Both the position numbers and the translations under genes were made by a program. A stretch of 64,000 nucleotides of DNA from a virus. The stretch spans positions 62,001 to 126,000 of the IMG/VR virus record IMGVR_UViG_3300042309_002578. One strand, written 5' to 3'. Positions 1-64,000 of the stretch are shown here, piece after piece. Within the stretch, counting starts at the first letter, position 1; the number at the start of each line of letters is the position of its first letter. The notes beneath the pieces are model-generated. The model did not search any database. It was not told the DNA's origin and was given only the letters and a program-made list of their open reading frames with translations.

Positions 1-1530
1 AAAGAAAAATCACAAGCACTCACCCAGGAAGTATTTACCGGTAGCGCGAACTCGCAGAATGTTTTGCCACCAGTTTCAGAGCAAGTCAACTTAAGCAGCG
101 AAGAGGTGATCAGAAGACTATTTAGTTTATTTTCAAACAGAAAACTTGATGCTCAATACTATGGTTCTGTAAATGCACCAAGCTTCAATCGCATTAAAAT
201 TGGCATTGGAAATGGCACAAAATATAGCGTTCTTGACAAGCTATCTAAGGATATTAAAATTGCCTGTGCATTGCGGATTGATCCGTTAATTTCTGCCCAG
301 ACTGGCTATGTGGCCATAGATATTGCTAAATCTTCAGCAGATAGACGAATAATTCACTACGAAGATTATTCTCTGAAAATGGACAGAGAAAGGCTAACAT
401 TTGCGATTGGGGTAGATATTGAATGCAAGCTTGTCGAGGTTGATATGTCTTCGCCAGACAGTGTTTGTCCAAGTTTTTTGATTGGCGGAACACCAAGATG
501 TGGAAAATCTCAGCTTGTTATGAGCTTTGTAATATCCGTGATGGATCGATTTACACCAGAGCAAGTTCAATTTATAATTATTGACCCCAAGCAAGTAGAT
601 TTTAGAATCTTTGAAAATTTGGCGTGGGTAAAAGAATATAAGTGCTTTGCCGAAGATGCAATAGAAGTTTTGAATGACTTACTCGAAGAATCTCAAGACA
701 GATATTCAAAATTTGCCAAAGTCGGCGCACGAAATTTGGCAGAATATCAAGATATGGGATATAAAATGCCTCGGCTGGTTGTGATTTATGACGAGTACGC
801 CGACCATGTTGGCGACAAGGAAAACAAAGCGACACTTGAGAAGGTGTTGCCCAGGATTGCAGCGATCGCATCAGCAGCAGGGATTCATTTAGTATTCTCA
901 ACTCAACGCCCAGATAAGGATGTTGTGACCCCATTGATTAGATCAAACCTGCCCGGAAGGATAGCCCTCAGAACAAAAACAGCCGCCGATGGTGCAATTA
1001 TTATGGGTCGGGAATGTGCTGCGAATTATTTGCTTGGGCGTGGCGACTTGATTTACGATTCCCCAGAGGATGGATATGTTCGGTTGCAGTCACTTTTTGT
1101 TGGTGATATCAACAAAGTTAAGGAAATTGTTGCTGGACTTTCTGAAAAATACCCCAATAAAAATATTTTTTCAAGAACAAAAATTGCCGAAAAAATAGAC
1201 AGAGAAAAAGTGTATAACTCAAATGATATTATTGCCAGAACTAAAGCGGCTATGACAAATAAATCTCGAATAGGTGAGGGACTTTTAACAGTTACACAAG
1301 CGCAAACGGAGGAAGAGGTTTTAGTTGTCATCAGGCTGGCTTTACTAGAGGAGCAAAACCATGTTCTTTTGGTAATTAAATTGTGGGGAAATTTAAGTGA
1401 TTATCCGCCAGGAAATGCTAAATGTTTGATGGAGAAATATAGCAATTTACTGAAAGACTGCATAGTTGAAATAGAAAAACAAGGGTTTTCAAAATCAAAT
1501 AATTGGGGTTTTTCTGTAGAAAACATATAA
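1..1530 (+). CDS. FtsK/SpoIIIE-like DNA translocase (5' end outside window)
   Basis: ATP-driven double-stranded DNA pump of the FtsK/HerA type. The frame is open from base 1, so the start lies to the left; the TTG at 64 is not a convincing start. Seen: Walker A GGTPRCGKSQ at about nt 484-513, Walker B LVVIYDEYAD at about nt 775-804, and the FtsK-like stretch IHLVFSTQRPDKDVVTP followed by RSNLPGRIALRT. The last 150 residues are not a recognisable gamma domain. In a phage or plasmid such a protein could serve conjugation, segregation or packaging; nothing nearby decides. No terminase is visible in the window, so a packaging role is possible but only speculation. Confidence 0.85.
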   Translation, partial: KEKSQALTQEVFTGSANSQNVLPPVSEQVNLSSEEVIRRLFSLFSNRKLDAQYYGSVNAPSFNRIKIGIGNGTKYSVLDKLSKDIKIACALRIDPLISAQTGYVAIDIAKSSADRRIIHYEDYSLKMDRERLTFAIGVDIECKLVEVDMSSPDSVCPSFLIGGTPRCGKSQLVMSFVISVMDRFTPEQVQFIIIDPKQVDFRIFENLAWVKEYKCFAEDAIEVLNDLLEESQDRYSKFAKVGARNLAEYQDMGYKMPRLVVIYDEYADHVGDKENKATLEKVLPRIAAIASAAGIHLVFSTQRPDKDVVTPLIRSNLPGRIALRTKTAADGAIIMGRECAANYLLGRGDLIYDSPEDGYVRLQSLFVGDINKVKEIVAGLSEKYPNKNIFSRTKIAEKIDREKVYNSNDIIARTKAAMTNKSRIGEGLLTVTQAQTEEEVLVVIRLALLEEQNHVLLVIKLWGNLSDYPPGNAKCLMEKYSNLLKDCIVEIEKQGFSKSNNWGFSVENI

Positions 1531-1548
1531 AAAGTTTCACCAAAAATA

Positions 1549-1577
1549 TTGACTTTTTATATGTTTTTGGGTATTAT
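1549..1577 (+). promoter_or_regulatory. Sigma70-type promoter, divergent member of the GTTAACC set
   Basis: TTGACT, 17 bp, TATTAT, upstream of the gene at 1624. It shares TTGACTTT and GTATTATA with the recurrent promoter family but lacks the GTTAACC core. Confidence 0.5.
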
Positions 1578-1607
1578 ATATACAGAAAAATAAAACACCA
1601 AATTCAA

Positions 1608-1661
1608 TCAAAAAAGAAGCAAAATGGATACAAGTCAAAAAAGAAGCAAAATGGATACAAG
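1608..1661 (+). repeat. 27-bp perfect tandem duplication spanning a start codon
   Basis: Copies at 1608-1634 and 1635-1661 each contain the purine-rich AAAAAGAAGCAAA followed by ATGGATACAAG. The duplication is nine codons long and in frame, so the gene has two equivalent initiation sites. Confidence 0.9.
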
Positions 1662-1962
1662 ATCGCAGCTAAAAAAAGACGTTTCTGGCTTCATAAAAGA
1701 AGTTGTAGGAGTTGATGACCAAGACTTTAGAGATAAAGTCTTGGATGTAATCTGGAATTGTCCATTCGATGGTTATGACATAACTGGCGAGGAAAACAAA
1801 AACATCAAAGACTTAAACGAGGAGTACATAAAACAGATTCCTAAAGAAGAACACAAGAGTTTTATTCCTCGACTAAAAATTCTTCACCCTAGGTACTACC
1901 TAACTCTAAGAATTTTTGTGAGAAGGTTTGAGGCAATAGTCAAAAATGAATTAAAACATTAA
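1624..1962 (+). CDS. Hypothetical protein, 112 aa
   Basis: No family recognised. It is a charged, soluble-looking protein with a helical C-terminal half (RYYLTLRIFVRRFEAIVKNE). Because of the 27-bp duplication, translation may begin at 1624 or nine codons later at 1651, giving 112 or 103 residues; the local purine-rich leader is the same for both. It has its own promoter at 1549 and is closed by the hairpin at 1978, so it appears to be a single-gene unit. Confidence 0.6.
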   Translation: MDTSQKRSKMDTRSQLKKDVSGFIKEVVGVDDQDFRDKVLDVIWNCPFDGYDITGEENKNIKDLNEEYIKQIPKEEHKSFIPRLKILHPRYYLTLRIFVRRFEAIVKNELKH

Positions 1963-1977
1963 TTGTGTCACACAGCA

Positions 1978-2012
1978 ATGATAGTATAGCTAACGACTAT
2001 ACTATCATTTTA
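1978..2012 (+). terminator. Rho-independent terminator
   Basis: A perfect 12-bp stem (ATGATAGTATAG and its complement) with a 7-nt loop is followed by TTTTAAAA, directly after the gene ending at 1962. Confidence 0.75.
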
Positions 2013-2093
2013 AAAGTGCAGTCGAAAATATGAGCAAGTTAGACATTTTTAGCTTCACAAAAGATGTTGTTTGTAATAAATCAAGGAAAAACA

Positions 2094-2387
2094 ATGAGTA
2101 AGAATATTTTGACCCACAGGGAAGCAGCGCACGTTCTTTCAGATATGTTAATTGCATCTGGATTCAAAAAAGCCAACGTATGGGACAAAGAAAAAGATGA
2201 AACACAAATAAACATTAAAAATGGGTTTATAATAGTTTCTCCAAGAACGCGATCAAAGGGTCAGGTTCGTGTTTTTGGCGATGATATAGAAAATTTTAAA
2301 AAAGTCATTGAAGACTTTAATTTTCGTTTTACCGTAGTAGGGGTAGCGAAGAGAGAAATGGTTTTACAGCGAGGGCTAATCTATTAA
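2094..2387 (+). CDS. Hypothetical protein, 97 aa
   Basis: No family recognised. The start at 2094 is preferred over 2064 because AAGGAAA lies just upstream of ATGAGTAAG. The protein has an alpha-beta look: an N-terminal helix (HREAAHVLSDMLIASGF), two beta stretches around INIKNGFIIVSPR, and a helix ending in DFNFRFTVVGV. It is closed by the terminator at 2401. Confidence 0.6.
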   Translation: MSKNILTHREAAHVLSDMLIASGFKKANVWDKEKDETQINIKNGFIIVSPRTRSKGQVRVFGDDIENFKKVIEDFNFRFTVVGVAKREMVLQRGLIY

Positions 2388-2400
2388 ATTGGATTAAAAA

Positions 2401-2445
2401 ACGGAGCGATCTCATTTTATTTTTTTGTGTGATCACTCTGTTTTT
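2401..2445 (+). terminator. Rho-independent terminator
   Basis: ACGGAGCGATC pairs with GATCACTCTGT (one mismatch, one wobble) and is followed by TTTTT. Confidence 0.7.
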
Positions 2446-2494
2446 AGGCAGAATTAATATCAATAGATATGTTTATAAAATTGGGAGACTAGAA

Positions 2495-2692
2495 ATGGAT
2501 AACACAGGTTTAAGTTGCAGAGGTGGGGACACTGCGGTAGTAATTACACCAGATTCAAAGGCTATAGAGAACAAGCGTTGTGGCGCGAAAATCTACACTC
2601 ACTGCGTAATTACAAAACACATTAATTTACCGGGTTGGGGCTGGTTCAAATGGTGTACTTCTCTTCTCTGGAAGAAGCTAAATATTGCGTAA
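2495..2692 (+). CDS. Small hypothetical protein, 65 aa
   Basis: Start chosen for GGGAGACTAGAA before ATGGATAAC. The protein contains four cysteines and a tryptophan-rich C-terminus (LPGWGWFKWCTSLLWKK), which could bind a membrane or metal; this is speculation. No family recognised. Confidence 0.4.
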   Translation: MDNTGLSCRGGDTAVVITPDSKAIENKRCGAKIYTHCVITKHINLPGWGWFKWCTSLLWKKLNIA

Positions 2693-2874
2693 CAGAAGAA
2701 ATCCCCAAGAGCGAGGCTGCATAGGGATTTACAGATATTAAAATTGCAGAATGTAAAATGGTATCTCCATTTTAACTATAGTACCAAAATCAAAAGTGCT
2801 TAGTTGCACGTTTTTTAGTTTCCTCTTCTATCGTGGAGTAGTAAAACTGCTTGGGATAGAAGCAAATATTGTTT

Positions 2875-3190
2875 TTATCTGCGAATAATGATGCCCTTTT
2901 GGGCAGTTAAATATATGAAAGTAGCAGTTGTGATCTCCATTGACCGAAAAGACGGGACACAAGCCCCGTCCTTCTAGGACGGCTTTATGTTAAAATTTGG
3001 TCATAGTCGCCTTATGGCATTGGGAGACTTTAAACGGACATGGAGGGACGATAAGACCACTTGTGGCGTGTTTCATTGAAGTGTCAAGAATCACCGCACC
3101 TTCAGATCGGTGAGTATGTCAAGAGTCCCATATCGGAACTTCCTCAATATTTATAAGTGCTGCTTTGATTGTGTTTTGTGTTTTGTTCAT
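2875..3190 (-). pseudogene. Small gene (45 aa) split by an IS200/IS605-type element
   Basis: On the minus strand AAGGATTTAAAAA precedes an ATG at 3190, which opens MNKTQNTIKAALINIEEVPI and then runs into a stop at the element boundary. Joining 3190-3123 directly to 2944-2875, thus removing 2945-3122, gives exactly 138 nt: an uninterrupted 45-codon frame ending TAKGIIIRR-like (residues LTAQKGIIIRR) and TAA. The reconstructed product has no recognised family. The restored frame supports both the existence of the gene and the element boundaries. Confidence 0.55.
2945..3122 (+). mobile_element. Minimal IS200/IS605-type element (178 bp, no transposase)
   Basis: The left end follows TTGAC and has the GACGGGACACAAGCCCCGTC hairpin with CTTCTAGGACGGC, as at left ends of cyanobacterial IS605-like elements. 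The right end has GAATCACCGCACC-loop-GGTGAGTATGTCAA, resembling the 3' end of a TnpB OMEGA RNA, with flanking gene sequence starting immediately after GTCAA where a guide would be. No tnpA or tnpB frame remains, so mobility would need enzymes from elsewhere. The family call is from memory of such ends. Confidence 0.55.
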
Positions 3191-3220
3191 TTTTTAAATC
3201 CTTGTAAATTCCGATAACAA

Positions 3221-3269
3221 AATAATCTTCGGTGATAGGTCGAGAATAGACCTATCACCAAAGATTATT
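3221..3269 (-). terminator. Strong hairpin terminator
   Basis: Arms 3221-3241 and 3249-3269 pair over 21 bp with one mismatch and a 7-nt loop. The hairpin overlaps the stop codon of the minus-strand gene at 3265; A/T runs flank it. Confidence 0.7.
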
Positions 3270-3654
3270 TTTGGTTGTGATAATCTTTTCCTGTCCAGTA
3301 GTGGTCTTTGTAAGTATCGAAGTATCTCCCTTCCATTTGAGAGAGGATGCTGTCCACTCTATCCTTAATTTCAGGAATACAATCTATTAGGGTATTGTAT
3401 GATTCTCCTCGTAATCCCGCAAAAGAGCCAGGAGCGCAGTTTCCATGTTGACAGTCAAGCATTTTTCCTTCGTCGTCCAGTGTGTGAATGTAAGCCCCAA
3501 CTCCTGGCGGATGCTTCCACTCTTGGACTTCCATACATACATAAATACTCTGAGGAAAATAGTGAAGTTTTCTCTCAACTTCAATAACCGATCTCTCTGG
3601 GGCAGCCGGAACAAATCCGTTCCAAAATCCAATGTTTAATTTTACTTGTGGCAT
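3265..3654 (-). CDS. Hypothetical protein, 129 aa
   Basis: No family recognised. It is a soluble protein with several Cys/His (CQHGNCAPGSF near residue 70) and an aromatic-rich C-terminus ending FDTYKDHYWTGKDYHNQK. It has a clear member of the GTTAACC promoter family 32 bp upstream and a 21-bp terminator over its stop codon, so it is a one-gene unit. Confidence 0.6.
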   Translation of the reverse strand: MPQVKLNIGFWNGFVPAAPERSVIEVERKLHYFPQSIYVCMEVQEWKHPPGVGAYIHTLDDEGKMLDCQHGNCAPGSFAGLRGESYNTLIDCIPEIKDRVDSILSQMEGRYFDTYKDHYWTGKDYHNQK

Positions 3655-3685
3655 ATCTGTTTTTTGCGTTTTTGTCTATGTGTCT

Positions 3686-3714
3686 ATAATACTGCGGTTA
3701 ACGAACAAAGTCAA
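3686..3714 (-). promoter_or_regulatory. GTTAACC-family promoter
   Basis: On the minus strand: TTGACT, 17-bp spacer containing GTTAACCGCAG, then TATTAT. It drives the gene at 3265-3654. Confidence 0.8.
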
Positions 3715-3929
3715 CTCTGTTTTCAAATTATTTTGTTGCCACCCTGAATATCAGGGTGATGCACTTTCGCTAATGCTTTATACTCCTTTTTTAGATCTTC
3801 TCTCTATTGGCGCATTCACACCAAGAACCCTAAATGCCGTTTTGTAATCCATGTCTTTGTGTTATTTTTGCTTATTATATAGTACATCGGATAACACAAA
3901 AAATCAACTAAATTTCAAAAATTTATGTA

Positions 3930-4532
3930 CTACCAGTTTAAATCACTTGTGTTTATTCTGTCTGGCTTTCTTCTGCGAGTAAAATTTCTCGACAAAGAGC
4001 TTAATTCTGCGATTCTTATTAATTCCTCTATCTCTTCATCCAAGTATTCAATAAACTCAACTATTTTTATTAGCTTGATGCAAATGGTGTAGGTTTTATT
4101 CAACTCTTGAACCCTAACATCTATTAAAGATGTTAATCCGTCAACATCTTTAATTTTTTCTCGTAGCTCCTTTATTTCTTTGTCTTGGGAATTATTAATC
4201 CCATTCATGTCACGTCTTGCAGTATTTATAGCTTGATTTAGCTGCGTTTCTATCTCTTCCGCCCCCTTTATTCTTGTGTTTTTAATTGTCTGTATCCAAC
4301 TCCAAAAAATTATCGCAACTGAAGACATCGAAAAAAATGCTGTTGTAATAAATGACCCCGTGCGATCGTTAAAAATTGACGACAACAAAAACGGAACAGA
4401 TAAAGATGCTTCAACCAACCCAACAATTAATAACAAAGAAAGCAAAAGATCACCATTGTTTTTTTGCTTTCTGCTTTTACTTATTTTTTTAAGAGTGCTG
4501 CGATTATTCTTAAATATGCCGGCTCGTGTCAT
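3930..4532 (-). CDS. Membrane protein with coiled coil, 200 aa
   Basis: Two transmembrane helices lie at about residues 27-50 (LLLSLLLIVGLVEASL) and 62-82 (ITTAFFSMSSVAIIFWSWI), followed by a long charged helical region (KEIKELREKIKDVDGL) and a basic tail. Start at 4532 is chosen for GAGG upstream of ATGACACG. It overlaps the 3' end of the FHA gene by 23 bp, so the two are translationally coupled and probably work together, for example as a membrane anchor and a phosphothreonine reader. That partnership is inferred from position only. Confidence 0.6.
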   Translation of the reverse strand: MTRAGIFKNNRSTLKKISKSRKQKNNGDLLLSLLLIVGLVEASLSVPFLLSSIFNDRTGSFITTAFFSMSSVAIIFWSWIQTIKNTRIKGAEEIETQLNQAINTARRDMNGINNSQDKEIKELREKIKDVDGLTSLIDVRVQELNKTYTICIKLIKIVEFIEYLDEEIEELIRIAELSSLSRNFTRRRKPDRINTSDLNW

Positions 4533-4902
4533 TTTCTTTTGCCTCAAAGCTATTGTTAAAAATTATGTTTGGATACTCCTGATGAGAAAATATAATGCAG
4601 TCTCCATTGGATAGCTTTGCATCACGAAAATCTAAATAAGTTTGTCCATTGATCATTGTCGGGTATTTTGGCAATATTATTTTCCCGTCTGTGCCAAAAT
4701 ACCCATCTAAAATGATCCAATCGAATATTACACTTTTGTGCGATCTATACCTGCGAATATCGCATTGTTTTCTGCTTATGGTTGGAATAGGCAAAACAAC
4801 GTCCCTGTCTTTTCTGCTGCCTATTGTAATTATTGATTTGTCCGTTATATCAAGTACGCTTTTCTGTGCGTTCGATATGTTTATTTCTAACCATACTTGC
4901 AT
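4510..4902 (-). CDS. FHA-domain protein, 130 aa
   Basis: Single forkhead-associated domain, the phosphothreonine-peptide reader fold. Seen in order: IITIGSRKDRDVVLP (the G-R strand), TISRKQCDI (the S-R-x-H region, with Q-C in place of H), IILDGYFGTDGKI (D-G/N-G turn), MINGQ and LSNGDCIIF. The whole protein is about the size of one FHA domain with short extensions. It overlaps the downstream membrane protein gene. No kinase gene is visible here, so the phosphorylated partner would be a host or distant protein. Confidence 0.8.
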   Translation of the reverse strand: MQVWLEINISNAQKSVLDITDKSIITIGSRKDRDVVLPIPTISRKQCDIRRYRSHKSVIFDWIILDGYFGTDGKIILPKYPTMINGQTYLDFRDAKLSNGDCIIFSHQEYPNIIFNNSFEAKENDTSRHI

Positions 4903-5021
4903 ATTTCAATAACAAAATTTTTGTCCATATAAACTTTATCACACTTCTGTTGCTATTGTATAGTACAATTATCTAGTTGTTGGCACTAGGTGTCACAACC
5001 ATTTAAATATTGTGAGGTCTT

Positions 5022-5174
5022 ATGAAAATTAACCAAGATTTAGCAACAACTGTTGTTGGAACTGTCTCTTTGATTTTTGCAACATTGGGAGCTTTAGATT
5101 TTATCCCACTCCCAAACGCCTTATTTGCTTGTGGTGTATGCACACAAATAATTTCTTATTTCGTGAAAAAATAG
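5022..5174 (+). CDS. Small membrane protein, 50 aa (holin-like?)
   Basis: ATG at 5022 follows GTGAGGTCTT. The protein is a short N-terminus and two hydrophobic segments, VVGTVSLIFATLGALDF and ALFACGVCTQIISYF, ending in VKK. Size and topology fit a small phage holin, but nothing else proves it. It sits just before the convergent baseplate gene at 5178, three bases from its stop codon. Confidence 0.55.
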   Translation: MKINQDLATTVVGTVSLIFATLGALDFIPLPNALFACGVCTQIISYFVKK

Positions 5175-5177
5175 TCA

Positions 5178-6095
5178 TCAATTCCCTAGTGGAGTTTGAC
5201 TATAGTTTAAATAATCTTGCCCAGGCTTCAATTTTAAAGATGTTATCCCAGTTCCACCAACGATTTTTTTGCCATTGCTCTGAACAATTGACCCTAGGTT
5301 TGCTCCATTTGAATAAAAACTTGCGACACCAGTATTTTTGTCTACTTTAATTTCATAATTTCCGTTTTTAAATGGGGAAACAATCGAAGATTGATCAAGC
5401 CTTGGGAGCATTTTTACAATATATTCCTTCGCTGCTTTCATAATATCGTTTTGTTCTCTAACGGATAATGGTAGCGGGGGACTTCCTTTTTTGATATTGC
5501 TACTCACAACATCATTTCTTCTCTTTTGGTCAGATTGTTCTTGTTGAAATTTGGTAACTGGTTTCGGCACTTTTAATAAAGTCATCGACATCGTGATCTT
5601 TGCTGCCTCGCCACCCAAGGATGTGTCGCGGTTATATTTTACTTGCTGCATAACACAAGGTTCAAATCTTTCTGAACCCATTCTGAATGATAGAATTTTT
5701 GGCGCATAGATATTGTTCTCTGTCTCTGCTTTTGTTAGCGCGATCGCCCCTTCGATAATCGGTCGCAGCGATTTACCAAAATAATACGAAGAGAGAGTCA
5801 TATCACTAATTACCAGAGTCCCATCGTTACTGTGATTGAAGACTTGATTCGGTGTCTTGTTTGATAATGTAGGAATTTCTGTGTAATCTGCTGCGTATGG
5901 ACCAAAATCAACTTGGCAAGGATTCATTAAAAAAGTATAGACAACGCTCTCTTCTGCCCCTACGGTATTGTAATCAAGCAATACTGCCTCTATCTCCTCT
6001 TCTGCCTCATTCTTGGGTACGTCGGGCAAACTATCCCAAGCAGTTTTATTGTAGCCGTATGGCAAATAACTCAAAGAAACAACATTTTCTGGCAT
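5178..6095 (-). CDS. CIS-tube/gp53-like baseplate protein, 305 aa
   Basis: Probable adaptor between tail tube and baseplate hub in a contractile tail. Residues about 50-180 carry the pattern of the contractile-injection-system tube-adaptor family: FLMNPCQVDFGPYAADY, LVISDMTLSSYYFGKS, APKILSFRMGSERFEPCVM and ITMSMTLLKVP. The C-terminal 120 residues, after a charged linker (FQQEQSDQKRR), are unassigned. It lies apart from the main tail cluster but is the same orientation as the hub gene at 12.7 kb. Confidence 0.65.
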   Translation of the reverse strand: MPENVVSLSYLPYGYNKTAWDSLPDVPKNEAEEEIEAVLLDYNTVGAEESVVYTFLMNPCQVDFGPYAADYTEIPTLSNKTPNQVFNHSNDGTLVISDMTLSSYYFGKSLRPIIEGAIALTKAETENNIYAPKILSFRMGSERFEPCVMQQVKYNRDTSLGGEAAKITMSMTLLKVPKPVTKFQQEQSDQKRRNDVVSSNIKKGSPPLPLSVREQNDIMKAAKEYIVKMLPRLDQSSIVSPFKNGNYEIKVDKNTGVASFYSNGANLGSIVQSNGKKIVGGTGITSLKLKPGQDYLNYSQTPLGN

Positions 6096-6119
6096 ATTTT
6101 CACAATATTAATTATGTCG

Positions 6120-6148
6120 TTGACAATATTGTATTTATATCGTATACT
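6120..6148 (+). promoter_or_regulatory. AATATTG-type promoter
   Basis: TTGACA, 17-bp spacer containing ATATTGTATTTATATCG, then TATACT, upstream of the gene at 6196. Confidence 0.7.
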
Positions 6149-6195
6149 AAATACAGAGCAAAACATATACATAGTAACACAAAAAACGCACAAAA

Positions 6196-6696
6196 ATGAC
6201 CTCTTTATTTAGTAGAACAGCAGAGATTAACGTCAGCCTAGCAAAGAAGTTTGAGAAATGCGGATGGGCATCGGGAGTTTTTAACTTCCTGTGTTTAATT
6301 ATGTACTTCTGGAATGTTTATTCCAAGGCGAACATTATTTACCGATTCGCCGGTAGTTTTGTGGCGAGTGCCGTAATAATTGCCATTGAATTTGCTGCAA
6401 TGTCAATCATCTTTGACCCCTCGGTTTTGGATGATTTTATGGCGCAAACAAAGTCAGAAAACGAATTTAGCAAATTAGTGGGTGTGTTGTCTGTAATATT
6501 TTTAAGCTGTCTTGCCGCTGCGACCTTTTATTATGATTACACAATCAATATCGCTCAAATGCGGATGGGAAAAACCATTGACTCTCAGATATTGGCAGTA
6601 GTAATGGTTTTAATATCGGAAGTATTCTTTTGGACATCTGCCGTATTGTCTTCCGCTGCAAAAAATAACGCCGGCAACACCGGAAGCAGACGATAA
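6196..6696 (+). CDS. Four-helix membrane protein, 166 aa
   Basis: Four predicted transmembrane stretches: about 25-43 (GVFNFLCLIMYFWNVY), 52-72 (FAGSFVASAVIIAIEFAAM), 93-112 (VGVLSVIFLSCLAAATF) and 130-152 (ILAVVMVLISEVFFWTSAVL). The N-terminus and the tail are polar. No family recognised. It is first in a run of three membrane-protein genes ending at the terminator at 7081. Confidence 0.65.
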   Translation: MTSLFSRTAEINVSLAKKFEKCGWASGVFNFLCLIMYFWNVYSKANIIYRFAGSFVASAVIIAIEFAAMSIIFDPSVLDDFMAQTKSENEFSKLVGVLSVIFLSCLAAATFYYDYTINIAQMRMGKTIDSQILAVVMVLISEVFFWTSAVLSSAAKNNAGNTGSRR

Positions 6697-6763
6697 TAAG
6701 TATAGTATCTTTATTTAAATAAAAATACTTGTCACACAAAAACAACAACATAGGAGCATTACA

Positions 6764-6952
6764 ATGTCTTTGCCGCAGAAATTAAAACTAAATGGAATCG
6801 TTGTCTTTATGTCATTTATGTCAGCACTTATTGTCTTGGCGATAATAATACTTATGCTTGTACAACAAGGAATAGGTCTTGATGGTTTCATAATTATAAT
6901 TTTTTGTGCGATAGTTATTTTTATGTTGGTGACTCGCCCTAGAACAAAATGA
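6764..6952 (+). CDS. Two-helix membrane protein, 62 aa
   Basis: ATG follows ATAGGAGCATTACA. Two hydrophobic helices (FMSFMSALIVLAIIILML and IIIIFCAIVIFMLV) separated by a short loop. Its stop overlaps the ATG of the next gene (ATGA), so both are coupled. Size and topology resemble a holin or lysis regulator; unproven. Confidence 0.6.
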   Translation: MSLPQKLKLNGIVVFMSFMSALIVLAIIILMLVQQGIGLDGFIIIIFCAIVIFMLVTRPRTK

Positions 6953-7077
6953 TAGAAGAAATAAACCAAAAAACAATAAACGCACTGTTTTTCTTTGTCT
7001 TGTTTGTTTTGACTCTCTTTTTCTTGGTAGGGGCGACAGCAAAAATATCTGGAATCATTGCACTATATAGCAATTAA
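6949..7077 (+). CDS. Single-helix membrane protein, 42 aa
   Basis: Starts inside ATGA with the previous stop codon. It has a short polar N-terminus, one hydrophobic helix (ALFFFVLFVLTLFFLVG) and a short tail. It is probably made together with the 62-aa protein; a paired holin or membrane-complex role is a guess from the gene arrangement. Confidence 0.55.
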   Translation: MIEEINQKTINALFFFVLFVLTLFFLVGATAKISGIIALYSN

Positions 7078-7080
7078 ATT

Positions 7081-7127
7081 AAAAAAATATCAAGACAATA
7101 TCACATAAATTGTCTTGATATTTTTTT
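7081..7127 (+). terminator. Rho-independent terminator
   Basis: A perfect 19-bp stem (AAAAAAATATCAAGACAAT and complement) with a 9-nt loop ends in seven T. Its right arm includes the -35 of the next promoter. Confidence 0.85.
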
Positions 7128-7144
7128 AATTTGTGTATTATAAT
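7115..7144 (+). promoter_or_regulatory. Promoter embedded in the preceding terminator
   Basis: TTGATA within the right terminator arm, 18 bp, TATAAT at 7139-7144, upstream of the gene at 7179. Confidence 0.55.
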
Positions 7145-7178
7145 TTTTAATAAGGCAAGTATATTGATGGAGCTTATT

Positions 7179-8027
7179 ATGTCAGTCTTGGGCAACAAAG
7201 ATTTAGGTCAGAACAATTTTTTTCAAGCCGTTGGTGTTATATCTGGGGACGTTCAATTTGAGTCCACTAGTGCCTCTATAAAAATAGGGAATAATAAATA
7301 TAAATTATGTTTCAGTAAAGTTGGAATGTTCCAGCAACTTAAAAAAGCAGCAAAATCCAATAACATCAAGAGATTGGTTGTCTACCCAATATTGACACAT
7401 TTCCCAGGACAGACAGCGCACAAAATAAGCTTTGATGTTATTGGATTTAGAGGCTCTAAGGAAAACAGCAACACAACTGATTTAGACAAGAGACTAGACG
7501 ATCTGGAGTTTAAAATCTGTGGGATTTGGCAATATATACCTGTGTGCAAAACCCCATGTATTTCTGTTTTTAGAAATTTCACAGATAACCTTGTCGCCAC
7601 TCTTGGTAAATGCACAGCAATAGAGAAGGCTTTGTTAACAAAAACAAATCATGTACCAGTAAATGTATATGGCAGCAATTTGAGTTTTTTACCTAAAGCC
7701 TATCGTTTTATAAAGCCAAGAGAAGGAGAAAAACAAAATGTCTATAGCCCATTTTTCGTATCAACAAAAGTAAGGTTTGATCCACAAAATGATGGATTTA
7801 CGTTTGTTGAGCTTTTGTGTCCACCAAGCACTAAAAGTCCCAAATATATAAAACTCCAGAAAGAGGAAAAGGCTGCGGCAGCAAAAGCAAGGCTTGAGAA
7901 AAAACGCGAAACTAGCACAGATACCGCAAAAACAGATGTTGTTTTTGCGCCTCCAATAAAGCCACGAAAAAAAGCGTATACATCACCACAAAAACCAATA
8001 CTCAAAAAACATCTTAATGTATGTTAG
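7179..8027 (+). CDS. Hypothetical protein, 282 aa
   Basis: Start at 7179 is preferred (GGAG upstream; the more upstream candidates lie at the -10). The N-terminal 200 residues look globular and alpha-beta, with phrases such as RLVVYPILTHFPG and GFRGSKENSN. The C-terminal 60 residues are low-complexity and basic, rich in K, A and P (EEKAAAAKARLEKKRE, IKPRKKAYTSPQKP), as in nucleic-acid-binding tails. No family recognised; a plasmid or phage DNA-metabolism protein is possible. Confidence 0.6.
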   Translation: MSVLGNKDLGQNNFFQAVGVISGDVQFESTSASIKIGNNKYKLCFSKVGMFQQLKKAAKSNNIKRLVVYPILTHFPGQTAHKISFDVIGFRGSKENSNTTDLDKRLDDLEFKICGIWQYIPVCKTPCISVFRNFTDNLVATLGKCTAIEKALLTKTNHVPVNVYGSNLSFLPKAYRFIKPREGEKQNVYSPFFVSTKVRFDPQNDGFTFVELLCPPSTKSPKYIKLQKEEKAAAAKARLEKKRETSTDTAKTDVVFAPPIKPRKKAYTSPQKPILKKHLNVC

Positions 8028-8237
8028 AGTATTTTTGAGATTCCGTTGTGTGCGCCTATTTTTTGGGCATTTAAAGGGCGTTCTAGTTTCTACCTCAGAA
8101 AAGAATTTCCCCAATTAAAAAAACTACCGTCTCTTTGGACAAGTAGTTATTTTGTAAGCACCGCAGGGAATGTTAGTGGTGAATCGGTGAGGAAATATAT
8201 TGAAGATCCGCATCACGGATAATACAGAAAATACCAC

Positions 8238-8288
8238 AGCGGTTAAAACCGCTCGCGCCGCTTCCCTCTCAGGTCTAAAGACGCTGAG
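8238..8288 (+). other. Two-hairpin structured motif, copy 1
   Basis: AGCGGTT-AA-AACCGCT at 8238-8253 is followed 14 nt later by CTCA-GGTCTAAAGACGC-TGAG. A second copy at 34259-34310 has the same spacing and the same GGTCTnAAGACGC loop but different, still complementary, stems. It lies in the leader of a ParM-like gene fragment. The region 8028-8237 shows no gene that I can support. Confidence 0.55.
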
Positions 8289-8314
8289 TTTCCCACTTAC
8301 CGTGAGGTGTATGA

Positions 8315-8422
8315 GTGACAAACCAATGGGGTGAATCGTACCTACCAAAATCATGGTGCTTCGTGGTTGGTTTTGATTCTGGTACGGGGAAATCTAAAGT
8401 CACTCGGTTCATCTGCTCCTAA
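8315..8422 (+). pseudogene. 5' fragment of a ParM-like plasmid gene
   Basis: GTG at 8315, with GAGG upstream, opens a 35-codon frame: VTNQWGESYLPKSWCF then VVGFDSGTGKSKVTRF and a stop. The phrase VGFDSGTGKSKV resembles the first phosphate-binding loop of actin-like plasmid segregation ATPases, and I recall this N-terminus from cyanobacterial plasmid proteins. A full gene would be about 300 codons or more; here it runs into the 3' end of the convergent gene at 8409. It is therefore a remnant of a partition or plasmid module. Confidence 0.5.
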
Positions 8423-9041
8423 TTCTTGCTGGCGAATATGTGGTTTTGTCTTTTGCATATTCTCTGATTGCTTCGCAATATCTCACAGCCGATTTAGGGC
8501 TGTGAGAATAAATAAGTTTCATCTGGTGAATTTGTCCGGCGGACAGTCCTTGAAATTGTGACAAAATTTCATTAATCCCAATCTTGGCTTTTTTCCCCTT
8601 CAAAACGTCGTTTCCAGGGGTCCATGTTGGTTCTACGGGTTGTTTATCACTAACAAAATTTATCAGCGATTTAGTTGGTGTAGATGCCGGTGATGGCAGT
8701 AATGGCACTGAAGTCCGTGCGTTAAAATACTTATAATCAATTTTCAGTAGCTCTCTCCTGCGTCGTCTAGCAGTTGAAACGGAAACTCCCAGCTTTTCCG
8801 CTGCTTGGCGAGGACACCCTTGTAAACAAACCTCTTTTTCCCCTTCTGCGAGGGTTTTACGCTGCTTCAGTTTCTTCGGAGAAACGCCAAGAATTTTGCA
8901 CCTATGGTCTATTTGGGTCCTAGACGCTTTAAGCACTTCCTGCAACTCTGGATAAGTTGAGTCATTCCCGAAAGAAAGTAAATAATTGTCCTCTTCTTGA
9001 GTCCATTTCTTGTAGCCTGTTTTGTCTTTTAGTTGTTTCAC
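8409..9041 (-). CDS. Myb/SANT-like and HTH DNA-binding protein, 210 aa
   Basis: Likely transcription regulator. GTG at 9041 is chosen because GGAGGGGA precedes it and it overlaps the upstream stop as GTGA; ATG at 9056 is the alternative. Residues about 11-55 (KKWTQEEDNYLLSFGN to KILGV) resemble a Myb/SANT tri-helix. A second helix-turn-helix follows at about 75-100 (CPRQAAEKLGVSVSTARRRR). The C-terminal half is unassigned. It is the only clear HTH protein in the window and a candidate regulator of the shared promoters; no evidence links them. Confidence 0.6.
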   Translation of the reverse strand: MKQLKDKTGYKKWTQEEDNYLLSFGNDSTYPELQEVLKASRTQIDHRCKILGVSPKKLKQRKTLAEGEKEVCLQGCPRQAAEKLGVSVSTARRRRRELLKIDYKYFNARTSVPLLPSPASTPTKSLINFVSDKQPVEPTWTPGNDVLKGKKAKIGINEILSQFQGLSAGQIHQMKLIYSHSPKSAVRYCEAIREYAKDKTTYSPARIRSR

Positions 9042-9319
9042 ACTCTTCCCCTCCATTCTTTGTTTGTGATAATGAATTCAAGAATGTTATGTTTTTGAAT
9101 TATTTCTTTGGCGAAGAACGGCTGGGGATGTGTGGATTCATCTAAATCTATGTAATAAAGCCACTCGTTTAATGATTTGCACTTTTTGAGTCCGGTGCAA
9201 ATTCCCCATCCTCTGGTCGTTAATAATCTGTCACCAAACCAGTATTTGGGTTCTGTTGTGGAGCGGGGGATTTGTAGCTCTTGTGGGATTAGTCTTAGGG
9301 GTGGAATGCTAGTTTGCAT
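9038..9319 (-). CDS. Hypothetical protein, 93 aa
   Basis: It contains PKYWFGDRLLTTRGWGICTG and an acidic tail (YYIDLDESTHPQPFFAKEI), a pattern typical of small cyanobacterial plasmid proteins, but no function is known to me. It is translationally coupled to the HTH gene through the GTGA overlap, so the two may be co-regulated. Confidence 0.6.
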   Translation of the reverse strand: MQTSIPPLRLIPQELQIPRSTTEPKYWFGDRLLTTRGWGICTGLKKCKSLNEWLYYIDLDESTHPQPFFAKEIIQKHNILEFIITNKEWRGRV

Positions 9320-9380
9320 GGTATTTTACGTTTAATTTGTTTCCTTTACTCTAATTGCCTGATGCAAATAGATATTGCAC

Positions 9381-9506
9381 TTAGCGAAGCTGAATTTCGT
9401 TGTTTAACATTGTTTTGGCAATAGCGATCGCCTCGTCTTCCGACTTAAATCCAGGATGGCTATCCTGATCAATGTCGACACTGTGATAACAGTTATAGAA
9501 AGGCAT
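9381..9506 (-). CDS. Small hypothetical protein, 41 aa
   Basis: ATG at 9506 opens MPFYNCYHSVDIDQDSHPGF, followed by an acidic helix KSEDEAIAIAKTML and a stop at 9381. The HIP1 octamer GCGATCGC lies inside it. The composition looks like a real small protein; no family recognised. Confidence 0.45.
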   Translation of the reverse strand: MPFYNCYHSVDIDQDSHPGFKSEDEAIAIAKTMLNNEIQLR

Positions 9507-9661
9507 AATTTATCTCTTATTAAGGTAAAATCGATTGTCTATTGAGAATAGAGTCATTAATTGACCAAATTTGGTATCACCAATACCAATGCACAACTTG
9601 GACCAATCCTCAAAATCTTAACATTCAACACTCCTGCATTCTTAGATATATCTTTCATTAG

Positions 9662-9988
9662 TTACTCATTATCTCGAATGCCACAATACGGTGGGTATTC
9701 CTGCATTTGTTCGGCAGCGCCCGAATACCATCCGTCCATATATTGGGTAATCCACTCACTTGCCCAATGAGGTGGAAGCCACGCTTTCGCGTCGTTAAAT
9801 CCTTGCTCAAATAAACTCCCTGGCAGTTGTTTAACTGCCTCTTGAGAGAGAATAAAGGCAGCCTCCAACCTTTGAGTAACTCCAATAGGATATTGCCCCT
9901 CAGCATTAAGTTTTTCCAAAGCTTCTATTACTTAAACCTCTGTGTATCGCCCTTCAAAGTAATGAATTAATTCTGGTAAGGTAAACAT
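9662..9988 (-). pseudogene. Hypothetical gene with one in-frame stop at codon 19
   Basis: ATG at 9988 follows GAGGATAATGT and opens MFTLPELIHYFEGRYTEV, then TAA at 9934-9932, then the same frame continues for 90 codons (VIEALEKLNAEGQYPIGVTQ to YPPYCGIRDNE). The downstream part is well-formed and rich in W, A and Q. This is either a pseudogene with a recent nonsense change or a gene restarted at the TTG at 9919. No family recognised. Confidence 0.55.
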
Positions 9989-9997
9989 ACATTATCC

Positions 9998-10129
9998 TCA
10001 ATTAACATTTTTGTAAATCGTTCTTGTTCCTTTTGCGTCATGATCTTGGCAATAAAAACTTTTATTAGCCCGTCTTTTAGCAGCATCAATATCAAATTTA
10101 TATTTTACTGCAAAACTTTGGAGTTTCAT
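9998..10129 (-). CDS. Small hypothetical protein, 43 aa
   Basis: ATG at 10129 opens MKLQSFAVKYKFDIDAAKRR and runs to TGA at 9998, overlapping the Shine-Dalgarno region of the next gene. It is basic with one Cys-His cluster (YCQDHD). No family recognised; coupling to the interrupted gene at 9988 is suggested by spacing. Confidence 0.4.
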   Translation of the reverse strand: MKLQSFAVKYKFDIDAAKRRANKSFYCQDHDAKGTRTIYKNVN

Positions 10130-10139
10130 TGGCAACCAG

Positions 10140-10290
10140 GTGGTGATCTCTCTCTCGTGCTGGTTGGCAGCACAGTATTTTCAGCTGGTCCGCATTTGCA
10201 CTGGGAAACATATAGAGGGAGTTGGGGCAAACCCTAATAAAACCCAGCGACATTGGGTACAGTTTGCCCAGACCAACTGGACCAGCTTAC
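10140..10290 (+). pseudogene. Duplicated 3' fragment of the hub gene's M23 peptidase
   Basis: The frame reads LVLVGSTVFSAGPHLHWETY, then a frameshift, and the DNA continues to match the end of the gene at 12700 (AACCCAGCGACATTGGGTAC, GTTTGCCCAGACCA). It has no start and no catalytic HxxxD half. The match then carries on into the repeat element at 10295, as it does downstream of the parent gene, so gene end and repeat were copied together. Confidence 0.75.
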
Positions 10291-10294
10291 GGCG

Positions 10295-10870
10295 CGTGAA
10301 CAAATTATTTTTATATTACAACCGTGTTACAAGAATTTTAGATATAGGTGCGTACTTGCACAACATATTGATTAAACCCAAAAATAAAGTTGGGAAGACG
10401 ATCACTCTTTATAAGGAAACTGCCATTTTTTCTTTGCATCTTCCCTTTACTTTTGACACACCTTGTGTTATACTCCGCTTTCGGTTTCATCACGAGAGAA
10501 TGAGGGTTTGCGGCGTGTTACAAGATTGGGTTTTGGCGGTATTAGACCAAGCCGAAAACAAATGTCCGTTTGGCAGTTTTGGGGGACGGCTGCGGGGGAA
10601 TATTGCCAAAAACTGAAACCCTTGCTACGTGGGGATTGCAATATGTTTTTGCCACCAAAGTTAGAGCAGACTTTGGGCTTTTAGCCGGTGGCACGGGCGT
10701 TAACGAGGTGTTGGTACAAATGTCCGTTTTATGATTTTGGGGATGGCTGCGGGGGAATATTGCTAAAAACACAAAACCATTGCTGTGTGGGGATTGCAAT
10801 ATGTTTTTGCCACCAAAGTTAGAGCAGACTTTGGGCTTTTAGCCGGTGGCACGGGCGTTAACGAGGTGTT
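10295..10870 (+). repeat. Dispersed promoter-module element, copy A (two modules)
   Basis: Conserved leader (TATTACAACCGTGTTACAAG, TAGGTGCGTACTTGCACAA), a GGGAAGA...ATCTTCCC hairpin, and a promoter TTTACT-17-TATACT at about 10449-10477. Then follow the CACGAGAGAATGAGGGTTTG segment and two copies of the module containing GGGGATTGCAATATG and the foldable GCCACC...GGTGGC segment. Small frames inside it shift between modules and look non-coding. Confidence 0.75.
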
Positions 10871-10878
10871 GGTACAAT

Positions 10879-10989
10879 TGGGGCGATAGATACTGGGGAA
10901 GAGATACAGATGGCAATGGGGAAAACCATCTTGGTAAGCTTTTGATGAAACTGCGCGAAGAGTATAGGAACGATAATCCTGTAGCTTAA
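10879..10989 (+). pseudogene. 3' fragment of a NADAR (YbiA-like) gene
   Basis: The frame ends DRYWGRDTDGNGENHLGKLL then MKLREEYR and a stop at 10989. D-x-Y-W-G...D-G-x-G-x-N-x-L-G-x-L-L-M-x-x-R is the C-terminal signature of the NADAR/YbiA fold, whose members are linked to ADP-ribose and NAD chemistry. Only about 36 of some 150 residues remain; the 5' side is replaced by repeat copy A. Not functional. Confidence 0.7.
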
Positions 10990-10990
10990 G

Positions 10991-11048
10991 AATATTGATC
11001 AAATAAATTGCAAAAGATAACTATATTGCAATTTATTTGATCAATATT
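10991..11048 (+). terminator. Long perfect hairpin terminator
   Basis: A 23-bp perfect stem (10991-11013 with 11026-11048) with a 12-nt loop, directly after the NADAR fragment. Confidence 0.7.
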
Positions 11049-11128
11049 AATTCTATTAAAACCAATATTTGCACTATTTTTAGCGCGAAATAACAAACGG
11101 GAGATCAAAAATATATTTTGATTTTTGC

Positions 11129-11157
11129 TTGACTTTTTTAGTTATCCAGAGTAATAT
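11129..11157 (+). promoter_or_regulatory. GTTAACC-family promoter
   Basis: TTGACT, 17 bp with GTTATCCAGAG, TAATAT; upstream of 11191. Confidence 0.8.
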
Positions 11158-11190
11158 AAATATAGAGAAAAACAGTATAACAACAAAACA

Positions 11191-11421
11191 ATGGCTAACG
11201 GAATATTCGACAAAAAGAGTATAAATTTTGAACTGATTGATGGACTTCCTGACGATCACGGCACTTATTTGTTCTTATTTGAAGATGGAACAATAAGAGA
11301 GGGATATTATAGCTCTTTCCCCCATCCAGATTGTGAGAAAGGAACGGTTAAATGGTGCGACAAAGAAAACGAGTGGTTTTATTACGAAATCGCTGTGGGT
11401 TGGTTCAAGCGTATTGAATAA
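11191..11421 (+). CDS. Hypothetical protein, 76 aa
   Basis: Small beta-rich protein (GTYLFLFEDGTIREGYYSS, WFYYEIAVGWFKRIE), aromatic and acidic. It has the shared promoter and an A/C-rich leader ending AACAATGG without a Shine-Dalgarno. The last 27 bp including the stop are repeated imperfectly just downstream (11397-11422 and 11423-11450), a small slippage scar. No family recognised. Confidence 0.65.
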   Translation: MANGIFDKKSINFELIDGLPDDHGTYLFLFEDGTIREGYYSSFPHPDCEKGTVKWCDKENEWFYYEIAVGWFKRIE

Positions 11422-11531
11422 AGTGGTTTGTTTAAGCGTATTGAATAAATCCAAGTTAGTTGATGCTGCTAAAAACGGTCGGCTAATAAACGTTTTTCAC
11501 TGCCAAGAAGTTAAAGAAGTTGGAGGTATTT

Positions 11532-11783
11532 ATGTCACAAAAAAAACCTGTATTTGTAGGTGTTTTTAATCCAAACATTGGTGAAAGGTACATTAACTTA
11601 AGTCAAGTAATTGCATGGACTTTGGATGATTCAAAGTTACTGGTTACGTTACCAGGTACTTATTCTCAAAATGAGGAAGGTCAGGGAGACTGTGAATTTC
11701 TCTATTTCAGAGATACAGATATGGGGTTTGATGCTTTAGTTGAAAGGCTCAAATCTATGTCAGAAAAACTTTGGGAGGAGTAG
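11532..11783 (+). CDS. Hypothetical protein, 83 aa
   Basis: Start at 11532 is chosen for GGAGG seven bases upstream. Beta-rich N-terminal half (ERYINLSQVIAWTLDDSKLL) and a C-terminal helix (FDALVERLKSMSEKLWEE). No family recognised. It may be co-transcribed with the gene at 11191, since no terminator lies between them. Confidence 0.6.
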   Translation: MSQKKPVFVGVFNPNIGERYINLSQVIAWTLDDSKLLVTLPGTYSQNEEGQGDCEFLYFRDTDMGFDALVERLKSMSEKLWEE

Positions 11784-11903
11784 TTGTAGTATGTGACGGG
11801 TTTGGGAATACTGGGGTAATTGTCAAAATAGACAAAACTCCAGTAGTAAGAGAAATGGCTGTTACTGACAATCAAAGTGATGTATTTTCGTGGAGTGCTG
11901 GGT

Positions 11904-12467
11904 ATGAACAATAAATTGCTGGTTTCGCTCTTAGTTTTAAGCTCTTGTTTTGGTGAAGTTACACAAGAAAGTTTTGCAGTACCATCAGGATTAGATCCAA
12001 TATTAAATTTAAACGCAGTTAGAGACGGTAAAAAAATACTTTATTGTGAGCCTGACCGTGATTTTTCTAGCTGTTTTGTGTTTAACAAAACCAAAAACAA
12101 TGTAGTTGGTTTATTCTTTATGCCTGGGAATTTTAATTACAGTACCTGTTTTTACGGTCAAATCTCTAAAAAATATTCAAACATTTTAGTCGGGACTGGA
12201 TATGAAGAAGCTGAGTACGAAGAATTATTCTCTAGGAACACTTTTAAGCCAAGCATTCAGTCAGATCGATTAAAATTTAGCTATAAAAAATTTGTTATTG
12301 ACAAAACAAGAAAAAAGGTAAAATTTCTCGGTGCTACAATTAATTTCGATGCTTGGGATTCGGATCGGAGACTAAAAGAAACGCCAAGCGACTCGTATTT
12401 TTACAAAAAGAATAACTTGAAAGACTTGACTCCAGATCCAATTAATTGCTCAAAAATAAAATTTTAG
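11904..12467 (+). CDS. Putative lipoprotein, 187 aa
   Basis: The start follows GTGGAGTGCTGGGT. The N-terminus MNNKLLVSLLVLSSCFGEV is a signal peptide with lipobox LSSC, so the mature protein would be anchored at Cys14. The rest has several cysteines (YCEPDRDFSSCF, YSTCFYG) and is unassigned. A secreted or lipid-anchored protein on such an element suggests lysogenic conversion or a host-derived gene. It has normal Shine-Dalgarno usage, unlike the shared-promoter genes. Confidence 0.6.
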   Translation: MNNKLLVSLLVLSSCFGEVTQESFAVPSGLDPILNLNAVRDGKKILYCEPDRDFSSCFVFNKTKNNVVGLFFMPGNFNYSTCFYGQISKKYSNILVGTGYEEAEYEELFSRNTFKPSIQSDRLKFSYKKFVIDKTRKKVKFLGATINFDAWDSDRRLKETPSDSYFYKKNNLKDLTPDPINCSKIKF

Positions 12468-12471
12468 GATT

Positions 12472-12665
12472 AAACAAATATTGTAATCCTCGCGCAGCAA
12501 GGCTTTTGTGTTTTAGCGATCGCTCCCCGCAGCCGTCTCCCCACCATAAACCAAATATTTGTACCAGCACCCTATCAACGCCTCGCACCATCGGTAAAAT
12601 CGACCTCCCTTTATTTTTTATTAAATAAAATATATTGTGCAAATACGCACCTGTATTAAAAAATC
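12472..12665 (-). repeat. Dispersed element, copy D (internally deleted)
   Basis: Matches the outer leader of copy A (AGGTGCGTATTTGCACAA on the minus strand) and one module end (GGGGAGACGGCTGCGGGG), but lacks the hairpin and promoter segment. It starts about 35 bp after the stop codon of the hub gene, the same junction that is duplicated at 10.3 kb. Confidence 0.7.
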
Positions 12666-12699
12666 CCGTAATACAGGTGTAATACGAAAAATAATTTGC

Positions 12700-15600
12700 T
12701 CACACACCGAAAGGTGCTTTAGGTGGTCTGGGCAGCCTGTACCCAATATCGCTGGGTTTTATTAGGGTTTGCCCCAACCCCCCTCTATATGTTTCCCAGT
12801 GCAAATGCGGTCCATTTGAAAGTCCTGTGCTGCCAACCAGCATTAAAGTTTGCCCTTTGGTTACTTGCTGTCCAGCCCTGACCTTGAAGCTTCCATTCCG
12901 CCCATGACTAAATGTCATAAATACAGTTTCACCTGTGTTTGGGAGTTTTAGAGCGATCGCCACCTGATTTCCATATCCGCCAATAAACTTGGTGTAAATC
13001 ACAGTCGCATTGCCTGGTGCAACTATCGGTGAACCATTTCTAGCACCAATGTCTACACCTTTGTGCATCCTTCTAACGCCTGTAACTGGATGTACCCTGT
13101 CGCCTATCCCGCTAGTTGTTGGTCCGTCTGCTGGCAAAATCAGTGAATTATTGCCAGCAGACGAAGCTTTAGGCGTGGCTTTAGGCGTGGCTTTAGGATT
13201 AATGGCATCACCTAGTGTTTGTCCTTGTATATCAGTAATTTTTGTATTCTGTACAAGATTGGGCGTTTCTGGTTCATTCATTAATGGGATATAGAATCGG
13301 ATCTTTGTCCGACCATCTTTAAAGCTGTGGCTTATCTCCTCGATTCTTAATTCAGTTGCAAACTCTTGATTAAATATTCTTGGTGATAGGGCAATTATCT
13401 CTCCAGGAACTAACAACAATGTGTCTTTCACTGTTCGCAAAGTTAAGCTTCCTTCATATCCCTTAATTCTAGAGTTTTCATTTAATAAAACATCTTGTTC
13501 TGCACCACCGTCAATTAAATCAATTGCTCCGGGGGCTACTTTGGGTAATCCGGTCGCATCATTTATATCTATTCCTGCATTTAAAGTTCCTATATTTATG
13601 CTTGAAGATAGATTTCTTGTTGTAAATATCTCATTGTTTGTTTTTTGGTTTTGGATTTTTTCTGAAAATGTAGCACCATTTTTATCTGTTTCTTCTGTTT
13701 CAATTATTGTTATTCCATCTGTGTAAGTTGTTGTAGTTTTCTTAATAGTTTTTTCTATTGCAGTCCCCATTGTGATTGTTGTCGTTTTTGTCTCAACATC
13801 TGTTATTTTCAGATACTCTTTTGTGCGTTGAGTTCTGTTTTCAACATTAACAGTTGTATTATTTGGTCTTGTAAATGTTTTTGATGTAACTTTTTCTGGC
13901 TCAACAATTTTTGACTCTCTTGGGGCTTTCTTCTGCTTGTCTAGTGCTTGACTTAATTGATTTAATTTAACAATACCAACTTTGGGTGCTGATTTGTTTG
14001 GTTTTATTATCCCACCAGAAGGTGGTGCAGACTTACCTGTAACACCGTTTGACATTGCTCCAGTCTTGTTTTCTACATTATGTTGATCAACAACACCTGT
14101 TTGTCTATTTATTGAAACCTTGTTACTTGCTCCATTCTGCTCTAATTGCGACTCCAAAACGCCTGGGATATATCTTGGTGACGCTGTTGCCTTATCTGAA
14201 AAATTGCAGCTTATAAAAAGCTCTTCATCTACAACAAATCCGGTAAACTTTGGTCTGGCATAAGGTTCAATAATTAGCTCATTTGACCTTGGGCTATCGC
14301 TGATTTTGAATCCAATTCTTCGCGCTTCTCTTTCTAAAACTTGATATACAGTCTGACCATCTTGCGGTAAATAATGGTATGACAAACCTTGCCCTTCCAT
14401 AACTAATTTAAGGTTATATTCTTCTGCAACTCTTTGTGCAAATTCTCTAAGGGTTATATTTTGAAAGCTTTGTGTTTGGGGTATTCTTGATAATTTCCAT
14501 CGCACTGACTTGCCAGAGAACGACGTTTTTTCAACACCATACTCCTTGGAGCAACTGGCTTCTGTGTGGATAAAATGAAAAGCAATTAACTGCGTAAAAC
14601 TATTAGAGCCGACCATCATTTCAATAATTAATTCAGTCCCTTTTCTGGTATCTTCCTCTGGCTGTGCCGAAGTTTTCAGTCTTTTTGTATCGTCAGAGTT
14701 TTTAGTCCCCTGCATAGTTTTCGCAAACTGCTTTAATCCCGATTTTGATTTATTTTCGGCATTTGGTGTTATTGGTGTTATTGAGCTTAATGCTTTGACA
14801 ATCCTTTGTGCATAGGGCAATAAAGCCTGTTTTAATGCTGTAAAATTATTATTCGCCACACCGCTTACAACTAAGTTTGTGAGATTGCTATTCAGTGCAT
14901 CAATTTCTAAAATTGTTAAACCTTTTGCAATAGAGCCAAGTTTCTCGTCTGGAAATCTGCGGATATCTTTCCCTGCCAGTCCCCAATAAAAACTAAAAAA
15001 ACCGAATTCTTTGGCTAGGGCTACATCCATCTCGCTCAAACTTTTACCACTTACATCGTATTTTGAGCCAGCAATAACGCCTGGTTTCCCACCACCTGGC
15101 TGGTCAAAATGCAACTCAAGAGAATATGCGCCTGTTGATTCTTTTAGTTGTTGCACACTTGTGGTGTATGCTTTCCTGGCATTATCGCCTCTTGCTGACG
15201 GTAATGGTGGTGGTGCGATTACTGTAAATCCGGCTTTTGTTAATTCGGAGCTTACCACCTGTGCTGCAATCTCAGTGGCAACAGACTCCTTTGTTCTGGT
15301 TTCGCCACCATAATTTACCGAGGTGTTGGTTGTTCCGCTTGTTCCGCTATTAATATCAAGCCGATGCCCAGATGTGACAATTATTTTCTTTGTTGCTGCA
15401 ACTTTTGGATATGGCCAATCACCAACCTTGGATTGATTTACTGTAGTTTTGGGTGAGGCATTTTTTGCCGCTGCTTTTACTCCCCCACCTTCACTTGATG
15501 CAGACTTGATCAGTTCATCAACATTGCTTAATTGCTGTCCGCGAATCTTCTCAAAACCTCCTCCGGCTCTATAAATCCTGACAGCTTCCATGTACTGTTT

Positions 15601-16431
15601 CATTTGATCTTCTCTGATGCCATTAACCATTCTTCTGGCATTGCGAAAATCCGGTTTATCCGTCAAAAGTCCAAATTGATTAATGTTTTTGTATCCAGTT
15701 GGTGGTCTACTCTTTAGAAGATAGACCGCAATTTTAGCCGCAGTGTCTGGGTTTTGCGCCAATTCTGGATTATTAACTAGGTCTAGTCCCACAGCTTTCC
15801 CTGTGGTTTCATAAACTCCGCGCCCAGTTATTTGTAGATATCCGCGTCCCTTGTATTTCACTGCCCAGTCTCTTCTGCCGTTGTTGCCGATACCCGAAAC
15901 ATTGGCGTATCGTGCAAGATAACTATCTGATCCTTGTTCCGCTAAAAAGCGGGTATCACCAACTGGATATTTTGTGGCCGCATCACCTGTTTCGTGTGAT
16001 GCGGTCGCCAATAAAAAGATTATTTGATTCTTGTTCCATCCTGCTTTTAGTGCTTCACGGACTAAAAGCATTTCATTGTCTTTCCAAGTTAATTTTGTTC
16101 CATTAGGTATTGACGATGCTGTTGGTGATACTGTTGGTGTTGTCCCATCTATTGATGTGTTTGGTACATTGTCCGGTTTCTGATCATTAATTACTTTTGA
16201 ATTAAGTAATTCACTATCTACTATAATTCCGCCAAACTTTATACTCAACGCTCTGTACTTTGCAGCAATTTTTAACCCAGGATCGTATAAAGTAAAGCTT
16301 CCGGTGCTTGATGCTTTGTTTTCGCTAAGATTTACGTTTATATCTGCTGTCAATATACCATCTCCAGATTGCCAAACATCGTCACCTATTCTTACGCGAG
16401 CTATTTTAGATGTAAATTCGTAAAAAGTCAT
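12700..16431 (-). CDS. Baseplate hub with GH19-like, amidase and M23 lytic domains, 1243 aa
   Basis: Central spike/hub of a contractile tail, with three cell-wall-cutting domains. In order: gpD-like hub start (about 1-75); GH19-like glycosidase (about 115-290; FLLATASHETGD, YKGRGYLQITGRGVYE); N-acetylmuramoyl-amidase_3-like (about 340-550; IIVTSGHRLD, SLELHFDQPG); gpD-like middle (about 590-780); Ser/Thr/Lys-rich linker; late gpD strand region (LRIEEISHSF); and C-terminal M23 endopeptidase (about 1110-1230; HKGVDIG, GPHLHWE). ATG at 16431 has AAGGT upstream; 16449 is the alternative. Such a protein would open the thick cyanobacterial peptidoglycan at three bond types. Catalytic activity of each domain is inferred from motifs. 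Confidence 0.85.
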   Translation of the reverse strand: MTFYEFTSKIARVRIGDDVWQSGDGILTADINVNLSENKASSTGSFTLYDPGLKIAAKYRALSIKFGGIIVDSELLNSKVINDQKPDNVPNTSIDGTTPTVSPTASSIPNGTKLTWKDNEMLLVREALKAGWNKNQIIFLLATASHETGDAATKYPVGDTRFLAEQGSDSYLARYANVSGIGNNGRRDWAVKYKGRGYLQITGRGVYETTGKAVGLDLVNNPELAQNPDTAAKIAVYLLKSRPPTGYKNINQFGLLTDKPDFRNARRMVNGIREDQMKQYMEAVRIYRAGGGFEKIRGQQLSNVDELIKSASSEGGGVKAAAKNASPKTTVNQSKVGDWPYPKVAATKKIIVTSGHRLDINSGTSGTTNTSVNYGGETRTKESVATEIAAQVVSSELTKAGFTVIAPPPLPSARGDNARKAYTTSVQQLKESTGAYSLELHFDQPGGGKPGVIAGSKYDVSGKSLSEMDVALAKEFGFFSFYWGLAGKDIRRFPDEKLGSIAKGLTILEIDALNSNLTNLVVSGVANNNFTALKQALLPYAQRIVKALSSITPITPNAENKSKSGLKQFAKTMQGTKNSDDTKRLKTSAQPEEDTRKGTELIIEMMVGSNSFTQLIAFHFIHTEASCSKEYGVEKTSFSGKSVRWKLSRIPQTQSFQNITLREFAQRVAEEYNLKLVMEGQGLSYHYLPQDGQTVYQVLEREARRIGFKISDSPRSNELIIEPYARPKFTGFVVDEELFISCNFSDKATASPRYIPGVLESQLEQNGASNKVSINRQTGVVDQHNVENKTGAMSNGVTGKSAPPSGGIIKPNKSAPKVGIVKLNQLSQALDKQKKAPRESKIVEPEKVTSKTFTRPNNTTVNVENRTQRTKEYLKITDVETKTTTITMGTAIEKTIKKTTTTYTDGITIIETEETDKNGATFSEKIQNQKTNNEIFTTRNLSSSINIGTLNAGIDINDATGLPKVAPGAIDLIDGGAEQDVLLNENSRIKGYEGSLTLRTVKDTLLLVPGEIIALSPRIFNQEFATELRIEEISHSFKDGRTKIRFYIPLMNEPETPNLVQNTKITDIQGQTLGDAINPKATPKATPKASSAGNNSLILPADGPTTSGIGDRVHPVTGVRRMHKGVDIGARNGSPIVAPGNATVIYTKFIGGYGNQVAIALKLPNTGETVFMTFSHGRNGSFKVRAGQQVTKGQTLMLVGSTGLSNGPHLHWETYRGGLGQTLIKPSDIGYRLPRPPKAPFGV

Positions 16432-16591
16432 ATATTTTAATACCTTCATTGAGATAATTTTATCATCAAAAATAGTGTTTGACTTTAAGTGTTATCGCCC
16501 GAACAAAAACTATTTCCATATTTCAGCATTAACACCGAAAGAAATAAACTATGAGAGCAAAATTTACTTCATTTAATCAAAACAGAACAAA

Positions 16592-16747
16592 ATGGGAATA
16601 AATATAAACCCAGAGTCTTTTGTGGGGGACGAAATTATCTATTTATTGCAGTCAAGAGCCAATAATGCAGTCGTTGTTGTGAGCGAAAATGATGGAACTA
16701 CGCTTATTGACAATAGGCAACTTAAAATCATTCCACAAATTACTTAA
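16592..16747 (+). CDS. Small hypothetical protein, 51 aa
   Basis: Frame MGININPESFVGDEIIYLLQ to NRQLKIIPQIT and TAA; the leader AACAGAACAAA has no Shine-Dalgarno, as in other accessory genes here. No family recognised. Confidence 0.5.
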   Translation: MGININPESFVGDEIIYLLQSRANNAVVVVSENDGTTLIDNRQLKIIPQIT

Positions 16748-16751
16748 AATA

Positions 16752-16782
16752 TTTCAACATTAATATTGCATTAATATTGAAG
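16752..16782 (+). promoter_or_regulatory. AATATTG-repeat promoter region
   Basis: TTAATATTGCATTAATATTG: two copies of TTAATATTG 11 bp apart, as in the other members; no good -35. Upstream of 16828. Confidence 0.4.
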
Positions 16783-16827
16783 GCGTGGTATGCTGGTTAC
16801 AGAAGAAAAACACAGGAATCAAAAACA

Positions 16828-17199
16828 ATGACTTTAGATTTTTTGACAAAACAATTCTACCAAGAAGAGTATTTAGCAGAGTGGGAAAAATATTCACGGG
16901 CTGCAATTAATAACTGGGAGTTAGACATTAAATATTTATCAACTTTTGGGCTTAATATAGAAGACGTAAAAAAACTTTTAAAAGAGCCACTAAACTTTGA
17001 TGATTGGTGTAAGGCTGCCATCAGGATTGACAAATACACAAAACTAATAGAGCAGAGAGAAAAGATTCTTCATAGGCTAGATAATGTGTGCTCTAGAAAA
17101 TTAAATCCAGATGAAGAAATGCTAATGAATAAGCACAGCGCAAAAATATTAAAGCTTTACAAAAGAATGCTTAAGTATGAAATAATGACTCTTTGTTAA
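16828..17199 (+). CDS. Hypothetical helical protein, 123 aa
   Basis: ATG at 16828 follows ATCAAAAACA, matching the AACAATG-type leaders; the start at 16777 lies too near the promoter. Entirely alpha-helical by eye, with charged helices such as FDDWCKAAIRIDKYTKLIEQ and SAKILKLYKRMLKYE. No family recognised. Closed by the terminator at 17200. Confidence 0.6.
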   Translation: MTLDFLTKQFYQEEYLAEWEKYSRAAINNWELDIKYLSTFGLNIEDVKKLLKEPLNFDDWCKAAIRIDKYTKLIEQREKILHRLDNVCSRKLNPDEEMLMNKHSAKILKLYKRMLKYEIMTLC

Positions 17200-17240
17200 A
17201 ATATTTTGTAGTGACTTAATTTAAGTCACTACAAAATATT
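17200..17240 (+). terminator. Rho-independent terminator
   Basis: AATATTTTGTAGTGACTTA pairs perfectly with its complement at 17222-17240, right after the stop codon at 17199. Confidence 0.8.
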
Positions 17241-17395
17241 AATAATTTAGCACAATTAATTAATGATCACCAAAGAAAAAGGAATAGATCTAGCTAAAAT
17301 ACACTTAGGCGAATTAATAAGTTGACGGCGATTAAAACTATAATTTTATAGTTAGCACAATGTGTTTAAATTCAATCAACAACAAGGAAGATACT

Positions 17396-17827
17396 GTGAC
17401 TACCGCATCAAAATTCTACATAGTTACACAAACAAAAGAAGTTTTTCCAGTGATCGCAGCACTGGAAAAATGTATAAGACATTTAATTCTTGCAGATCAA
17501 TCATTTTATAATCAGTTGCCTGGATTTCCAAGGTTCGAGATAACGCCATCTCTAAAAATGGTAAATGTCATTTTTAACTATTTGGGGCTTACAAAGAACC
17601 TTATGATTCAGTTTCATTCTGACGAGGACGAGATTAACGGTGATAATTACCCGAAGATATTTTTTACTTTACACCACAATTATTCTGAAGGCGGAGAACT
17701 AGAATGCCTTAAAAAAATTTGCACCCTTATCTGCAACAGCCACAACTTGTTTGATTGGGTGGAAAGCGTCTGGTTCTGCGAAAGTGACGTTGATGGCGAA
17801 GAATACACTAAAGTGTTCGACAATTGA
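17396..17827 (+). CDS. Hypothetical protein, 143 aa
   Basis: GTG at 17396 is chosen because AAGGAAG lies 6 bases upstream; the ATG at 17360 would give 155 aa. Alpha-beta composition with FYIVTQTKEVFPVIAALEKC near the start and an acidic C-terminus (SDVDGEEYTKVFDN). No family recognised. Confidence 0.6.
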   Translation: MTTASKFYIVTQTKEVFPVIAALEKCIRHLILADQSFYNQLPGFPRFEITPSLKMVNVIFNYLGLTKNLMIQFHSDEDEINGDNYPKIFFTLHHNYSEGGELECLKKICTLICNSHNLFDWVESVWFCESDVDGEEYTKVFDN

Positions 17828-17852
17828 GGCGTTTATTCTGCAAAAGTAACGC

Positions 17853-17881
17853 TTGACCTTGTTTGTTAGCCGTAGTAATAT
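17853..17881 (+). promoter_or_regulatory. GTTAACC-family promoter with no intact gene
   Basis: TTGACC, 17 bp with TTGTTAGCCGTAG, TAATAT. The only frame after it lacks an ATG. Confidence 0.8.
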
Positions 17882-17904
17882 TAAAATACAGAAAACAAAA
17901 AACC

Positions 17905-17985
17905 ACGACTAAGACTTTTACAATCCTCAGAGGCTTTACAGGCAATGGCAAATTAGTACATAGAACATATAAAAAAGCTATCTAA
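17905..17985 (+). pseudogene. 26-codon frame with ACG where ATG is expected
   Basis: After the promoter at 17853 the leader reads AACAAAAAACC then ACG ACT AAG ACT, where sister genes have AACAATG. The frame TKTFTILRGFTGNGKLVHRT ends at 17985, inside a terminator. It could be a peptide gene that lost its start by one base change, or one using ACG. Confidence 0.35.
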
Positions 17986-18009
17986 ACATTTGTAAGGGTA
18001 GCTTTTTAT
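17971..18009 (+). terminator. Rho-independent terminator
   Basis: AAAAAAGCTA and TAGCTTTTT flank an 18-nt loop and are followed by T-rich DNA. Confidence 0.5.
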
Positions 18010-18013
18010 ATGC

Positions 18014-18042
18014 TTGACTTTTTTTGTTAGCTACAGTAATAT
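18014..18042 (+). promoter_or_regulatory. GTTAACC-family promoter
   Basis: TTGACT, 17 bp with TTGTTAGCTACAG, TAATAT; upstream of 18072. Confidence 0.8.
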
Positions 18043-18071
18043 GTTTAAAAAACCAATAAAAAAAGGCAACA

Positions 18072-18611
18072 ATGTCTACGCCCAAAATAACTGTAATTGA
18101 CGAACATGACTGCTTTGGTCAGATTAAAGAATTTGTATCCGCAAATCCACAAATCATAAAACCAAAATACTTTATTGCACCGAATAAAAATTTTTTACAG
18201 TCAATGACGGAAATTTGTCTTCAATCTAATCTCGTTATTATCCACCGTCACATTTGGTTGGACGACTGTCACAAAAACGATAAGCCTTGTCAACAAATAG
18301 TGGCAGAACTAAAAAAACAAATTGCACCAATTCCAATTATTGAAGTTGGCGGAGATGCAGTAGATGCAAAACGGTGTCCAAGTGATATGCTTGCTGCATT
18401 TACTCAAATTGCGATCGCAGTTAAAAACCTGGGAACACTGATAGGGGCGCAAGTGTCGCACCCAAGCCCAGCTTACAACGGCGGATTGATGACTGTCTCT
18501 AAAATAGAGATGTTAGGAAACGGAACAATTGGTGCTACCCTCAAAAACAACACTGGAGAAGAAAGAAAATATTACTCGCTGCAAAACCTGTCGGCTTACG
18601 CCACTAATTGA
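18072..18611 (+). CDS. Hypothetical protein, 179 aa
   Basis: The N-terminal 120 residues resemble a Rossmann-like or receiver-like alternation (ITVIDEHDCFGQIKEFV, SNLVIIHRHIWLDDC, PIPIIEVGGDAVD), but the diagnostic residues of response regulators are not convincing. A short C-terminal beta domain follows (GLMTVSKIEMLGNGTIGATL). The leader ends GGCAACAATG. It is bracketed by the shared promoter and a 23-bp terminator. Confidence 0.6.
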   Translation: MSTPKITVIDEHDCFGQIKEFVSANPQIIKPKYFIAPNKNFLQSMTEICLQSNLVIIHRHIWLDDCHKNDKPCQQIVAELKKQIAPIPIIEVGGDAVDAKRCPSDMLAAFTQIAIAVKNLGTLIGAQVSHPSPAYNGGLMTVSKIEMLGNGTIGATLKNNTGEERKYYSLQNLSAYATN

Positions 18612-18622
18612 TACTTTCGCTT

Positions 18623-18680
18623 ATTTAATATAAAAACAGGGATGCCAATACACACTAGCATCCCTGTTTTTATATTAAAT
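18623..18680 (+). terminator. Very strong bidirectional hairpin terminator
   Basis: A 23-bp perfect stem (18623-18645 with 18658-18680) with a 12-nt loop; both arms end in A/T runs. It marks the exact border of the tandem-module array. Confidence 0.85.
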
Positions 18681-19795
18681 AACATATTGCAATCCCCACA
18701 CAACAAGGGTTTCGTGTTTTTGGCAATATTCCCCGCAGCCGTTCCCCCCAAGCCGCAAACCAACCATTTGCACCAACGCCCTAACAACGCCCGTGCCACC
18801 GGCTAAAAACCTAAAATCTGCCCAGTCTTGTCGGTAAAAACATATTGCAATCCCCGCACAGCAAGGGTTTCGTGTTTTTGGCAATATTCCCCCGCAGCCG
18901 TTCCCCCAAGCCGCAAACCAACCATTTGCACCAACGCCCTAACAACGCCCGTGCCACCAGCTAAAAACCTAAAATCTGCCCAGTCTTGTCGGTAAAAACA
19001 TATTGCAATCCCCGCACAGCAAGGGTTTCGTGTTTTTGGCAATATTCCCCCGCAGCCGTTCCCCCCAAGCCGCAAACCAACCATTTGCACCAACGCCCTA
19101 ACAACGCCCGTGCCACCGGCTTAAAAACCTAAAATCTGTCCAGCCTTGGCGACAAAAAACATATTGCAATCCCCGCACAGCAAGGGTTTCGTGTTTTTGG
19201 CAATATTCCCCCGCAGCCGTCCCCAAAATCCACGAACCAAACATTTGTACCAACACCCCACTAACACCCGTGCCACCGGCTAAAAACCCAAAATCTGCCC
19301 TAGCTTTGTCGGTAAAAACATATTGCAATCCCTATGTAGCAAGGACTTTGTGTTTTTGGCAATATTCCCCCGCAGCCGTCCCATTTGTACCAACACCTCA
19401 CTAACACCCGTGCCACCGGCTAAAAAACCTAAAATCTGCACCAACTTTGGTGACAAAACATATTGCAATCCCCGCGCAGTAAGGCTTCCAGCTTTGTCGG
19501 TATTTCCCCCGCAGCCGTCTCCAAACCGGCAAAACAGACATTCATTCCCAGCCTGGACTAACGCCGATAAAATCAAAATCTTGTAACACGCCTCAAACCC
19601 GCATTCTCTCGTTAAAAAATCTGTGGCGGATTATAACATAAGGTGTGTCAAAAGTAAAGGGAAGATACAAAGAAAAAAGGGCAATTTCCTATAAGAAAGT
19701 GATCATCTTCCCAATTTTATTTTTGATTAAAATCAAAAAATTATGCAAGTACGCACCTATGTCTAAAATTCTTGTAATACGTTTGTAATATAAAA
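18681..19795 (-). repeat. Dispersed promoter-module element, copy B (six tandem modules)
   Basis: Module starts (AACATATTGCAATCCC) at 18681, 18839, 18997, 19158, 19317 and 19457 give periods of 158, 158, 161, 159 and 140 bp. Read on the minus strand, the leader with TAGGTGCGTACTTGCATAA, the GGGAAGAT...ATCTTCCC hairpin and promoter TTTACT-17-TATAAT (about 19632-19663) come first, then AACGAGAGAATGCGGGTTTG, then the modules. Each holds GGGGATTGCAATATG, a GGTGGC-containing fold and CGGCTGCGGGGGAATATTGC. Unequal periods break any reading frame, so I treat it as non-coding. A separate gene's promoter diverges from its upstream end. Confidence 0.85.
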
Positions 19796-19813
19796 ATGAT
19801 TTTGAAAGCAGGG

Positions 19814-19842
19814 TTGACTTTATTTGTTAACCATAGCAATAT
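19814..19842 (+). promoter_or_regulatory. GTTAACC-family promoter
   Basis: TTGACT, 17 bp with TTGTTAACCATAG, CAATAT; upstream of 19880 and back-to-back with repeat copy B. Confidence 0.8.
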
Positions 19843-19879
19843 ATATTCAGTAAAGAAAAACAAAAAAGCGAAGAAAAAC

Positions 19880-20212
19880 ATGGATGCTACAAAAGTAGAA
19901 AAAATTGTAACCCTGATAAAAGAGTTTATTGACCATGCCAACATAACAATTTGGGAAGAAGAAAGTTATATAACTCTTATTACTTATTCAGGGAGAAATA
20001 TGTTTGGGCAGTTTTGCTACGCGATAGTAGCACCAGGAAGCGAACAATATCAAGATTTTGTAAGCGACCTTGAAGATTACGCTAACGAGAAAGAAATAGA
20101 AATTGACAAGAAGGATTTAAGAGAATTGAGAAAACCAGGAAGAGACACCCTTGGGTGTAGCAGTGTTTTTTATCTTCCCATACTTAAAAAAATTGACGGA
20201 CTTGAGCCTTAG
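19880..20212 (+). CDS. Hypothetical protein, 110 aa
   Basis: ATG at 19880 follows GCGAAGAAAAAC; the longer frame from 19796 would translate the promoter and is rejected. Acidic alpha-beta protein (EKIVTLIKEFIDHANITIWE, YQDFVSDLEDYANEKEIEID). No family recognised. One-gene unit with its own promoter and terminator. Confidence 0.65.
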   Translation: MDATKVEKIVTLIKEFIDHANITIWEEESYITLITYSGRNMFGQFCYAIVAPGSEQYQDFVSDLEDYANEKEIEIDKKDLRELRKPGRDTLGCSSVFYLPILKKIDGLEP

Positions 20213-20233
20213 TAATAATTTTTAATTTTGGCA

Positions 20234-20274
20234 AATAATAAACCGACAAGATTAAATCTTGTCGGTTTATTATT
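20234..20274 (+). terminator. Bidirectional terminator between convergent genes
   Basis: AATAATAAACCGACAAGAT, a 3-nt loop, and its perfect complement. Confidence 0.85.
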
Positions 20275-20288
20275 CATTGTTAAAAATT

Positions 20289-21008
20289 TTATGTTTGTGC
20301 GCTTTTTTCCGTGGATTTCTTTTTTCTTCTTTCTCGCATATAATTCCTCATATATTCAGTCCTATCTCTTGCTCTATCTCTCTCGCGCTGCCTTTCCTGC
20401 ACTTCAGGTCTAGCTTTGTATTTTTTCATGTACCTTTTTTTCGCTTCTTTTCCTTTCTCAGTTGCAAAATATTTTTTAATTGCTTTGTTTGTAGCATCTC
20501 TACCTTTTTTGCTCATTCTATACTTCCTTAATGCTTCTTTACCTTTTTCAGTTGCAAGATATTTTCTAGAAGAATTAGATTGTTTGGCTCTTTTTATGTC
20601 TTCGTTTTCTTCTGCATCATTAAAAAATATTGCTTTCCCAAAATGATGGATAGATATAGCGATATATCGTGAATAATATATTGTTATATCCTCTTTCTCA
20701 CTTTTATCTTTTTTATTAAGTTGGCACACCCAAAATCCGTCTGGCAATTTTTCTGCAATTGACAAAATGTTACCAAATTCATCAAAAAATCCCATTCCAA
20801 TTTCTATTTCTTTGGCAATATTTTCTATAGATTTTTGACTAGTATCATCTGTGCTGTCTTTTACGCTTGAAGATATTTTTATAGATGAAAATATAACAAC
20901 CTCAAGTGGATCATTTGTATTTACACACTTCCATGATCTTTTATTTAGCTCTACTGTTTTCCATGTTTTGCCGTCAGCCTTGAAAACAAGATTTTTTTGT
21001 ATTTTCAC
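20289..21008 (-). CDS. Basic-tailed hypothetical protein, 239 aa
   Basis: GTG at 21008 has GAGGAG upstream and overlaps the previous stop (GTGA). The N-terminal 130 residues are globular and beta-rich; the C-terminal 100 carry repeats of a Y-x-x-T/S-x-K-G-K/R-x-A pattern (KYLATEKGKEALRKY, KYFATEKGKEAKKRY) and end in Arg/Lys-rich helices (ERQRERDRARDRTEYMRNYM). Such tails are common in phage HNH or DNA-binding proteins; no nuclease motif is visible. Partner: the coupled membrane protein upstream. Confidence 0.6.
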   Translation of the reverse strand: MKIQKNLVFKADGKTWKTVELNKRSWKCVNTNDPLEVVIFSSIKISSSVKDSTDDTSQKSIENIAKEIEIGMGFFDEFGNILSIAEKLPDGFWVCQLNKKDKSEKEDITIYYSRYIAISIHHFGKAIFFNDAEENEDIKRAKQSNSSRKYLATEKGKEALRKYRMSKKGRDATNKAIKKYFATEKGKEAKKRYMKKYKARPEVQERQRERDRARDRTEYMRNYMRERRKKKSTEKSAQT

Positions 21009-21640
21009 TTTTCACTCCTCGTCGTTAATATTTTAATTCCAATAGCTATAACCCATATTATTAGTAATGGAGCAAATCCATCAAGATTAAATGTCGGTTT
21101 ATACCCCTCTGAATACTGTTGATATTGATCCCTTTCAAGTTTATATTTTCCCAGATCTCTTTCTGTTCTTCCTTGTGATTGCCACAGAGGAATAATGGTG
21201 CTTGCAGTAGACGTAATTATAATACCGCCAACCAGTGAGCATCCCATTGAATCATTGTATTCTTTGTTTAAAAAGTGCGATACTGATTTTACTCCACAGT
21301 ACACAATTCCAATCCCAGGTAGCACAAACCCTGCACCTAATGATGCAGTAGTCAAAACTGAAACTTTTATAATTCCAGAAGTCAAGTACCAAGTTCCAAA
21401 TGCCGAAGAAATTACAGAAAAATTCCTCCAGTTTCTTTGTGTTGAGGTTTCCGCCTCTTTCTCAATTATTCCGTAGTCAAAAATTTGCCTAACTTCTGGT
21501 GATTTGTACTCTTTCCTTGGCAAATACAAATCATTGGTAACCAAATTTTTAGTTGCCGATTTTAACCCTTGCACCAAGGCTGAATTAACTTGTTGTGCCG
21601 ACACAACAATATCTTGTTGTTGTTCAAATTCATCTTTCAT
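21005..21640 (-). CDS. Membrane protein, 211 aa
   Basis: ATG at 21640 follows TAATAACAAAA; the longer frame from 21742 crosses the promoter. Hydrophobic stretches at about 75-95 (ISSAFGTWYLTSGIIKVSV), 100-120 (LGAGFVLPGIGIVYCGV), 135-155 (LVGGIIITSTASTIIPL) and at the C-terminus (FAPLLIIWVIAIGIKIL). N-terminal 70 residues polar and helical. It overlaps and is coupled to the basic-tailed protein gene. No family recognised. Confidence 0.6.
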   Translation of the reverse strand: MKDEFEQQQDIVVSAQQVNSALVQGLKSATKNLVTNDLYLPRKEYKSPEVRQIFDYGIIEKEAETSTQRNWRNFSVISSAFGTWYLTSGIIKVSVLTTASLGAGFVLPGIGIVYCGVKSVSHFLNKEYNDSMGCSLVGGIIITSTASTIIPLWQSQGRTERDLGKYKLERDQYQQYSEGYKPTFNLDGFAPLLIIWVIAIGIKILTTRSEK

Positions 21641-21665
21641 TTTTGTTATTACTAGCAAAATAATA

Positions 21666-21695
21666 TTATATATTACTTGGTAAACATCTGTCAAG
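21666..21695 (-). promoter_or_regulatory. Variant of the GTTAACC promoter
   Basis: Minus strand: TTGACA, 18 bp with TGTTTACCAAGTAATA, TATAAT. The GTTTACC core resembles the family but sits closer to the -35. Confidence 0.6.
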
Positions 21696-21748
21696 TGTTT
21701 GTTGTCTGTAGATAGTCGCACCAAGCTTAAACTAAATATCAATATTGC

Positions 21749-21780
21749 ACAATAATATTGAGTTTATATTGTGTTATAAT
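21749..21780 (+). promoter_or_regulatory. AATATTG-type promoter
   Basis: AATATTGAGTTTATATTGTG leads to TATAAT at 21775-21780; no good -35. ATATTGTGTTATAATTAA is shared with the minus-strand promoter at 34240. Confidence 0.5.
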
Positions 21781-21814
21781 TAATTTGTGACCAAACACAA
21801 AGAACATTACAGCT

Positions 21815-22111
21815 ATGTCATCACACTTCGTTATTGAAAAACAAGGTATAGAATACACAGTTTCTTGTAATAATACGCACACAAACATAACCGTTGTAAT
21901 TATAAACGGCAATATTGTTGGTGAATTTACAAAACTGGACGATGGTAGCTACGCTGCAAAAGTAATTAACGGATCTGACTCTGTGCCAAAAGATACGTAT
22001 AGGATGGCAGAGCAGTATATTATAGATCAGTATTTTTCTGTATTCAGAAATGCCAGGGGCTTATTTAAAAAGCAAAAACAGACAAAAAGAAGATACGGCA
22101 CACCAGCTTAA
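21815..22111 (+). CDS. Hypothetical protein, 98 aa
   Basis: Beta-rich N-terminal part (GIEYTVSCNNTHTNITVVII) and a basic C-terminus (LFKKQKQTKRRYG). No family recognised. Leader AACATTACAGCT without a Shine-Dalgarno. Confidence 0.6.
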   Translation: MSSHFVIEKQGIEYTVSCNNTHTNITVVIINGNIVGEFTKLDDGSYAAKVINGSDSVPKDTYRMAEQYIIDQYFSVFRNARGLFKKQKQTKRRYGTPA

Positions 22112-22141
22112 AATTCAAAATATTATAGCAATATTGTTTTT

Positions 22142-22170
22142 TTATTTAAAAATATTGCTATAATATTGTA
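22142..22170 (+). promoter_or_regulatory. AATATTG-type promoter
   Basis: AAAAATATTGCTATAATATT with TATAAT at 22159-22164; no good -35. Confidence 0.45.
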
Positions 22171-22190
22171 ACAAAATATGAGAGGATAAA

Positions 22191-23186
22191 ATGCTTACGA
22201 TTGCGGAAACTTCGAGTAATTCTTGTGGTGACAATTCAGAGAATGAAACGATAAGAGAAAATATTTTTAATGTTGTAGATGACATATTTAGAGTAATTTC
22301 CTACAAGGAGGCTGCCGTTCTGGTTTCGGCATCTGTATACGAAAAGTCTGGGATAAAATATGGTTATCTCCCTGGCGATGGAATTAATGAGGTTGTTTTG
22401 AGATCAAGCGATCGCGCTCTTGAAATGTATAACGAGATGTGCGAAAGATACAAAATCAAAAAAGTAGAGAATCCCCTCTCCACACAGATAATTCGTAAGT
22501 TACACCTATTGGCTTTTGGTGAAGAGTTCTCAAAAAAAGCCAAGCAACGGAATGGCGAGTATTTATCCCATACCGTTAAGCTGTGTTCACCAATTAGGGC
22601 ATACAAAGCCTTGTACAAAACTGTGACTCATGATGTCCCTGTAAATTTTGATGAAATTGAATCAGATACAGAAATTGATGAAAAACACGAACAAGAAAAA
22701 TTATGCGAATTTAGCCTTGTAGGTGAACAATTTTTGTATCAAAAATATAAAATCACTTTAGAGAACAAACCTATCGGCACTGTATTTAAGCGCATTTACT
22801 ATGTATGTGATAAAAATATGCGAACAAGAAAGAAATCATCATTACAGGCAGAAATATCTATGAATATTGATGGGCGAGTAATTAATTTAAGCTCCCCCAA
22901 TAAAAAGGTGCTGACCAATATTAGGGAGTGGCTAACAAATAAACTCTCCAATACTCTCAAGGGTATGTCAAAGTCAGTAATTGAGTATAAATCCGATAAC
23001 AGAGGTATTGTTTTTGCAGCAATGCCAATGATTACAAAACTAGCACAGATGAATGGACTTTTAGCAAGATCGCCAGCAGGACGAGACTCTGATTTAATCA
23101 ACTGGATAGATAGACAAGAGTTTGACGATCAAGGTATTCCATCGTTCCCAAATAGAGAGCTTTTATCAAATTTGATAATTACCTAG
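22191..23186 (+). CDS. Hypothetical protein, 331 aa
   Basis: ATG follows GAGAGGATAAA. No family recognised. Residues 30-60 include a helix with EAAVLVSASVYEKSG; the middle is acidic (IESDTEIDEKHEQEK); the second half is beta-rich and basic (RKKSSLQAEISMNIDGRVIN) followed by helices. It is one of the larger unassigned genes, with its own promoter and a real Shine-Dalgarno site, followed by a second AATATTG promoter for the next gene. Confidence 0.65.
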   Translation: MLTIAETSSNSCGDNSENETIRENIFNVVDDIFRVISYKEAAVLVSASVYEKSGIKYGYLPGDGINEVVLRSSDRALEMYNEMCERYKIKKVENPLSTQIIRKLHLLAFGEEFSKKAKQRNGEYLSHTVKLCSPIRAYKALYKTVTHDVPVNFDEIESDTEIDEKHEQEKLCEFSLVGEQFLYQKYKITLENKPIGTVFKRIYYVCDKNMRTRKKSSLQAEISMNIDGRVINLSSPNKKVLTNIREWLTNKLSNTLKGMSKSVIEYKSDNRGIVFAAMPMITKLAQMNGLLARSPAGRDSDLINWIDRQEFDDQGIPSFPNRELLSNLIIT

Positions 23187-23279
23187 TTTTACGTATGGAG
23201 CATTCGGATTTTGTTACACCTGTTTGGCTTTCTCTATCCAAAGAAAGCCAAAATTATTAAAAATATTATGCCAATATTG

Positions 23280-23308
23280 TTGAAAATATTAAAATATCGT
23301 GTTAATAT
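23280..23308 (+). promoter_or_regulatory. AATATCG-type promoter
   Basis: TTGAAA, 17 bp with AAATATCGTGT, TAATAT, followed by a second AATATCG 11 bp after the first. Confidence 0.65.
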
Positions 23309-23339
23309 CGTATCTATATTAAACAACAACAAGGCAATT

Positions 23340-24026
23340 ATGACAAAAGTAAAAGCTATAGCCGACAAATTCTTCGGCGGAAATGTTGAAAATTTTTTGA
23401 CTGAAATGGCTGGGACAGGCTTCAAAGTTGATGGATGGTCAGATACGACTGAATTACCTCTAGATGCAGAAGGTTTCAGATCCAAGGTTTTTGTAGTCTT
23501 GACAAAATCGGGCGTAACAGAGAAAGCTTTTAGGGCAGCACTGTCATCATGGAGCGTTCAGTCTGCGACCGAGAACATAAATGATGAACCCATAAATAGT
23601 GTCCAGCCCGGTGCAATTGAAAAGATAGAAGATACTGTTATTGATGCGATCGCTGTTCAAAACGCAGGAATCCAACAACTTAGTGAAATTCAGCTTGATC
23701 AACAAATTTCGGAAGCAAGAACGTCTGGGGTAACAGAGGGGATAGTTTTAGAACTTGCCAAACTTGACGGCAAGTTTGAAACTCAAGTGCAAATTCGAGA
23801 CATTTTGACGAATGTAAATAAAACAATGCACGAAGACCAAAAAACAAAAGCATTATCATTGGCTGGCGGTTTGTTAACTAAAATACAAGGAAGCTATTCA
23901 AGAAGCAGTGAAGCAAGTAGAGCATCAAAAGTAAACCAAGAAGCTACAGAAGGTCTGGTTGCCACCATATTTGAAAGATTGGCGGGACTAAACAATCCTC
24001 CGTCCCAGTCGTCCGAGGGAAAATAG
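23340..24026 (+). CDS. Hypothetical helical protein, 228 aa
   Basis: Start at 23340 has AAGG upstream. Mostly helical, acidic and Gln-rich (QQLSEIQLDQQISEARTSG, LAGGLLTKIQGSYSRSSEAS). No membrane segment. It is followed closely by two small membrane proteins and may act with them. Confidence 0.6.
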   Translation: MTKVKAIADKFFGGNVENFLTEMAGTGFKVDGWSDTTELPLDAEGFRSKVFVVLTKSGVTEKAFRAALSSWSVQSATENINDEPINSVQPGAIEKIEDTVIDAIAVQNAGIQQLSEIQLDQQISEARTSGVTEGIVLELAKLDGKFETQVQIRDILTNVNKTMHEDQKTKALSLAGGLLTKIQGSYSRSSEASRASKVNQEATEGLVATIFERLAGLNNPPSQSSEGK

Positions 24027-24079
24027 AGAAGGTACTGGTTGACGCGATAGAAATTCTTGCACAAGAAGAAAAAAGCCGA

Positions 24080-24367
24080 GTGCAAGAATTATACCTCAGT
24101 GCCTTGGTTTATGTAACTGTCGCGTTTTTACAGGCAGAAGAACAAAGAAAAAAGGAGATGATACAGATGATACCTATGATTGCAGCTTTACTAGAAAACT
24201 TTGAAAATGATCCGATAGAAACAGGCAAGAACCTCTATGCCGCTGGTTTTTTTGCTGGTGCGATACTGTTTGGTGCTGCCGTTGGTAGTCCAATGGTTTT
24301 GCCAGTAGTATCCTGTGTTTCGCTTGCTTTGGGTATTGCGACTTTTATGGATAATCACAGACGTTAA
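24080..24367 (+). CDS. Membrane protein, about 95 aa
   Basis: The frame is open upstream to the preceding gene, and no ATG is available; GTG at 24080 is a tentative start. N-terminal helix LYLSALVYVTVAFLQAEEQ, then two hydrophobic segments AAGFFAGAILFGAAVG and VLPVVSCVSLALGIATF. The last codons are 34 bp from the next gene. No family recognised. Confidence 0.5.
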   Translation: MQELYLSALVYVTVAFLQAEEQRKKEMIQMIPMIAALLENFENDPIETGKNLYAAGFFAGAILFGAAVGSPMVLPVVSCVSLALGIATFMDNHRR

Positions 24368-24400
24368 AAGCAATTCTCGGTTTTATAGAGAACAAAATTT

Positions 24401-24664
24401 ATGTCACACGCAACAGAGAACGACTCGCCACAAATTTTAATTGTCCCGAAAGAAGTGGGCGGACTATCAATGCCAATCTTATGTTTCCTAGTTGGGACGC
24501 TTAGTTTTGCGCTGCTTGCTAATGCGGTAACAAGTTTTAAAATGGCACAGCAGCAACAAAAAGATGCAAGCCCAACGGATGGTGTGCAGCAAGAATTAAC
24601 AGCAAAAAGATTGCCAATACGCGGGCATATTCGTGCAAAACGATACAGAAAACAAATTAAATAA
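24401..24664 (+). CDS. Single-pass membrane protein, 87 aa
   Basis: One transmembrane helix (MPILCFLVGTLSFALLANAV) after a short polar N-terminus; the remaining 40 residues are polar then basic (RGHIRAKRYRKQIK). Probably part of the 23.3-24.7 kb group. No family recognised. Confidence 0.55.
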   Translation: MSHATENDSPQILIVPKEVGGLSMPILCFLVGTLSFALLANAVTSFKMAQQQQKDASPTDGVQQELTAKRLPIRGHIRAKRYRKQIK

Positions 24665-24700
24665 AAACCTCGCATTATTTTAAATAAAAATCAACACTTA

Positions 24701-24844
24701 GTGCCAAAATTTGACGGGAATAGACTGATTGAATCAAAATTAATAACTTTTATTGATTTTGTTGATTTAGCGTTAATTAATAGTCGCATTAAATCAGATT
24801 TGCTAGAAATAATCAGTTTGCAAAACTATAAACAGCAGAATTAG
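24701..24844 (+). CDS. Possible small protein, 47 aa
   Basis: GTG-initiated frame VPKFDGNRLIESKLITFIDF to EIISLQNYKQQN; no Shine-Dalgarno. Composition is protein-like but support is weak. Confidence 0.25.
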   Translation: MPKFDGNRLIESKLITFIDFVDLALINSRIKSDLLEIISLQNYKQQN

Positions 24845-24873
24845 TTGACTTTGTCTGTTAGCCATAGTATTAT
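24845..24873 (+). promoter_or_regulatory. GTTAACC-family promoter
   Basis: TTGACT, 17 bp with CTGTTAGCCATAG, TATTAT; upstream of 24902. Confidence 0.8.
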
Positions 24874-24901
24874 ATATTTAATTCAGTAATTTAAAAAGAC
24901 T

Positions 24902-25273
24902 ATGGCTATTGATTTTAATGCTTTGACAAGAGAGTTGGAGGACAAGAAAGGCAGATGTTTGATTCCCACAACATTCTATGATTGGGTTAGTGGATACAGA
25001 GTTGATTGCATAACCGACGAAAGAACTCCGGTGAAAGTCTACTATTTAATAGAAGAAGGGGCGCATGGTTACTCTATCAAGTTTTTAAATGGTGTAACTG
25101 GATTTGAATCCTATTATGTCCATGATTTGTTAGCGAACAAGCAAGATCATCCTACGGGTTATTGGGCTGCTTGTTCGCTAACAATAGGAAGATGGGACGG
25201 TCTATACGTTGACGCAAAACAGGTAGATGAAAAACTCAGAAAATTACCATTTGATGTCAATACACAACAATAA
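24902..25273 (+). CDS. Hypothetical protein, 123 aa
   Basis: Soluble, aromatic-rich protein (IPTTFYDWVSGYRVDCITDE, GYSIKFLNGVTGFESYYVHD). No family recognised. Own promoter; terminator begins at the base after the stop codon. Confidence 0.65.
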   Translation: MAIDFNALTRELEDKKGRCLIPTTFYDWVSGYRVDCITDERTPVKVYYLIEEGAHGYSIKFLNGVTGFESYYVHDLLANKQDHPTGYWAACSLTIGRWDGLYVDAKQVDEKLRKLPFDVNTQQ

Positions 25274-25314
25274 CTAAGTGCGACAGATTTTATTGTAAAA
25301 TCTGTCGCACTTAG
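25274..25314 (+). terminator. Hairpin terminator
   Basis: CTAAGTGCGACAGATTTTA, a 3-nt loop, and its perfect 19-bp complement, next to the stop codon. Confidence 0.85.
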
Positions 25315-25409
25315 GTAAAATTACATAGAATAATCTCAGGTAACAAACCCATTCCTTATGTCAACATTTCATAATACCATATTTCGCAGAAACTTGTTAC
25401 AAAAGATTC

Positions 25410-25439
25410 TTGACATCTATGTGTTAGCTGTAGTATTAT
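25410..25439 (+). promoter_or_regulatory. GTTAACC-family promoter
   Basis: TTGACA, 18 bp with GTGTTAGCTGTAG, TATTAT; upstream of the methyltransferase. Confidence 0.75.
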
Positions 25440-25469
25440 ATATTAATATGTGTAGCACAATTAAAAACA

Positions 25470-26594
25470 ATGGATATTAAATTTAGTTCACATTTTAGTG
25501 GGTGTGGTGGATTTGCATCTGGGGCAAAAAAAGCTGGATTTGATGTTATCAGTGGCATTGAGTGGGATGAAAAACGCCCAGAAATAGCAGAACTATATAG
25601 AACAAACGTCAACAGAGATCATCTGATCTATAAAAATATTACAGAGGTTGATTTTAATGAGCTAAACATTCCACTCCCCACAGAAAGGAAACAGAATGGA
25701 TTAGTTTTAGTTCACCAAACATCCCCACCATGTCAAGATCACACCACACTAAACAAAAAAAGAGATGCAAAATCATCACGAGCTAACATATTGGGCAATA
25801 CTCACGATTTTTACAAAATATTTATGCCGGAGTACGTTGTGCTTGAGAACGTCAAGCTTTACAGAAAAAGTGGAGTTTATAAAAACTTTAAGCTCTTTCT
25901 CTCAACCCTTGGCTACAAAATCGAAGAGCATATTTTAAACGCCGCAGATTTTGGCGTACCTCAAACAAGAACCCGGTTGTTCATGATTGCTGCTGCGCCA
26001 AACTATAATCTGCCAACAATAGAAACAACGCACACTGAATGTCTAGGCGATCAACTCCATTTATTTAAAAACCGGTGGGTTGGCTGGTATGAGGCGATCG
26101 CCGATATTATTGACAAGCTAGAGCCATCAAAATTGACTAATAAACAAATAGAGTTTGTCCAGTTGCAACAAAAAAGTTATGCAACAAGGGACTCTGAAAC
26201 CCCATCTTTCGCTATTACAGCCTCAATAGGAGAACATAATGTAATCCCGAAGGTGCTATTACCTAAGAATGCGTTTTTGGTGCAGAGAATTGGGTATTTT
26301 AAAATTCCAAAAATAAAAGATTCGCTACAGCCGTGTTGGACTTTGGTTTCTTCGCTGTGTGACGATGGCAAAGGTGGCACAAGAAATAAAGTCATTGACG
26401 TACTAATTGATGATTGCGATACTAAAAATTTAAATACAGACGCTTTGGCAAGGTTACAGGGATTTGACAAAGATTATAAATGGAGTGGCAACAAGAAAAT
26501 AGATGTGCATGGTCTGGGTAACAGTGTCTGTCCACCTGTATCGGAGGCAATCTGCAATTCCATTAAAAAAGCTATTTTGGCTAGGGACAATTAA
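25470..26594 (+). CDS. DNA (cytosine-5) methyltransferase, 374 aa
   Basis: Transfers a methyl group from S-adenosylmethionine to C5 of cytosine. Motif I SSHFSGCGGFASG at residues 6-18, motif IV with catalytic Cys QTSPPCQDH at about 84-92, motif VI VLENV at about 128, motif VIII DFGVPQTRTRLF at about 160-171, and motifs IX-X LARLQGFDKDY and GLGNSVCPPVSEAI near the end. Length is normal. No restriction partner is adjacent, so it is an orphan methylase, probably for protecting phage DNA. The target sequence cannot be read from the gene. Leader ends AAAAACAATGG. Confidence 0.93.
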   Translation: MDIKFSSHFSGCGGFASGAKKAGFDVISGIEWDEKRPEIAELYRTNVNRDHLIYKNITEVDFNELNIPLPTERKQNGLVLVHQTSPPCQDHTTLNKKRDAKSSRANILGNTHDFYKIFMPEYVVLENVKLYRKSGVYKNFKLFLSTLGYKIEEHILNAADFGVPQTRTRLFMIAAAPNYNLPTIETTHTECLGDQLHLFKNRWVGWYEAIADIIDKLEPSKLTNKQIEFVQLQQKSYATRDSETPSFAITASIGEHNVIPKVLLPKNAFLVQRIGYFKIPKIKDSLQPCWTLVSSLCDDGKGGTRNKVIDVLIDDCDTKNLNTDALARLQGFDKDYKWSGNKKIDVHGLGNSVCPPVSEAICNSIKKAILARDN

Positions 26595-26664
26595 AATATT
26601 GTGCTAATATTAATATTATTAGTTTTAATATCTAATCAATATTGACAACCGAAAAGGAGTTTTA

Positions 26665-26727
26665 ATGCAATATCGAGTCGTGTACCAGGGCTATGGGCAG
26701 TGGATTGGTGAAAATGCCACCAATTAA
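26665..26727 (+). CDS. Possible 20-aa peptide
   Basis: AAGGAGTTTTA before ATG; frame MQYRVVYQGYGQWIGENATN then TAA. It precedes the gene at 26771 and could be a leader peptide. Confidence 0.3.
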   Translation: MQYRVVYQGYGQWIGENATN

Positions 26728-26770
26728 CGGCAGAAAGCTTCCTCGTAAATTTACATAAGGAGTTGATTTG

Positions 26771-27103
26771 ATGTTTAACTTTGAGACTATTAAGCCACAA
26801 TACGATGTATTAGCCTGGATGTCAGAAAATAGTGTATCTTTTTATTTAGAATTTTCTGATCCAACTCTTCAAAAAAGTGTTCAGGAGGAGTTGGAGTCAA
26901 AAGGCTTTTCAACAATATATGAGTTTACTGTGAGGCGGTTAATTCAATTGCAACCACCGTCAGGAATGGACACACTACAAATTTTGGAAAGAATTTGTAC
27001 GACGTTGGAATTGGAGCATTACAAAGTTCAAAGAAAAATAGCTCCAAGATGGAAGCTATTAAAAGATGTCTTACCAATACAAAGTTTCATTTTAGGGAGT
27101 TAG
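26771..27103 (+). CDS. Hypothetical protein, 110 aa
   Basis: ATG at 26771 follows AAGGAGTTGATTTG. Mixed alpha-beta (VSFYLEFSDPTLQKSVQEEL, FSTIYEFTVRRLIQL). Two bases separate its stop from the next start, so the pair is an operon. No family recognised. Confidence 0.6.
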   Translation: MFNFETIKPQYDVLAWMSENSVSFYLEFSDPTLQKSVQEELESKGFSTIYEFTVRRLIQLQPPSGMDTLQILERICTTLELEHYKVQRKIAPRWKLLKDVLPIQSFILGS

Positions 27104-27105
27104 TT

Positions 27106-27615
27106 ATGTATTGCGACATCCAAGGAAAATCTGTAGAGCGAATAATTGAAAATTGGAGCGTCTTGATTGACATTTCTCCTGGCAAATTTATGCAGTTTTA
27201 CGTGCTAACTGACAGTTTGGAGAAATTTAATCTCTATTACTCCCTTTTGTCTGCTAAGTTAAATTTGATTGACGGTGGCGAACTTGTACTGCGCCCACAG
27301 TCATTAAGTTTATACCAAGAAATAATGTTAAAATTGCCTTTAACCGCACAGAATTACAGCTTTGCAGTTAAAACTTTTAACGAATCATGGAATGCAAAGC
27401 CTGAGCAAGACAAAGACTATTTTAATAATAGATGGAGATTTGGACACGACTACGATCAAGAATTAATGGAAGATAAAGTTTTAAAAGAGGCTTTGAAGGA
27501 CTTTGAGGGAAAAATAGTTATCTTCACGTGGGTAGATGACACTAATCCCAAAATCACTAGAGTCGCAATGGCTTCGCAGTTCAAAAGTGGTGCAATAAAA
27601 CCAGTGGAAAAGTAA
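27106..27615 (+). CDS. Hypothetical protein, 169 aa
   Basis: ATG at 27106 follows GGGAGTTAGTT. The C-terminal part holds LKDFEGKIVIFTWVDDTNPK, a likely beta hairpin; the rest is alpha-beta. No family recognised. Second gene of the pair, closed by the terminator at 27620. Confidence 0.65.
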   Translation: MYCDIQGKSVERIIENWSVLIDISPGKFMQFYVLTDSLEKFNLYYSLLSAKLNLIDGGELVLRPQSLSLYQEIMLKLPLTAQNYSFAVKTFNESWNAKPEQDKDYFNNRWRFGHDYDQELMEDKVLKEALKDFEGKIVIFTWVDDTNPKITRVAMASQFKSGAIKPVEK

Positions 27616-27619
27616 ATTT

Positions 27620-27642
27620 AGCCCCGTAACAGGGGCTTTTTT
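27620..27642 (+). terminator. Rho-independent terminator
   Basis: AGCCCC-loop-GGGGCT followed by TTTTTT. Confidence 0.85.
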
Positions 27643-27963
27643 TATTGGCAAAACCAATTTCTTTCGCTAGGGCATTTTTTAACCTTTTTGCAGGGTAGTA
27701 AATACCCTGAAATATGTCCAGTCCAATTACCATATTCATCTACTAAAGTTCCACTAAAATCAGCACCAAGTAGTTGGTACGGTCTTATGTCTATTCCACA
27801 ACCAGGGCAACGAGTACCACCCCAGGAAGCCATAAAAAGATTGTAGTTTCTATGGATTTGGTTTTCAGCAATACTGTCTAGTTCTCTTAGCCGCTGTTTT
27901 AATTGATATCGCTTACGTCGCTTTTGTCTTTTTATGTTTCCGGTTAAATGATAAAGTATCCAT
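27642..27963 (-). pseudogene. Cys-rich small protein with a probable frameshift near its start
   Basis: From the ATG at 27833 the frame gives 63 aa: MASWGGTRCPGCGIDIRPYQ ending LLPCKKVKKCPSERNWFCQ, with paired cysteines that suggest a zinc site. The same frame is open upstream for 40 more codons in well-formed basic sequence (NIKRQKRRKRYQLKQRLREL) but has no start; an ATG at 27963 is one base out of phase. A one-base change near the start is the simplest reading; a genuine start at 27833 is possible. Confidence 0.4.
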
Positions 27964-28075
27964 AATTCAAATTGTTAGAGTTGTAGCGCGATCGCCCATC
28001 AAAAGAGCGATCTTTATGTGACTGTTATGTGATTAAATGCGATCGCCCAACAAAAAGAGACGACCGCTTGTTAAT

Positions 28076-28270
28076 TCAAACTGAAATCTGTGATCCATTC
28101 TTTAGCTCTCTAATCAGGGATGGATAACTTGCTAGATAATCACTTTCGTCAGAGAGAAAATTACCGTCTACTCCAGATTGTCTAATTTTTAAAGAGCGAT
28201 ATGTTTTCCCTTCCCTGACAAGCACTTTTATTTTCTCATTGTTAATCAAAAGGTATCCAGTATATTGCAT
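28076..28270 (-). CDS. Small hypothetical protein, 64 aa
   Basis: ATG follows AAGGAAGATC. Beta-rich (YTGYLLINNEKIKVLVREG), then polar helices. HIP1 octamers surround the gene. No family recognised. Confidence 0.5.
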   Translation of the reverse strand: MQYTGYLLINNEKIKVLVREGKTYRSLKIRQSGVDGNFLSDESDYLASYPSLIRELKNGSQISV

Positions 28271-28328
28271 GATCTTCCTTGGTGATTGTGAGTGCGATCG
28301 CCCTAAAAGAGGCGACCGCGTAAATTAG

Positions 28329-28466
28329 CTACTTGAAAACTTCAATCAAAACTGATTCAGGGTACAGCCCGACGCAACCAAAGCGCGGATCATAAATCTG
28401 TTCAATGTCTATTTCCCGTTTACGGCACAAAACAGATGCTTGTCCACCATTTTGACTTGCAAACAT
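28329..28466 (-). CDS. Small hypothetical protein, 45 aa
   Basis: ATG at 28466 overlaps the upstream stop as TAATG. The frame MFASQNGGQASVLCRKREID ends PESVLIEVFK. A longer GTG start at 28511 lies inside the resolvase gene. Coupled to the resolvase; function unknown. Confidence 0.45.
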   Translation of the reverse strand: MFASQNGGQASVLCRKREIDIEQIYDPRFGCVGLYPESVLIEVFK

Positions 28467-29014
28467 TAAATTTTTGTATTTCTTGCAGACAGATATTTTC
28501 TTAGTTTCCACTCAGCAATCAAGGCAGCATCTGCACGCCCATCACAAATTTTTACACCATTTTTGTATTTTGAATTTTTTTCATATACCAAGTCTTTTAT
28601 TTGTGGTATTAATTCCACAGCGACTTTATCGCCATTGTATTGACCGCTTGTTTTGCCGTTAACACCCAAAAGTGACATCCATTGAACGGATTGAACCTCT
28701 GTGCATGATATCTGCTTCATAAAAATGCACATCTGCAAAGCCCCAAGACCACGCCCATATTTAAGCATTGATGCAACACTCTGACTTCTTTTTTCTCCGC
28801 CTTTTTTCTCGTCTTTTTGGCTCATGGCTTTCGCAACTTCTATGGCCGCAAAACTATTGTTAGGGTCAAAATCACTAAATATTTTAGCAACACCCCTCAT
28901 TGAGATTTGCCCATCCATAAACGGCATATCGGCGCACATAATTAACTCTCTGTTTTCGTTTATAGCGACAATAGCACCCTTAGATCCTGGATCAACCCCG
29001 ATAAATACTTTCAT
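28466..29014 (-). CDS. RuvC-like Holliday junction resolvase, 182 aa
   Basis: RNase H-fold nuclease that would cut branched recombination or replication intermediates before packaging. Residues 4-15 IGVDPGSKGAIV carry the first catalytic Asp; AAIEVAKAMSQ at about 57 gives a Glu after the second core strand; CDGRADAALIAEW near 158-170 gives the last acidic pair on the C-terminal helix. The spacing fits the RuvC/poxvirus A22-like superfamily. Length is typical. It pairs with the replication genes downstream in role, though it is transcribed oppositely. Confidence 0.8.
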   Translation of the reverse strand: MKVFIGVDPGSKGAIVAINENRELIMCADMPFMDGQISMRGVAKIFSDFDPNNSFAAIEVAKAMSQKDEKKGGEKRSQSVASMLKYGRGLGALQMCIFMKQISCTEVQSVQWMSLLGVNGKTSGQYNGDKVAVELIPQIKDLVYEKNSKYKNGVKICDGRADAALIAEWKLRKYLSARNTKI

Positions 29015-29104
29015 GATTTAGCCTAAAATGTTATTGCAATATTGATGCTATATTAACATTGTTTGTGGTAAAATGTGTTAACAAGTATCAAGAAATTTAA
29101 AGCC

Positions 29105-29395
29105 ATGCAGTTAAGTACAGAAAAAATAAATACCCAAGAAACAAAGCCAGAAGTTGAGGCAATTTTACATTCAAGCGAATGGGTAAAACCAGAGGACAAG
29201 CTCCCGCAACCTTATGAGTTTGTTTTAGTAATGATAGCAGAATGCAATATTCCAATATATTGCCTCTATCAATGCGACGATTTTTATGTTGTCAGTGTGT
29301 CGCTGGTTCGCAATAATGTGAATACAAGAATTAAACTTCTAAAAAAAGAAGTCTTGGTGTGGCGAGGAAATCTTGGAATAAAACTTCCACAATAA
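29105..29395 (+). CDS. DUF551-like protein, 96 aa
   Basis: Start at 29105 (TTTAAAGCC before ATG) is preferred to GTG at 29075, which lies in the promoter region. Contains SSEWVKPEDKLPQPYEFVLV and a late VWRGNLGIKLPQ, matching the W-I/V-P-x-x-E/D-x-L-P-x-x...V-L-V ... W-x-x-L-P pattern of DUF551, a small domain common in phages. Function unknown. Confidence 0.55.
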   Translation: MQLSTEKINTQETKPEVEAILHSSEWVKPEDKLPQPYEFVLVMIAECNIPIYCLYQCDDFYVVSVSLVRNNVNTRIKLLKKEVLVWRGNLGIKLPQ

Positions 29396-29408
29396 AATCA
29401 AAAACTGG

Positions 29409-29437
29409 TTGACTTTTGTGGTTAACCAATGTAATAT
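29409..29437 (+). promoter_or_regulatory. GTTAACC-family promoter
   Basis: TTGACT, 17 bp with GTGGTTAACCAATG, TAATAT; upstream of 29473. Confidence 0.85.
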
Positions 29438-29472
29438 AGATATATAGACAAAAACCACAAACACAAAAAACA

Positions 29473-30069
29473 ATGACAATTTTCATAAACAACAACAAGA
29501 CAATGAAAGAACTCGCTGCAAAAGTATTTAATTACAGCGGTAGAAAATATAAAGTAGTGCCACAACTTAACTATTGTCTCAACAATTATTGGGACGGTGG
29601 CAGCAAAGAAAGATGCGTTCTCGTAAATAGAGAAAATGGCGAATTTCACGCACCTAGCGATGATACAAAAAACCCATTTAAGGTAGTCGCTCATAAAAGC
29701 TTCGAGATTCCAAAAGGGTATTTTATAATTACCCACACAATAAGCATGGGAAAAGACGCTGGGATAACTTTTTATGTAAGACCCGAAGAAATGCCCAAGG
29801 ATTTAGCTAGTGGCGACTACGATTTAACCTTTGAGCAAAAAGTTGTTCTATCCTGCTTTTTTAGTTTTAAATCGAGCTACGCCGGCATTAAAGATTATCG
29901 CAAAAGCAATGGTTTAGCTTTAATATCATCTCAAGAATGGGATAACGCCAAAGCTTCATTAATCGAAGCGGAGTATATAAACGCACGAAATGCTATTACC
30001 ACAAAGGGTAAAAATGCGGCTCTAAAGTTTAGCTTCAGCAGCCTTCACAGCGAAGTAAAAAAGCAGTAA
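29473..30069 (+). CDS. Hypothetical protein, 198 aa
   Basis: Beta-rich N-terminal 110 residues (RKYKVVPQLNYCLNNYWDGG, GYFIITHTISMGKDAGITFY), then helices and a winged-helix-like end (ALISSQEWDNAKASLIEAEY, TTKGKNAALKFS). No family recognised. Leader ACAAAAAACAATGAC without Shine-Dalgarno; own terminator at 30082. Confidence 0.65.
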   Translation: MTIFINNNKTMKELAAKVFNYSGRKYKVVPQLNYCLNNYWDGGSKERCVLVNRENGEFHAPSDDTKNPFKVVAHKSFEIPKGYFIITHTISMGKDAGITFYVRPEEMPKDLASGDYDLTFEQKVVLSCFFSFKSSYAGIKDYRKSNGLALISSQEWDNAKASLIEAEYINARNAITTKGKNAALKFSFSSLHSEVKKQ

Positions 30070-30081
30070 ACTGATTTAATA

Positions 30082-30122
30082 AACCATTTTGCATTTTGAT
30101 TCCGATAAAATGCAAAATGGTT
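30082..30122 (+). terminator. Hairpin terminator
   Basis: AACCATTTTGCATTTT and its complement around a loop, after the gene at 29473. Confidence 0.8.
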
Positions 30123-30207
30123 AAAAATCGGTGTAATAAAATAATACAAAGCGCGATACCGACACCTATCAATAGACAACAAAATTGCGATCGCAACAAC
30201 AAAAAAT

Positions 30208-30468
30208 ATGCTAGTTAAAGACTTTTTAGAATTTGCCGAACAGGTTAGACAATCTAGTGAGAAAGACCAATCTGTGCTAGACCTAGAGCTAAATTTTTAT
30301 GATGGAAGCGAGTCATGGGACATAGACAAATTAGAAATAACTATGCCTGACGCAGAAACAGAAGAACCAGGTTATGTTGTCTTTGAGTTAAAAACAAGTA
30401 TTGACATAGAAGATGACCGGTTTGACAGAAGTCACCCAGAAATACGCCATGAAGTAGTAGCCCCATAA
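30208..30468 (+). CDS. Small acidic hypothetical protein, 86 aa
   Basis: Strongly acidic (LDLELNFYDGSESWDIDKLE, SIDIEDDRFDRSHPE). Leader GCAACAACAAAAAAT. Small acidic phage proteins are sometimes inhibitors that mimic DNA; nothing here proves it. Closed by the hairpin at 30481. Confidence 0.6.
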   Translation: MLVKDFLEFAEQVRQSSEKDQSVLDLELNFYDGSESWDIDKLEITMPDAETEEPGYVVFELKTSIDIEDDRFDRSHPEIRHEVVAP

Positions 30469-30480
30469 GTGCAGCGAAAC

Positions 30481-30520
30481 CTTTTAAGGACTAACAGCTA
30501 CTGGAAGTTAGCCCTTAAAG
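30481..30520 (+). terminator. Hairpin terminator
   Basis: CTTTTAAGG-A-CTAAC pairs with GTTAG-C-CCTTAAAG and is followed by A-rich DNA. Confidence 0.6.
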
Positions 30521-30671
30521 AAAAAAGCATAATATTTAAGATTATGCAATTTTTTCTGTCAAATGGATTTTGTGAGCGAATCCCACGAAGCGGGTATTTT
30601 GCTTCTTGCTAAATTTCAAGAATTTAGACAGCTAACCCTAGCTCTATATTTATATTTCTTTCTTAGTTGTA

Positions 30672-30700
30672 TTGCATATTTTTTCTTCTCGTGCTATAAT
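30672..30700 (+). promoter_or_regulatory. Strong promoter of the structured RNA candidate
   Basis: TTGCAT, 17 bp, TATAAT at 30695-30700. The expected start at about 30707 is exactly the first base of the AACGAGA stem. Confidence 0.7.
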
Positions 30701-30706
30701 TATATT

Positions 30707-31130
30707 AACGAGAGTAAATCCTTAGATCAAGCGTACTGCGTTTTGGTTTTAAACTGTTCTCGTTCGGGTCTTGTTCGCAAGGAGACAAGATATCCAGGGA
30801 AATTCCCCCGTTACTATACGTATGCGGTTTTAAAAAGCCTATACCTGGAAGGCAACTCGTACCTCGGATGCGAGACAACCTCAAAAAGCTGACAGGACGC
30901 GAGGCAGATGGTTACTGCCAAGATTGAAGAAACATAAGAACCTTCGCCTCATCGATCCTAACGGATTAAACATCAGATCCTTGAAGAAACTGGTGAGCCT
31001 ATAGAGGTGCTATAGGCACGTTGGTGAAAACTAACAAGATTTTGAAGGGAGCTTGAGCCAGTAACTGTCCTGGATTAAAGTGCATTACAAAAGCACACCA
31101 AGCTTCGGTCATGCTTTTTGGTTTTCAAGC
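30707..31130 (+). ncRNA. Structured RNA candidate, HEARO/OMEGA-like, without nuclease gene
   Basis: No convincing frame. Successive hairpins: AACGAGA/TCTCGTT closing the first 58 nt; TCTTGT-TCGCAAGGAG-ACAAGA; GGGAA-A-TTCCC; CTCG/CGAG; GGCAG/CTGCC; GCCTATAG/CTATAGGC. The stretch TTCGCAAGGAGACAAG, then CCAGGGAAATTCCCCCGTTA and CGTATGCGG, recalls HEARO RNAs that accompany IscB/IsrB nucleases. No IscB frame follows. The GGGAGCTTGAGCC near 31055 also recalls a group II intron domain, so a ribozyme relic is the main alternative. The 3' end is uncertain. The rest of 31131-31995, apart from repeat copy E, shows no gene I can support. Confidence 0.5.
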
Positions 31131-31589
31131 AACAAAATTATGATCTAACCTTGGGTTTCCAACCGTGTGGACTAAATCACCGCACAAAAGCACACTAAGT
31201 ATTAGACATAATTATTCTCATTGTTTTTTATTCCGCAAAAACCTAACGCCAAGTGTGTATGCGCTTATTTTAAGCGTTTATATTATTTTGGTATTTAAAA
31301 CTGCGATTTTGTCGTTGCTAGAATCTTTTTATCTTTTTCTGGACAAATAAAAATCGTTAGCTTTAGTTTATCGTCCTAAATTCTGTGAATTTAGGACAAA
31401 TTGTCATGCTTATTTTTATTAAAGCCAGATATGCACAGGCGTAAATATAGGCGCATAGAATACATTTGTTCTGTGCTTCGCTGAAAACGGTGATTTTTGG
31501 CGGCAAAAAACTACAAGCGTGTTACATGATTTTTGGCAATGACAACGACTGAAATGCCTATTCTATCGTAAGGTTGGACACCAAATTTT

Positions 31590-31725
31590 CAAATTACATA
31601 TAATACCATAAAGTGGGTACAAAAGTCAAGGGAAGATACAAAGAAAAAAGGGTAGTTTCCTGTAAGAAAGTGATCATCTTCCCAGCTTTATTTTTCAGTG
31701 AAATTATAAATGTATTACAAGCACC
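31590..31725 (-). repeat. Dispersed element, copy E (hairpin and promoter only)
   Basis: Contains the GGGAAGATACAAAG to GATCATCTTCCC hairpin and, on the minus strand, TTGACT-18-TATTAT at the position of the element promoter. No modules follow; the sequence beyond holds only a short GTGTTACATGATTTTTGGC resemblance. Confidence 0.65.
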
Positions 31726-31995
31726 CTCTTATTATGGCTATTGCAACGGAGGCGCATTTGTTGAAAGAAAGGAAAGATGGTGGGAAGGTGATAGTTTAGC
31801 GATCTAACAAAGAAATTGTGGAGATTTTATTCCGATAGCTTGGTAAGCGTAAAACTCAGTGGATAAAGCCACTGAGAGTGTCAATTCCTCGTTCGCACCC
31901 TGATGCAAACAATAATGATCCGAACAACTTCAAAAGGTGCTAATTAGAGCTTTTGTGTAACCAAAGTGGCGATCGCCACATTAGCTAAAACCTAA

Positions 31996-32376
31996 AAGGA
32001 TCAATACCGGGGTTGGAGTAGAGCAAGAAAGCTGCTTGAGCAGCACGGAAAAGACGCAGACAATTTTGCTTATGAATTCCAAATAAGTGAAATAAAGCTA
32101 ATGCAGCTTGACGGTGGCTTTGCAGTTCCTATGTTCGCTCTAAATGGAGTGTCAGGCTACAGACTGGTAATTAAGAATGATCTGCCAACCGTAATGTCTA
32201 ATTATTTTCAATTCGCCATAGAAGAGGACGAGTTGAAGGTCAGAGAATGGGCAGAATCTAACTACAAGAAACTATTCGACTGTGCCAGCATGGGTGACAT
32301 TTCCCGACTAGTAGAATCAACTCCCAAGCTGAAGAAAAAAGTTAGGAGTGGTTTAATATGCAATAATTTTAGTTGA
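31996..32376 (+). pseudogene. Gene remnant without start codon
   Basis: A frame with protein-like composition runs from the stop at 31993 to TAG at 32376: KDQYRGWSRARKLLEQHGKD, FAYEFQISEIKLMQLDGGFA, DELKVREWAESNYKKLFDCA. The first ATG at 32101 cuts the protein in mid-domain and has no Shine-Dalgarno, so this is probably the 3' part of a larger gene. No family recognised. Confidence 0.45.
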
Positions 32377-32400
32377 CTTTTTTGTTGACCATAGTATTAT
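32373..32400 (+). promoter_or_regulatory. GTTAACC-family promoter
   Basis: TTGACT, 16 bp with TTGTTGACCATAG, TATTAT; upstream of 32439. Confidence 0.8.
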
Positions 32401-32438
32401 AGATATATAGACAAAAACCAAAAACAAAAAAGAAAACA

Positions 32439-33044
32439 ATGCAAAACTTCATTAACCTAAAAACACACCATAGAGAGGGAATTAAGGCACATTTAGCGAT
32501 TGTAGGTATGCCAAACTTCGGAATTTTGCAATATTACGGCACATCGTTTGATGATTCAGAAAGAGGGAAAGACATTGCATATCACGGCGGATGTCACATA
32601 AGCAAGATAATGGTAGACAATTTAGAAGATGGATTCTACCGATTTACTGAAGCAGTGAAGCAGCATAGTATAGAAACAAATGTTGGTTTCTTGAAAATAA
32701 TTGGTGGAAAAATTATTAATAAATCTGCGGATTTAGAATCACTGATTTTGTCAGACCAAGACAAATCAATGTTTGAAGCGCAAAAACTTCGCGGACAAGA
32801 AATATTAAAAGATTGGGAAGAAAAAGAGAGGGTGGCGAAAATAGCGAAAGAACAGGAAGATGTAAAAAAAGCGGTAAAAAATAACAATAAAAAATTAGAA
32901 AAAATAAAAAACCAGATTGGAGAATCTACCGCATTAGATATTGAAGCCTTCAGAAAGCTAACAGTAGAGCAACTGATGGATATTATTATTGATCAGCAGA
33001 CAATAATAGCGTCGCTAAATTCTAGAGAAAAAACAGAAAACTAA
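32439..33044 (+). CDS. Hypothetical protein with coiled coil, 201 aa
   Basis: N-terminal 100 residues globular (KAHLAIVGMPNFGILQYYG); residues about 120-165 form a charged coiled coil (EEKERVAKIAKEQEDVKKAV); the end resembles a short helical dimer (RKLTVEQLMDIIIDQQTIIA). Leader GAAAACAATGC without Shine-Dalgarno. It is followed 13 bp later by the next gene, so they form an operon. No family recognised. Confidence 0.6.
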   Translation: MQNFINLKTHHREGIKAHLAIVGMPNFGILQYYGTSFDDSERGKDIAYHGGCHISKIMVDNLEDGFYRFTEAVKQHSIETNVGFLKIIGGKIINKSADLESLILSDQDKSMFEAQKLRGQEILKDWEEKERVAKIAKEQEDVKKAVKNNNKKLEKIKNQIGESTALDIEAFRKLTVEQLMDIIIDQQTIIASLNSREKTEN

Positions 33045-33057
33045 AAGGGATAGGAAC

Positions 33058-33447
33058 ATGAGTCAAACGATGAAGACATACTTAATGCTTGGCGTTAGAA
33101 TTCCTTGCTCGGAAATGCCAGAAGATATTTTTTTAAATTATTGTGAAACTGAAGAGACGTTTTTTGATAAAAACGCAAAAATCAAAATCATACAAACAGG
33201 TGTGGGTACGTTTTTTGATAAAAACACAAAAATCAAAATCATACAAACAGGTGTGGGTAACGATGATGATGACTATGTGGTTGGCTATGTTATCGGCAAT
33301 TATGAAGAAATGTCCGATGATTCAATCATCGAAAAAGAAATCAGTTTTATTGAAGATTTTGCTTCAATAGTTGGAAATGCAATTAAGAAAAAATTGGACA
33401 TCAAAATGCAAAAAGTAAGGTTGATAATGTTCACTAGCCTTATCTAA
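33058..33447 (+). CDS. Hypothetical protein with internal 17-aa duplication, 129 aa
   Basis: ATG follows AAGGGATAGGAAC. Residues 34-50 and 51-67 repeat TFFDKNxKIKIIQTGVG. The rest is acidic (VGNDDDDYVVGYVIGNYEEM) and helical at the end. The duplication is so fresh (one base difference) that a shorter ancestor is certain. No family recognised. Confidence 0.55.
   Translation: MSQTMKTYLMLGVRIPCSEMPEDIFLNYCETEETFFDKNAKIKIIQTGVGTFFDKNTKIKIIQTGVGNDDDDYVVGYVIGNYEEMSDDSIIEKEISFIEDFASIVGNAIKKKLDIKMQKVRLIMFTSLI
33157..33258 (+). repeat. 51-bp in-frame tandem duplication
   Basis: Copies 33157-33207 and 33208-33258 differ only at GCA/ACA. Confidence 0.95.
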
Positions 33448-33465
33448 TTTTCAATTCAGGATATT

Positions 33466-34039
33466 TTACTGGAAGTAGAAAATTTCGTAACATTTCCTGT
33501 ATTTTTTTTGAATTATATTTTTATCTGCGTTTCCGTCTATTCGCACAATTCTGTATGGGTTGAGTTTGTGCAATTCCATATAGCCATGCTGCACACGCCG
33601 ATGAAATTCTATAGTTTCCTGCTCAATTCTGTCTGGTGCAGATTGCCCACGTTTACGCGAAAGTCCAACTTCTACATCTACATCTAGCCAAATAGTTAAA
33701 TCGCTTTCCAATCCGCCTGTAGCAATTTGATTTAGTTGATTTATTAAATTAAAGCTTAAACCTCTGCCGTAGCCTTGGTACGCAATTGTCGAGTCGGTGT
33801 AGCGATCGCATAAAATAAACTTATTTGCTGCTAAATTTGGTTTTAGTTTTTCTGCGATGTGTTGCGCTCTGTCTGCCGCATACAGCAAGAGTTCTGTAAT
33901 TTCGCCAATTGGATTGTTGTGAGACTTTTCTAGTAACAACTTCCGCAAATCTGTCCCCAATTCTGTTCCTCCTGGCTCACGAGTGAGTATTGGGGACATA
34001 TTTAAACTTTCTAGCCATTGATAACACATCTGTATCTGT
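33466..34039 (-). pseudogene. tmk: Thymidylate kinase, 5'-truncated
   Basis: Would phosphorylate dTMP to dTDP. Present: TREPGGTELGTDLRKLLL, the substrate-binding ADRAQHI, CDRYTDSTIAYQG (the DRY/DRF region), the lid-like SRKRGQSAPDRIEQE, and a C-terminal helix. Missing: the first 16-18 residues with the GxxGxGKS/T P-loop. Sequence at 34039-34030 (codons for QIQMCYQWLE) follows directly on a right-end-like sequence of an IS200/IS605 element. Without the P-loop the product cannot be active. The 5' part is not found upstream. Confidence 0.8.
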
Positions 34040-34239
34040 TTGACACTCTGCGCTCTAAAGAGACGCAGATTCTATAGAGGGTTTCAGTCTATGTCCCTCA
34101 GTTATCCCAGTTTCAGACATTGCCTTAATATTGGGTTCTTGCCCTGACTTCGTTTGCCCAAAGGGCGAAATCATATCTGACAAGCGTATACTTTCCGAGA
34201 GTCCCCCGGTAGGTTTTTATGTCTTGTACTGACAACTTA
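34040..34239 (-). mobile_element. IS200/IS605-type right-end remnant in tmk
   Basis: On the minus strand the end reads GAATCTGCG-loop-CGCAGAGTGTCAA, the same architecture as the right end of the element at 2945 (GAATC, stem, AGT...GTCAA), and tmk sequence begins at once after GTCAA, as a guide would. The left boundary is not certain. Sequence between carries no intact transposase frame. Confidence 0.45.
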
Positions 34240-34268
34240 ATTATAACACAATATTGAAGGCGAATCAA
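34240..34268 (-). promoter_or_regulatory. AATATTG-type promoter upstream of truncated tmk
   Basis: Minus strand: TTGATT, 17 bp with CAATATTGTGT, TATAAT. Its -35 lies in the palindrome at 34259. Confidence 0.6.
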
Positions 34269-34310
34269 TTCGCCCGTGTGCGTTTTCCCCTTCGGTCTGA
34301 AGACGCGAAG
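34259..34310 (+). other. Two-hairpin structured motif, copy 2
   Basis: GGCGAAT-CA-ATTCGCC, 15 nt, then CTTCG-GTCTGAAGACG-CGAAG. Same layout as 8238-8288 with other stem bases. Here it lies just before a ParA 3' fragment. Confidence 0.55.
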
Positions 34311-34329
34311 CTCCCAACGCTACCGCTTT

Positions 34330-34428
34330 CCTCTTGGTGGAAATTTATCAGTAAAGGAGTCCTCAAAATCAAGGAAAGAATATCAAGATCTTTTTGAAGA
34401 GATATTATCATTTTTGAATCATAAATAA
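34330..34428 (+). pseudogene. 3' fragment of a ParA-like partition ATPase
   Basis: Frame ending LGGNLSVKESSKSRKEYQDL then FEEILSFLNHK and TAA, the usual style of ParA C-termini. No Walker motifs remain. It overlaps the start region of the RHH gene as parA-parB pairs do, so a plasmid partition operon once stood here. Confidence 0.45.
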
Positions 34429-34744
34429 AACTAGAAAACCGCTAGACGAGTCCATTGTCAAAGAGTTTGTTTTTGGAAAAGAACAAAATATCAACGACAA
34501 TGATTTAGTTCCGAGTAAAACGGTGGAGTTGTATACCACAAAAGAAGCCCCAACAAGTACAATCAAAACAACTATACAGAAAATAAACGAAATTCCCACA
34601 CAAAAGGAAGCTGTGATTCGTTTCACGGTAGATCTGCCAGAATCTTTGCACACAAAATTATCTATTTTGGCAGCAAAAACTAAGCGCAAAAAATCTGAGA
34701 TTGTTAGGATTTTAATATCTGATGCACTTGAGAATTCGGATTGA
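34421..34744 (+). CDS. Ribbon-helix-helix partition-type protein, start codon altered
   Basis: The C-terminal 45 residues (EAVIRFTVDLPESLHTKLSI then LAAKTKRKKSEIVRILISDA) are a clear RHH DNA-binding domain. The full frame starts at ATA 34421 (INKTRKPLDESIVKEFVFG), overlapping the ParA stop exactly where an ATG would be expected; one G-to-A change explains it. GTG at 34523 could still start the RHH part alone. Likely role: ParB/ParG-like centromere binder or repressor. Confidence 0.55.
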   Translation: MNKTRKPLDESIVKEFVFGKEQNINDNDLVPSKTVELYTTKEAPTSTIKTTIQKINEIPTQKEAVIRFTVDLPESLHTKLSILAAKTKRKKSEIVRILISDALENSD

Positions 34745-34792
34745 TATTTTGAGAAAACATGGGTTGGTGTTTCTATAGTTGTATCTATTGAT

Positions 34793-34830
34793 GCAAACCA
34801 CCGCACTTCGCGCAAAGTGCGGTGGTTTGC
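34793..34830 (+). terminator. Hairpin terminator
   Basis: GCAAACCACCGCACTT with a perfect 16-bp complement after the RHH gene. Confidence 0.8.
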
Positions 34831-34978
34831 TGGGGTGGTCATAAAAATTCGATATATAAAGACGGGAGATATAGGATTATTATAGCATAGATATCCTGAC
34901 TCTAAACATCATTAATAATATTCAAAATTTCCTACTTATCTTCCTTATTGACGCTTAAATACTGTCTTTGTAAATATT

Positions 34979-35016
34979 CTTTTGCGAAAAATTAAAAATT
35001 TAATTTTTTGCAAAAG
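34979..35016 (+). terminator. Hairpin just before a promoter
   Basis: CTTTTGCGAAAAATTAAA pairs with TTTAATTTTTTGCAAAAG (one G-T), 2-nt loop; it ends three bases before the -35 at 35019. Between 34831 and 34978 I see nothing. Confidence 0.6.
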
Positions 35017-35018
35017 CC

Positions 35019-35047
35019 TTGACTTTCTTCGTTAACCACAGTAATAT
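35019..35047 (+). promoter_or_regulatory. GTTAACC-family promoter
   Basis: TTGACT, 17 bp with TCGTTAACCACAG, TAATAT; upstream of 35081. Confidence 0.85.
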
Positions 35048-35080
35048 AGTTGTATACAAAAACATCAAAACCAGAAAACA

Positions 35081-36022
35081 ATGAGAATAATCAAAAAAAC
35101 AAATTCATCGAAACAAGTCAGACATCCATTGACACATTCTAATTTTTGTAAATTAGCTGAGACGCTTTATGATGATTACGACGATAAAGAGTACGCCCAA
35201 AATTTTCGCGGTAATTTAGAAGTTGAGGTTGGCGATTTTTTGATTTTTGTGGAAGAGGATAACTCTGGTGAATTAACTGGGCGCGAAATAGAAACAATAA
35301 TTTCTCGCGTAGAAGAAAAAACATACGATTATCTGCGATACCCTTATCCACCAGGGGCAATAGGACCACTAGAACGAGAAATATACTGTGAGTACAGACT
35401 AAATATGTACGAATGGGTGCTAAGAGAAATAATAGAAGAAAATATCCTCAAAGGAAAAGAGGAGATCAAAATAAATGTTTCGGACATCCCTCAAATGTCT
35501 GAACATCCTAAAACCAAAATTGAGGTAGAGTGGTGCAATTTAGAAGAAAAAATCAAAATTTTTGTTGAATGCAATGGGCTTAAACTTAATTCCGATTATT
35601 TTCGAGGATGGGGAAGTGAGTGGGGGGAATACCAGCAAAGACAATATATAGAATACTGTATTAGGGGTGGAGTTTATTGCAGGGATATTTTATTGAATTT
35701 TCCTGGTTTAATAAAAAGTGGCGACAACTTTGGAGATGGTATTAGAGGTGATTTCGTTGTTGTTGACGGTTTACAAAGATTAATTGCTGTCAGAAAGTTT
35801 ATTTCTAATGATTTGTCTGTATTTGATGGCTGCTATCTTAGTAATTTTGATGAGCCAGAAAAAATACTAAAAAGATGTAAACTCTTCTTTTATGTAAACA
35901 ACCTAAAAACACTCGCTGAAGTTATGCAATGGCATTTAGATTTGAATACGCCCACAGGTGGTATTCATTATTCCAAAGATGGAATAAATCGCATCAAGAA
36001 GTTAATACGCGAATCTAATTAA
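35081..36022 (+). CDS. DUF262/ParB-like protein, 313 aa
   Basis: The C-terminal half carries the DUF262 signature: QRQYIEYCIRGGVYCRDILL (R-Q-x-Y...G), FVVVDGLQRLIAVRKFI (D-G-x-Q-R, the ParB-like nucleotide site) and a late SNFDEPE strand. The N-terminal 150 residues are phage-specific. DUF262 occurs in GmrSD-type restriction enzymes and in many phage proteins of unknown role. No DUF1524 HNH domain follows, so it is not a complete GmrSD. It precedes the polymerase gene. Confidence 0.75.
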   Translation: MRIIKKTNSSKQVRHPLTHSNFCKLAETLYDDYDDKEYAQNFRGNLEVEVGDFLIFVEEDNSGELTGREIETIISRVEEKTYDYLRYPYPPGAIGPLEREIYCEYRLNMYEWVLREIIEENILKGKEEIKINVSDIPQMSEHPKTKIEVEWCNLEEKIKIFVECNGLKLNSDYFRGWGSEWGEYQQRQYIEYCIRGGVYCRDILLNFPGLIKSGDNFGDGIRGDFVVVDGLQRLIAVRKFISNDLSVFDGCYLSNFDEPEKILKRCKLFFYVNNLKTLAEVMQWHLDLNTPTGGIHYSKDGINRIKKLIRESN

Positions 36023-36138
36023 ATTTCTGGCGACGACAAACTATATTGAGAGAGTATTTTAATCTCAATATAGTTGCAATATTAACTCACTTGGGTTACA
36101 GTGGTAGAAGTAAAACAAATAACAAAAACAACACAAAA

Positions 36139-39100
36139 ATGCCATTTATACACTTACATAATCATACCACAGAAGGTAGCGTACTTGATGCTACCCAAAG
36201 CGTAAAAAACATGGTTGCTACCATAAAAGGAATAGGGCAAAGTGCTGTTGCGCTGACAGATCACGGTACAATGTCCGGTGCGATAAAATTGTTGAATGCC
36301 TGTAAGCAGCATGGTGTAAAACCAATTATCGGAAACGAGATGTACATTCTTGTTGATGGGAAAAAATACCACCTTACGGTTTTGGCAAAAAACATTGCAG
36401 GTTACAAGAACCTTTGTAAGCTGACGAATTATAGCCATGTACATGGCTGGCACGGTAACAAGCTATTTGGCAGACCAACAATCTCCAGAGATATGTTGGC
36501 AGAAAATAGCGAAGGCTTGATAATCCTTTCTGGGTGTGCTGCCGGAGAGTTACCAAGATATATTTTGGCTGGTGACATTGAAAAAGCAAAAGTAACGGCA
36601 GAATGGTTTAAGAGCGTTTTTGGCGACGACTATTATTTAGAAATCCAAGATCATGGATTTAGAGGAAACGGTAGCCAAGACATTAATGGTGATAAAATAG
36701 AAAACAATACCAAGAAGTCACCCTTGAACGATGTAACCGTCAACCAAACGCTGCATCGTTTTTCAATAGAATTGTCAATCAAATTAATAGCAACAAACGA
36801 CGCGCACTTTAGCTGTGCGGACGACTGGGAGGCACAAACTGCGCTCCTTTGTATCAATACTAAAACCACCATTGAATCCCCATCTATGAAATACACTGGG
36901 ACGGAATATCTCAAAACGGAACAAGAGATGTTGGCATTATTTGCCGATCACCTGCCCCAAGATGTTGTCACTCAAGCTGTCAATAACTCCCAGGAAATAG
37001 CAGACAAAGTTGAAGGTTACGAAGGGCTGATATTGAAAGAGGGTGACACCTCAAGAATGCCTAAGTTCGCTGCGCCTTTGGGTGAAGGATCGGCAGAGGA
37101 TTATCTTCGCAAAGTCGCTCACGATGGTTTGGTAGAAAGGTTCAAGGGTCTGGACGTTGAGGAGAGATATAGCGATCGCTTAAACCTCGAACTCGATGTA
37201 ATCTGCTCGAAAGAATTCGCGGATTACTTCCTAGTGGTTTGGGATTATTGCAAATATTGTTTTGACAACAATATAGCCATCGGGGCAGGGAGAGGAAGTG
37301 CGGCAGGGTCTTTGGTTGCTTACTCCCTAAGAATTACCAACATCGATCCCATTCACCACGGACTATTGTTTGAGAGATTTTTAAACCCTGAACGGATGTC
37401 AATGCCGGATATAGATATAGATTTTGAGCCGTCACGACGGCATGAAGTAGTAGATTATGTGTCAAAAAAATACATAAACGTCTGCCAAATCGGAACATTC
37501 GGAACGCTGGGGTCTAAGTCTGCCCTAAAAGACGTTTTTAAGGTTTGCGGTTTGCCTTACTCCGAGTCAGATAGGTTGTCAAAATTAATCCCAATCAGCC
37601 GAGGTAAGCCTACAGACTTGAAGGTGATGATTGGGGAGGCAACGCCCGTCCCCGCATTTCGTGAAATTTACCTGCAAGACGAAGGCGTTAAAAAAGCCTT
37701 AGATTTAGCCATCAAACTTGATGGCGTTACCAAAAGTCGAGGTGTCCACGCCGCGGGTGTTGTAATTTCTCCCGTCTCACTGGATGAACTCGTGCCAGTA
37801 ATGAGAGCCGCTGGCGACGACGGAGACACCACGATAGTTTCCCAGTATGAAATGGCGGACATTGAAAGCCTGGGGTTATTAAAGATGGATTTTCTGGGTC
37901 TGAAAAATTTGACGGCCATTCAAAAAACCATAAACCTGTTGTCCGCTAGGGGCATTAATATTAGTGCCGATGAGATTGCTGCCAAGGACAAGCAATCACA
38001 CCCAGAGTGGGGAGATAAATTACCAATGGACGTTGAGCGCACATACAAAATGCTCACCCAAGGGAAAACCTACGGTGTTTTCCAACTTGGTAACAAGGGC
38101 ATCACCGACAAGGTAAAACGACTAAAACCCGACAGCATTGAAAGCATCAGTGCGATTTCCGCACTTTACCGACCTGGACCGCTTGACGCTGGTGTGGTTG
38201 ATGACTATATCTCCCGTAAAAACGGGGAGACACCCATAACATACCCTCTGCCGATACTTCAACCAATCCTTGAGTTAACCTACGGCTGCATGGTTTACCA
38301 AGAGCAGATCATGAAGATTGCCCAGGTAATGGCGGGATACTCTTTGGGTGAAGCTGATTTGCTGCGCCGAGCTATGGGTAAGAAAAAACCAGCAGAAATG
38401 GCAAAGCAGCGCGATCGCTTTGTGTCCGGTTCAATAAGCGCAGGAATTGAATCAGATATCTCTAACAAGATTTTTGATGATATGTCAAAGTATGCAGAGT
38501 ATTGTTTCAACGCTTCGCACTCAGTCGCATACAGCTATATTTCTTGGACAACTGCATACCTAAAGGCGAATTACGCAGCAGACTTTACAGCAGCATTATT
38601 AAGCTGCGATGCTAACAACATGGATGAAATAAAAGTTGCAATCCCCGCAGCCAAAGACATCGGCATAAACGTTATTCATCCAAGTATCAATGAGTCCGAC
38701 TCTGACTTTAGAAGGATTGACGAAAAAACCGTAAGATTCGGTTTGTCGGCCATCAAAGGACTGGGAATTGATGTAGTCCAATCCATAATTTCGGAGCGCA
38801 ATAAATCTGGCGAATTTAAAAGTTTCCCGGATTTGGCGAAAAGAGTGCAACTTACTAAAAGAGCTACGGATGGGCTGATATATTCGGGTGCGCTTGACTC
38901 CTTTAACACCAACAGGCAGCAGCTAATAAAGGATGCTGACCTTTTGCTGGACTGGTCTAGAGATTTAGTAAAAAGTAAAAACTCTGGTCAGATGTCGCTT
39001 TTCGACATAACCACAAGCGTTTCTTTTGATCCGCCAAAAGCACCCAATATTGATGACCTTGATTTAGACTCTCGCAACTTTAAGGAGAGCGAATATTTGG

Positions 39101-39864
39101 GGATTTGCCTTAACAAAAAATACAGCGACTCGGAGAGCGAGATATTAGGTGGGATTTGCAATGAAAATATTGAATCAATAAAGGATTTACCTGTAAACCA
39201 AAATGTTGCATTTTTGGCAAGAATCCCAGATATCCTGAACACGAAAGTTAAGAACGGCGCACAGAGTGGCAAAACTATGGCTTTCTTGAAGCTCGCCGAC
39301 AACTCTGGCGAAATTGAAGCCGTTATGTTCCCCAATTCCTACGATATTTATGGGGAAAAATTAAGAACGGATTGCCAATTTCTAATCAACGGTATTGTCT
39401 CCGAGAAAAACGGCGACAAACAGATAGTAGTCAACAATATTTGCGCTCCAGAGGCTGTTAAATTTGTTGTCGCATACATCAATGATGAAGAGAAAGACAG
39501 GCTGACTGTTAAAACGGCGATCGCATTTTCCAGAGGCGATTTACCTCTGATTTTATGGTACAAGGGTCAACAAATTAGAACAGGAAAATGGGTCAACAAT
39601 GACGCTGTTGAAAACCTTAAAAAACTGGGGATTACAGCAGCAGAATGTAAGTACGGAGAAATAAAAACCCATTTTGAGATTTATGATTCTGTGGATATGC
39701 TGGCGAATGCAAAAGACTGGCAAACTGTATCCGAACTTTCGCTTTGTTTCAGACTGATAGATAAAGATTACGGTGCTACTGTTTGGAAGCACGCACCATC
39801 TTCTGTAAAATCTCACGTCAACAGCCTAAAAGCAGCACCCAAACCTGAACTTGTCGCCAGCTAA
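36139..39864 (+). CDS. dnaE: DNA polymerase III alpha subunit, 1241 aa
   Basis: Replicative DNA polymerase (C family). Order: PHP domain (HLHNHTTEGSVLDAT at 4-18, ALTDHGTMSGA, PIIGNEMYI, LIATNDAHF), palm with AIGAGRGSAAGSLVAYSL and MPDIDIDFEPSRR carrying the catalytic aspartates, GVHAAGVVIS, LYRPGPLDAG, HSVAYSYISWTTAYLKANYA, helix-hairpin-helix region, and an OB domain (VAFLARIPDILNTK) near the end. The start MPFIHLHNH at 36139 matches the usual DnaE N-terminus; 36046 is in the promoter region. Full length compared with bacterial DnaE. An element with its own DnaE and DnaX is largely independent of the host replisome. Confidence 0.95.
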   Translation: MPFIHLHNHTTEGSVLDATQSVKNMVATIKGIGQSAVALTDHGTMSGAIKLLNACKQHGVKPIIGNEMYILVDGKKYHLTVLAKNIAGYKNLCKLTNYSHVHGWHGNKLFGRPTISRDMLAENSEGLIILSGCAAGELPRYILAGDIEKAKVTAEWFKSVFGDDYYLEIQDHGFRGNGSQDINGDKIENNTKKSPLNDVTVNQTLHRFSIELSIKLIATNDAHFSCADDWEAQTALLCINTKTTIESPSMKYTGTEYLKTEQEMLALFADHLPQDVVTQAVNNSQEIADKVEGYEGLILKEGDTSRMPKFAAPLGEGSAEDYLRKVAHDGLVERFKGLDVEERYSDRLNLELDVICSKEFADYFLVVWDYCKYCFDNNIAIGAGRGSAAGSLVAYSLRITNIDPIHHGLLFERFLNPERMSMPDIDIDFEPSRRHEVVDYVSKKYINVCQIGTFGTLGSKSALKDVFKVCGLPYSESDRLSKLIPISRGKPTDLKVMIGEATPVPAFREIYLQDEGVKKALDLAIKLDGVTKSRGVHAAGVVISPVSLDELVPVMRAAGDDGDTTIVSQYEMADIESLGLLKMDFLGLKNLTAIQKTINLLSARGINISADEIAAKDKQSHPEWGDKLPMDVERTYKMLTQGKTYGVFQLGNKGITDKVKRLKPDSIESISAISALYRPGPLDAGVVDDYISRKNGETPITYPLPILQPILELTYGCMVYQEQIMKIAQVMAGYSLGEADLLRRAMGKKKPAEMAKQRDRFVSGSISAGIESDISNKIFDDMSKYAEYCFNASHSVAYSYISWTTAYLKANYAADFTAALLSCDANNMDEIKVAIPAAKDIGINVIHPSINESDSDFRRIDEKTVRFGLSAIKGLGIDVVQSIISERNKSGEFKSFPDLAKRVQLTKRATDGLIYSGALDSFNTNRQQLIKDADLLLDWSRDLVKSKNSGQMSLFDITTSVSFDPPKAPNIDDLDLDSRNFKESEYLGICLNKKYSDSESEILGGICNENIESIKDLPVNQNVAFLARIPDILNTKVKNGAQSGKTMAFLKLADNSGEIEAVMFPNSYDIYGEKLRTDCQFLINGIVSEKNGDKQIVVNNICAPEAVKFVVAYINDEEKDRLTVKTAIAFSRGDLPLILWYKGQQIRTGKWVNNDAVENLKKLGITAAECKYGEIKTHFEIYDSVDMLANAKDWQTVSELSLCFRLIDKDYGATVWKHAPSSVKSHVNSLKAAPKPELVAS

Positions 39865-39889
39865 AGGCAAACTATTAGCACGATATTGG

Positions 39890-39918
39890 TTGACATAAAA
39901 TCAATATCGTGTTAATAT
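39890..39918 (+). promoter_or_regulatory. AATATCG-type promoter
   Basis: TTGACA, 17 bp with CAATATCGTGT, TAATAT; upstream of the Dam gene. Confidence 0.75.
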
Positions 39919-39965
39919 TGTAGAAAGCAACAAGAAACACGCAGCGTTAAAATTTAAAAAATAAG

Positions 39966-40583
39966 ATGTCAGCTACACAAAAAGAATTGTTTGAATCAGA
40001 AAATTACGAAGCTAGATCCCCCGATTTGCCAACCAATCACTGGTACACAAAAAAATTTATGGTTGATCTAGTCCGCGAATCTCTTGGTGGTGTTATTGGG
40101 TTAGATCCGTTTGCAGATCCAGGGAAAAGGATCGAGACAGTACATGGGCATTACACTTATGAAGATAACGGGCTTGCACTGCCTTGGGGCTGTGGAAGGG
40201 AGACGGACACTGTTTTTATAAACCCTGGGTATTCGCATGGCGAACCCAGGTCGGCTATAGAAAAGCTAGTTGAGCAAAAAAACGCTGGTAATATTGTCGG
40301 TGGCGTTGCATTGCTCAAAGCAGGTGTTTTAAGCAATAAAGGCACACAGGATTTAATTGAGCAAAATGCAGCATCTATTTGCCTATGGAAAGGTCGCATC
40401 CAATTTGACCCAGGCGAACCGTTATTAAAATGGCGTGAAGAACAGCGTATTCTTGGTAAAAAAATCCCAGAAAAATTAAGTGCAAATAATTTTGATATCT
40501 GCTTTATTAATTTTTTCAACGAGAAAAATAGATATTTTTATGGGACTTTCTGTCAATACGGAATGGTTTTAAAAATTGACTAG
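39966..40583 (+). CDS. Phage-type DNA N6-adenine methyltransferase, 205 aa
   Basis: Dam-like methylase of the phage family PF05869, judged by motifs: NHWYTKKFMVDLVRE (D/N-x-W-x-T-P-like start), GLDPFADPG, NGLALPWG, FINPGYSHGEPRSAIEKL (the catalytic D/N-P-P-Y variant N-P-G-Y), and ICLWKGRIQFDPG. Length is normal. It would methylate phage DNA and protect it or time replication. No restriction partner adjacent. Transcribed from the AATATCG-type promoter. Confidence 0.85.
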   Translation: MSATQKELFESENYEARSPDLPTNHWYTKKFMVDLVRESLGGVIGLDPFADPGKRIETVHGHYTYEDNGLALPWGCGRETDTVFINPGYSHGEPRSAIEKLVEQKNAGNIVGGVALLKAGVLSNKGTQDLIEQNAASICLWKGRIQFDPGEPLLKWREEQRILGKKIPEKLSANNFDICFINFFNEKNRYFYGTFCQYGMVLKID

Positions 40584-40592
40584 AAAATAGTG

Positions 40593-40621
40593 TTGACTTT
40601 AATTGTTAACCATTGTAAAAT
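40593..40621 (+). promoter_or_regulatory. GTTAACC-family promoter
   Basis: TTGACT, 17 bp with TTGTTAACCATTG, TAAAAT; upstream of dnaX. Confidence 0.85.
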
Positions 40622-40667
40622 ACAGTATAGTCAACAAACACAAAACAAAAACACAACTGCAAAAATT

Positions 40668-42104
40668 ATGTCTCAAACAGCATACCAACCACTGCATTTG
40701 AAATATCGCCCACAAACCCTATCACAACTTGTGGGACAGGAACACATCAAAAAAACTTTAATTAATGCCATAAATACTGGCAAAATAGCGTCTGCATACC
40801 TGTTTTCAGGTGCGCGAGGCACGGGTAAAACTTCCACTGGTCGCATTTTAGCGAAAAGCCTAAATTGTGATACTGGCATAACCTCAGACCCTTGCGGTGT
40901 TTGTGAATCCTGCAAAGGAATAACGTCTGGGTATTCCCTGGATGTTATTGAAATAGATGCGGCCAGCAACAATGGCGTGGATAATGTCCGCGACTTAATT
41001 TCAAAGCTGCAATTTGCCCCAGTCGGTCGCTATAAAGTTGTCATCTTGGACGAGGTTCACATGATGACAACCGCAGCTTTTAACGCCCTGCTTAAAACCC
41101 TGGAAGAACCGCCAAAAAACGTTGTATTTATTCTTGCAACAACAGATCCACAAAAGGTTCTCCCCACAATTATTTCTCGCTGCCAAACCTATGACTTTAG
41201 ACGTATTGGCGTTCCTGCAATGTTTCAACACTTAAAGGAAATTGCAGCGAAGGAAACTATTGAGATAGATGACGATGCTATATTTGCAATATGCAGTGCC
41301 GTTGCCGGTGGTATGCGCGATGCTCAAGCAAAGCTAGATCAACTCTCGCTCTACCCAGTGAGAATTACAAAGGCTTTAATTTATGAGAATCTTGGTAGAG
41401 TTTCGGAATCTATGCTCAAGGAACTTGCACTGAAAATTATCGGCGACAATCCGAGCGAAATTGTTGGTGCTGTTGGTGAAATCCTGAACGCTGGCAAAGA
41501 ACCAATTATAGTTATCCAGGATTTAGCAAATTTTTACATGAATTTGCTGCTATACAAGACATCTGGAATCTTAGATCCCGCATACAGCGAAGATGACTTT
41601 GACGTTGAGATTTACGAGGATCAGATCAAAGAAAATATCTCCAAACTCAAGGGAAGTGAGTGGACAATCAAAACAACAAACCAAAGCAAACTATGGCTTG
41701 AGGTCACACTTGTTGGATTGTCTGGAAATAGTAGCCAACCCGCGACACAACAAAAAGTTGTCACATCAGTCTTGCCATTAGAGCAACGGATTAAAATAGC
41801 AAATCGCCACAAAGACTTATCCGATGAAATTGGATGGGAAACAATTTATATTGGTCGCGGCACACCATTCGGTAACGAGTATGAGGTCGGCGTTTACGGC
41901 ACTGCCGATGAATGTGTAAAAGCTTTTAAATCAAGTTCTTGGATAAAATTTAAGGATGAAGCAAGCGATTTTAGAGTCGCAATTAACGATCTATTGGCTA
42001 GGCTAAGGGCTGGAAGTAAAATCCGGCTGATGTGCAGTTGTTCCAACGTTTGTCACGGCGAGGTTGTGCGATCGCTTCTAATCTGGGCACACAAAAACGT
42101 TTAA
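40668..42104 (+). CDS. dnaX: DnaX-like clamp loader fused to DUF4326, 478 aa
   Basis: Resid. 1-350 are the DnaX ATPase: LKYRPQTLSQLVGQEHIKKT, Walker A GARGTGKTSTGRILAK, the zinc module with CGVCESC, Walker B VVILDEVHMM, TTDPQKVLPTIISRC (sensor 1/arginine-finger region) and the collar. The C-terminal tau region is absent. Instead the last 100 residues (IGWETIYIGRGTPFGNEYEV, then IRLMCSCSNVCHGEVVRSLL) carry the DUF4326 pattern Y-I-G-R-G-x-P-x-G-N ... C-x-C-x-x-x-C-H-G. No delta or delta-prime gene is visible. The A/C-rich leader has no Shine-Dalgarno. Confidence 0.92.
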   Translation: MSQTAYQPLHLKYRPQTLSQLVGQEHIKKTLINAINTGKIASAYLFSGARGTGKTSTGRILAKSLNCDTGITSDPCGVCESCKGITSGYSLDVIEIDAASNNGVDNVRDLISKLQFAPVGRYKVVILDEVHMMTTAAFNALLKTLEEPPKNVVFILATTDPQKVLPTIISRCQTYDFRRIGVPAMFQHLKEIAAKETIEIDDDAIFAICSAVAGGMRDAQAKLDQLSLYPVRITKALIYENLGRVSESMLKELALKIIGDNPSEIVGAVGEILNAGKEPIIVIQDLANFYMNLLLYKTSGILDPAYSEDDFDVEIYEDQIKENISKLKGSEWTIKTTNQSKLWLEVTLVGLSGNSSQPATQQKVVTSVLPLEQRIKIANRHKDLSDEIGWETIYIGRGTPFGNEYEVGVYGTADECVKAFKSSSWIKFKDEASDFRVAINDLLARLRAGSKIRLMCSCSNVCHGEVVRSLLIWAHKNV

Positions 42105-42160
42105 TCAAATATTTTTACATCGGTCTGGAAATTCAATAATCATTGTTTGAGGAAAAATAT

Positions 42161-42653
42161 ATGGCGAGGTCTTATGACATAGCTGATGTAAAAGTCGGCT
42201 ATGTGATAGATGGATTGGGAAAAGTAGAGGAAATATATAGCAACGGAAATGCGCTTCAGTTTAAAATAGATGGTAATTACTACCACGAAAGAGTTGTTAC
42301 AGGTACGTTAAAACTTGCGTACAATAAAAAAGAAATTACCCCAGGAAAACTAGCAAAAATCGTTAATAGTTTCACCAATAGCGACGACATAAAAAATTCT
42401 GGGGACAGCCGACTAATTAAGGCTAAAAAATTAATTGATGTTTATTTTGAGATTAAGGGAAACACCCAAACCTATGTCAAACATTTGGGGTGGGGACTGT
42501 CTAGTGTCAATGCAGAATTTAAGTTTTTGTACGACCAGGGATTTTACAGAGAGGCTGTTGGAGGCTTTGTCCCTAAAAATGCTTTTTTTAAATGCTGGGC
42601 TGATTTACTCAAAAGAGCAAATAGAAAAGGAATTATCTGCAAGGGAAGGATAA
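42161..42653 (+). pseudogene. Hypothetical gene with frameshift in a T-run
   Basis: ATG at 42161 has GAGGAAAA upstream and opens MARSYDIADVKVGYVIDG. The frame keeps good protein sense to FVPKNAF at a run of seven T (about 42583-42589). Removing one T leads to LNAGLIYSKEQIEKELSARE and a stop at 42653, a natural C-terminus; the unshifted frame runs into a terminator hairpin. It is either a slippage mutation, a sequencing error, or programmed frameshifting. The product would be 163 aa; no family recognised. Confidence 0.6.
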
Positions 42654-42675
42654 AAACTTGGTTTTTCATGTCGCA

Positions 42676-42727
42676 ATATTTAAAAATGCTCAAAACAATT
42701 AGCTTTGTTTTGAGCATTTTTAAATAT
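42676..42727 (+). terminator. Bidirectional terminator
   Basis: A perfect 22-bp stem (42676-42697 with 42706-42727) between convergent genes. Confidence 0.85.
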
Positions 42728-42740
42728 CAAGCAGATAGTT

Positions 42741-43481
42741 TTATTCTGGTATTTCCCAGCCAATTTTCCAGTCTATCGCCAAAATTCTTGTGATAGCGTC
42801 TTGTTCGGTTTCTTCGTCGAATTTGACGAATTCGCTAATAGTGTCAGTCCATTTACCTCTAGTCCCAATTATGTGATTAGATATTTTGATCAGTTCAGCG
42901 TTTTTTGCAATTATTGTGTTGCATAAAGATTTTAAAGAATCTGTGAATTCTTGAGAAGATGTGTCTGTAATTCCTGATCTAACAATTTGTTGCGCTACTA
43001 AATTTTGTGAATTTTTGATATTATTTGTTGCCAGATAAGATTCTGCTTCTGGGAGTGTCGTAGAAGCCCATCTATCTCTTTCAGCAGTAGCATACTTGTT
43101 AACTAATTTGTCTGTAAGTTGAGCAGCATAACTGTAAATATTTTTAACTACTTGAGTTTTGGCAGCTATTAAAGTTTGAGGCAACAAAGCAGCCGCTTCT
43201 TTATCTTTAATAACTTGTTCTAATTGTTGATAAACAGCAATTTTGCTAATGTAAACATTGTACTCTTCTACATTTAAATCTAAAGATTCAATAGTACCAT
43301 TATGGTGTATGGTTTGGTGTAGAATCCCTTTGTAGTAATCCAACTGTTTTACATTAACAGGTAAAGTAAAGCTAGGTTCAAACTGCTTAAATAAGTCTAC
43401 AGATAACTTGTGTAAAGTAGTGTTATCGTTAAGGCTTACTTCTTGAGCATCTTGAAAAGGTCTGATAATAAAGTATTGCAT
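42741..43481 (-). CDS. Tail fiber assembly protein-like, 246 aa
   Basis: Lies 2 bp after the collar fiber gene in the same direction, the classical position of a fiber chaperone. The second half has AERDRWASTTLPEAESYL, a long helix, and HIIGTRGKWTDTISEFVKF, resembling the R/K-x-K-W-x-D-x-I end of DUF4376-type assembly proteins. N-terminal 90 residues beta-rich. It may instead be a minor fiber component. Confidence 0.55.
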   Translation of the reverse strand: MQYFIIRPFQDAQEVSLNDNTTLHKLSVDLFKQFEPSFTLPVNVKQLDYYKGILHQTIHHNGTIESLDLNVEEYNVYISKIAVYQQLEQVIKDKEAAALLPQTLIAAKTQVVKNIYSYAAQLTDKLVNKYATAERDRWASTTLPEAESYLATNNIKNSQNLVAQQIVRSGITDTSSQEFTDSLKSLCNTIIAKNAELIKISNHIIGTRGKWTDTISEFVKFDEETEQDAITRILAIDWKIGWEIPE

Positions 43482-43483
43482 TT

Positions 43484-46400
43484 TTATTTTACTTTTATGA
43501 TGAAATTAGACGCTAAAAATGGCTGCATATTGTTGTGAGGTTGACTATCCCCTGTAGGATTCACTGATACTGCAATACCATAATTTATACTTGTTTCAGT
43601 AATATTTGAGCCTCCCCAATCAGTTGTATGTCTTCCCCAAGCATAATCATTTCTAGATCCAGCCCCTCCTGGTTGATATCCGTCACTTCCATCAGGATAT
43701 CCTGGAAAATTAATTTGAACTTGAGTTAAAGTATGGGAATGCCCAGGATCACTAATAGTATGAATATGCGCTCCTGTGGTGCTAGTGTGTCCATGACTAG
43801 GCATTTCATTAGTAGTCAAAGTATGAGTAGCCGCACCCCCAGTAGCTCCTAGTGCGTAATCTCCTCCCGCGCCAAGGAAAACTCTTCCTCGACTATCTGG
43901 CAGACGAACAGTTGTTGTTCCATTACCGCTGTACGGCGCACCTAGCGCGACAAGATCGGCAACAAGTTCTGTGCTAATTTCAGAGCGCAGAACTTCCTGC
44001 CCATGCGCCCATTTCCAGCGAGAGGAAGGGAGTGTGCTTCGGAAATATTTCTCAATCTTGCCAACAGGGATAGCTGCGTCAACCATATCCCGCAATTCTG
44101 CTGTTGTTATTTTATTTTGTTTTAAATCCAAAGCAGATTTTAGAGATTTTGGTGTTATTGCTCTTTTGTCGTCAAGCCCGTCTATCGCTTCTTCATCTGT
44201 TGTCAGTTCCACAAATCCAGGGCTTTCAGTTGTGGCATAAACGCCAGAATCTGTTGGTATTGGGGCTAAAAACCTCGATCTGGTATCAAAATTGAGTTGC
44301 GCCGATCTTAAATCTAGGGTTGAATTTGGGTATAAGAACAGCCTTTCCGTGACAGTAAGCCTCTTAAAAACCTTAGAGTCGCTTTCACCAGAATTTAAGT
44401 TTGTTTCGTCCCCTGTCTTTGTGTCAATTATCTTGTCACCAATAAAATAATTTCCATCCTGATCCATCCCACAGGAATAAACGCGCCCACCATTAGTCTC
44501 TCGTTTCATCTTGGCAACGCTTTCAGCTAGAGTTAAGACCCTAGTATGAAATTTTGGCAATGCTGATGAGTAGTTGTTGTACCCAACCCACTCCCAAGTA
44601 TGTCCAGACGCTCTAATTAATGACGGCTTTATAAACTCAGGATAAATATTCACCTGTTGATTATCTTTTCTGATTAATCTTTCGTTACTGGATGTTTCTA
44701 GTAACTGGATTGTCTGTTCTTCGGGTATTGTTAATGCTAACAATACCGTTTTGGCAGCGATATATGACCTACTTAAAACTGAGTTCGGATCAGGCATATC
44801 CACATTTAGTTGTGGATATAGATCGTCATTTTTGTCGTTGATGCCGTCTGCATTTAAAAGCGAGATATAGTAACTACCAGATGGCAGGACATTTCCTGCG
44901 CTGTCCACACTTTTTACAGACGAAATAAACAGATTTTTATTAATCTGTAAATTTGGCATTTCGTCTGCATTAAATTTTAAAATATAGTTTTCTTGTGGAT
45001 TTCTATTCACACCATCAACTCTAAACCAAAATATTCTATCGTCTGGTTTTCTTTCGTCTGGGTTTCTTTTTATAATAACTGGAAGCGTGTCAATAAGATT
45101 TCTGTTTGTGTAAATATCATTATTAGTATCTAACACATTAAAATAGTGTCCATTGCTATCTGTTCCCACTAAATTCACCGAAGAAACAAGGCGTGCTGAG
45201 TATTCTACATTATCAGCACCAACTACATAAATTAATTCATTTTGTAAAAGCGAGAATGGCGAGATTCTTTGAGGGTTAAATGGTCCATCTATATATATTT
45301 TTGTCGCTGTTGACAAAGATGAAACAAAGCCAGAAATAGCATAATTTAAAACATTGCTAACTATCGGCTTTGGTGGCACTATTTTTGTGATCGTCCCGCC
45401 TGAATCTTGTGGCAGGGCATGATTGCTGTATCCATCAGCAAAGAGCGAAATATCGCCAAAATTTGAACAACTATTTGTGACGCTTAATTCGCCACCGCTT
45501 AAAGTTTTAAAGTGTGTGCCAGCGCAAACAACAAAGCAGGAAACTATCTGCATATAACCATTGTTTATTGCACTAAAGGAAAAATGTCTCCATGTGTCTT
45601 TATATGATTTGCCACCTGGGCTATTAAGATTGACGACAAAAGCTCTTGGATCTGACTGTAAGCTAACATTCGTGAACTGGGATGCAACTATTGATTTTAG
45701 ACCCTGCAACTTGCTGCCGTCGCAGGATATTCCGCACATTCCAAAACGCGATCGCAGAGAACAATTAAATACGTATACAGAACTTCCATTGACGCTATTA
45801 ATGTCTAAAAATCCATCATCGTCTACTGATGTATTGTCTGTTGCCAATGCTGTTATTATTGTCTCCTCGCTGACTGCATCTAGTTCTCCAGCGTTCATTG
45901 GTGGATTTAATGTGTTAGAAAATGCTCTCTCTATTTTTGGGTAATAGCCATAGGATTCATCTGAAAGCTCAAGTGTTGATGCTGGCTCAGTTGCGCTACA
46001 CAGGTGGTGTGTGGTTTTTATGCTTTTGTTGTCGAAAAAAGTTAACCCTGTGATAAGAGAACCGCCTGTCGCCTTAAATATTGCTGTTCTTCCGATACTT
46101 GAATTGTCTGGGGAACACTCGCATTGCAAATTAGGATCGTATGGATTATTTAGCTCCCAGGTTGCTACATCGCCAACGTAGCGCGGAATAATTTTAGTTT
46201 TTCTAAGGTCTGAGGCAACTATAGAGCATCCCCTTGGAATAACAACACCACCTGTTGGCGGATTAAAATACGAATATTTGGTGACAACAACAATGTCGCC
46301 TACCCCACTCCAACTGCCAACAATATTTTTAATCCTGTAACTGCCAGTATTATTAATTGCAGTATCAATTATTGCTCTGCTGCCGTTACCACCAAATATT

Positions 46401-47389
46401 TGCTGCCCAGGCTTTAGTTCTTCGTAGGTCGCATTAGATGTGTTCGCTAAAGTTAAAACCTTAGTTTCTGTGTTGTAAGTTTGTATATTCCCAACTTGAA
46501 GTGGTTGAACAATTTCTGTTTCTAGCGACAGAGGCTGTATCTGTACAAAATCAGAAACACCTGGACGATTATCAACAATATAATTCCCAGGTGCTAAATA
46601 CACAGTAGCTTCATCATAGACATCTATTTGATTATTTGTGTTTGGTCTGTAGCTTCTTCTGGCTACCTCCAGCATAGCCCTTTCTATGGTTCTGAATGGG
46701 CTATATTGATCTGTGCCAGGATTAAGCAATGAATCGTCAGCTTTACCGTTTTTTTCATCAACATAAAAAATGTTACCTCCCGGTTTTGATGAAACTAAAT
46801 TATTGTATCTTTTCCAAAGTTCAAGTTTTAGGGATGATAATGCTTTTGTGTCATCTTCGCCAGCGAAGACATTCTCTTGTGTCGCAATTTTTAGTAACCC
46901 TCCTGTTGATTCATCACCAGAAAAAATATGTCTTAATATTTTAAAAGTTTTTCTGTCTCTGTAGTCATCTACTGTAGTTACTGCGTTTGCAAATGTCGTA
47001 ACTTTTGCCATCACGATTACATTGTTTGGGTATCCAACAGAGTAAGATACAACGCCATTATCACCAACATAAATCCACACTGTCGCGTTGTTTGGCAAAG
47101 CTAAACTACCAGCAACAACATTTATTTTTGTGTTGTTAAGTAATTCAATAGTCCCACCGCTAAATAATATATTTAGTCCAGAACCTGCGGTCACTCGTAA
47201 CGCATTCTCAAAGCTTCTAAAATCTGGCTTTATGTTCCCTGCTTCATTACTTAGAGAACTATCTGACAATCTTTGTAAATGTCCTGGATATTCATCCTCG
47301 TTAGGATCTCTGTCAAATCTTGGTCGTATAAAAGCGTTAAATTCGTCTGGTGTTGGGATAGTCCCGTATTGATAATTTGGTAATGGCAT
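43484..47389 (-). CDS. Tail fiber with collar domain, 1301 aa
   Basis: Receptor-binding fiber. Residues about 200-300 include NIFYVDEKNGKADDSLLNPG, SPFRTIERAMLEVARRSYRP and VYLAPGNYIVDN, a pattern I know from long fiber-like proteins of cyanobacterial myoviruses and typical of a beta-helix start. The middle is beta-rich and unassigned. The end is a phage tail-collar domain: WKWAHGQEVLRSEIS, VRLPDSRGRVFLGAGG, TLTTNEMPSHGHTS, several H-x-H stretches and PHNNMQPFLASNFIIKV. Host range would depend on this protein. Confidence 0.85.
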   Translation of the reverse strand: MPLPNYQYGTIPTPDEFNAFIRPRFDRDPNEDEYPGHLQRLSDSSLSNEAGNIKPDFRSFENALRVTAGSGLNILFSGGTIELLNNTKINVVAGSLALPNNATVWIYVGDNGVVSYSVGYPNNVIVMAKVTTFANAVTTVDDYRDRKTFKILRHIFSGDESTGGLLKIATQENVFAGEDDTKALSSLKLELWKRYNNLVSSKPGGNIFYVDEKNGKADDSLLNPGTDQYSPFRTIERAMLEVARRSYRPNTNNQIDVYDEATVYLAPGNYIVDNRPGVSDFVQIQPLSLETEIVQPLQVGNIQTYNTETKVLTLANTSNATYEELKPGQQIFGGNGSRAIIDTAINNTGSYRIKNIVGSWSGVGDIVVVTKYSYFNPPTGGVVIPRGCSIVASDLRKTKIIPRYVGDVATWELNNPYDPNLQCECSPDNSSIGRTAIFKATGGSLITGLTFFDNKSIKTTHHLCSATEPASTLELSDESYGYYPKIERAFSNTLNPPMNAGELDAVSEETIITALATDNTSVDDDGFLDINSVNGSSVYVFNCSLRSRFGMCGISCDGSKLQGLKSIVASQFTNVSLQSDPRAFVVNLNSPGGKSYKDTWRHFSFSAINNGYMQIVSCFVVCAGTHFKTLSGGELSVTNSCSNFGDISLFADGYSNHALPQDSGGTITKIVPPKPIVSNVLNYAISGFVSSLSTATKIYIDGPFNPQRISPFSLLQNELIYVVGADNVEYSARLVSSVNLVGTDSNGHYFNVLDTNNDIYTNRNLIDTLPVIIKRNPDERKPDDRIFWFRVDGVNRNPQENYILKFNADEMPNLQINKNLFISSVKSVDSAGNVLPSGSYYISLLNADGINDKNDDLYPQLNVDMPDPNSVLSRSYIAAKTVLLALTIPEEQTIQLLETSSNERLIRKDNQQVNIYPEFIKPSLIRASGHTWEWVGYNNYSSALPKFHTRVLTLAESVAKMKRETNGGRVYSCGMDQDGNYFIGDKIIDTKTGDETNLNSGESDSKVFKRLTVTERLFLYPNSTLDLRSAQLNFDTRSRFLAPIPTDSGVYATTESPGFVELTTDEEAIDGLDDKRAITPKSLKSALDLKQNKITTAELRDMVDAAIPVGKIEKYFRSTLPSSRWKWAHGQEVLRSEISTELVADLVALGAPYSGNGTTTVRLPDSRGRVFLGAGGDYALGATGGAATHTLTTNEMPSHGHTSTTGAHIHTISDPGHSHTLTQVQINFPGYPDGSDGYQPGGAGSRNDYAWGRHTTDWGGSNITETSINYGIAVSVNPTGDSQPHNNMQPFLASNFIIKVK

Positions 47390-47401
47390 AATAATAAATT
47401 C

Positions 47402-47839
47402 CTACTCTTGTGTAAAACTCTTTTTGGGTAGTTTCCCAATAAATCTTGTTAATGACTCTTCTGCAATTTTTATGACTTGATCGTTTTTCGGCGCAAAAAT
47501 AAAATTTCTTTTGGGTATTCTATATGTACCACTTATATGGTATATCATGTGGTCTTCAAATTTGATAAAAATTTTACGCCCATCTATATAGAATTTAATT
47601 GAATTTTTACCAGCAAAAGTCTCTTGAAGCTTTCTACTAGTTTTCTTTCTTTTCCAAGTGCCAGATGTTAAGTCACTCCACGGCGATGAATTGTCCAGGT
47701 CTTGCTCCAAATTAAAGGCTTCATCAGTGTTTTTTTTGGCATTGATTGCTACACTATTTAATATGTCTCTTGGATTTGACAACATTGAATCAATTTTCAA
47801 GAGAGACACTAAAACATCTTCTTCTAGCTTAATTTCCAT
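47402..47839 (-). CDS. Tail completion protein, gpS/gpG-like, 145 aa
   Basis: Likely member of the phage virion morphogenesis family (P2 gpS, Mu gpG), which finishes the head-proximal end of the tail. Seen: SSPWSDLTSGTWKRKKTSRK (the P-W-x-x-L-x-x-x-T-x-x-x-K signature), then IYHISGTYRIPKRNFIFAPK, the H-x-x-G...I-P-x-R-x-F step, and an end helix. ATG at 47839 forms CATG with the divergent baseplate start. Confidence 0.65.
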   Translation of the reverse strand: MEIKLEEDVLVSLLKIDSMLSNPRDILNSVAINAKKNTDEAFNLEQDLDNSSPWSDLTSGTWKRKKTSRKLQETFAGKNSIKFYIDGRKIFIKFEDHMIYHISGTYRIPKRNFIFAPKNDQVIKIAEESLTRFIGKLPKKSFTQE

Positions 47840-49067
47840 GTCTAATTTTGTACCTGTAGAAGCACCTAGTATATACCCAGAGAGTCCGCTGTCTTTGTTG
47901 GCGTACATGGAGCAACGCCAAAGAGACGTAAGTGAAGGCATAATTAATGATTTTAACCCATCTTCACCAATTACGGCATTTAATGAGGGAGTTCTTTGGG
48001 CAATATTAGAAATGTTGGCCTATGCAGACAGGATTCCTTTGGCTGCATCTATATTTCATCTGCGAACTGCGGCGATCGCTAGAAGGTTGGGCGAAAAAGC
48101 TCGCGTAACACTAACAATTCAGCTAACAACAACAGTTGCATATTGGGAGCTAAACAAGGGTTATCGAGTAGCAACAAACAGCGCACTTCAGTACGAAACA
48201 GATGAGGCACTTTTTATATATAACGGTGACACCGGAACAGTCAGTGCTACTGCTGTGGGCGACGGAACTCAATACAATCAACCAATTTTAACTGTCAACG
48301 TAATTATAGAAACAAGAGCTTTTTTGCAAAGTATTACAAACTATGAACCTGCTGCTGGCGGCATAGATGCGGAGACTGATCAAGAAGTATTTTCTAGGGG
48401 CTTTGCATCTCTAAGAAGACATAACACTCTTGTTACTGAAGACGACTTTAAACAATATATTGAATTTGAGTTAGGTGATGGGTCTGTTGTCAAAGTTATT
48501 GGTAGATTGGGAGCAGACAAGGCTTCATATATTGCGGGTGCGATACACATCTTCGTTTTAAATCAAGATGGATCTCAAACAAATGATGCCCAAAGAACTG
48601 CGCTTCTAAATAAAATTAGTCCAAGTTTGCCGAGTTTTTTGCAAAACACAGTTTTACCGTCCGTTGGGACTGGGGTATTTGTTTCAAGTATTGAATTTTA
48701 TGATGTTGAATTTGAGATGACGGGAACAATTGTTGCTGGAGATGATCCAGCAACAAGAGCCGCGCAAATTTGGGAAGATTTAACTCTGTATTTAGATCCC
48801 AGAAACTTAAAACCTGGGGAAACCGTAATTTTGTACAATCTTATCTCTATTTGCATAAATGCTGGCATCAAGGATGTGCAAAATTTTAGAGCGTACAATT
48901 ACACGCTTAACGATAGCGGGACTGAAGATTTACAAATATTAGACAGCAATATACCAATGCCAAACGAATGGACATTAATAAGAATGCTTGAAGTTCGGAT
49001 CACATTAATAGACAAAGATGGTAATATTCATGAGTATTTTTACGGCAATGGTGGGAGTCCAGATTAA
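47838..49067 (+). CDS. Baseplate J-like protein, 409 aa
   Basis: Wedge protein of the contractile-tail baseplate. Contains AAIARRLGEKARVTLTIQLT, NYEPAAGGIDAETDQEVFSR, HNTLVTEDDFKQYIEFEL (N-T/R-A-V-T-x-x-D-F-like J signature), VFVSSIEFYDVEFEMTG and NLISICINAGIKDV. ATG at 47838 is preferred; 47907 is an alternative and 47658 would cover the divergent gene. It overlaps the next gene as TAATG. Confidence 0.8.
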   Translation: MSNFVPVEAPSIYPESPLSLLAYMEQRQRDVSEGIINDFNPSSPITAFNEGVLWAILEMLAYADRIPLAASIFHLRTAAIARRLGEKARVTLTIQLTTTVAYWELNKGYRVATNSALQYETDEALFIYNGDTGTVSATAVGDGTQYNQPILTVNVIIETRAFLQSITNYEPAAGGIDAETDQEVFSRGFASLRRHNTLVTEDDFKQYIEFELGDGSVVKVIGRLGADKASYIAGAIHIFVLNQDGSQTNDAQRTALLNKISPSLPSFLQNTVLPSVGTGVFVSSIEFYDVEFEMTGTIVAGDDPATRAAQIWEDLTLYLDPRNLKPGETVILYNLISICINAGIKDVQNFRAYNYTLNDSGTEDLQILDSNIPMPNEWTLIRMLEVRITLIDKDGNIHEYFYGNGGSPD

Positions 49068-50305
49068 TGTCTGAAAAATCGTGGCAATTAAATCGTCCTA
49101 TATATTTGCGATTGCCTAATGAAAGTGGTGCTTATCAGGGCAACGAAATTGTTGATGCAATCACAACTCCGTGGGATGAGCAACTTGTAGACATTAAAAA
49201 TACATTATTGAATTTCAACAATGATTTTATCAACCCCGATACAGCAAGGGTTGATGCCCTTGATTGGTTAGCACAGCTATCTGGTTTTACAGGAGAGTAT
49301 TGGGACACGAACTGGACTGCAGCCATTAAACGAGAACTTATTAAAAATTCTCATACTAAAATTTGGTCGCATAAAGGTACTGTAATGCTTTTGCAGTACC
49401 TACTTGATTTATTTGGGCTTGACGCAGTAGTTTATGCTGAAAACGTATGGTTTATAGGAATTACCGCTATTGGTTCACCTGTTGGGGGTAGAACCCTATA
49501 TTACGCAATAAAATTGTTTATCCCTGGTGCAGAAAATCGGCAATTTTACACGAGGAACTCAAAAGAATGGAAATTTATTGAGCGTTTAAATCGTCTGTAT
49601 ATGCCGTGTTGGTGTGGCAGTATACCAACAAACGGAAACTTTATTCATTATGAAAAATTTATTATTGGTGTTAGTGCTGTCGGAGATCCGATTTGGTCTG
49701 GATCAATTAACAAGAATCCCATAATCACAGTGAATTTTGGGTCGGGAATTGCAATTAATTCGTCTATGCAAATTGGTGCTAATTTCAGTATTGGTTCTGG
49801 TTTTGATACCAGAATTATTCGACCAATTATTGCCAATTTTGGTATTGGTAATTCTACCAATACAACAAAAGTAATAACCTCTAACTTTGGTATTGGTAGT
49901 GGTTTTGATGCCGCAAAAGTAATAACTTCTAATTTCGGTATTGGTTCTGGTTTTGATGCCGCAAAAGTAATAACTTCTAATTTCGGTATTGGTTCTGGTT
50001 TTGATGCCAGAATTATTCGACCAATTATTGCCAACTTTGGTATTGGTAATTCTACCAATACAACAAAAGTAATAACCTCTAACTTTGGTATTGGTTCTGG
50101 TTTTGATGCCGCAAAAGTAATAACTTCTAATTTCGGTATTGGTTCTGGTTTTAATTCATCAAAAGTTATAGTTACTGACTTTGGTATTGGTGGTGGACTT
50201 AGTTCATCAATAACTATAGTTGCTGACTTTGGTATTGGTAATGCCGACAATACAACTAAAGTTATACTTACCAACTTTGGTATTGGTTCTGGCTTTGATT
50301 TATGA
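49067..50305 (+). CDS. Baseplate gpI-like protein with NFGIG repeat tail, 412 aa
   Basis: The N-terminal 200 residues match tail protein I: TARVDALDWLAQLSGFTGEY, WTAAIKRELIKNSHTKIWSH, KGTVMLLQYLLDLFG. The position right after J agrees. From about residue 220 the protein becomes a chain of some twelve repeats around NFGIGSGFDAAKVITS (16 aa), probably beta-solenoid or fiber-like. Such an extension on gpI is unusual and may act as fiber attachment or adhesin. Confidence 0.8.
   Translation: MSEKSWQLNRPIYLRLPNESGAYQGNEIVDAITTPWDEQLVDIKNTLLNFNNDFINPDTARVDALDWLAQLSGFTGEYWDTNWTAAIKRELIKNSHTKIWSHKGTVMLLQYLLDLFGLDAVVYAENVWFIGITAIGSPVGGRTLYYAIKLFIPGAENRQFYTRNSKEWKFIERLNRLYMPCWCGSIPTNGNFIHYEKFIIGVSAVGDPIWSGSINKNPIITVNFGSGIAINSSMQIGANFSIGSGFDTRIIRPIIANFGIGNSTNTTKVITSNFGIGSGFDAAKVITSNFGIGSGFDAAKVITSNFGIGSGFDARIIRPIIANFGIGNSTNTTKVITSNFGIGSGFDAAKVITSNFGIGSGFNSSKVIVTDFGIGGGLSSSITIVADFGIGNADNTTKVILTNFGIGSGFDL
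49735..50300 (+). repeat. Coding repeats, about 48 bp, with a 198-bp duplication
   Basis: Repeats of NFGIGxG every 14-18 residues. A larger block starting AGAATTATTCGACCAATTAT recurs at 49811 and 50009, showing a 198-bp (66-codon) duplication. Confidence 0.9.
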
Positions 50306-50408
50306 ACAACTACTTCCGTGTAGCCTTAAATATGTTTTTGTGCTATTTGTTCGGTATGTAAATAAATTTGATACAATTTTTATATTGAGGGAAAAATAGG
50401 TAAAAATT

Positions 50409-50870
50409 ATGCCAACAAGACAATTATTTGATTCATGGGTAAAGCTAGTAGCGGACACAATGTTTGTAGGAGTAACTGCCCCAGACCCCACAAAGTTTTA
50501 TGCAATTTTATCTAACTCAAACGCAATAAGTCGTGATATGACGATGGCTCAAGTTATTGCACTTGAGTTGCCCACAACAAACGGGTACTCAAGGCAGCCA
50601 TTAGTCTTTACTACTGGCTTTTACAGCAGCGCAAATAAACGCTATGAATTACCAAATTTAAATATAAATTTCGCAGCAAATAATAGCGGGTCATTTCAGT
50701 TTAGAACTCTTGTTATTGTTGCTGATGCAATTTCTACTGTGGGCAATACAACCGGTAAATTGGTTGGATTTAGCACGGAGGACGCAATAGTGACTGTGGC
50801 AGCAAACCAAACACAGCCGTTTGTGATTCCAATCGCAACACTGAACACAGGGTACGTTAATGGAGTGTAG
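50409..50870 (+). CDS. Putative structural protein, 153 aa
   Basis: ATG follows AGGTAAAAATT. Beta-rich with WVKLVADTMFVGVTAPDPTK, FTTGFYSSANKRYELPNLNI, FQFRTLVIVADAIST. It follows the baseplate genes in the same direction, so a tail-tip or fiber role is likely; no family recognised. Confidence 0.55.
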   Translation: MPTRQLFDSWVKLVADTMFVGVTAPDPTKFYAILSNSNAISRDMTMAQVIALELPTTNGYSRQPLVFTTGFYSSANKRYELPNLNINFAANNSGSFQFRTLVIVADAISTVGNTTGKLVGFSTEDAIVTVAANQTQPFVIPIATLNTGYVNGV

Positions 50871-50910
50871 CCAATCAAGTTGATATTGCTATACGTATGG
50901 CGTATAGTTT

Positions 50911-51024
50911 ATGCCAAAAACAATCGCATTATTATTGCCACAACAGACCTTTAATCAAGTATCCTTTTTGTTGCAATCCGTCAATTATACAACAGGGCTT
51001 ACAGCAATAATGTTGGAGAATTAA
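50911..51024 (+). CDS. Possible small protein, 37 aa
   Basis: Frame MPKTIALLLPQQTFNQVSFL to TAIMLEN; no Shine-Dalgarno. Weak support. Confidence 0.25.
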   Translation: MPKTIALLLPQQTFNQVSFLLQSVNYTTGLTAIMLEN

Positions 51025-51059
51025 TTAGGCTAACTCAAAATTATGCGTATAATTACACA

Positions 51060-51095
51060 AAAACGCCATATTCAAAATTTTGAATATGGCGTTTT
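51060..51095 (+). terminator. Hairpin terminator
   Basis: AAAACGCCATATTCAAAA and its perfect complement with no loop bases between; T-rich 3' side. Confidence 0.8.
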
Positions 51096-51243
51096 ATTTA
51101 CCTGAGTATTTGTATTATACATAAATTTAGGCATTATTGAGTTTTGCGTAACATTAGACAATGGCGAGAACGAATATCCGTTTTGCAAATCTAAAAACAT
51201 ATAAAATAACACAAATATAAAAAATAAAAATAACAATTTATGC

Positions 51244-51272
51244 CTGACTTTGTGTGTCATCCAGTGTAATAT
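51244..51272 (+). promoter_or_regulatory. GTTAACC-family promoter (degenerate)
   Basis: CTGACT, 17 bp with TGTGTCATCCAGTG, TAATAT; upstream of 51299. Confidence 0.65.
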
Positions 51273-51298
51273 AGATTTACAAACAAAAAATCAACATC

Positions 51299-51565
51299 AT
51301 GCAAACATCCATTGTATTCATGTCGTCTCCAGTTATTCCTGTAAAAAATCTTTTTAATTTTAGTGCAGTTCCTAGTGACTATTTATTAGCCTGTACGTCA
51401 GATTCTTGTTTTCACAGAGGAAACTTTAATAAAATTGTTGAGCAGTTTAAGTCTATCGCACCTCAAGAATCTGATGTGATTACAGTAAATACGATCCTTT
51501 TTGTTTCGCCAGCGATCGCTAAAATGATTAATGAAAATCCAGAATTAGCACCACAAAGAATTTAA
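51299..51565 (+). CDS. Hypothetical protein, 88 aa
   Basis: Soluble small protein (FSAVPSDYLLACTSDSCFHR, VITVNTILFVSPAIAKMINE); leader AAATCAACATC lacks a Shine-Dalgarno. HIP1 octamer inside. No family recognised. Confidence 0.6.
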   Translation: MQTSIVFMSSPVIPVKNLFNFSAVPSDYLLACTSDSCFHRGNFNKIVEQFKSIAPQESDVITVNTILFVSPAIAKMINENPELAPQRI

Positions 51566-51571
51566 AATCCC

Positions 51572-51746
51572 ATGCTAAATATCGAAAAAACAACAATTGT
51601 CAGGATAGCAAAGATTCTGTGGATCTAATAAATGTGAAATTTGAAAGTGGAACTTTCAAACAAATTAGACCCCATTTTTGGGCGGAGAAGAATACGTACA
51701 AGCGACTTTCCCAGATCAAAAATATGAAGTTGTCACGGTAAATTAA
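51572..51746 (+). pseudogene. Frame-broken gene remnant
   Basis: Protein-like stretches occur in successive frames: MLNIEKTTIVRIAKILW, then DSVDLINVKFESGTFKQI, then GGEEYVQATFPDQKYEVVTV and TAA. Two frameshifts would join them into one small protein of about 55 aa. Tail overlaps the HNH gene end. Confidence 0.35.
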
Positions 51747-52173
51747 TTTTCTTAGGCTTCTCTTTGAAGCCTTTTTTCATTTTTTCTATAAAATTAGGCG
51801 TATTGCAACTGTCTAATTTTGGTGGTGGCATTTTTCCAAATGTCCAATTTCTGCCATTATGCGCCATAACATGATGGCGCATACACAACGGAAAAATATG
51901 CTCACCAATTATTTCCCGTCCAGCGATCGCGCCTTTCTCATTTTGATAAACTGCGTGGTGCGCCTCCTTGGCGTTGTTTTTGCAATTTGGGTAACAACAT
52001 TTACCATTGAGAGAGTCTTTACATTTCTTGCTTAATATGCCCCAGTTCTCGCCATATCTCATGTCGTAAACTTGATTTTTTGGTGCATTTTTACGGATAT
52101 TCAATATTTCTTGGTGATATTTTGTAATTCTTTTTTTAGGCTTAAGACTCCCAGGTTTTTTGGTGGTAGCCAT
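51733..52173 (-). CDS. HNH-type endonuclease-like protein, 146 aa
   Basis: Residues about 60-115: CCYPNCKNNAKEAHHAVYQN, GEHIFPLCMRHHVMAHNGRN. The paired Cys, the H-H near the first strand and C-x-x-H-H...H fit an HNH/zinc-finger nuclease. The N-terminus is very basic (TTKKPGSLKPKKRITKYHQE). Phage HNH proteins of this size are homing nucleases or packaging partners; no terminase is nearby, so the role is open. Confidence 0.65.
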   Translation of the reverse strand: MATTKKPGSLKPKKRITKYHQEILNIRKNAPKNQVYDMRYGENWGILSKKCKDSLNGKCCYPNCKNNAKEAHHAVYQNEKGAIAGREIIGEHIFPLCMRHHVMAHNGRNWTFGKMPPPKLDSCNTPNFIEKMKKGFKEKPKKINLP

Positions 52174-52286
52174 ATTGATTAATTTGTAATATTTGTAATA
52201 TAGATTATATTACAAAAACTGGGCTTTAAAATTTTAACACTCAGCTTTTTGGTTTTAAATGATGATCATTTTTATTCGTGAATTAT

Positions 52287-52583
52287 TCTATCTAAAATTA
52301 TTGCTTCTTGGTGGTGGGGTGTTTAATATTCCCCCAATTACATCATTTGTCAAATCTTCTAAATCTTTCTGGCTTATTTTTGTAAACCCAGTCTCGTTAT
52401 TTATCAAGAAGTTTATATCCTCCTCCTTCCCAATCAGCACATAGTCATTCCCGCTTTCAATCATTGCAGATAGACCAAATTTCTGAACAAGTTCGCAGCC
52501 TATTAAAACGTCAGCTTTGACAATGTTGTTGTCGCTAAAAACTGTGCATTTTTTTAAATTGGAACTCGCAAAATAACAAAAAA
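52287..52583 (-). pseudogene. Retropepsin-like gene remnant without start
   Basis: Minus-strand frame open from just after a TGA near 52620 to TAG at 52287: SSNLKKCTVFSDNNIVKADV, LIGCELVQKFGLSAMIESGN, DYVLIGKEEDINFLINNETG. The A-D-V-L-I-G-x-E/D-x-L/V stretch resembles the C-terminal half of retropepsin-like aspartic proteases. There is no start codon and the frame runs through a terminator hairpin, so only the 3' end is left. An internal ATG would give 58 aa. Confidence 0.4.
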
Positions 52584-52587
52584 GCGC

Positions 52588-52610
52588 GTTAAGCCTTGAC
52601 GGGCTTTTTT
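52588..52610 (-). terminator. Hairpin terminator
   Basis: AAGCC-TTGAC-GGGCTT with T-runs at either side; follows the minus-strand gene ending at 52626. Confidence 0.55.
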
Positions 52611-52625
52611 GTTGTAAATTATTTT

Positions 52626-53159
52626 TTATTCAAGGTCAACACCAGGTAGATAAAAATCTGTTAAAATTTTTGCCACTTCTTGGGGTATTTCTTCCAGGTC
52701 AGACAAATTTAGGAATATTATCTTTCCTATTGCCATTGTTTTGTTTTTCTCGGTTGCACAATAAAATGTGTCCTCAGTATAAAATGTATCTTCGCCATCG
52801 CTGTTTTTTTGTTTTGTCACTACCACTTCTAAATCTAAATGCTCTAACGTGAAAGATTCGGTCACGTCTGCTTGATTGTCTTTGTTTTGTTCAAAGTTAA
52901 TACCAGGAAGATAAAATTCTGTCAAAAATTTTGCTACCTCTTGGGGTATTTCTTTCAAATCAGACAAAGTATGAAATATTATTTTTCCTATTGCCATTGT
53001 TTTGTTTTTCTCGGTTATGCCATAAATTGTGTCGTCAGCATAAAATGTATTTTCGCCATCGCTGTTTTTTTGTTTTGTCACTGCCACTTCCCAATCTAAA
53101 TGCTCTAACATAAAAGATTCGGTCACGTCTGCTTGATTGTCTTTGTTTTGTTCAGTCAT
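52626..53159 (-). CDS. Hypothetical protein made of two near-identical halves, 177 aa
   Basis: ATG at 53159 follows AAAAAAAAGATA; the frame upstream merely translates the promoter. Residues 3-89 and 90-176 repeat the same domain (EQNKDNQADVTESF, KQKNSDGE, TEKNKTMAIGKIIF, EIPQEVAK, FYLPG). The halves differ at about 18 positions. Each half is alpha-beta and acidic. No family recognised. Shared promoter at 53191. Confidence 0.65.
   Translation of the reverse strand: MTEQNKDNQADVTESFMLEHLDWEVAVTKQKNSDGENTFYADDTIYGITEKNKTMAIGKIIFHTLSDLKEIPQEVAKFLTEFYLPGINFEQNKDNQADVTESFTLEHLDLEVVVTKQKNSDGEDTFYTEDTFYCATEKNKTMAIGKIIFLNLSDLEEIPQEVAKILTDFYLPGVDLE
52632..53153 (-). repeat. 261-bp in-frame tandem gene duplication
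   Basis: Two 87-codon copies in one gene; differences between them are mostly amino-acid-changing. Confidence 0.85.
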
Positions 53160-53190
53160 TATCTTTTTTTTGTTTTTCTCTACTGCATCC

Positions 53191-53219
53191 ATAATACTGT
53201 GGTTAACAAATAAAGTCAA
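53191..53219 (-). promoter_or_regulatory. GTTAACC-family promoter
   Basis: Minus strand: TTGACT, 17 bp with TTGTTAACCACAG, TATTAT, preceded by the A/T-rich AAATAAATTAAAAATGG. Confidence 0.85.
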
Positions 53220-53261
53220 GCCATTTTTAATTTATTTTTCTGAATTAATAATTGAACAATT

Positions 53262-53303
53262 TTTATCGGTAATAGTTAGATTTTGGCAACTATTACCGAT
53301 AAA
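53262..53303 (-). terminator. Hairpin terminator
   Basis: TTTATCGGTAATAGTT and its perfect 16-bp complement around a 10-nt loop, after the minus-strand gene ending at 53331. Confidence 0.8.
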
Positions 53304-53330
53304 TTAATAGCGGTTAGCTTTCACTCCGCT

Positions 53331-53819
53331 TCAGACACTTTCTAAATACTCCTTTTTAGACATTAATTTTGTCCAATATCTGTCTTCGCTATCTTTCTTG
53401 AAAAAGCTGTAAACCGCTTCGCCTTCCAGATTGTGTGTGTATGCTTCGCCACAAGCAAATACACCATTCTTGTGGTAAGCAGGAGGAAGTGCCTCTAAAC
53501 AATCCCAGTAATAATCTTTGGAGACTTCTACCCACTCTTTGATATTTTCGTAAAAGTGCCAGACCGATACATCTCTAGGGTCTATTGTCCATGATAAATA
53601 ATTCCCCAAACAATGATGCAGGAAATCCCAGTCCATTTCATCTACGTGAGATCCATCTTTGCCTCGGAAAATTACCTCTAGCGGATTTGGATTGTTTGTG
53701 CCGTAGCTATTTCCTATCTGTAACTTTACTTGAGATTGATCGTTTAGGACGGCAGTAACCATTATTTGTTTGTAAGGCAGTCTGCTTAGAAATTTTTTGA
53801 TATCTGCTAATGTTTTCAT
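53331..53819 (-). CDS. Hypothetical protein, 162 aa
   Basis: Alpha-beta protein with an aromatic-rich middle (EMDWDFLHHCLGNYLSWTID, WHFYENIKEWVEVSKDYYWD). Leader TTAACACACGAAAAAACA before ATG lacks a Shine-Dalgarno. Own promoter and terminator. No family recognised. Confidence 0.65.
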   Translation of the reverse strand: MKTLADIKKFLSRLPYKQIMVTAVLNDQSQVKLQIGNSYGTNNPNPLEVIFRGKDGSHVDEMDWDFLHHCLGNYLSWTIDPRDVSVWHFYENIKEWVEVSKDYYWDCLEALPPAYHKNGVFACGEAYTHNLEGEAVYSFFKKDSEDRYWTKLMSKKEYLESV

Positions 53820-53862
53820 TGTTTTTTCGTGTGTTAATTGCTTGTGTTTTTTCTATATATCT

Positions 53863-53891
53863 ATATTACTATGGTTAACAAATAAAGTCAA
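53863..53891 (-). promoter_or_regulatory. GTTAACC-family promoter
   Basis: Minus strand: TTGACT, 17 bp with TTGTTAACCATAG, TAATAT. Repeat copy C starts behind it and reads the other way. Confidence 0.85.
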
Positions 53892-53904
53892 GCGCATTTT
53901 TAAT

Positions 53905-54262
53905 TTATTTTTATATTACAAACGTATTACAGAAATTTTGGATATAGGTGCGTACTTGCATAATTTTTTGATTTTAATCAAAAATAAAATTGGGAAGATG
54001 ATCACTTTCTTATAGGAAACTGCCCTTTTTTCTTTGTATCTTCCCTTTACTTTTGACACGCCTTATGTTATAATCCGCCACAGATTTTTTAACGAGAGAA
54101 TGCGGGTTTGAGGCGTGTTACAAGATTTTGATTTTGGCGACATTGGTCTAGGTTGAGAACGAATGCCTGTCTGGCAGTTTTGGAAAAGGCTGTGGGGGGA
54201 ATATCCTTAAAACACCAAAGCCTTGCTACGTGGGGATTACAATATGTTTTTATTGCAACATT
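53905..54262 (+). repeat. Dispersed promoter-module element, copy C (one partial module)
   Basis: Leader TATTACAAACGTATTACAG and TAGGTGCGTACTTGCATAA, GGGAAGAT...ATCTTCCC hairpin, promoter TTTACT-17-TATAAT at about 54048-54076, AACGAGAGAATGCGGGTTTG, then one shortened module ending GGGGATTACAATATG. Closest relative of copy B. Confidence 0.8.
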
Positions 54263-54268
54263 ACGTTA

Positions 54269-54760
54269 TTAAAATGAGTTAGACCATTTGAGTAGTCTTT
54301 GCCATTTTTGATCCGTCGTATGACCATCCCATTGTCCAAAATATTTAGGTAAAAAGAAGAACATCTCCACCTCTGTATTGTGAATATGAAAACTGACTTG
54401 CCCGGTAGGCAATTCGATGTAAATAACATTCATCCATTCATCCTCCCAATCTTCACCTTCGTGCTTTCCAATCGCAGCGGTTAGCCCTTTTTGTAAAGCA
54501 AGGTGGCATAAAGTCAAGAGCATTTTATCTCTTTCAGAGTATGCCAAGTTTTTTGATTCAATGGCATCTTGTGTTGATTTTGTGTGGGGATGGTAATATT
54601 CGGAATTAATTATTTTTTCGCAGCCATAGGTGTGGCGCATTTCTTTAGATGAAACCTTTCTCCATCCAATATGGTTTGATGCCGTATTGCGAACTAAAAT
54701 CCATTCTTCACCACGAAGTCGGCGATACCAATTAAATTCTGAAAAAAGTAAATCAAGCAT
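54269..54760 (-). CDS. Conserved phage hypothetical protein, 163 aa
   Basis: The end of the protein, WEDEWMNVIYIELPTGQVSF, HIHNTEVEMFFFLPKYFG and WDGHTTDQKWQRLLKW, is a pattern I recognise from many unrelated phage genomes, always annotated hypothetical. N-terminal half helical. Its promoter must lie in 54761-54872, which it shares with the divergent ClpP-like gene. Confidence 0.65.
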   Translation of the reverse strand: MLDLLFSEFNWYRRLRGEEWILVRNTASNHIGWRKVSSKEMRHTYGCEKIINSEYYHPHTKSTQDAIESKNLAYSERDKMLLTLCHLALQKGLTAAIGKHEGEDWEDEWMNVIYIELPTGQVSFHIHNTEVEMFFFLPKYFGQWDGHTTDQKWQRLLKWSNSF

Positions 54761-54872
54761 AATATATTAGTGTTTTTTTAATTATACACCTCGCAAATAT
54801 TGTTGTCTATACTATTAATTTGTGTGATGCAATATTGTTGTAGTTAACTAAATTTTTGCAATATTGCCAACT

Positions 54873-55412
54873 ATGGATAAAATAAATCCAGAATCAAATT
54901 TTCACCACAATGAAGATAGAGTAGATCCATCAAGACTGGGAAATATTATATATTTTACTGGGGAAATAACAGAAACTAGCTCTTACAAATTTATTTATCT
55001 CGAAGGAGAAAAAAGTAAAACATCAGATAAAGACTGTGCTATTCGCATTAATAGCGTTGGTGGTAGTTGCACATCTGGATTGTTAATGTACGATGCGCTG
55101 CGTAGTAGCTCTATTGATATATCTATCATTGCTTCTGGTTTTATTGCAAGTAGCGCAACAATTGTTTTGTTGGGTGCAGAAAAACGCTTTTGTACACAAA
55201 ACACTAACTTTTTAGTTCATCCTGTGCCTTCTTTTATGTTTGGCAGACTACCAGACGTGAAAAATCAATTAGCTTACGGTGAAATATTGGAAAGCCAGTT
55301 TGTCAATATATATCAAAAACATACGAAAATCACCAAAGAGATGATGCAGCAAGAAACATATTTTGATTCAGAGAAAGCGTTAAATCTACAATTAATTTCA
55401 AAAATAATTTAG
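54873..55412 (+). CDS. ClpP-like serine protease, 179 aa
   Basis: ClpP fold: INSVGGSCTSGLLMYDALRS (the N-S-x-G-G strand), ASGFIASSATIVLLGAEKRF with the nucleophile Ser in A-S-S-A, LVHPVPSF with the His, and FDSEKALNLQLI with the Asp. ATG at 54873 is preferred over 54864. In phages ClpP-like enzymes usually mature the prohead; here a Mu I-like protease/scaffold lies 1.6 kb on, so the ClpP-like protein may do something else. The N-terminus is longer than usual. Confidence 0.8.
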   Translation: MDKINPESNFHHNEDRVDPSRLGNIIYFTGEITETSSYKFIYLEGEKSKTSDKDCAIRINSVGGSCTSGLLMYDALRSSSIDISIIASGFIASSATIVLLGAEKRFCTQNTNFLVHPVPSFMFGRLPDVKNQLAYGEILESQFVNIYQKHTKITKEMMQQETYFDSEKALNLQLISKII

Positions 55413-55465
55413 TTTTTGTTTTAAATTGTACTAAAATGATATTTGCCTGGATAGATGTTGTTGTT

Positions 55466-55500
55466 AAAAAAGGATGCCACAACTAAAGGCATCCTTTTTT
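55466..55500 (+). terminator. Bidirectional terminator
   Basis: AAAAAAGGATGCC, 9-nt loop, GGCATCCTTTTTT between the convergent ClpP-like and portal genes. Confidence 0.9.
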
Positions 55501-56914
55501 ATGCCGGCGCATCTGCATTAGTCTCGACATTTTCTGTGTCTACCGCACTGCCTTCTTCATTTGTGGTCTGTTCTGTAGTGTCTTGTTCTTGGGAATCTTC
55601 TGTCCCGAACTGATCTAAGATAGTTTCTTCTTTTTGGAATGACCAACCCTTACCAAACGTCTTTTCTATTAGTTCTGGCTCTGGTGTTAGTCCAACTTGA
55701 TTAATCATTACATTCCACCAGTCAGCTTTTGCTTTTAGCACCGTAATTTTGTGCGTTTCTTCTGCTTGCCTCTCCTCCTCCTGTTTCCTCTCTTCTTCTT
55801 TTGCGCTTCTGGTAATTTCCTTTTTAATTTCTTCGTTTGTTGTCCAGATTCTTATATCTGGGGAATTTGAGCCAGGATAATTATATTCTTTAACTTTTTT
55901 CCAAATATTTTTAGTAAGACAATCATTCAGCAAGATGCAGTGTGCATCTATTACATTAGACTCTCTGTCATCATTTTGTGATACTTGTGCATTGTAACTC
56001 CCGTGATCTGTAGCTGAAAGTGGCACTTCACTAAGCGCAGCCTTAGATATTTCTTTTGATGCTAGTTCTATAAGGTATTCAGAATTTGTTAAAACCTCTT
56101 GTGGGAAAAGACTCTCTGCTTTATATCCTGGTGGACCAGTAAAATATCCATTGGGGGAAACGAGTCTTAAAAAGTTGCACCATTTTACAAATCGTGGATC
56201 ATTCTCTGCTACGCCTTCAGGGTTCTCGCCAACAATGGGTGGCGAACCAACTCTACCTGTTTGACGAATTATGTTATCTCTAGCCGCATTTTTTGTAATC
56301 CACCAAGGGTAAAATCTCCATCCAAGCCCAAGCCCGTATGGATAATACGAAGAGCCAAATGAATAAACAATAACGTCTCCATCTAGCAATCTTTCTCCTG
56401 TGACTGGCCTACGTTTTGTTAGTATTCTGATTTCATAACCCATGTGGGTTGCTATTTTTGTGTTTTTTTTAATTGGGCGATCGCTCTTATATATTGGAAT
56501 GTCTTTGTTTGGGTTGGTGTTTGGCTGTACAAATATAAACCTCCACCAGGGTATAGACACAAATTCTGGATAAAGAACTGAGTCCTCATTTACCCACTCT
56601 TTTACACATAAAAATGCTACACCTATATAATGTGCATCTAGCAAGTCTGAACAAATTTTTGAATAATTAATTTTAGATAATATTTTTTTTGCTATTTCTG
56701 CATTGTCCTTGTCTTTTTGGTCGTCGCTAAACGAATCTACTAATACTTGTCTGCCTGTTATAGTATTGTTAAGCTTGTTTAGTGTGCTTAGTATATGACA
56801 ATCTCTTCGCATCTCTTCGTAATTTATTCTTAGGGAGATGTCCTGGGAATGAAGTAGCAAGGACGGGAAATAACCTGGATCGTCAGATGGTAATATTATT
56901 GGAGTTTGGTACAT
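55499..56914 (-). CDS. Portal protein, DUF935/Mu gp29-like, 471 aa
   Basis: Forms the DNA gate of the head. Consistent features: HYIGVAFLCVKEWVNEDSVL, the W-R-F repeats FVSIPWWRFIFVQPNTNP and YPYGLGLGWRFYPWWITKNA, and the helical clip region GPPGYKAESLFPQEVLTNSE. The C-terminal 100 residues are acidic and Gln/Thr-rich. Length fits DUF935 portals. It is transcribed away from the rest of the head module. Confidence 0.75.
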   Translation of the reverse strand: MYQTPIILPSDDPGYFPSLLLHSQDISLRINYEEMRRDCHILSTLNKLNNTITGRQVLVDSFSDDQKDKDNAEIAKKILSKINYSKICSDLLDAHYIGVAFLCVKEWVNEDSVLYPEFVSIPWWRFIFVQPNTNPNKDIPIYKSDRPIKKNTKIATHMGYEIRILTKRRPVTGERLLDGDVIVYSFGSSYYPYGLGLGWRFYPWWITKNAARDNIIRQTGRVGSPPIVGENPEGVAENDPRFVKWCNFLRLVSPNGYFTGPPGYKAESLFPQEVLTNSEYLIELASKEISKAALSEVPLSATDHGSYNAQVSQNDDRESNVIDAHCILLNDCLTKNIWKKVKEYNYPGSNSPDIRIWTTNEEIKKEITRSAKEEERKQEEERQAEETHKITVLKAKADWWNVMINQVGLTPEPELIEKTFGKGWSFQKEETILDQFGTEDSQEQDTTEQTTNEEGSAVDTENVETNADAPA

Positions 56915-57024
56915 ATTGCAAAAAATATTTTCTGTTTAAAAATATCATTACATCAATTAATGACAAATTATTGCTATGTGTGATATAAAGAGAAAATAAA
57001 TTCTAATTATAGTAGCATTTAACA

Positions 57025-58647
57025 ATGCAAACCTCACAAACATTAGATAAAAAAGCGCAACAAGAAGAATATCAAATAGAGATATTTGAGTCCGGTTCAC
57101 ACTTATCCGGAAATCACATCTCTAGGAATTATTCACGAGGCGATCTGCAAGATGTCGTTGACTCTTATGATCCGACATACTTCAAAGCTCCGCTTATATT
57201 TAACTACTACGCTGAAGACCCGCATTCCCCTATGGGATATAGCGACAGAGAGCTAGTAAAATCTCCGTTTGCGTTTGGATATCCTGAAAAATTATCTTTA
57301 AATGGGCAGAGACTTGTAGCTCATTTTAAAAATATCGCACCAGAATTTGTTGAAATGGTCAAAGAGCATAAAATCTTGGCTGTGTCTGCCAGTTTTTATC
57401 CAGAAAACAACCCATTTAATCCCACTCCAGGCAAACTTAGCTTGAGGCACGTTGCAGGTCTTGGTAGTGAGCCACCAGCCGTAAAAGGAATGCCTCTTGA
57501 GTTTAGCGAAGACTCGGATCTTTTGAGTTTTTCTAATTTTGCGGAGCATTCCTATGAACCATGCGAAGAAGAGACGCTTGACTATAACTGCGCCTGTGAC
57601 AAACTTAATTTATCTTTGCCTCCATTGCTGAATTTAATGACCAGGCAGAGAGAGCTTTTAATTGAGAGAATGGGTATAGATGAGGCTGACAAATATTTAC
57701 CAAGGCTTTTGATTGACTCTTTGTCTGTTGCTCTTTCTGAGGATGAAGAATCTAGCGAGGATGAAGAATTCAGGGAGGAAGATTCCTTGGGTGAAGATCC
57801 AGAAGATTCTCCACCTCCTGTGATTGATTCTGGGGCTATTTCTGATGTGTACTCGATATTGGTTGACCACACAGAAAAAGTCGCTGCTATATCTAACGGA
57901 TTAAAGTATTCAATGAGTCAGATAATAGGAGTTAAGGGAGGATTAGACTCTTTGAACTCTGATTTTGAGTCTTTGGTTGATATAGTAGATCAATCGTTTG
58001 AACAACTAAATAATCGTGTAGAATCTTTAATAGAGTTAGTATCAAGTTTATTCACAATAACTGAAGCTAAACAAAACGAAGTCAATAATTATCAGCCAGA
58101 TATTAACGACAATTTGTCTAGTGGTTATTATCACCCTTATGTAGCCCCAAGTCCATCTGAAACTTTAGGATATAGCAAAGAAATGACAACTCAAACCGGA
58201 GCTTTAGAATCTACTGTTGCTGCTCTAAAGTTAGAGCGAGATCAAGAAAAAAGAAAGAACTATGTTCGCAGTTTAATGAATTTTATGGAGACTCAGTGCA
58301 ACGTACACCATAGGATTTTGCCAGCACAATTAGAAGAAGAAAAAGCATTTGTTTTAAGCTTGCTTGAATCTCAAGAAAAAGAGCCTATTGAATTTAGCGA
58401 AAACGCTGTTCTGCCTATCATTGAAAAATTCAAGAAAAATATTCAAAATCGCCAAGCAGTTTGGACACCAGAGCCAAGTGTTGTGATTGACAACGAAGAT
58501 ATTGTTCCTCGGAATTATTCTGAGGCAGAACTTTCTGCAAAAGCTCGACAACTAAAAGAGCAATACAAGAAGAAAGGTAAAACAATCTCGTTGCACGAGG
58601 CTATTGATATGGTTGCTGGTGGAGAAATGCCGGAGTCAGAAGAATAA
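57025..58647 (+). CDS. Mu I-like prohead protease and scaffold, 540 aa
   Basis: N-terminal 170 residues match the I/Z-type protease: FESGSHLSGNHISRNYSRGD, DPTYFKAPLIFNYYAEDPHS, VEMVKEHKILAVSASFYPEN and LRHVAGLGSEPPAVKGMPLE. The remainder is a scaffold: acidic (SEDEESSEDEEFREEDSLG), coiled coil (about 280-345) and a helical end. Typical for Mu-like phages, where one gene gives protease and internal scaffold. Next come cement and capsid genes, as expected. Confidence 0.8.
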   Translation: MQTSQTLDKKAQQEEYQIEIFESGSHLSGNHISRNYSRGDLQDVVDSYDPTYFKAPLIFNYYAEDPHSPMGYSDRELVKSPFAFGYPEKLSLNGQRLVAHFKNIAPEFVEMVKEHKILAVSASFYPENNPFNPTPGKLSLRHVAGLGSEPPAVKGMPLEFSEDSDLLSFSNFAEHSYEPCEEETLDYNCACDKLNLSLPPLLNLMTRQRELLIERMGIDEADKYLPRLLIDSLSVALSEDEESSEDEEFREEDSLGEDPEDSPPPVIDSGAISDVYSILVDHTEKVAAISNGLKYSMSQIIGVKGGLDSLNSDFESLVDIVDQSFEQLNNRVESLIELVSSLFTITEAKQNEVNNYQPDINDNLSSGYYHPYVAPSPSETLGYSKEMTTQTGALESTVAALKLERDQEKRKNYVRSLMNFMETQCNVHHRILPAQLEEEKAFVLSLLESQEKEPIEFSENAVLPIIEKFKKNIQNRQAVWTPEPSVVIDNEDIVPRNYSEAELSAKARQLKEQYKKKGKTISLHEAIDMVAGGEMPESEE

Positions 58648-58715
58648 AAAGATTTTGGCATAGTGTTTCTTGTTCTCTCGTCTTGTTGAAAATTTATTTA
58701 ATTTGGTTGAAAATT

Positions 58716-59519
58716 ATGGCAGCAGATAGAATTGACAGTCTAATTATTAGTCGCCGAGCTAGTGGCGCAATAACCCCAAATCGTATTCTTAGGTTTGACC
58801 CTGCGAATCAGTCTGCTGTTTTACAGGCAACATCTGCAAAAGATGTGTTGGTTGGTGTTTCTTATTTTATGGGTAGATCGTACAGACGATATCAATATAA
58901 CTCACAGAGTGATTTTGTTCCAAGTAGCACACCTGGAGATATTAGCATACGTGGTGATGCTCCGCCAGATGCAATAATTGGGGACATGATTGATGTTGTG
59001 TGTGGTGGTGTTGCGCCTGTCGAATTTGGTAGCACCGTCACAATCGGACAGTGGGTAACTTCAGATGCTTTAGGTAGAGCAGTTCCTGCATATTATGGTG
59101 CAAGCGTTGTTGGTGTCGCAACAACAGGCGGAACTGTTGGGTCACTTGGCAGTATTATAGTTGCGGCTGGTTCTGCATACACTAACGCATCAGTTCCTTC
59201 AACTCTCATTGATGCTGCAACGATTGTCATTGACTCTGCTGTTGCCTCTGATTTCAATGTTATTCTTGCTGGGAATAGAACTTTAGGTGTCCCTGCAAAC
59301 CCCATAAACGGGGCAGAAATCAGGCTCTTTATCAAGCAAGATGCAACAGGATCAAGAACTCTTACACTGCCAACTGGTGCTGGTGGGTTTACACTTGGTG
59401 CTGATATTGCAAATACAACGTTGTCTACCGCAGCAAACGCTACAGATTTTATATCTGCAAGATACAGTTCTGTTGTTGGGAAGTGGCTTGTCACCAACTT
59501 CAAGAAAGGTTACGTCTAA
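58716..59519 (+). CDS. Capsid cement/decoration protein, 267 aa
   Basis: ATG at 58716 (TTGAAAATT before it). The first 150 residues have the pattern of capsid cement proteins of the DUF2190 type: ISRRASGAITPNRILRFDPA, DVLVGVS, GDMIDVVCGGVAPVEFGSTV, TSDALGRAVPA. The C-terminal 100 residues are another beta domain (AGNRTLGVPANPINGAEIRL). Located between protease/scaffold and capsid, the usual place. Confidence 0.75.
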   Translation: MAADRIDSLIISRRASGAITPNRILRFDPANQSAVLQATSAKDVLVGVSYFMGRSYRRYQYNSQSDFVPSSTPGDISIRGDAPPDAIIGDMIDVVCGGVAPVEFGSTVTIGQWVTSDALGRAVPAYYGASVVGVATTGGTVGSLGSIIVAAGSAYTNASVPSTLIDAATIVIDSAVASDFNVILAGNRTLGVPANPINGAEIRLFIKQDATGSRTLTLPTGAGGFTLGADIANTTLSTAANATDFISARYSSVVGKWLVTNFKKGYV

Positions 59520-59578
59520 AATTTAAAGACGCTTTCATCTTTTTCTAATTTTCTATTTATTTACCAAGGATTAAATTT

Positions 59579-60553
59579 ATGGCCATTTCCCCAGGACAGA
59601 TCGTATTACCAGGAAATTATAGCCCAGACAGCCGATTGCAAGCGATCGCAATCGGCTATGTTCCTGGTGAAGATGACGGTGAAGAACTTATTCATGAACT
59701 TGTTTTCCCAACAGTTGACCTGAAAGGAAAAAAAGATTACGAGTACCAAAAATATAGAATTTCCGATGCTTTTGATGTGCCTAGCACAGAAGTTTCTAGA
59801 CTTGGTACAGTGAATAGGATTGAATTTGGTTATGACGTTGTTACCAGCACCACCAAAGATTACGGTCTTGAGGATGCTATTCCCAAGAAAGAGTATGAAA
59901 ACTCAAATGGGGTCACGACTGGACCAGTTGGAGAACAACTGATGCGGTTGGTGAAAATGGATCGTGAACAACGAGCAGCCAGAATTGCATTTAATCCCAA
60001 CACCTATTCCCCATCTCAAGTTGTTGCACTTTCCGGGACTTCGCAATTTACAGACAAAGTAAATAGCGATCCTATTTCTGTAATAACTGGTGCCTTAGAT
60101 GGGATGCTTGCCACTGCAAACACTATGATAATTGGGCGTGGTGCTGCAACTGCTTTGTTGACTCATCCTCAAATAGTTGCAAGTTACCAAGCCAGTTCTG
60201 GATTAGGCAGTAAGCAGGGTGGTATTATCCCAGCAAGTTATTTAAGTTCTTTGTTTCCACAAATTAAAAAGGTGGGAATAGGGGCAGCATTCATAAATAC
60301 TGGTTCCTCGTCCAGAGGAAGTGTGAATTTGCGTCGGATGTGGGGGAACAACATCGCTCTCCTAAGAAATGAAACTGTTAAGTTACCATATTCCAGAACT
60401 TTCGGTTTTACTGCTTATACTGGTGCGGTGTCTGGCGTTTATTTTGACAAGAGTGTTGGGCTTGAAGGTGGTTATGTCGTAAGAATGGGTGAGCAACTCG
60501 AAGAAGTAGTTGCTGAACCAGCTTATGGCTACTTAATTCAAAACGTAGCGTAA
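59579..60553 (+). CDS. Major capsid protein, 324 aa
   Basis: ATG follows CCAAGGATTAAATTT. Matches Mu-type major head subunits: HELVFPTVDLKGKKDYEYQK, EVSRLGTVNRIEFGYDVVTS, the long helix VGEQLMRLVKMDREQRAARI, and late IIGRGAATALLTHPQIVASY, GKSVGLE-like FDKSVGLEGGYVVRMGEQLE. HK97 fold expected. Good Shine-Dalgarno, as needed for the most abundant virion protein. Confidence 0.85.
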   Translation: MAISPGQIVLPGNYSPDSRLQAIAIGYVPGEDDGEELIHELVFPTVDLKGKKDYEYQKYRISDAFDVPSTEVSRLGTVNRIEFGYDVVTSTTKDYGLEDAIPKKEYENSNGVTTGPVGEQLMRLVKMDREQRAARIAFNPNTYSPSQVVALSGTSQFTDKVNSDPISVITGALDGMLATANTMIIGRGAATALLTHPQIVASYQASSGLGSKQGGIIPASYLSSLFPQIKKVGIGAAFINTGSSSRGSVNLRRMWGNNIALLRNETVKLPYSRTFGFTAYTGAVSGVYFDKSVGLEGGYVVRMGEQLEEVVAEPAYGYLIQNVA

Positions 60554-60590
60554 TCAATCCGCTGCTAATTAGCAAAATTATTGGAGTATT

Positions 60591-61046
60591 ATGTCTCAAT
60601 TCTATAAAGTAGTTCGTGGACGAGTGATACACGACGGCGAAGCGAAAAACGTCGGTGACTTTATTTTCGCTTCGCCAAAAGAAATGGAGGGTATTGCTGG
60701 CGTTGGCAGTGTTGTACGAGTTGAGCAAGGTGAAGTTTCATTCTCGTTTTTACAAGAAAATGGACTACTTCCTGCTACTCTCCCAACTGTTGTTTCTAAA
60801 CCTGAAATACCGACAATCCCAACTGTTGTTTCTAAACCTGAAATACCGACAATCCCAACTGTTGTTTCTAAACCCGAAATACCGACAATCCCAACTGTTG
60901 TTTCTAAACCCGAAACTCCCGAAGCACCTACAATCCCCCCTGTTATTTCAGATATAAACGAGCCTGATCTTGGTTTGTCTCTTGGGATTGATCCAGTTGT
61001 CAAAACGGAAGCAGTCGGAAAAAGAAATCGCAGCGCAACAGCTTAG
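60591..61046 (+). CDS. Head protein with Pro-rich repeats, 151 aa
   Basis: N-terminal 60 residues are a small beta domain (YKVVRGRVIHDGEAKNVGDF, GSVVRVEQGEVSF). Four 12-residue repeats PTVVSKPEIPTI follow, then an acidic end. It lies between capsid and gp36-like connector, where Mu-like phages have a small head protein. The repeat would be an extended, stiff linker. No family recognised. Confidence 0.65.
   Translation: MSQFYKVVRGRVIHDGEAKNVGDFIFASPKEMEGIAGVGSVVRVEQGEVSFSFLQENGLLPATLPTVVSKPEIPTIPTVVSKPEIPTIPTVVSKPEIPTIPTVVSKPETPEAPTIPPVISDINEPDLGLSLGIDPVVKTEAVGKRNRSATA
60783..60926 (+). repeat. 36-bp coding tandem repeat, four copies
   Basis: Units start ACTGTTGTTTCTAAACC at 60786, 60822, 60858 and 60894, nearly identical, hence prone to length change. 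Confidence 0.95.
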
Positions 61047-61078
61047 TAGCAATGCCACTTTAGAGTGGCATTAAAAAA

Positions 61079-61513
61079 ATGTCATACGCCACCCCACAAG
61101 AGTTTATAGCTTCATTTCCTCCTACTGAATCACAAGAATTAAGTAACCTAGATGGATTCTCTACGTCTTCGCCAAATTTAGACACACAAAGAATTCAGCT
61201 TGCTCTTGATAAAGCACAGGGAGAGATTAATTCATATTTAGCAGCAAGGGGTGAAGTATTCCCTTTTATTGATGTATCTGGTAGATTACGAGATATTGAA
61301 ATAATAATAGCGAGAAAAAATCTAAATTCATATTCTTGGGAAGAAAACGATCCTAGATACAGAGACTATAAAGATGTTCTTGAGTGGCTTAAAAACTACT
61401 CAAAAGGGATTGTTTCGTTGCCAAAAGTCGATGCTGGTAGCCCATCATCTGCCGTTGCCGTTTTTATTCCTCAGCCAAATTATTTTGAATCTCGAATATT
61501 TTATGGTTTTTAA
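61079..61513 (+). CDS. Mu gp36-like connector protein (DUF1320), 144 aa
   Basis: Head-completion protein. Contains MSYATPQEFIASFPPTESQE, the helix RIQLALDKAQGEINSYLAAR, LRDIEIIIARKNL and a short VLEWLKNYSKGIVSLPK. Size and order (capsid, gp36, gp37, sheath) are those of Mu-like phages. Confidence 0.8.
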   Translation: MSYATPQEFIASFPPTESQELSNLDGFSTSSPNLDTQRIQLALDKAQGEINSYLAARGEVFPFIDVSGRLRDIEIIIARKNLNSYSWEENDPRYRDYKDVLEWLKNYSKGIVSLPKVDAGSPSSAVAVFIPQPNYFESRIFYGF

Positions 61514-61518
61514 AAATA

Positions 61519-62130
61519 ATGCTGATAAATCCATTGCTTGTAGAATTTGAAATAGAAAAAAGACTAAGGGCTTTTAATTTACCTGTCAGAATTAGGAGAA
61601 CTCCTGCTGAAAACGCTAACGCTCCAGTAAACAAAACAGAACTCTGGGTTAGGTATGTTGATTCTGATTATGATGCAATAGCAAATGCAAACGATTTAAC
61701 GGCAAAAAGTTATAATAGAAAAATGCTGTTTCATGTAATGACTGAAGTTGTTAGTTTGCAAAATCATGAAAGGGCGTTGACATTACACAATAATGCGATC
61801 GCATTATTGACTGGGTGGCGACCAAAAATAAAAGTTGACTCAAATTCTACAAGCTGTGTAAATGGATTCGCAGATATTGTTAAGTGTTTTGACCCAATAA
61901 AGGATAGATTTGAAAGATATGCAGAGGGAAAATATCAATACAGACTTGATTTAACCATTACTGTTCCTCACTCTAGAATTGAACAGGTTGACTTAACTCC
62001 TTTTAATTTGGACTGGACATACAATAATTATTATGCAGATCCTGGAAATCCAGTAAACGATATAGGAAGTCCAGAAAATTCCATTAGTTTTACACAAATT
62101 GTCCCTGAAATTCACATAGGGCATGGCTAA
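61519..62130 (+). CDS. Mu gp37-like tail terminator protein (DUF1834-like), 203 aa
   Basis: Probable tail-terminator. Five bases after the gp36-like gene. Contains VRIRRTPAENANAPVNKTEL, SYNRKMLFHVMTEVVSLQNH, then LHNNAIALLTGWRPK, typical of DUF1834/gp37-like proteins with the beta-alpha terminator fold. Followed by the sheath. Confidence 0.7.
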   Translation: MLINPLLVEFEIEKRLRAFNLPVRIRRTPAENANAPVNKTELWVRYVDSDYDAIANANDLTAKSYNRKMLFHVMTEVVSLQNHERALTLHNNAIALLTGWRPKIKVDSNSTSCVNGFADIVKCFDPIKDRFERYAEGKYQYRLDLTITVPHSRIEQVDLTPFNLDWTYNNYYADPGNPVNDIGSPENSISFTQIVPEIHIGHG

Positions 62131-62162
62131 TATTAAATCGCCACGAAAAGGAAATAAATAAA

Positions 62163-63641
62163 ATGTCTATCAGAGTTTTACCTTCGCGTCCAGGTGTATA
62201 TATATCCGAACAAAGTGCTGGGACCCCGCCAATTAGTACGGCCTTATTTCAGCGCACATACCTTCTTGGAACTTCAACACAGGGGACTTTAGAGCCTTTT
62301 CAGTTAGGAAGTTACGATGATTTTATAAATTACTTTGGCAACAGTGAAACAGTTACCAAGAACACAATTAACACATATTTACAAAATACAAAGTTGGGGT
62401 TGTTTTTTGTAAAAGTTCCAGTTGCTTACACATCAGAAGTTACTCTTAGTGCCAAAACTACTGGCACAATATACAGCTTTAAGATTGGAGACATTACATT
62501 TACAAGAACCGCGACTGAAACCGACACAATTGATAAAATAATTGACTATTTTATTGATGCCATAAACAATAGTTATGCCATCAATAATGAAGTAATGGGG
62601 CATCATTTAAAAGATTCGCTTGGTGCTAACGATTATTCAGATAGTTCATTCATTGTCAGATCAATAAATGAACAAATATTTACAATTACCGATCTGTCTG
62701 AGTATACGTCTCCATCTCTTCCCTCAACCACGAATATAAATTATTGGGATTATGTTGGGGCGACACAAAGAATTGCAAACTCGTATAAAAACGAAAGACA
62801 AGGCTTTCTGGTCTGCCCAGAAGCATTTTATAACATAGAAAGTTTACCCCAAAGAAATATAGTCGCTAATTCTATGGAGGTTGCAGCCCGTAATTTGGGT
62901 TGGATGGCGTTTATTGATGCTGGCTCTCCAGATATTGTGACTAGACCAAGCCAATTAACCGCAGAATTTGAAAACGTTACGTCTCCCACTGGGAATACCG
63001 CAGCGTACTATCCTTGGTTGATAGACCTAAATGACAACCACGTCAGTTTAGCCGCTATGACCGCTGGATATGCCTTGCAAAGATTTGAGAAAGAGGGGAT
63101 ACAACACCCACCTGCCGGGAATTCATACCCGTTTGTAAATGTTTCTGGTGCGGCATTTAAGTTGTCAGACCCACAAAGAGATTTTATGGCAGATATTCGC
63201 GTTAATCCGTGTATATTTCGCAGAGGATTTGGTTACGTCCCCTATGATGTAAAAACACTTTCATTAAATACAGATTTTCGATTTATAAACCACCGCGTTA
63301 TTTTTTCTTGCATTGAAAGAACAATTTTTGACACCATAGAAAACAGTAATACGCTACTTAGGGCTAATGGTGGTGCTGGAGCGTTTTATTTAACGCTCCG
63401 AAACATAATAATAGACATCCTTGACACTTTTTATAATGCTGGTGCATTATATGGATTAACAGCAAGAGATGCCTATAATTGCCGATGTGATGCGGGTATT
63501 CAAACTTCTGAAGCACTTGAAAGAGGTGTTGTGACTGCGTTAATTTACATAGTTCCAGCAAGCACGGTGAGACAAATAGATGCTGTTGCTTACCGTGTGA
63601 AAATTGGTGGTATTGCCCAGGCTATTTTACAAACTCTATAA
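62163..63641 (+). CDS. Tail sheath protein, 492 aa
   Basis: Contractile sheath. Starts VLPSRPGVYISEQSAGTPPI, the P-G-V-Y-x-x-E signature; domain with FLVCPEAFYNIESLPQRNI; late HPPAGNSYPFVNVSGAAFKL (the P-A-G-x-x... stretch), DFRFINHRVIFSCIERTIFD and the C-terminal VIYIVPASTVRQIDAVAYRV that weaves sheath subunits together. Proves a myovirus-type tail. Confidence 0.92.
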   Translation: MSIRVLPSRPGVYISEQSAGTPPISTALFQRTYLLGTSTQGTLEPFQLGSYDDFINYFGNSETVTKNTINTYLQNTKLGLFFVKVPVAYTSEVTLSAKTTGTIYSFKIGDITFTRTATETDTIDKIIDYFIDAINNSYAINNEVMGHHLKDSLGANDYSDSSFIVRSINEQIFTITDLSEYTSPSLPSTTNINYWDYVGATQRIANSYKNERQGFLVCPEAFYNIESLPQRNIVANSMEVAARNLGWMAFIDAGSPDIVTRPSQLTAEFENVTSPTGNTAAYYPWLIDLNDNHVSLAAMTAGYALQRFEKEGIQHPPAGNSYPFVNVSGAAFKLSDPQRDFMADIRVNPCIFRRGFGYVPYDVKTLSLNTDFRFINHRVIFSCIERTIFDTIENSNTLLRANGGAGAFYLTLRNIIIDILDTFYNAGALYGLTARDAYNCRCDAGIQTSEALERGVVTALIYIVPASTVRQIDAVAYRVKIGGIAQAILQTL

Positions 63642-63655
63642 TTTCGGTAATTTTT

Positions 63656-64000
63656 ATGTCAATTCAAAATGAGTCAGATTTTATTGTTCAAATAGGGGGA
63701 CCATTCCTCCAGTTAGCAGTCACAGAAAAGAGCGGGGGGGAGGTGTCGAGGGAAACAGCAAAATATCCAGACGCACTAAAGGACAAAAGCTATTTCACCA
63801 CCGGAAGGCGAATGATTAGTGACTTGGTTTTGCGTTTACCATACGATGCCGCTGATCATGAAATTTTGATTGAGGAAATTGAAAGCAGCTGTCAAGATCC
63901 ATTTTCGATTGTTGTTCAAGCGGTAAAAAACTGCCCAGACGTAGAAAATTATGGTCCACCAGTTGTTTACAAAGGCTGCATTCTTTCTAAAATTAAGCGC
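63656..64000 (+). CDS. Tail tube protein (3' end outside window)
   Basis: Fourteen bases after the sheath gene. The 115 codons present read SDFIVQIGGPFLQLAVTEKS, RMISDLVLRLPYDAADHEIL and DPFSIVVQAVKNCPDVENYG, the beta-barrel style of contractile tail-tube proteins. The gene continues beyond base 64000. Confidence 0.6.
   Translation, partial: MSIQNESDFIVQIGGPFLQLAVTEKSGGEVSRETAKYPDALKDKSYFTTGRRMISDLVLRLPYDAADHEILIEEIESSCQDPFSIVVQAVKNCPDVENYGPPVVYKGCILSKIKR

What the first reader, a model, noticed from the sequence alone, without database searches (positions are those of the whole stretch)
18681..19795. Promoter-driven tandem array of foldable ~159-bp modules
Six modules follow a TTTACT-17-TATAAT promoter and a long hairpin on the minus strand. 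In copy A each module contains GCCACC ... GGTGGC enclosing two smaller hairpins (CCAAAGT/ACTTTGG and GGC-TTTTA-GCC), a three-way-junction-like fold. Module number differs between copies (6, 2, 1, partial). Periods of 140-161 bp exclude a conserved frame. A repeated non-coding RNA, a sponge for a protein or RNA, or a replication or packaging signal are possible.
Basis: partly seen in the sequence, partly recalled or inferred. Interest (0 to 1): 0.75.

Follow-up and report, generated by a model that had tools for sequence, protein, structure and literature searches.

The report
Dispersed noncoding promoter-driven repeats in cyanophage
A virus of freshwater cyanobacteria carries at least eleven copies of a non-coding element, a hairpin plus a strong promoter, most of them followed by one to six tandem ~158-base repeats; the repeats are real and probably transcribed, but they do not share a conserved RNA shape and their job is still unknown.

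Summary
The array is real. It is one of 10 dispersed copies in a 138-kb cyanophage record, and an 11th lies in a related contig. Each full copy has an AT-rich leader with TATTACAA-type sites, a 54-bp hairpin, a TTTACT-17-TATAAT promoter with extended -10, then 1-6 G-rich ~158-bp modules. Several copies end at an inverted repeat resembling a terminator. Two copies are hairpin plus promoter alone. Seven of the eight copies that sit between co-directional genes point against both neighbours, so they look like stand-alone untranslated transcription units.

The claimed modular RNA fold fails. Units fold no better than shuffled sequence, RNAalifold z is -0.25, and the three-way junction shows no compensatory change. 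Only the hairpin beside the promoter is conserved as a structure (z -4.8).

Unit number varies between strains. No relative was found in Rfam, isolated phages, plasmids, an exact 20-mer scan of GTDB genomes, or IMG/VR outside near-identical strains.

Best reading: a PeSL-like promoter-terminator cassette that spread through the phage and carries a recombination-expanded untranslated RNA. A sequence-based decoy is my first choice for function (about 0.35), followed by passenger repeat (0.3) and transcription-primed replication site (0.22). None of these functions was tested.

The parts
18621..18682 (.). perfect 25-bp inverted repeat with AT-rich outer arms, terminator-like; separates the array from the convergent gene 18072-18611
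   Evidence: the simple terminator scan did not list it, because of its arm and loop rules
18683..18840 (-). module unit 5 (158 bp), ends at GATTGCAATATG
18841..18998 (-). module unit 4 (158 bp)
18999..19159 (-). module unit 3 (161 bp)
19160..19318 (-). module unit 2 (159 bp)
19319..19458 (-). module unit 1 (140 bp, lacks about 19 bp of the variable linker)
19459..19589 (-). leader-fused first unit (U0): starts at GTGTTACAAGATTTT, ends at the first GATTGCAATATG
19630..19658 (-). promoter TTTACT-17-TATAAT with extended -10 (TGTTATAAT); predicted start near 19623
   Evidence: conserved across copies
19659..19712 (.). hairpin GGGAAGAT...ATCTTCCC just upstream of the promoter; T-rich on both outer sides, so possibly a two-way terminator
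   Evidence: RNAalifold z -4.83 over the leader copies
19735..19792 (-). AT-rich leader with direct TATTACAA / GTATTACAAG sites
19814..19842 (+). promoter of the divergent gene (TTGACTTTATTTGTTAACCATAGCAATAT class), back to back with the element; neighbour, not part of it
10302..10885 (+). second copy (c7): leader, hairpin, promoter, two modules; inverted repeat at 10991-11048 beyond it
12471..12697 (-). degraded copy (c8): leader and one module end; hairpin and promoter lost
31600..31710 (-). leader-only copy (c10): hairpin and promoter (TTGACT-18-TATTAT), no modules
53875..54252 (+). single-module copy (c11)

Best explanation
A family of dispersed, stand-alone, untranslated transcription units in a cyanophage. 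Shown by sequence: the core is a hairpin plus an extended -10 sigma70-type promoter, present at nine of the ten sites in the record (the tenth copy has lost it). In eight copies there is a G-rich module, single or tandemly repeated up to six times. The core also occurs without modules, and unit number differs between strains. Inferred: the core works as a promoter-terminator cassette that spread through the phage by recombination, and modules multiply by unequal recombination between their repeated ends. The host RNA polymerase makes an untranslated RNA of about 0.2-1 kb that runs against the neighbouring genes. That RNA most likely acts as a decoy through two short conserved blocks (GGCTGCGGGGGA and GATTGCAATATG) rather than through a shared fold, with unit number setting the dose. 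The decoy step is the weakest.
For: Ten copies in the record, an 11th beyond its end in a related contig. Hairpin arms and -35/-10 are the most conserved parts (mean pairwise 0.92-1.00), against 0.72 for the linker and 0.45 for the least conserved stretch. In the old copy c4 the promoter spacer is 0.58 identical to the others and the hairpin interior 0.62, while the 3' arm is 1.00. Two hairpin-plus-promoter solo copies. Hairpin fold z -4.83. Seven of eight copies between co-directional genes oppose both (one-sided binomial 9/256, about 0.035). Inverted repeats beyond four copies. Conserved columns cluster in two blocks (p 0.037). Strain G001 has an exact extra copy of unit 1 of copy c3. Unit lengths of 140-161 bp exclude a frame.
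Against: No expression data. No target is known: no toxin or defence gene was found among the scanned neighbours and Rfam is silent. Module conservation could partly reflect recent spread and gene conversion. The orientation bias is modest. The promoter match alone is not above chance in a scan (8 found, 6.0 expected); its weight comes from conservation across copies.
Confidence: 0.4

Rival explanations
1. Passenger repeat: a promoter-terminator cassette of the PeSL kind whose value lies in recombination and genome shuffling. The modules are non-functional tandem repeats that ride along, expand by slippage or unequal crossing-over and decay.
For: Solo cores exist. The modules have no shared fold. 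Copy c8 has lost the core and c4 has a short inverted stretch inside its first module end. Copies c7 and c8 share a duplicated piece of the neighbouring gene end. Unit number varies between strains.
Against: The promoters point away from genes and yet are kept, even in old copies. Two module blocks stay conserved.
Confidence: 0.3
2. Transcription-primed replication or recombination start sites: an AT-rich leader with TATTACAA-type sites and a hairpin stands next to a promoter whose G-rich non-template strand favours a persistent RNA-DNA hybrid that primes DNA synthesis, as at R-loop origins of T4 (from general knowledge).
For: All eight module copies are G-skewed on the transcribed-RNA strand (+0.18 to +0.39), and the 909-bp array has GC 0.50 and skew +0.36 against a 99th percentile of 0.249 for 600-bp windows. 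The leader is AT-rich with repeated sites. The phage has its own DnaE and RecJ.
Against: The G-skew is inherited from one ancestral module, so it is not independent evidence. Cumulative GC skew has its extremes near 27 kb and 133 kb, so it gives no clear support for starts at all the copies. Ten origins would be many.
Confidence: 0.22
3. Structured modular RNA (three-way junction repeated six times) acting through its fold.
For: One copy (c7) folds neatly into the proposed shape.
Against: MFE z-scores around zero or positive, consensus-fold z -0.25, zero two-sided changes, pairing 87.5% against 87.7% in shuffles.
Confidence: 0.05

Closest known systems
PeSLs (promoter early stem-loop cassettes) of T4-like phages (Arbiol 2010, Comeau 2014; those papers could not be opened, known here from their titles, from PMC4503421 and from memory)
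   Same: short composite of promoter and stem-loop, intergenic, many near-identical copies in one phage, apparently spread by recombination
   Different: not a T4-like phage; most promoters point away from the flanking genes; a non-coding module array follows the promoter
pseudo-ToxI repeats of phage PhiTE (PMC3475682)
   Same: phage-encoded non-coding tandem repeat whose unit number changes by slippage or recombination; partial units at the ends of the array
   Different: units are ~158 bp, not 36 nt; no conserved fold detected; no known toxin partner; ten dispersed copies instead of one locus
R-loop replication origins (T4, ColE1; from memory)
   Same: promoter followed by a G-rich non-template strand next to AT-rich DNA
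   Different: ten or more copies; no replication evidence

Membership tests
PeSL cassette | promoter and stem-loop joined as one conserved unit in several copies | tested here: met
   hairpin and promoter conserved in nine copies, two of them without modules
PeSL cassette | intergenic, drives or insulates flanking genes | tested here: not met
   intergenic, but 7 of 8 copies between co-directional genes point against both flanking genes, so they do not drive them; insulation could not be tested
PeSL cassette | T4-type phage | tested here: not met
   major capsid protein matches Mu-like heads such as Pseudomonas phage B3
Type III antitoxin or pseudo-ToxI RNA | short tandem repeats (36 nt in ToxI; about 34-50 nt in the class, from memory) | tested here: not met
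   units of 140-161 bp
Type III antitoxin or pseudo-ToxI RNA | conserved RNA fold per repeat (a pseudoknot in ToxI) | tested here: inconclusive
   no conserved nested fold; pseudoknots were not modelled
Type III antitoxin or pseudo-ToxI RNA | toxin gene beside the repeats | tested here: not met
   no Pfam, PHROG or PADLOC toxin among the proteins next to the copies that were scanned; a phage mimic would not need one
R-loop origin | replication starts at the site | not testable with these tools
   only the G-skew was measured
Known RNA family (Rfam 15) | covariance model match | tested here: not met
   no match in the whole window at gathering score; only chance-level matches in the array with permissive filters

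The most novel reading that the evidence does not exclude
A phage genome seeded with ten or more stand-alone non-coding RNA genes, each a promoter cassette followed by a repeat array of adjustable length. Together they flood the cyanobacterial host with a sequence-based decoy RNA against a host defence or regulator, with dose tuned by unequal recombination of the repeats.
Probability: 0.28. Interest if true: 0.75.

Novelty: new variant of a known kind. Interest (0 to 1): 0.45.

Why it matters
Phage genomes are compact, yet this family takes up several percent of one (about 5-6 kb) without coding for protein, keeps promoters that face away from genes, and changes unit number between near-identical strains. 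If the RNA is a decoy, it would give a second, larger-scale example of the PhiTE strategy, in cyanobacteria. If it is a replication site, it would be a repeated transcription-primed origin system. Either way it can be tested by RNA-seq of a single infection.

Tried and rejected
Coding repeat: rejected, because unit lengths shift the frame. Conserved RNA fold of the module, on either strand: rejected. Known RNA family or tRNA: none. Host-derived repeat: an exact 20-mer scan of 84,980 GTDB genomes gave one match (23 nt when extended) in a Chlorobiaceae MAG, about what chance gives; diverged copies would be missed. Relatives in isolated phages and plasmids: none. More IMG/VR relatives, by module, leader and gene-promoter patterns: only near-identical strains. 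Relatives by capsid and DnaE: only strains, or distant phages without such arrays in the stretches seen. Two named cyanophages (PaV-LD; first 50 kb of Dfl-JY23): no comparable array.

Full report
WHAT IS THERE. The window is bases 62001-126000 of a 138,383-bp virus record. The array at window 18683-19589 on the minus strand is real: Tandem Repeats Finder scores it 1134-1150 and it has six copies of the end block GATTGCAATATG, with unit lengths of 140, 159, 161, 158 and 158 bp after a leader-fused first unit. On the element strand the order is: an AT-rich leader with TATTACAA / GTATTACAAG sites (19735-19792), a 54-bp hairpin GGGAAGAT...ATCTTCCC (19659-19712), a TTTACT-17-TATAAT promoter with extended -10 (19658-19630), a second GTGTTACAAGATTTT site (about 19575-19589), the units, and a 25-bp perfect inverted repeat (18621-18682).

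COPIES. The same element occurs ten times in the record, in both orientations: record positions 11.7 (1 module end), 26.4 (leader only), 42.0 (4), 44.1 (2), 53.5 (4), 72.3 (2), 74.5 (degraded), 80.7 (this one, 6), 93.6 (leader only) and 115.9 kb (1). A further array lies at the end of a related contig, beyond the end of our record. Three near-identical IMG/VR contigs carry the family. In one of them (L014) unit 1 of the 42-kb copy is present twice, letter for letter, where our record has it once. Unit number is therefore not fixed, with the reservation that L014 is the end of an assembled contig.

HOST. HIP1 (GCGATCGC) occurs 69 times against 0.6 expected from base composition. This cyanobacterial signature, with partial protein matches to Planktothrix, Pseudanabaena and Dolichospermum phages, makes a cyanobacterial host very likely. 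The capsid resembles Mu-like heads, and the phage has DnaE and RecJ. The freshwater origin is inferred from the hosts of those phages and from memory of the metagenome, not from a record.

THE FOLD CLAIM. Thirteen units were folded on both strands against 200 dinucleotide shuffles each: on the element strand z runs from -0.32 to +2.63, so the units are no more stable than shuffled sequence. RNAalifold of 15 distinct units gives -16.04 kcal/mol against -15.34 (sd 2.75) for column shuffles, z -0.25; the opposite strand gives z 0.05. The proposed three-way junction was counted on the alignment: 87.5% of cells pair against 87.7% in shuffles, no pair has a change on both sides, and covariation is slightly below shuffles. 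The perfect GCCACC...GGTGGC form exists only in the copy at 10.6 kb. The conserved module end on its own gives z -1.25. The hairpin beside the promoter is different: its arms are nearly invariant while its interior diverges, z -4.83 over the leader copies.

WHAT IS CONSERVED. Mean pairwise identity over seven full leaders is 0.93 and 1.00 for the hairpin arms, 0.94 for the -35 region, 0.92 for the extended -10, 0.80 for the spacer, 0.72 for the linker, 0.45 for the least conserved stretch and 0.86 for the module end. In the most diverged copy (44 kb) the spacer has fallen to 0.58 and the hairpin interior to 0.62, while the 3' arm stays at 1.00. Copies 44 kb and 93.6 kb have TTGACT at -35, a change towards consensus, with an 18-bp spacer. 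Within modules, conserved columns cluster (p 0.037) in GGCTGCGGGGGA and GATTGCAATATG. The copies at 26.4 and 93.6 kb keep hairpin and promoter but have no modules. The hairpin-promoter core is therefore the unit that spreads, and the modules are an attachment.

ORIENTATION. Of the eight copies that lie between two co-directional genes, seven point against both (ORFs were picked by length, not by a gene finder; binomial 9/256). Five of these leaders stand back to back with a gene promoter of another class, TTGACTTTATTTGTTAACCATAGTAATAT, of which about 20 were found in the record. The elements thus do not drive the adjacent genes. Inverted repeats beyond the copies at 26, 53, 72 and 81 kb would end the transcripts. 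This is the main evidence for stand-alone untranslated RNAs. No transcript has been seen.

COMPOSITION. The arrays have GC 0.42-0.50 (genome 0.376) and G-skew +0.18 to +0.39 on the element strand; the 909-bp array here exceeds the 99th percentile of 600-bp windows. This is what an R-loop-prone region looks like, but it is inherited from one ancestral module and counts once.

FUNCTION. A promoter kept in old copies that face no gene argues that transcription or its product matters. Without a shared fold, an RNA that works through short repeated sequence blocks (a decoy) is my first choice (about 0.35 for that step). A passenger repeat on a PeSL-like cassette (0.3) and a transcription-primed replication site (0.22) are close rivals. 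The nearest tested precedent for a phage tandem-repeat RNA is pseudo-ToxI of PhiTE, whose repeats expand under selection (PMC3475682), but unit size, fold and partner all differ. PeSLs (cited in PMC4503421) match the core but not the orientation or the phage type.

ODD DETAIL. One gene outside the window (record 45558-46286, plus strand) contains a 24-nt stretch exactly complementary to the RNA of the module end; five shuffled controls gave no match of 16 nt or more. It may be an antisense target or a recombination trace; I cannot tell which.

Noticed in passing
record 45768-45791 (locus L038:5768-5791), outside the window: 24-nt exact match of the module end inside a gene on the opposite strand, so the element RNA would pair with that gene's mRNA.
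   Followed up: partly
window 19814-19842, 53191-53219, 53863-53891 and about 17 more in the record: About 20 gene promoters share TTGACTTTATTTGTTAACCATAGTAATAT with a conserved GTTAACC core, probably a regulated promoter class with an operator.
   Followed up: partly
window 10200-10270 and about 12700-12770: The 3' end of the 1249-aa gene (12700-16449, peptidase M23-like end) appears to be duplicated beside the copy at 10.3 kb, together with the element; apparently a recombination product.
   Followed up: no
record 44355-44392 (L038:4355-4392): About 38 bp of the G-rich module block is inverted inside the first module end of the 44-kb copy.
   Followed up: partly
window 49779-50312: 48-bp and 198-bp in-frame repeats within a 412-aa open reading frame.
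   Followed up: no
window 52624-53145 and 60781-60915: Two in-frame tandem duplications inside open reading frames (2 x 261 bp; 3.8 x 36 bp).
   Followed up: no
IMG/VR 3300002835_000185 (L028): This contig continues several kb beyond the end of our record and ends in another array, so the 138-kb record is incomplete.
   Followed up: partly
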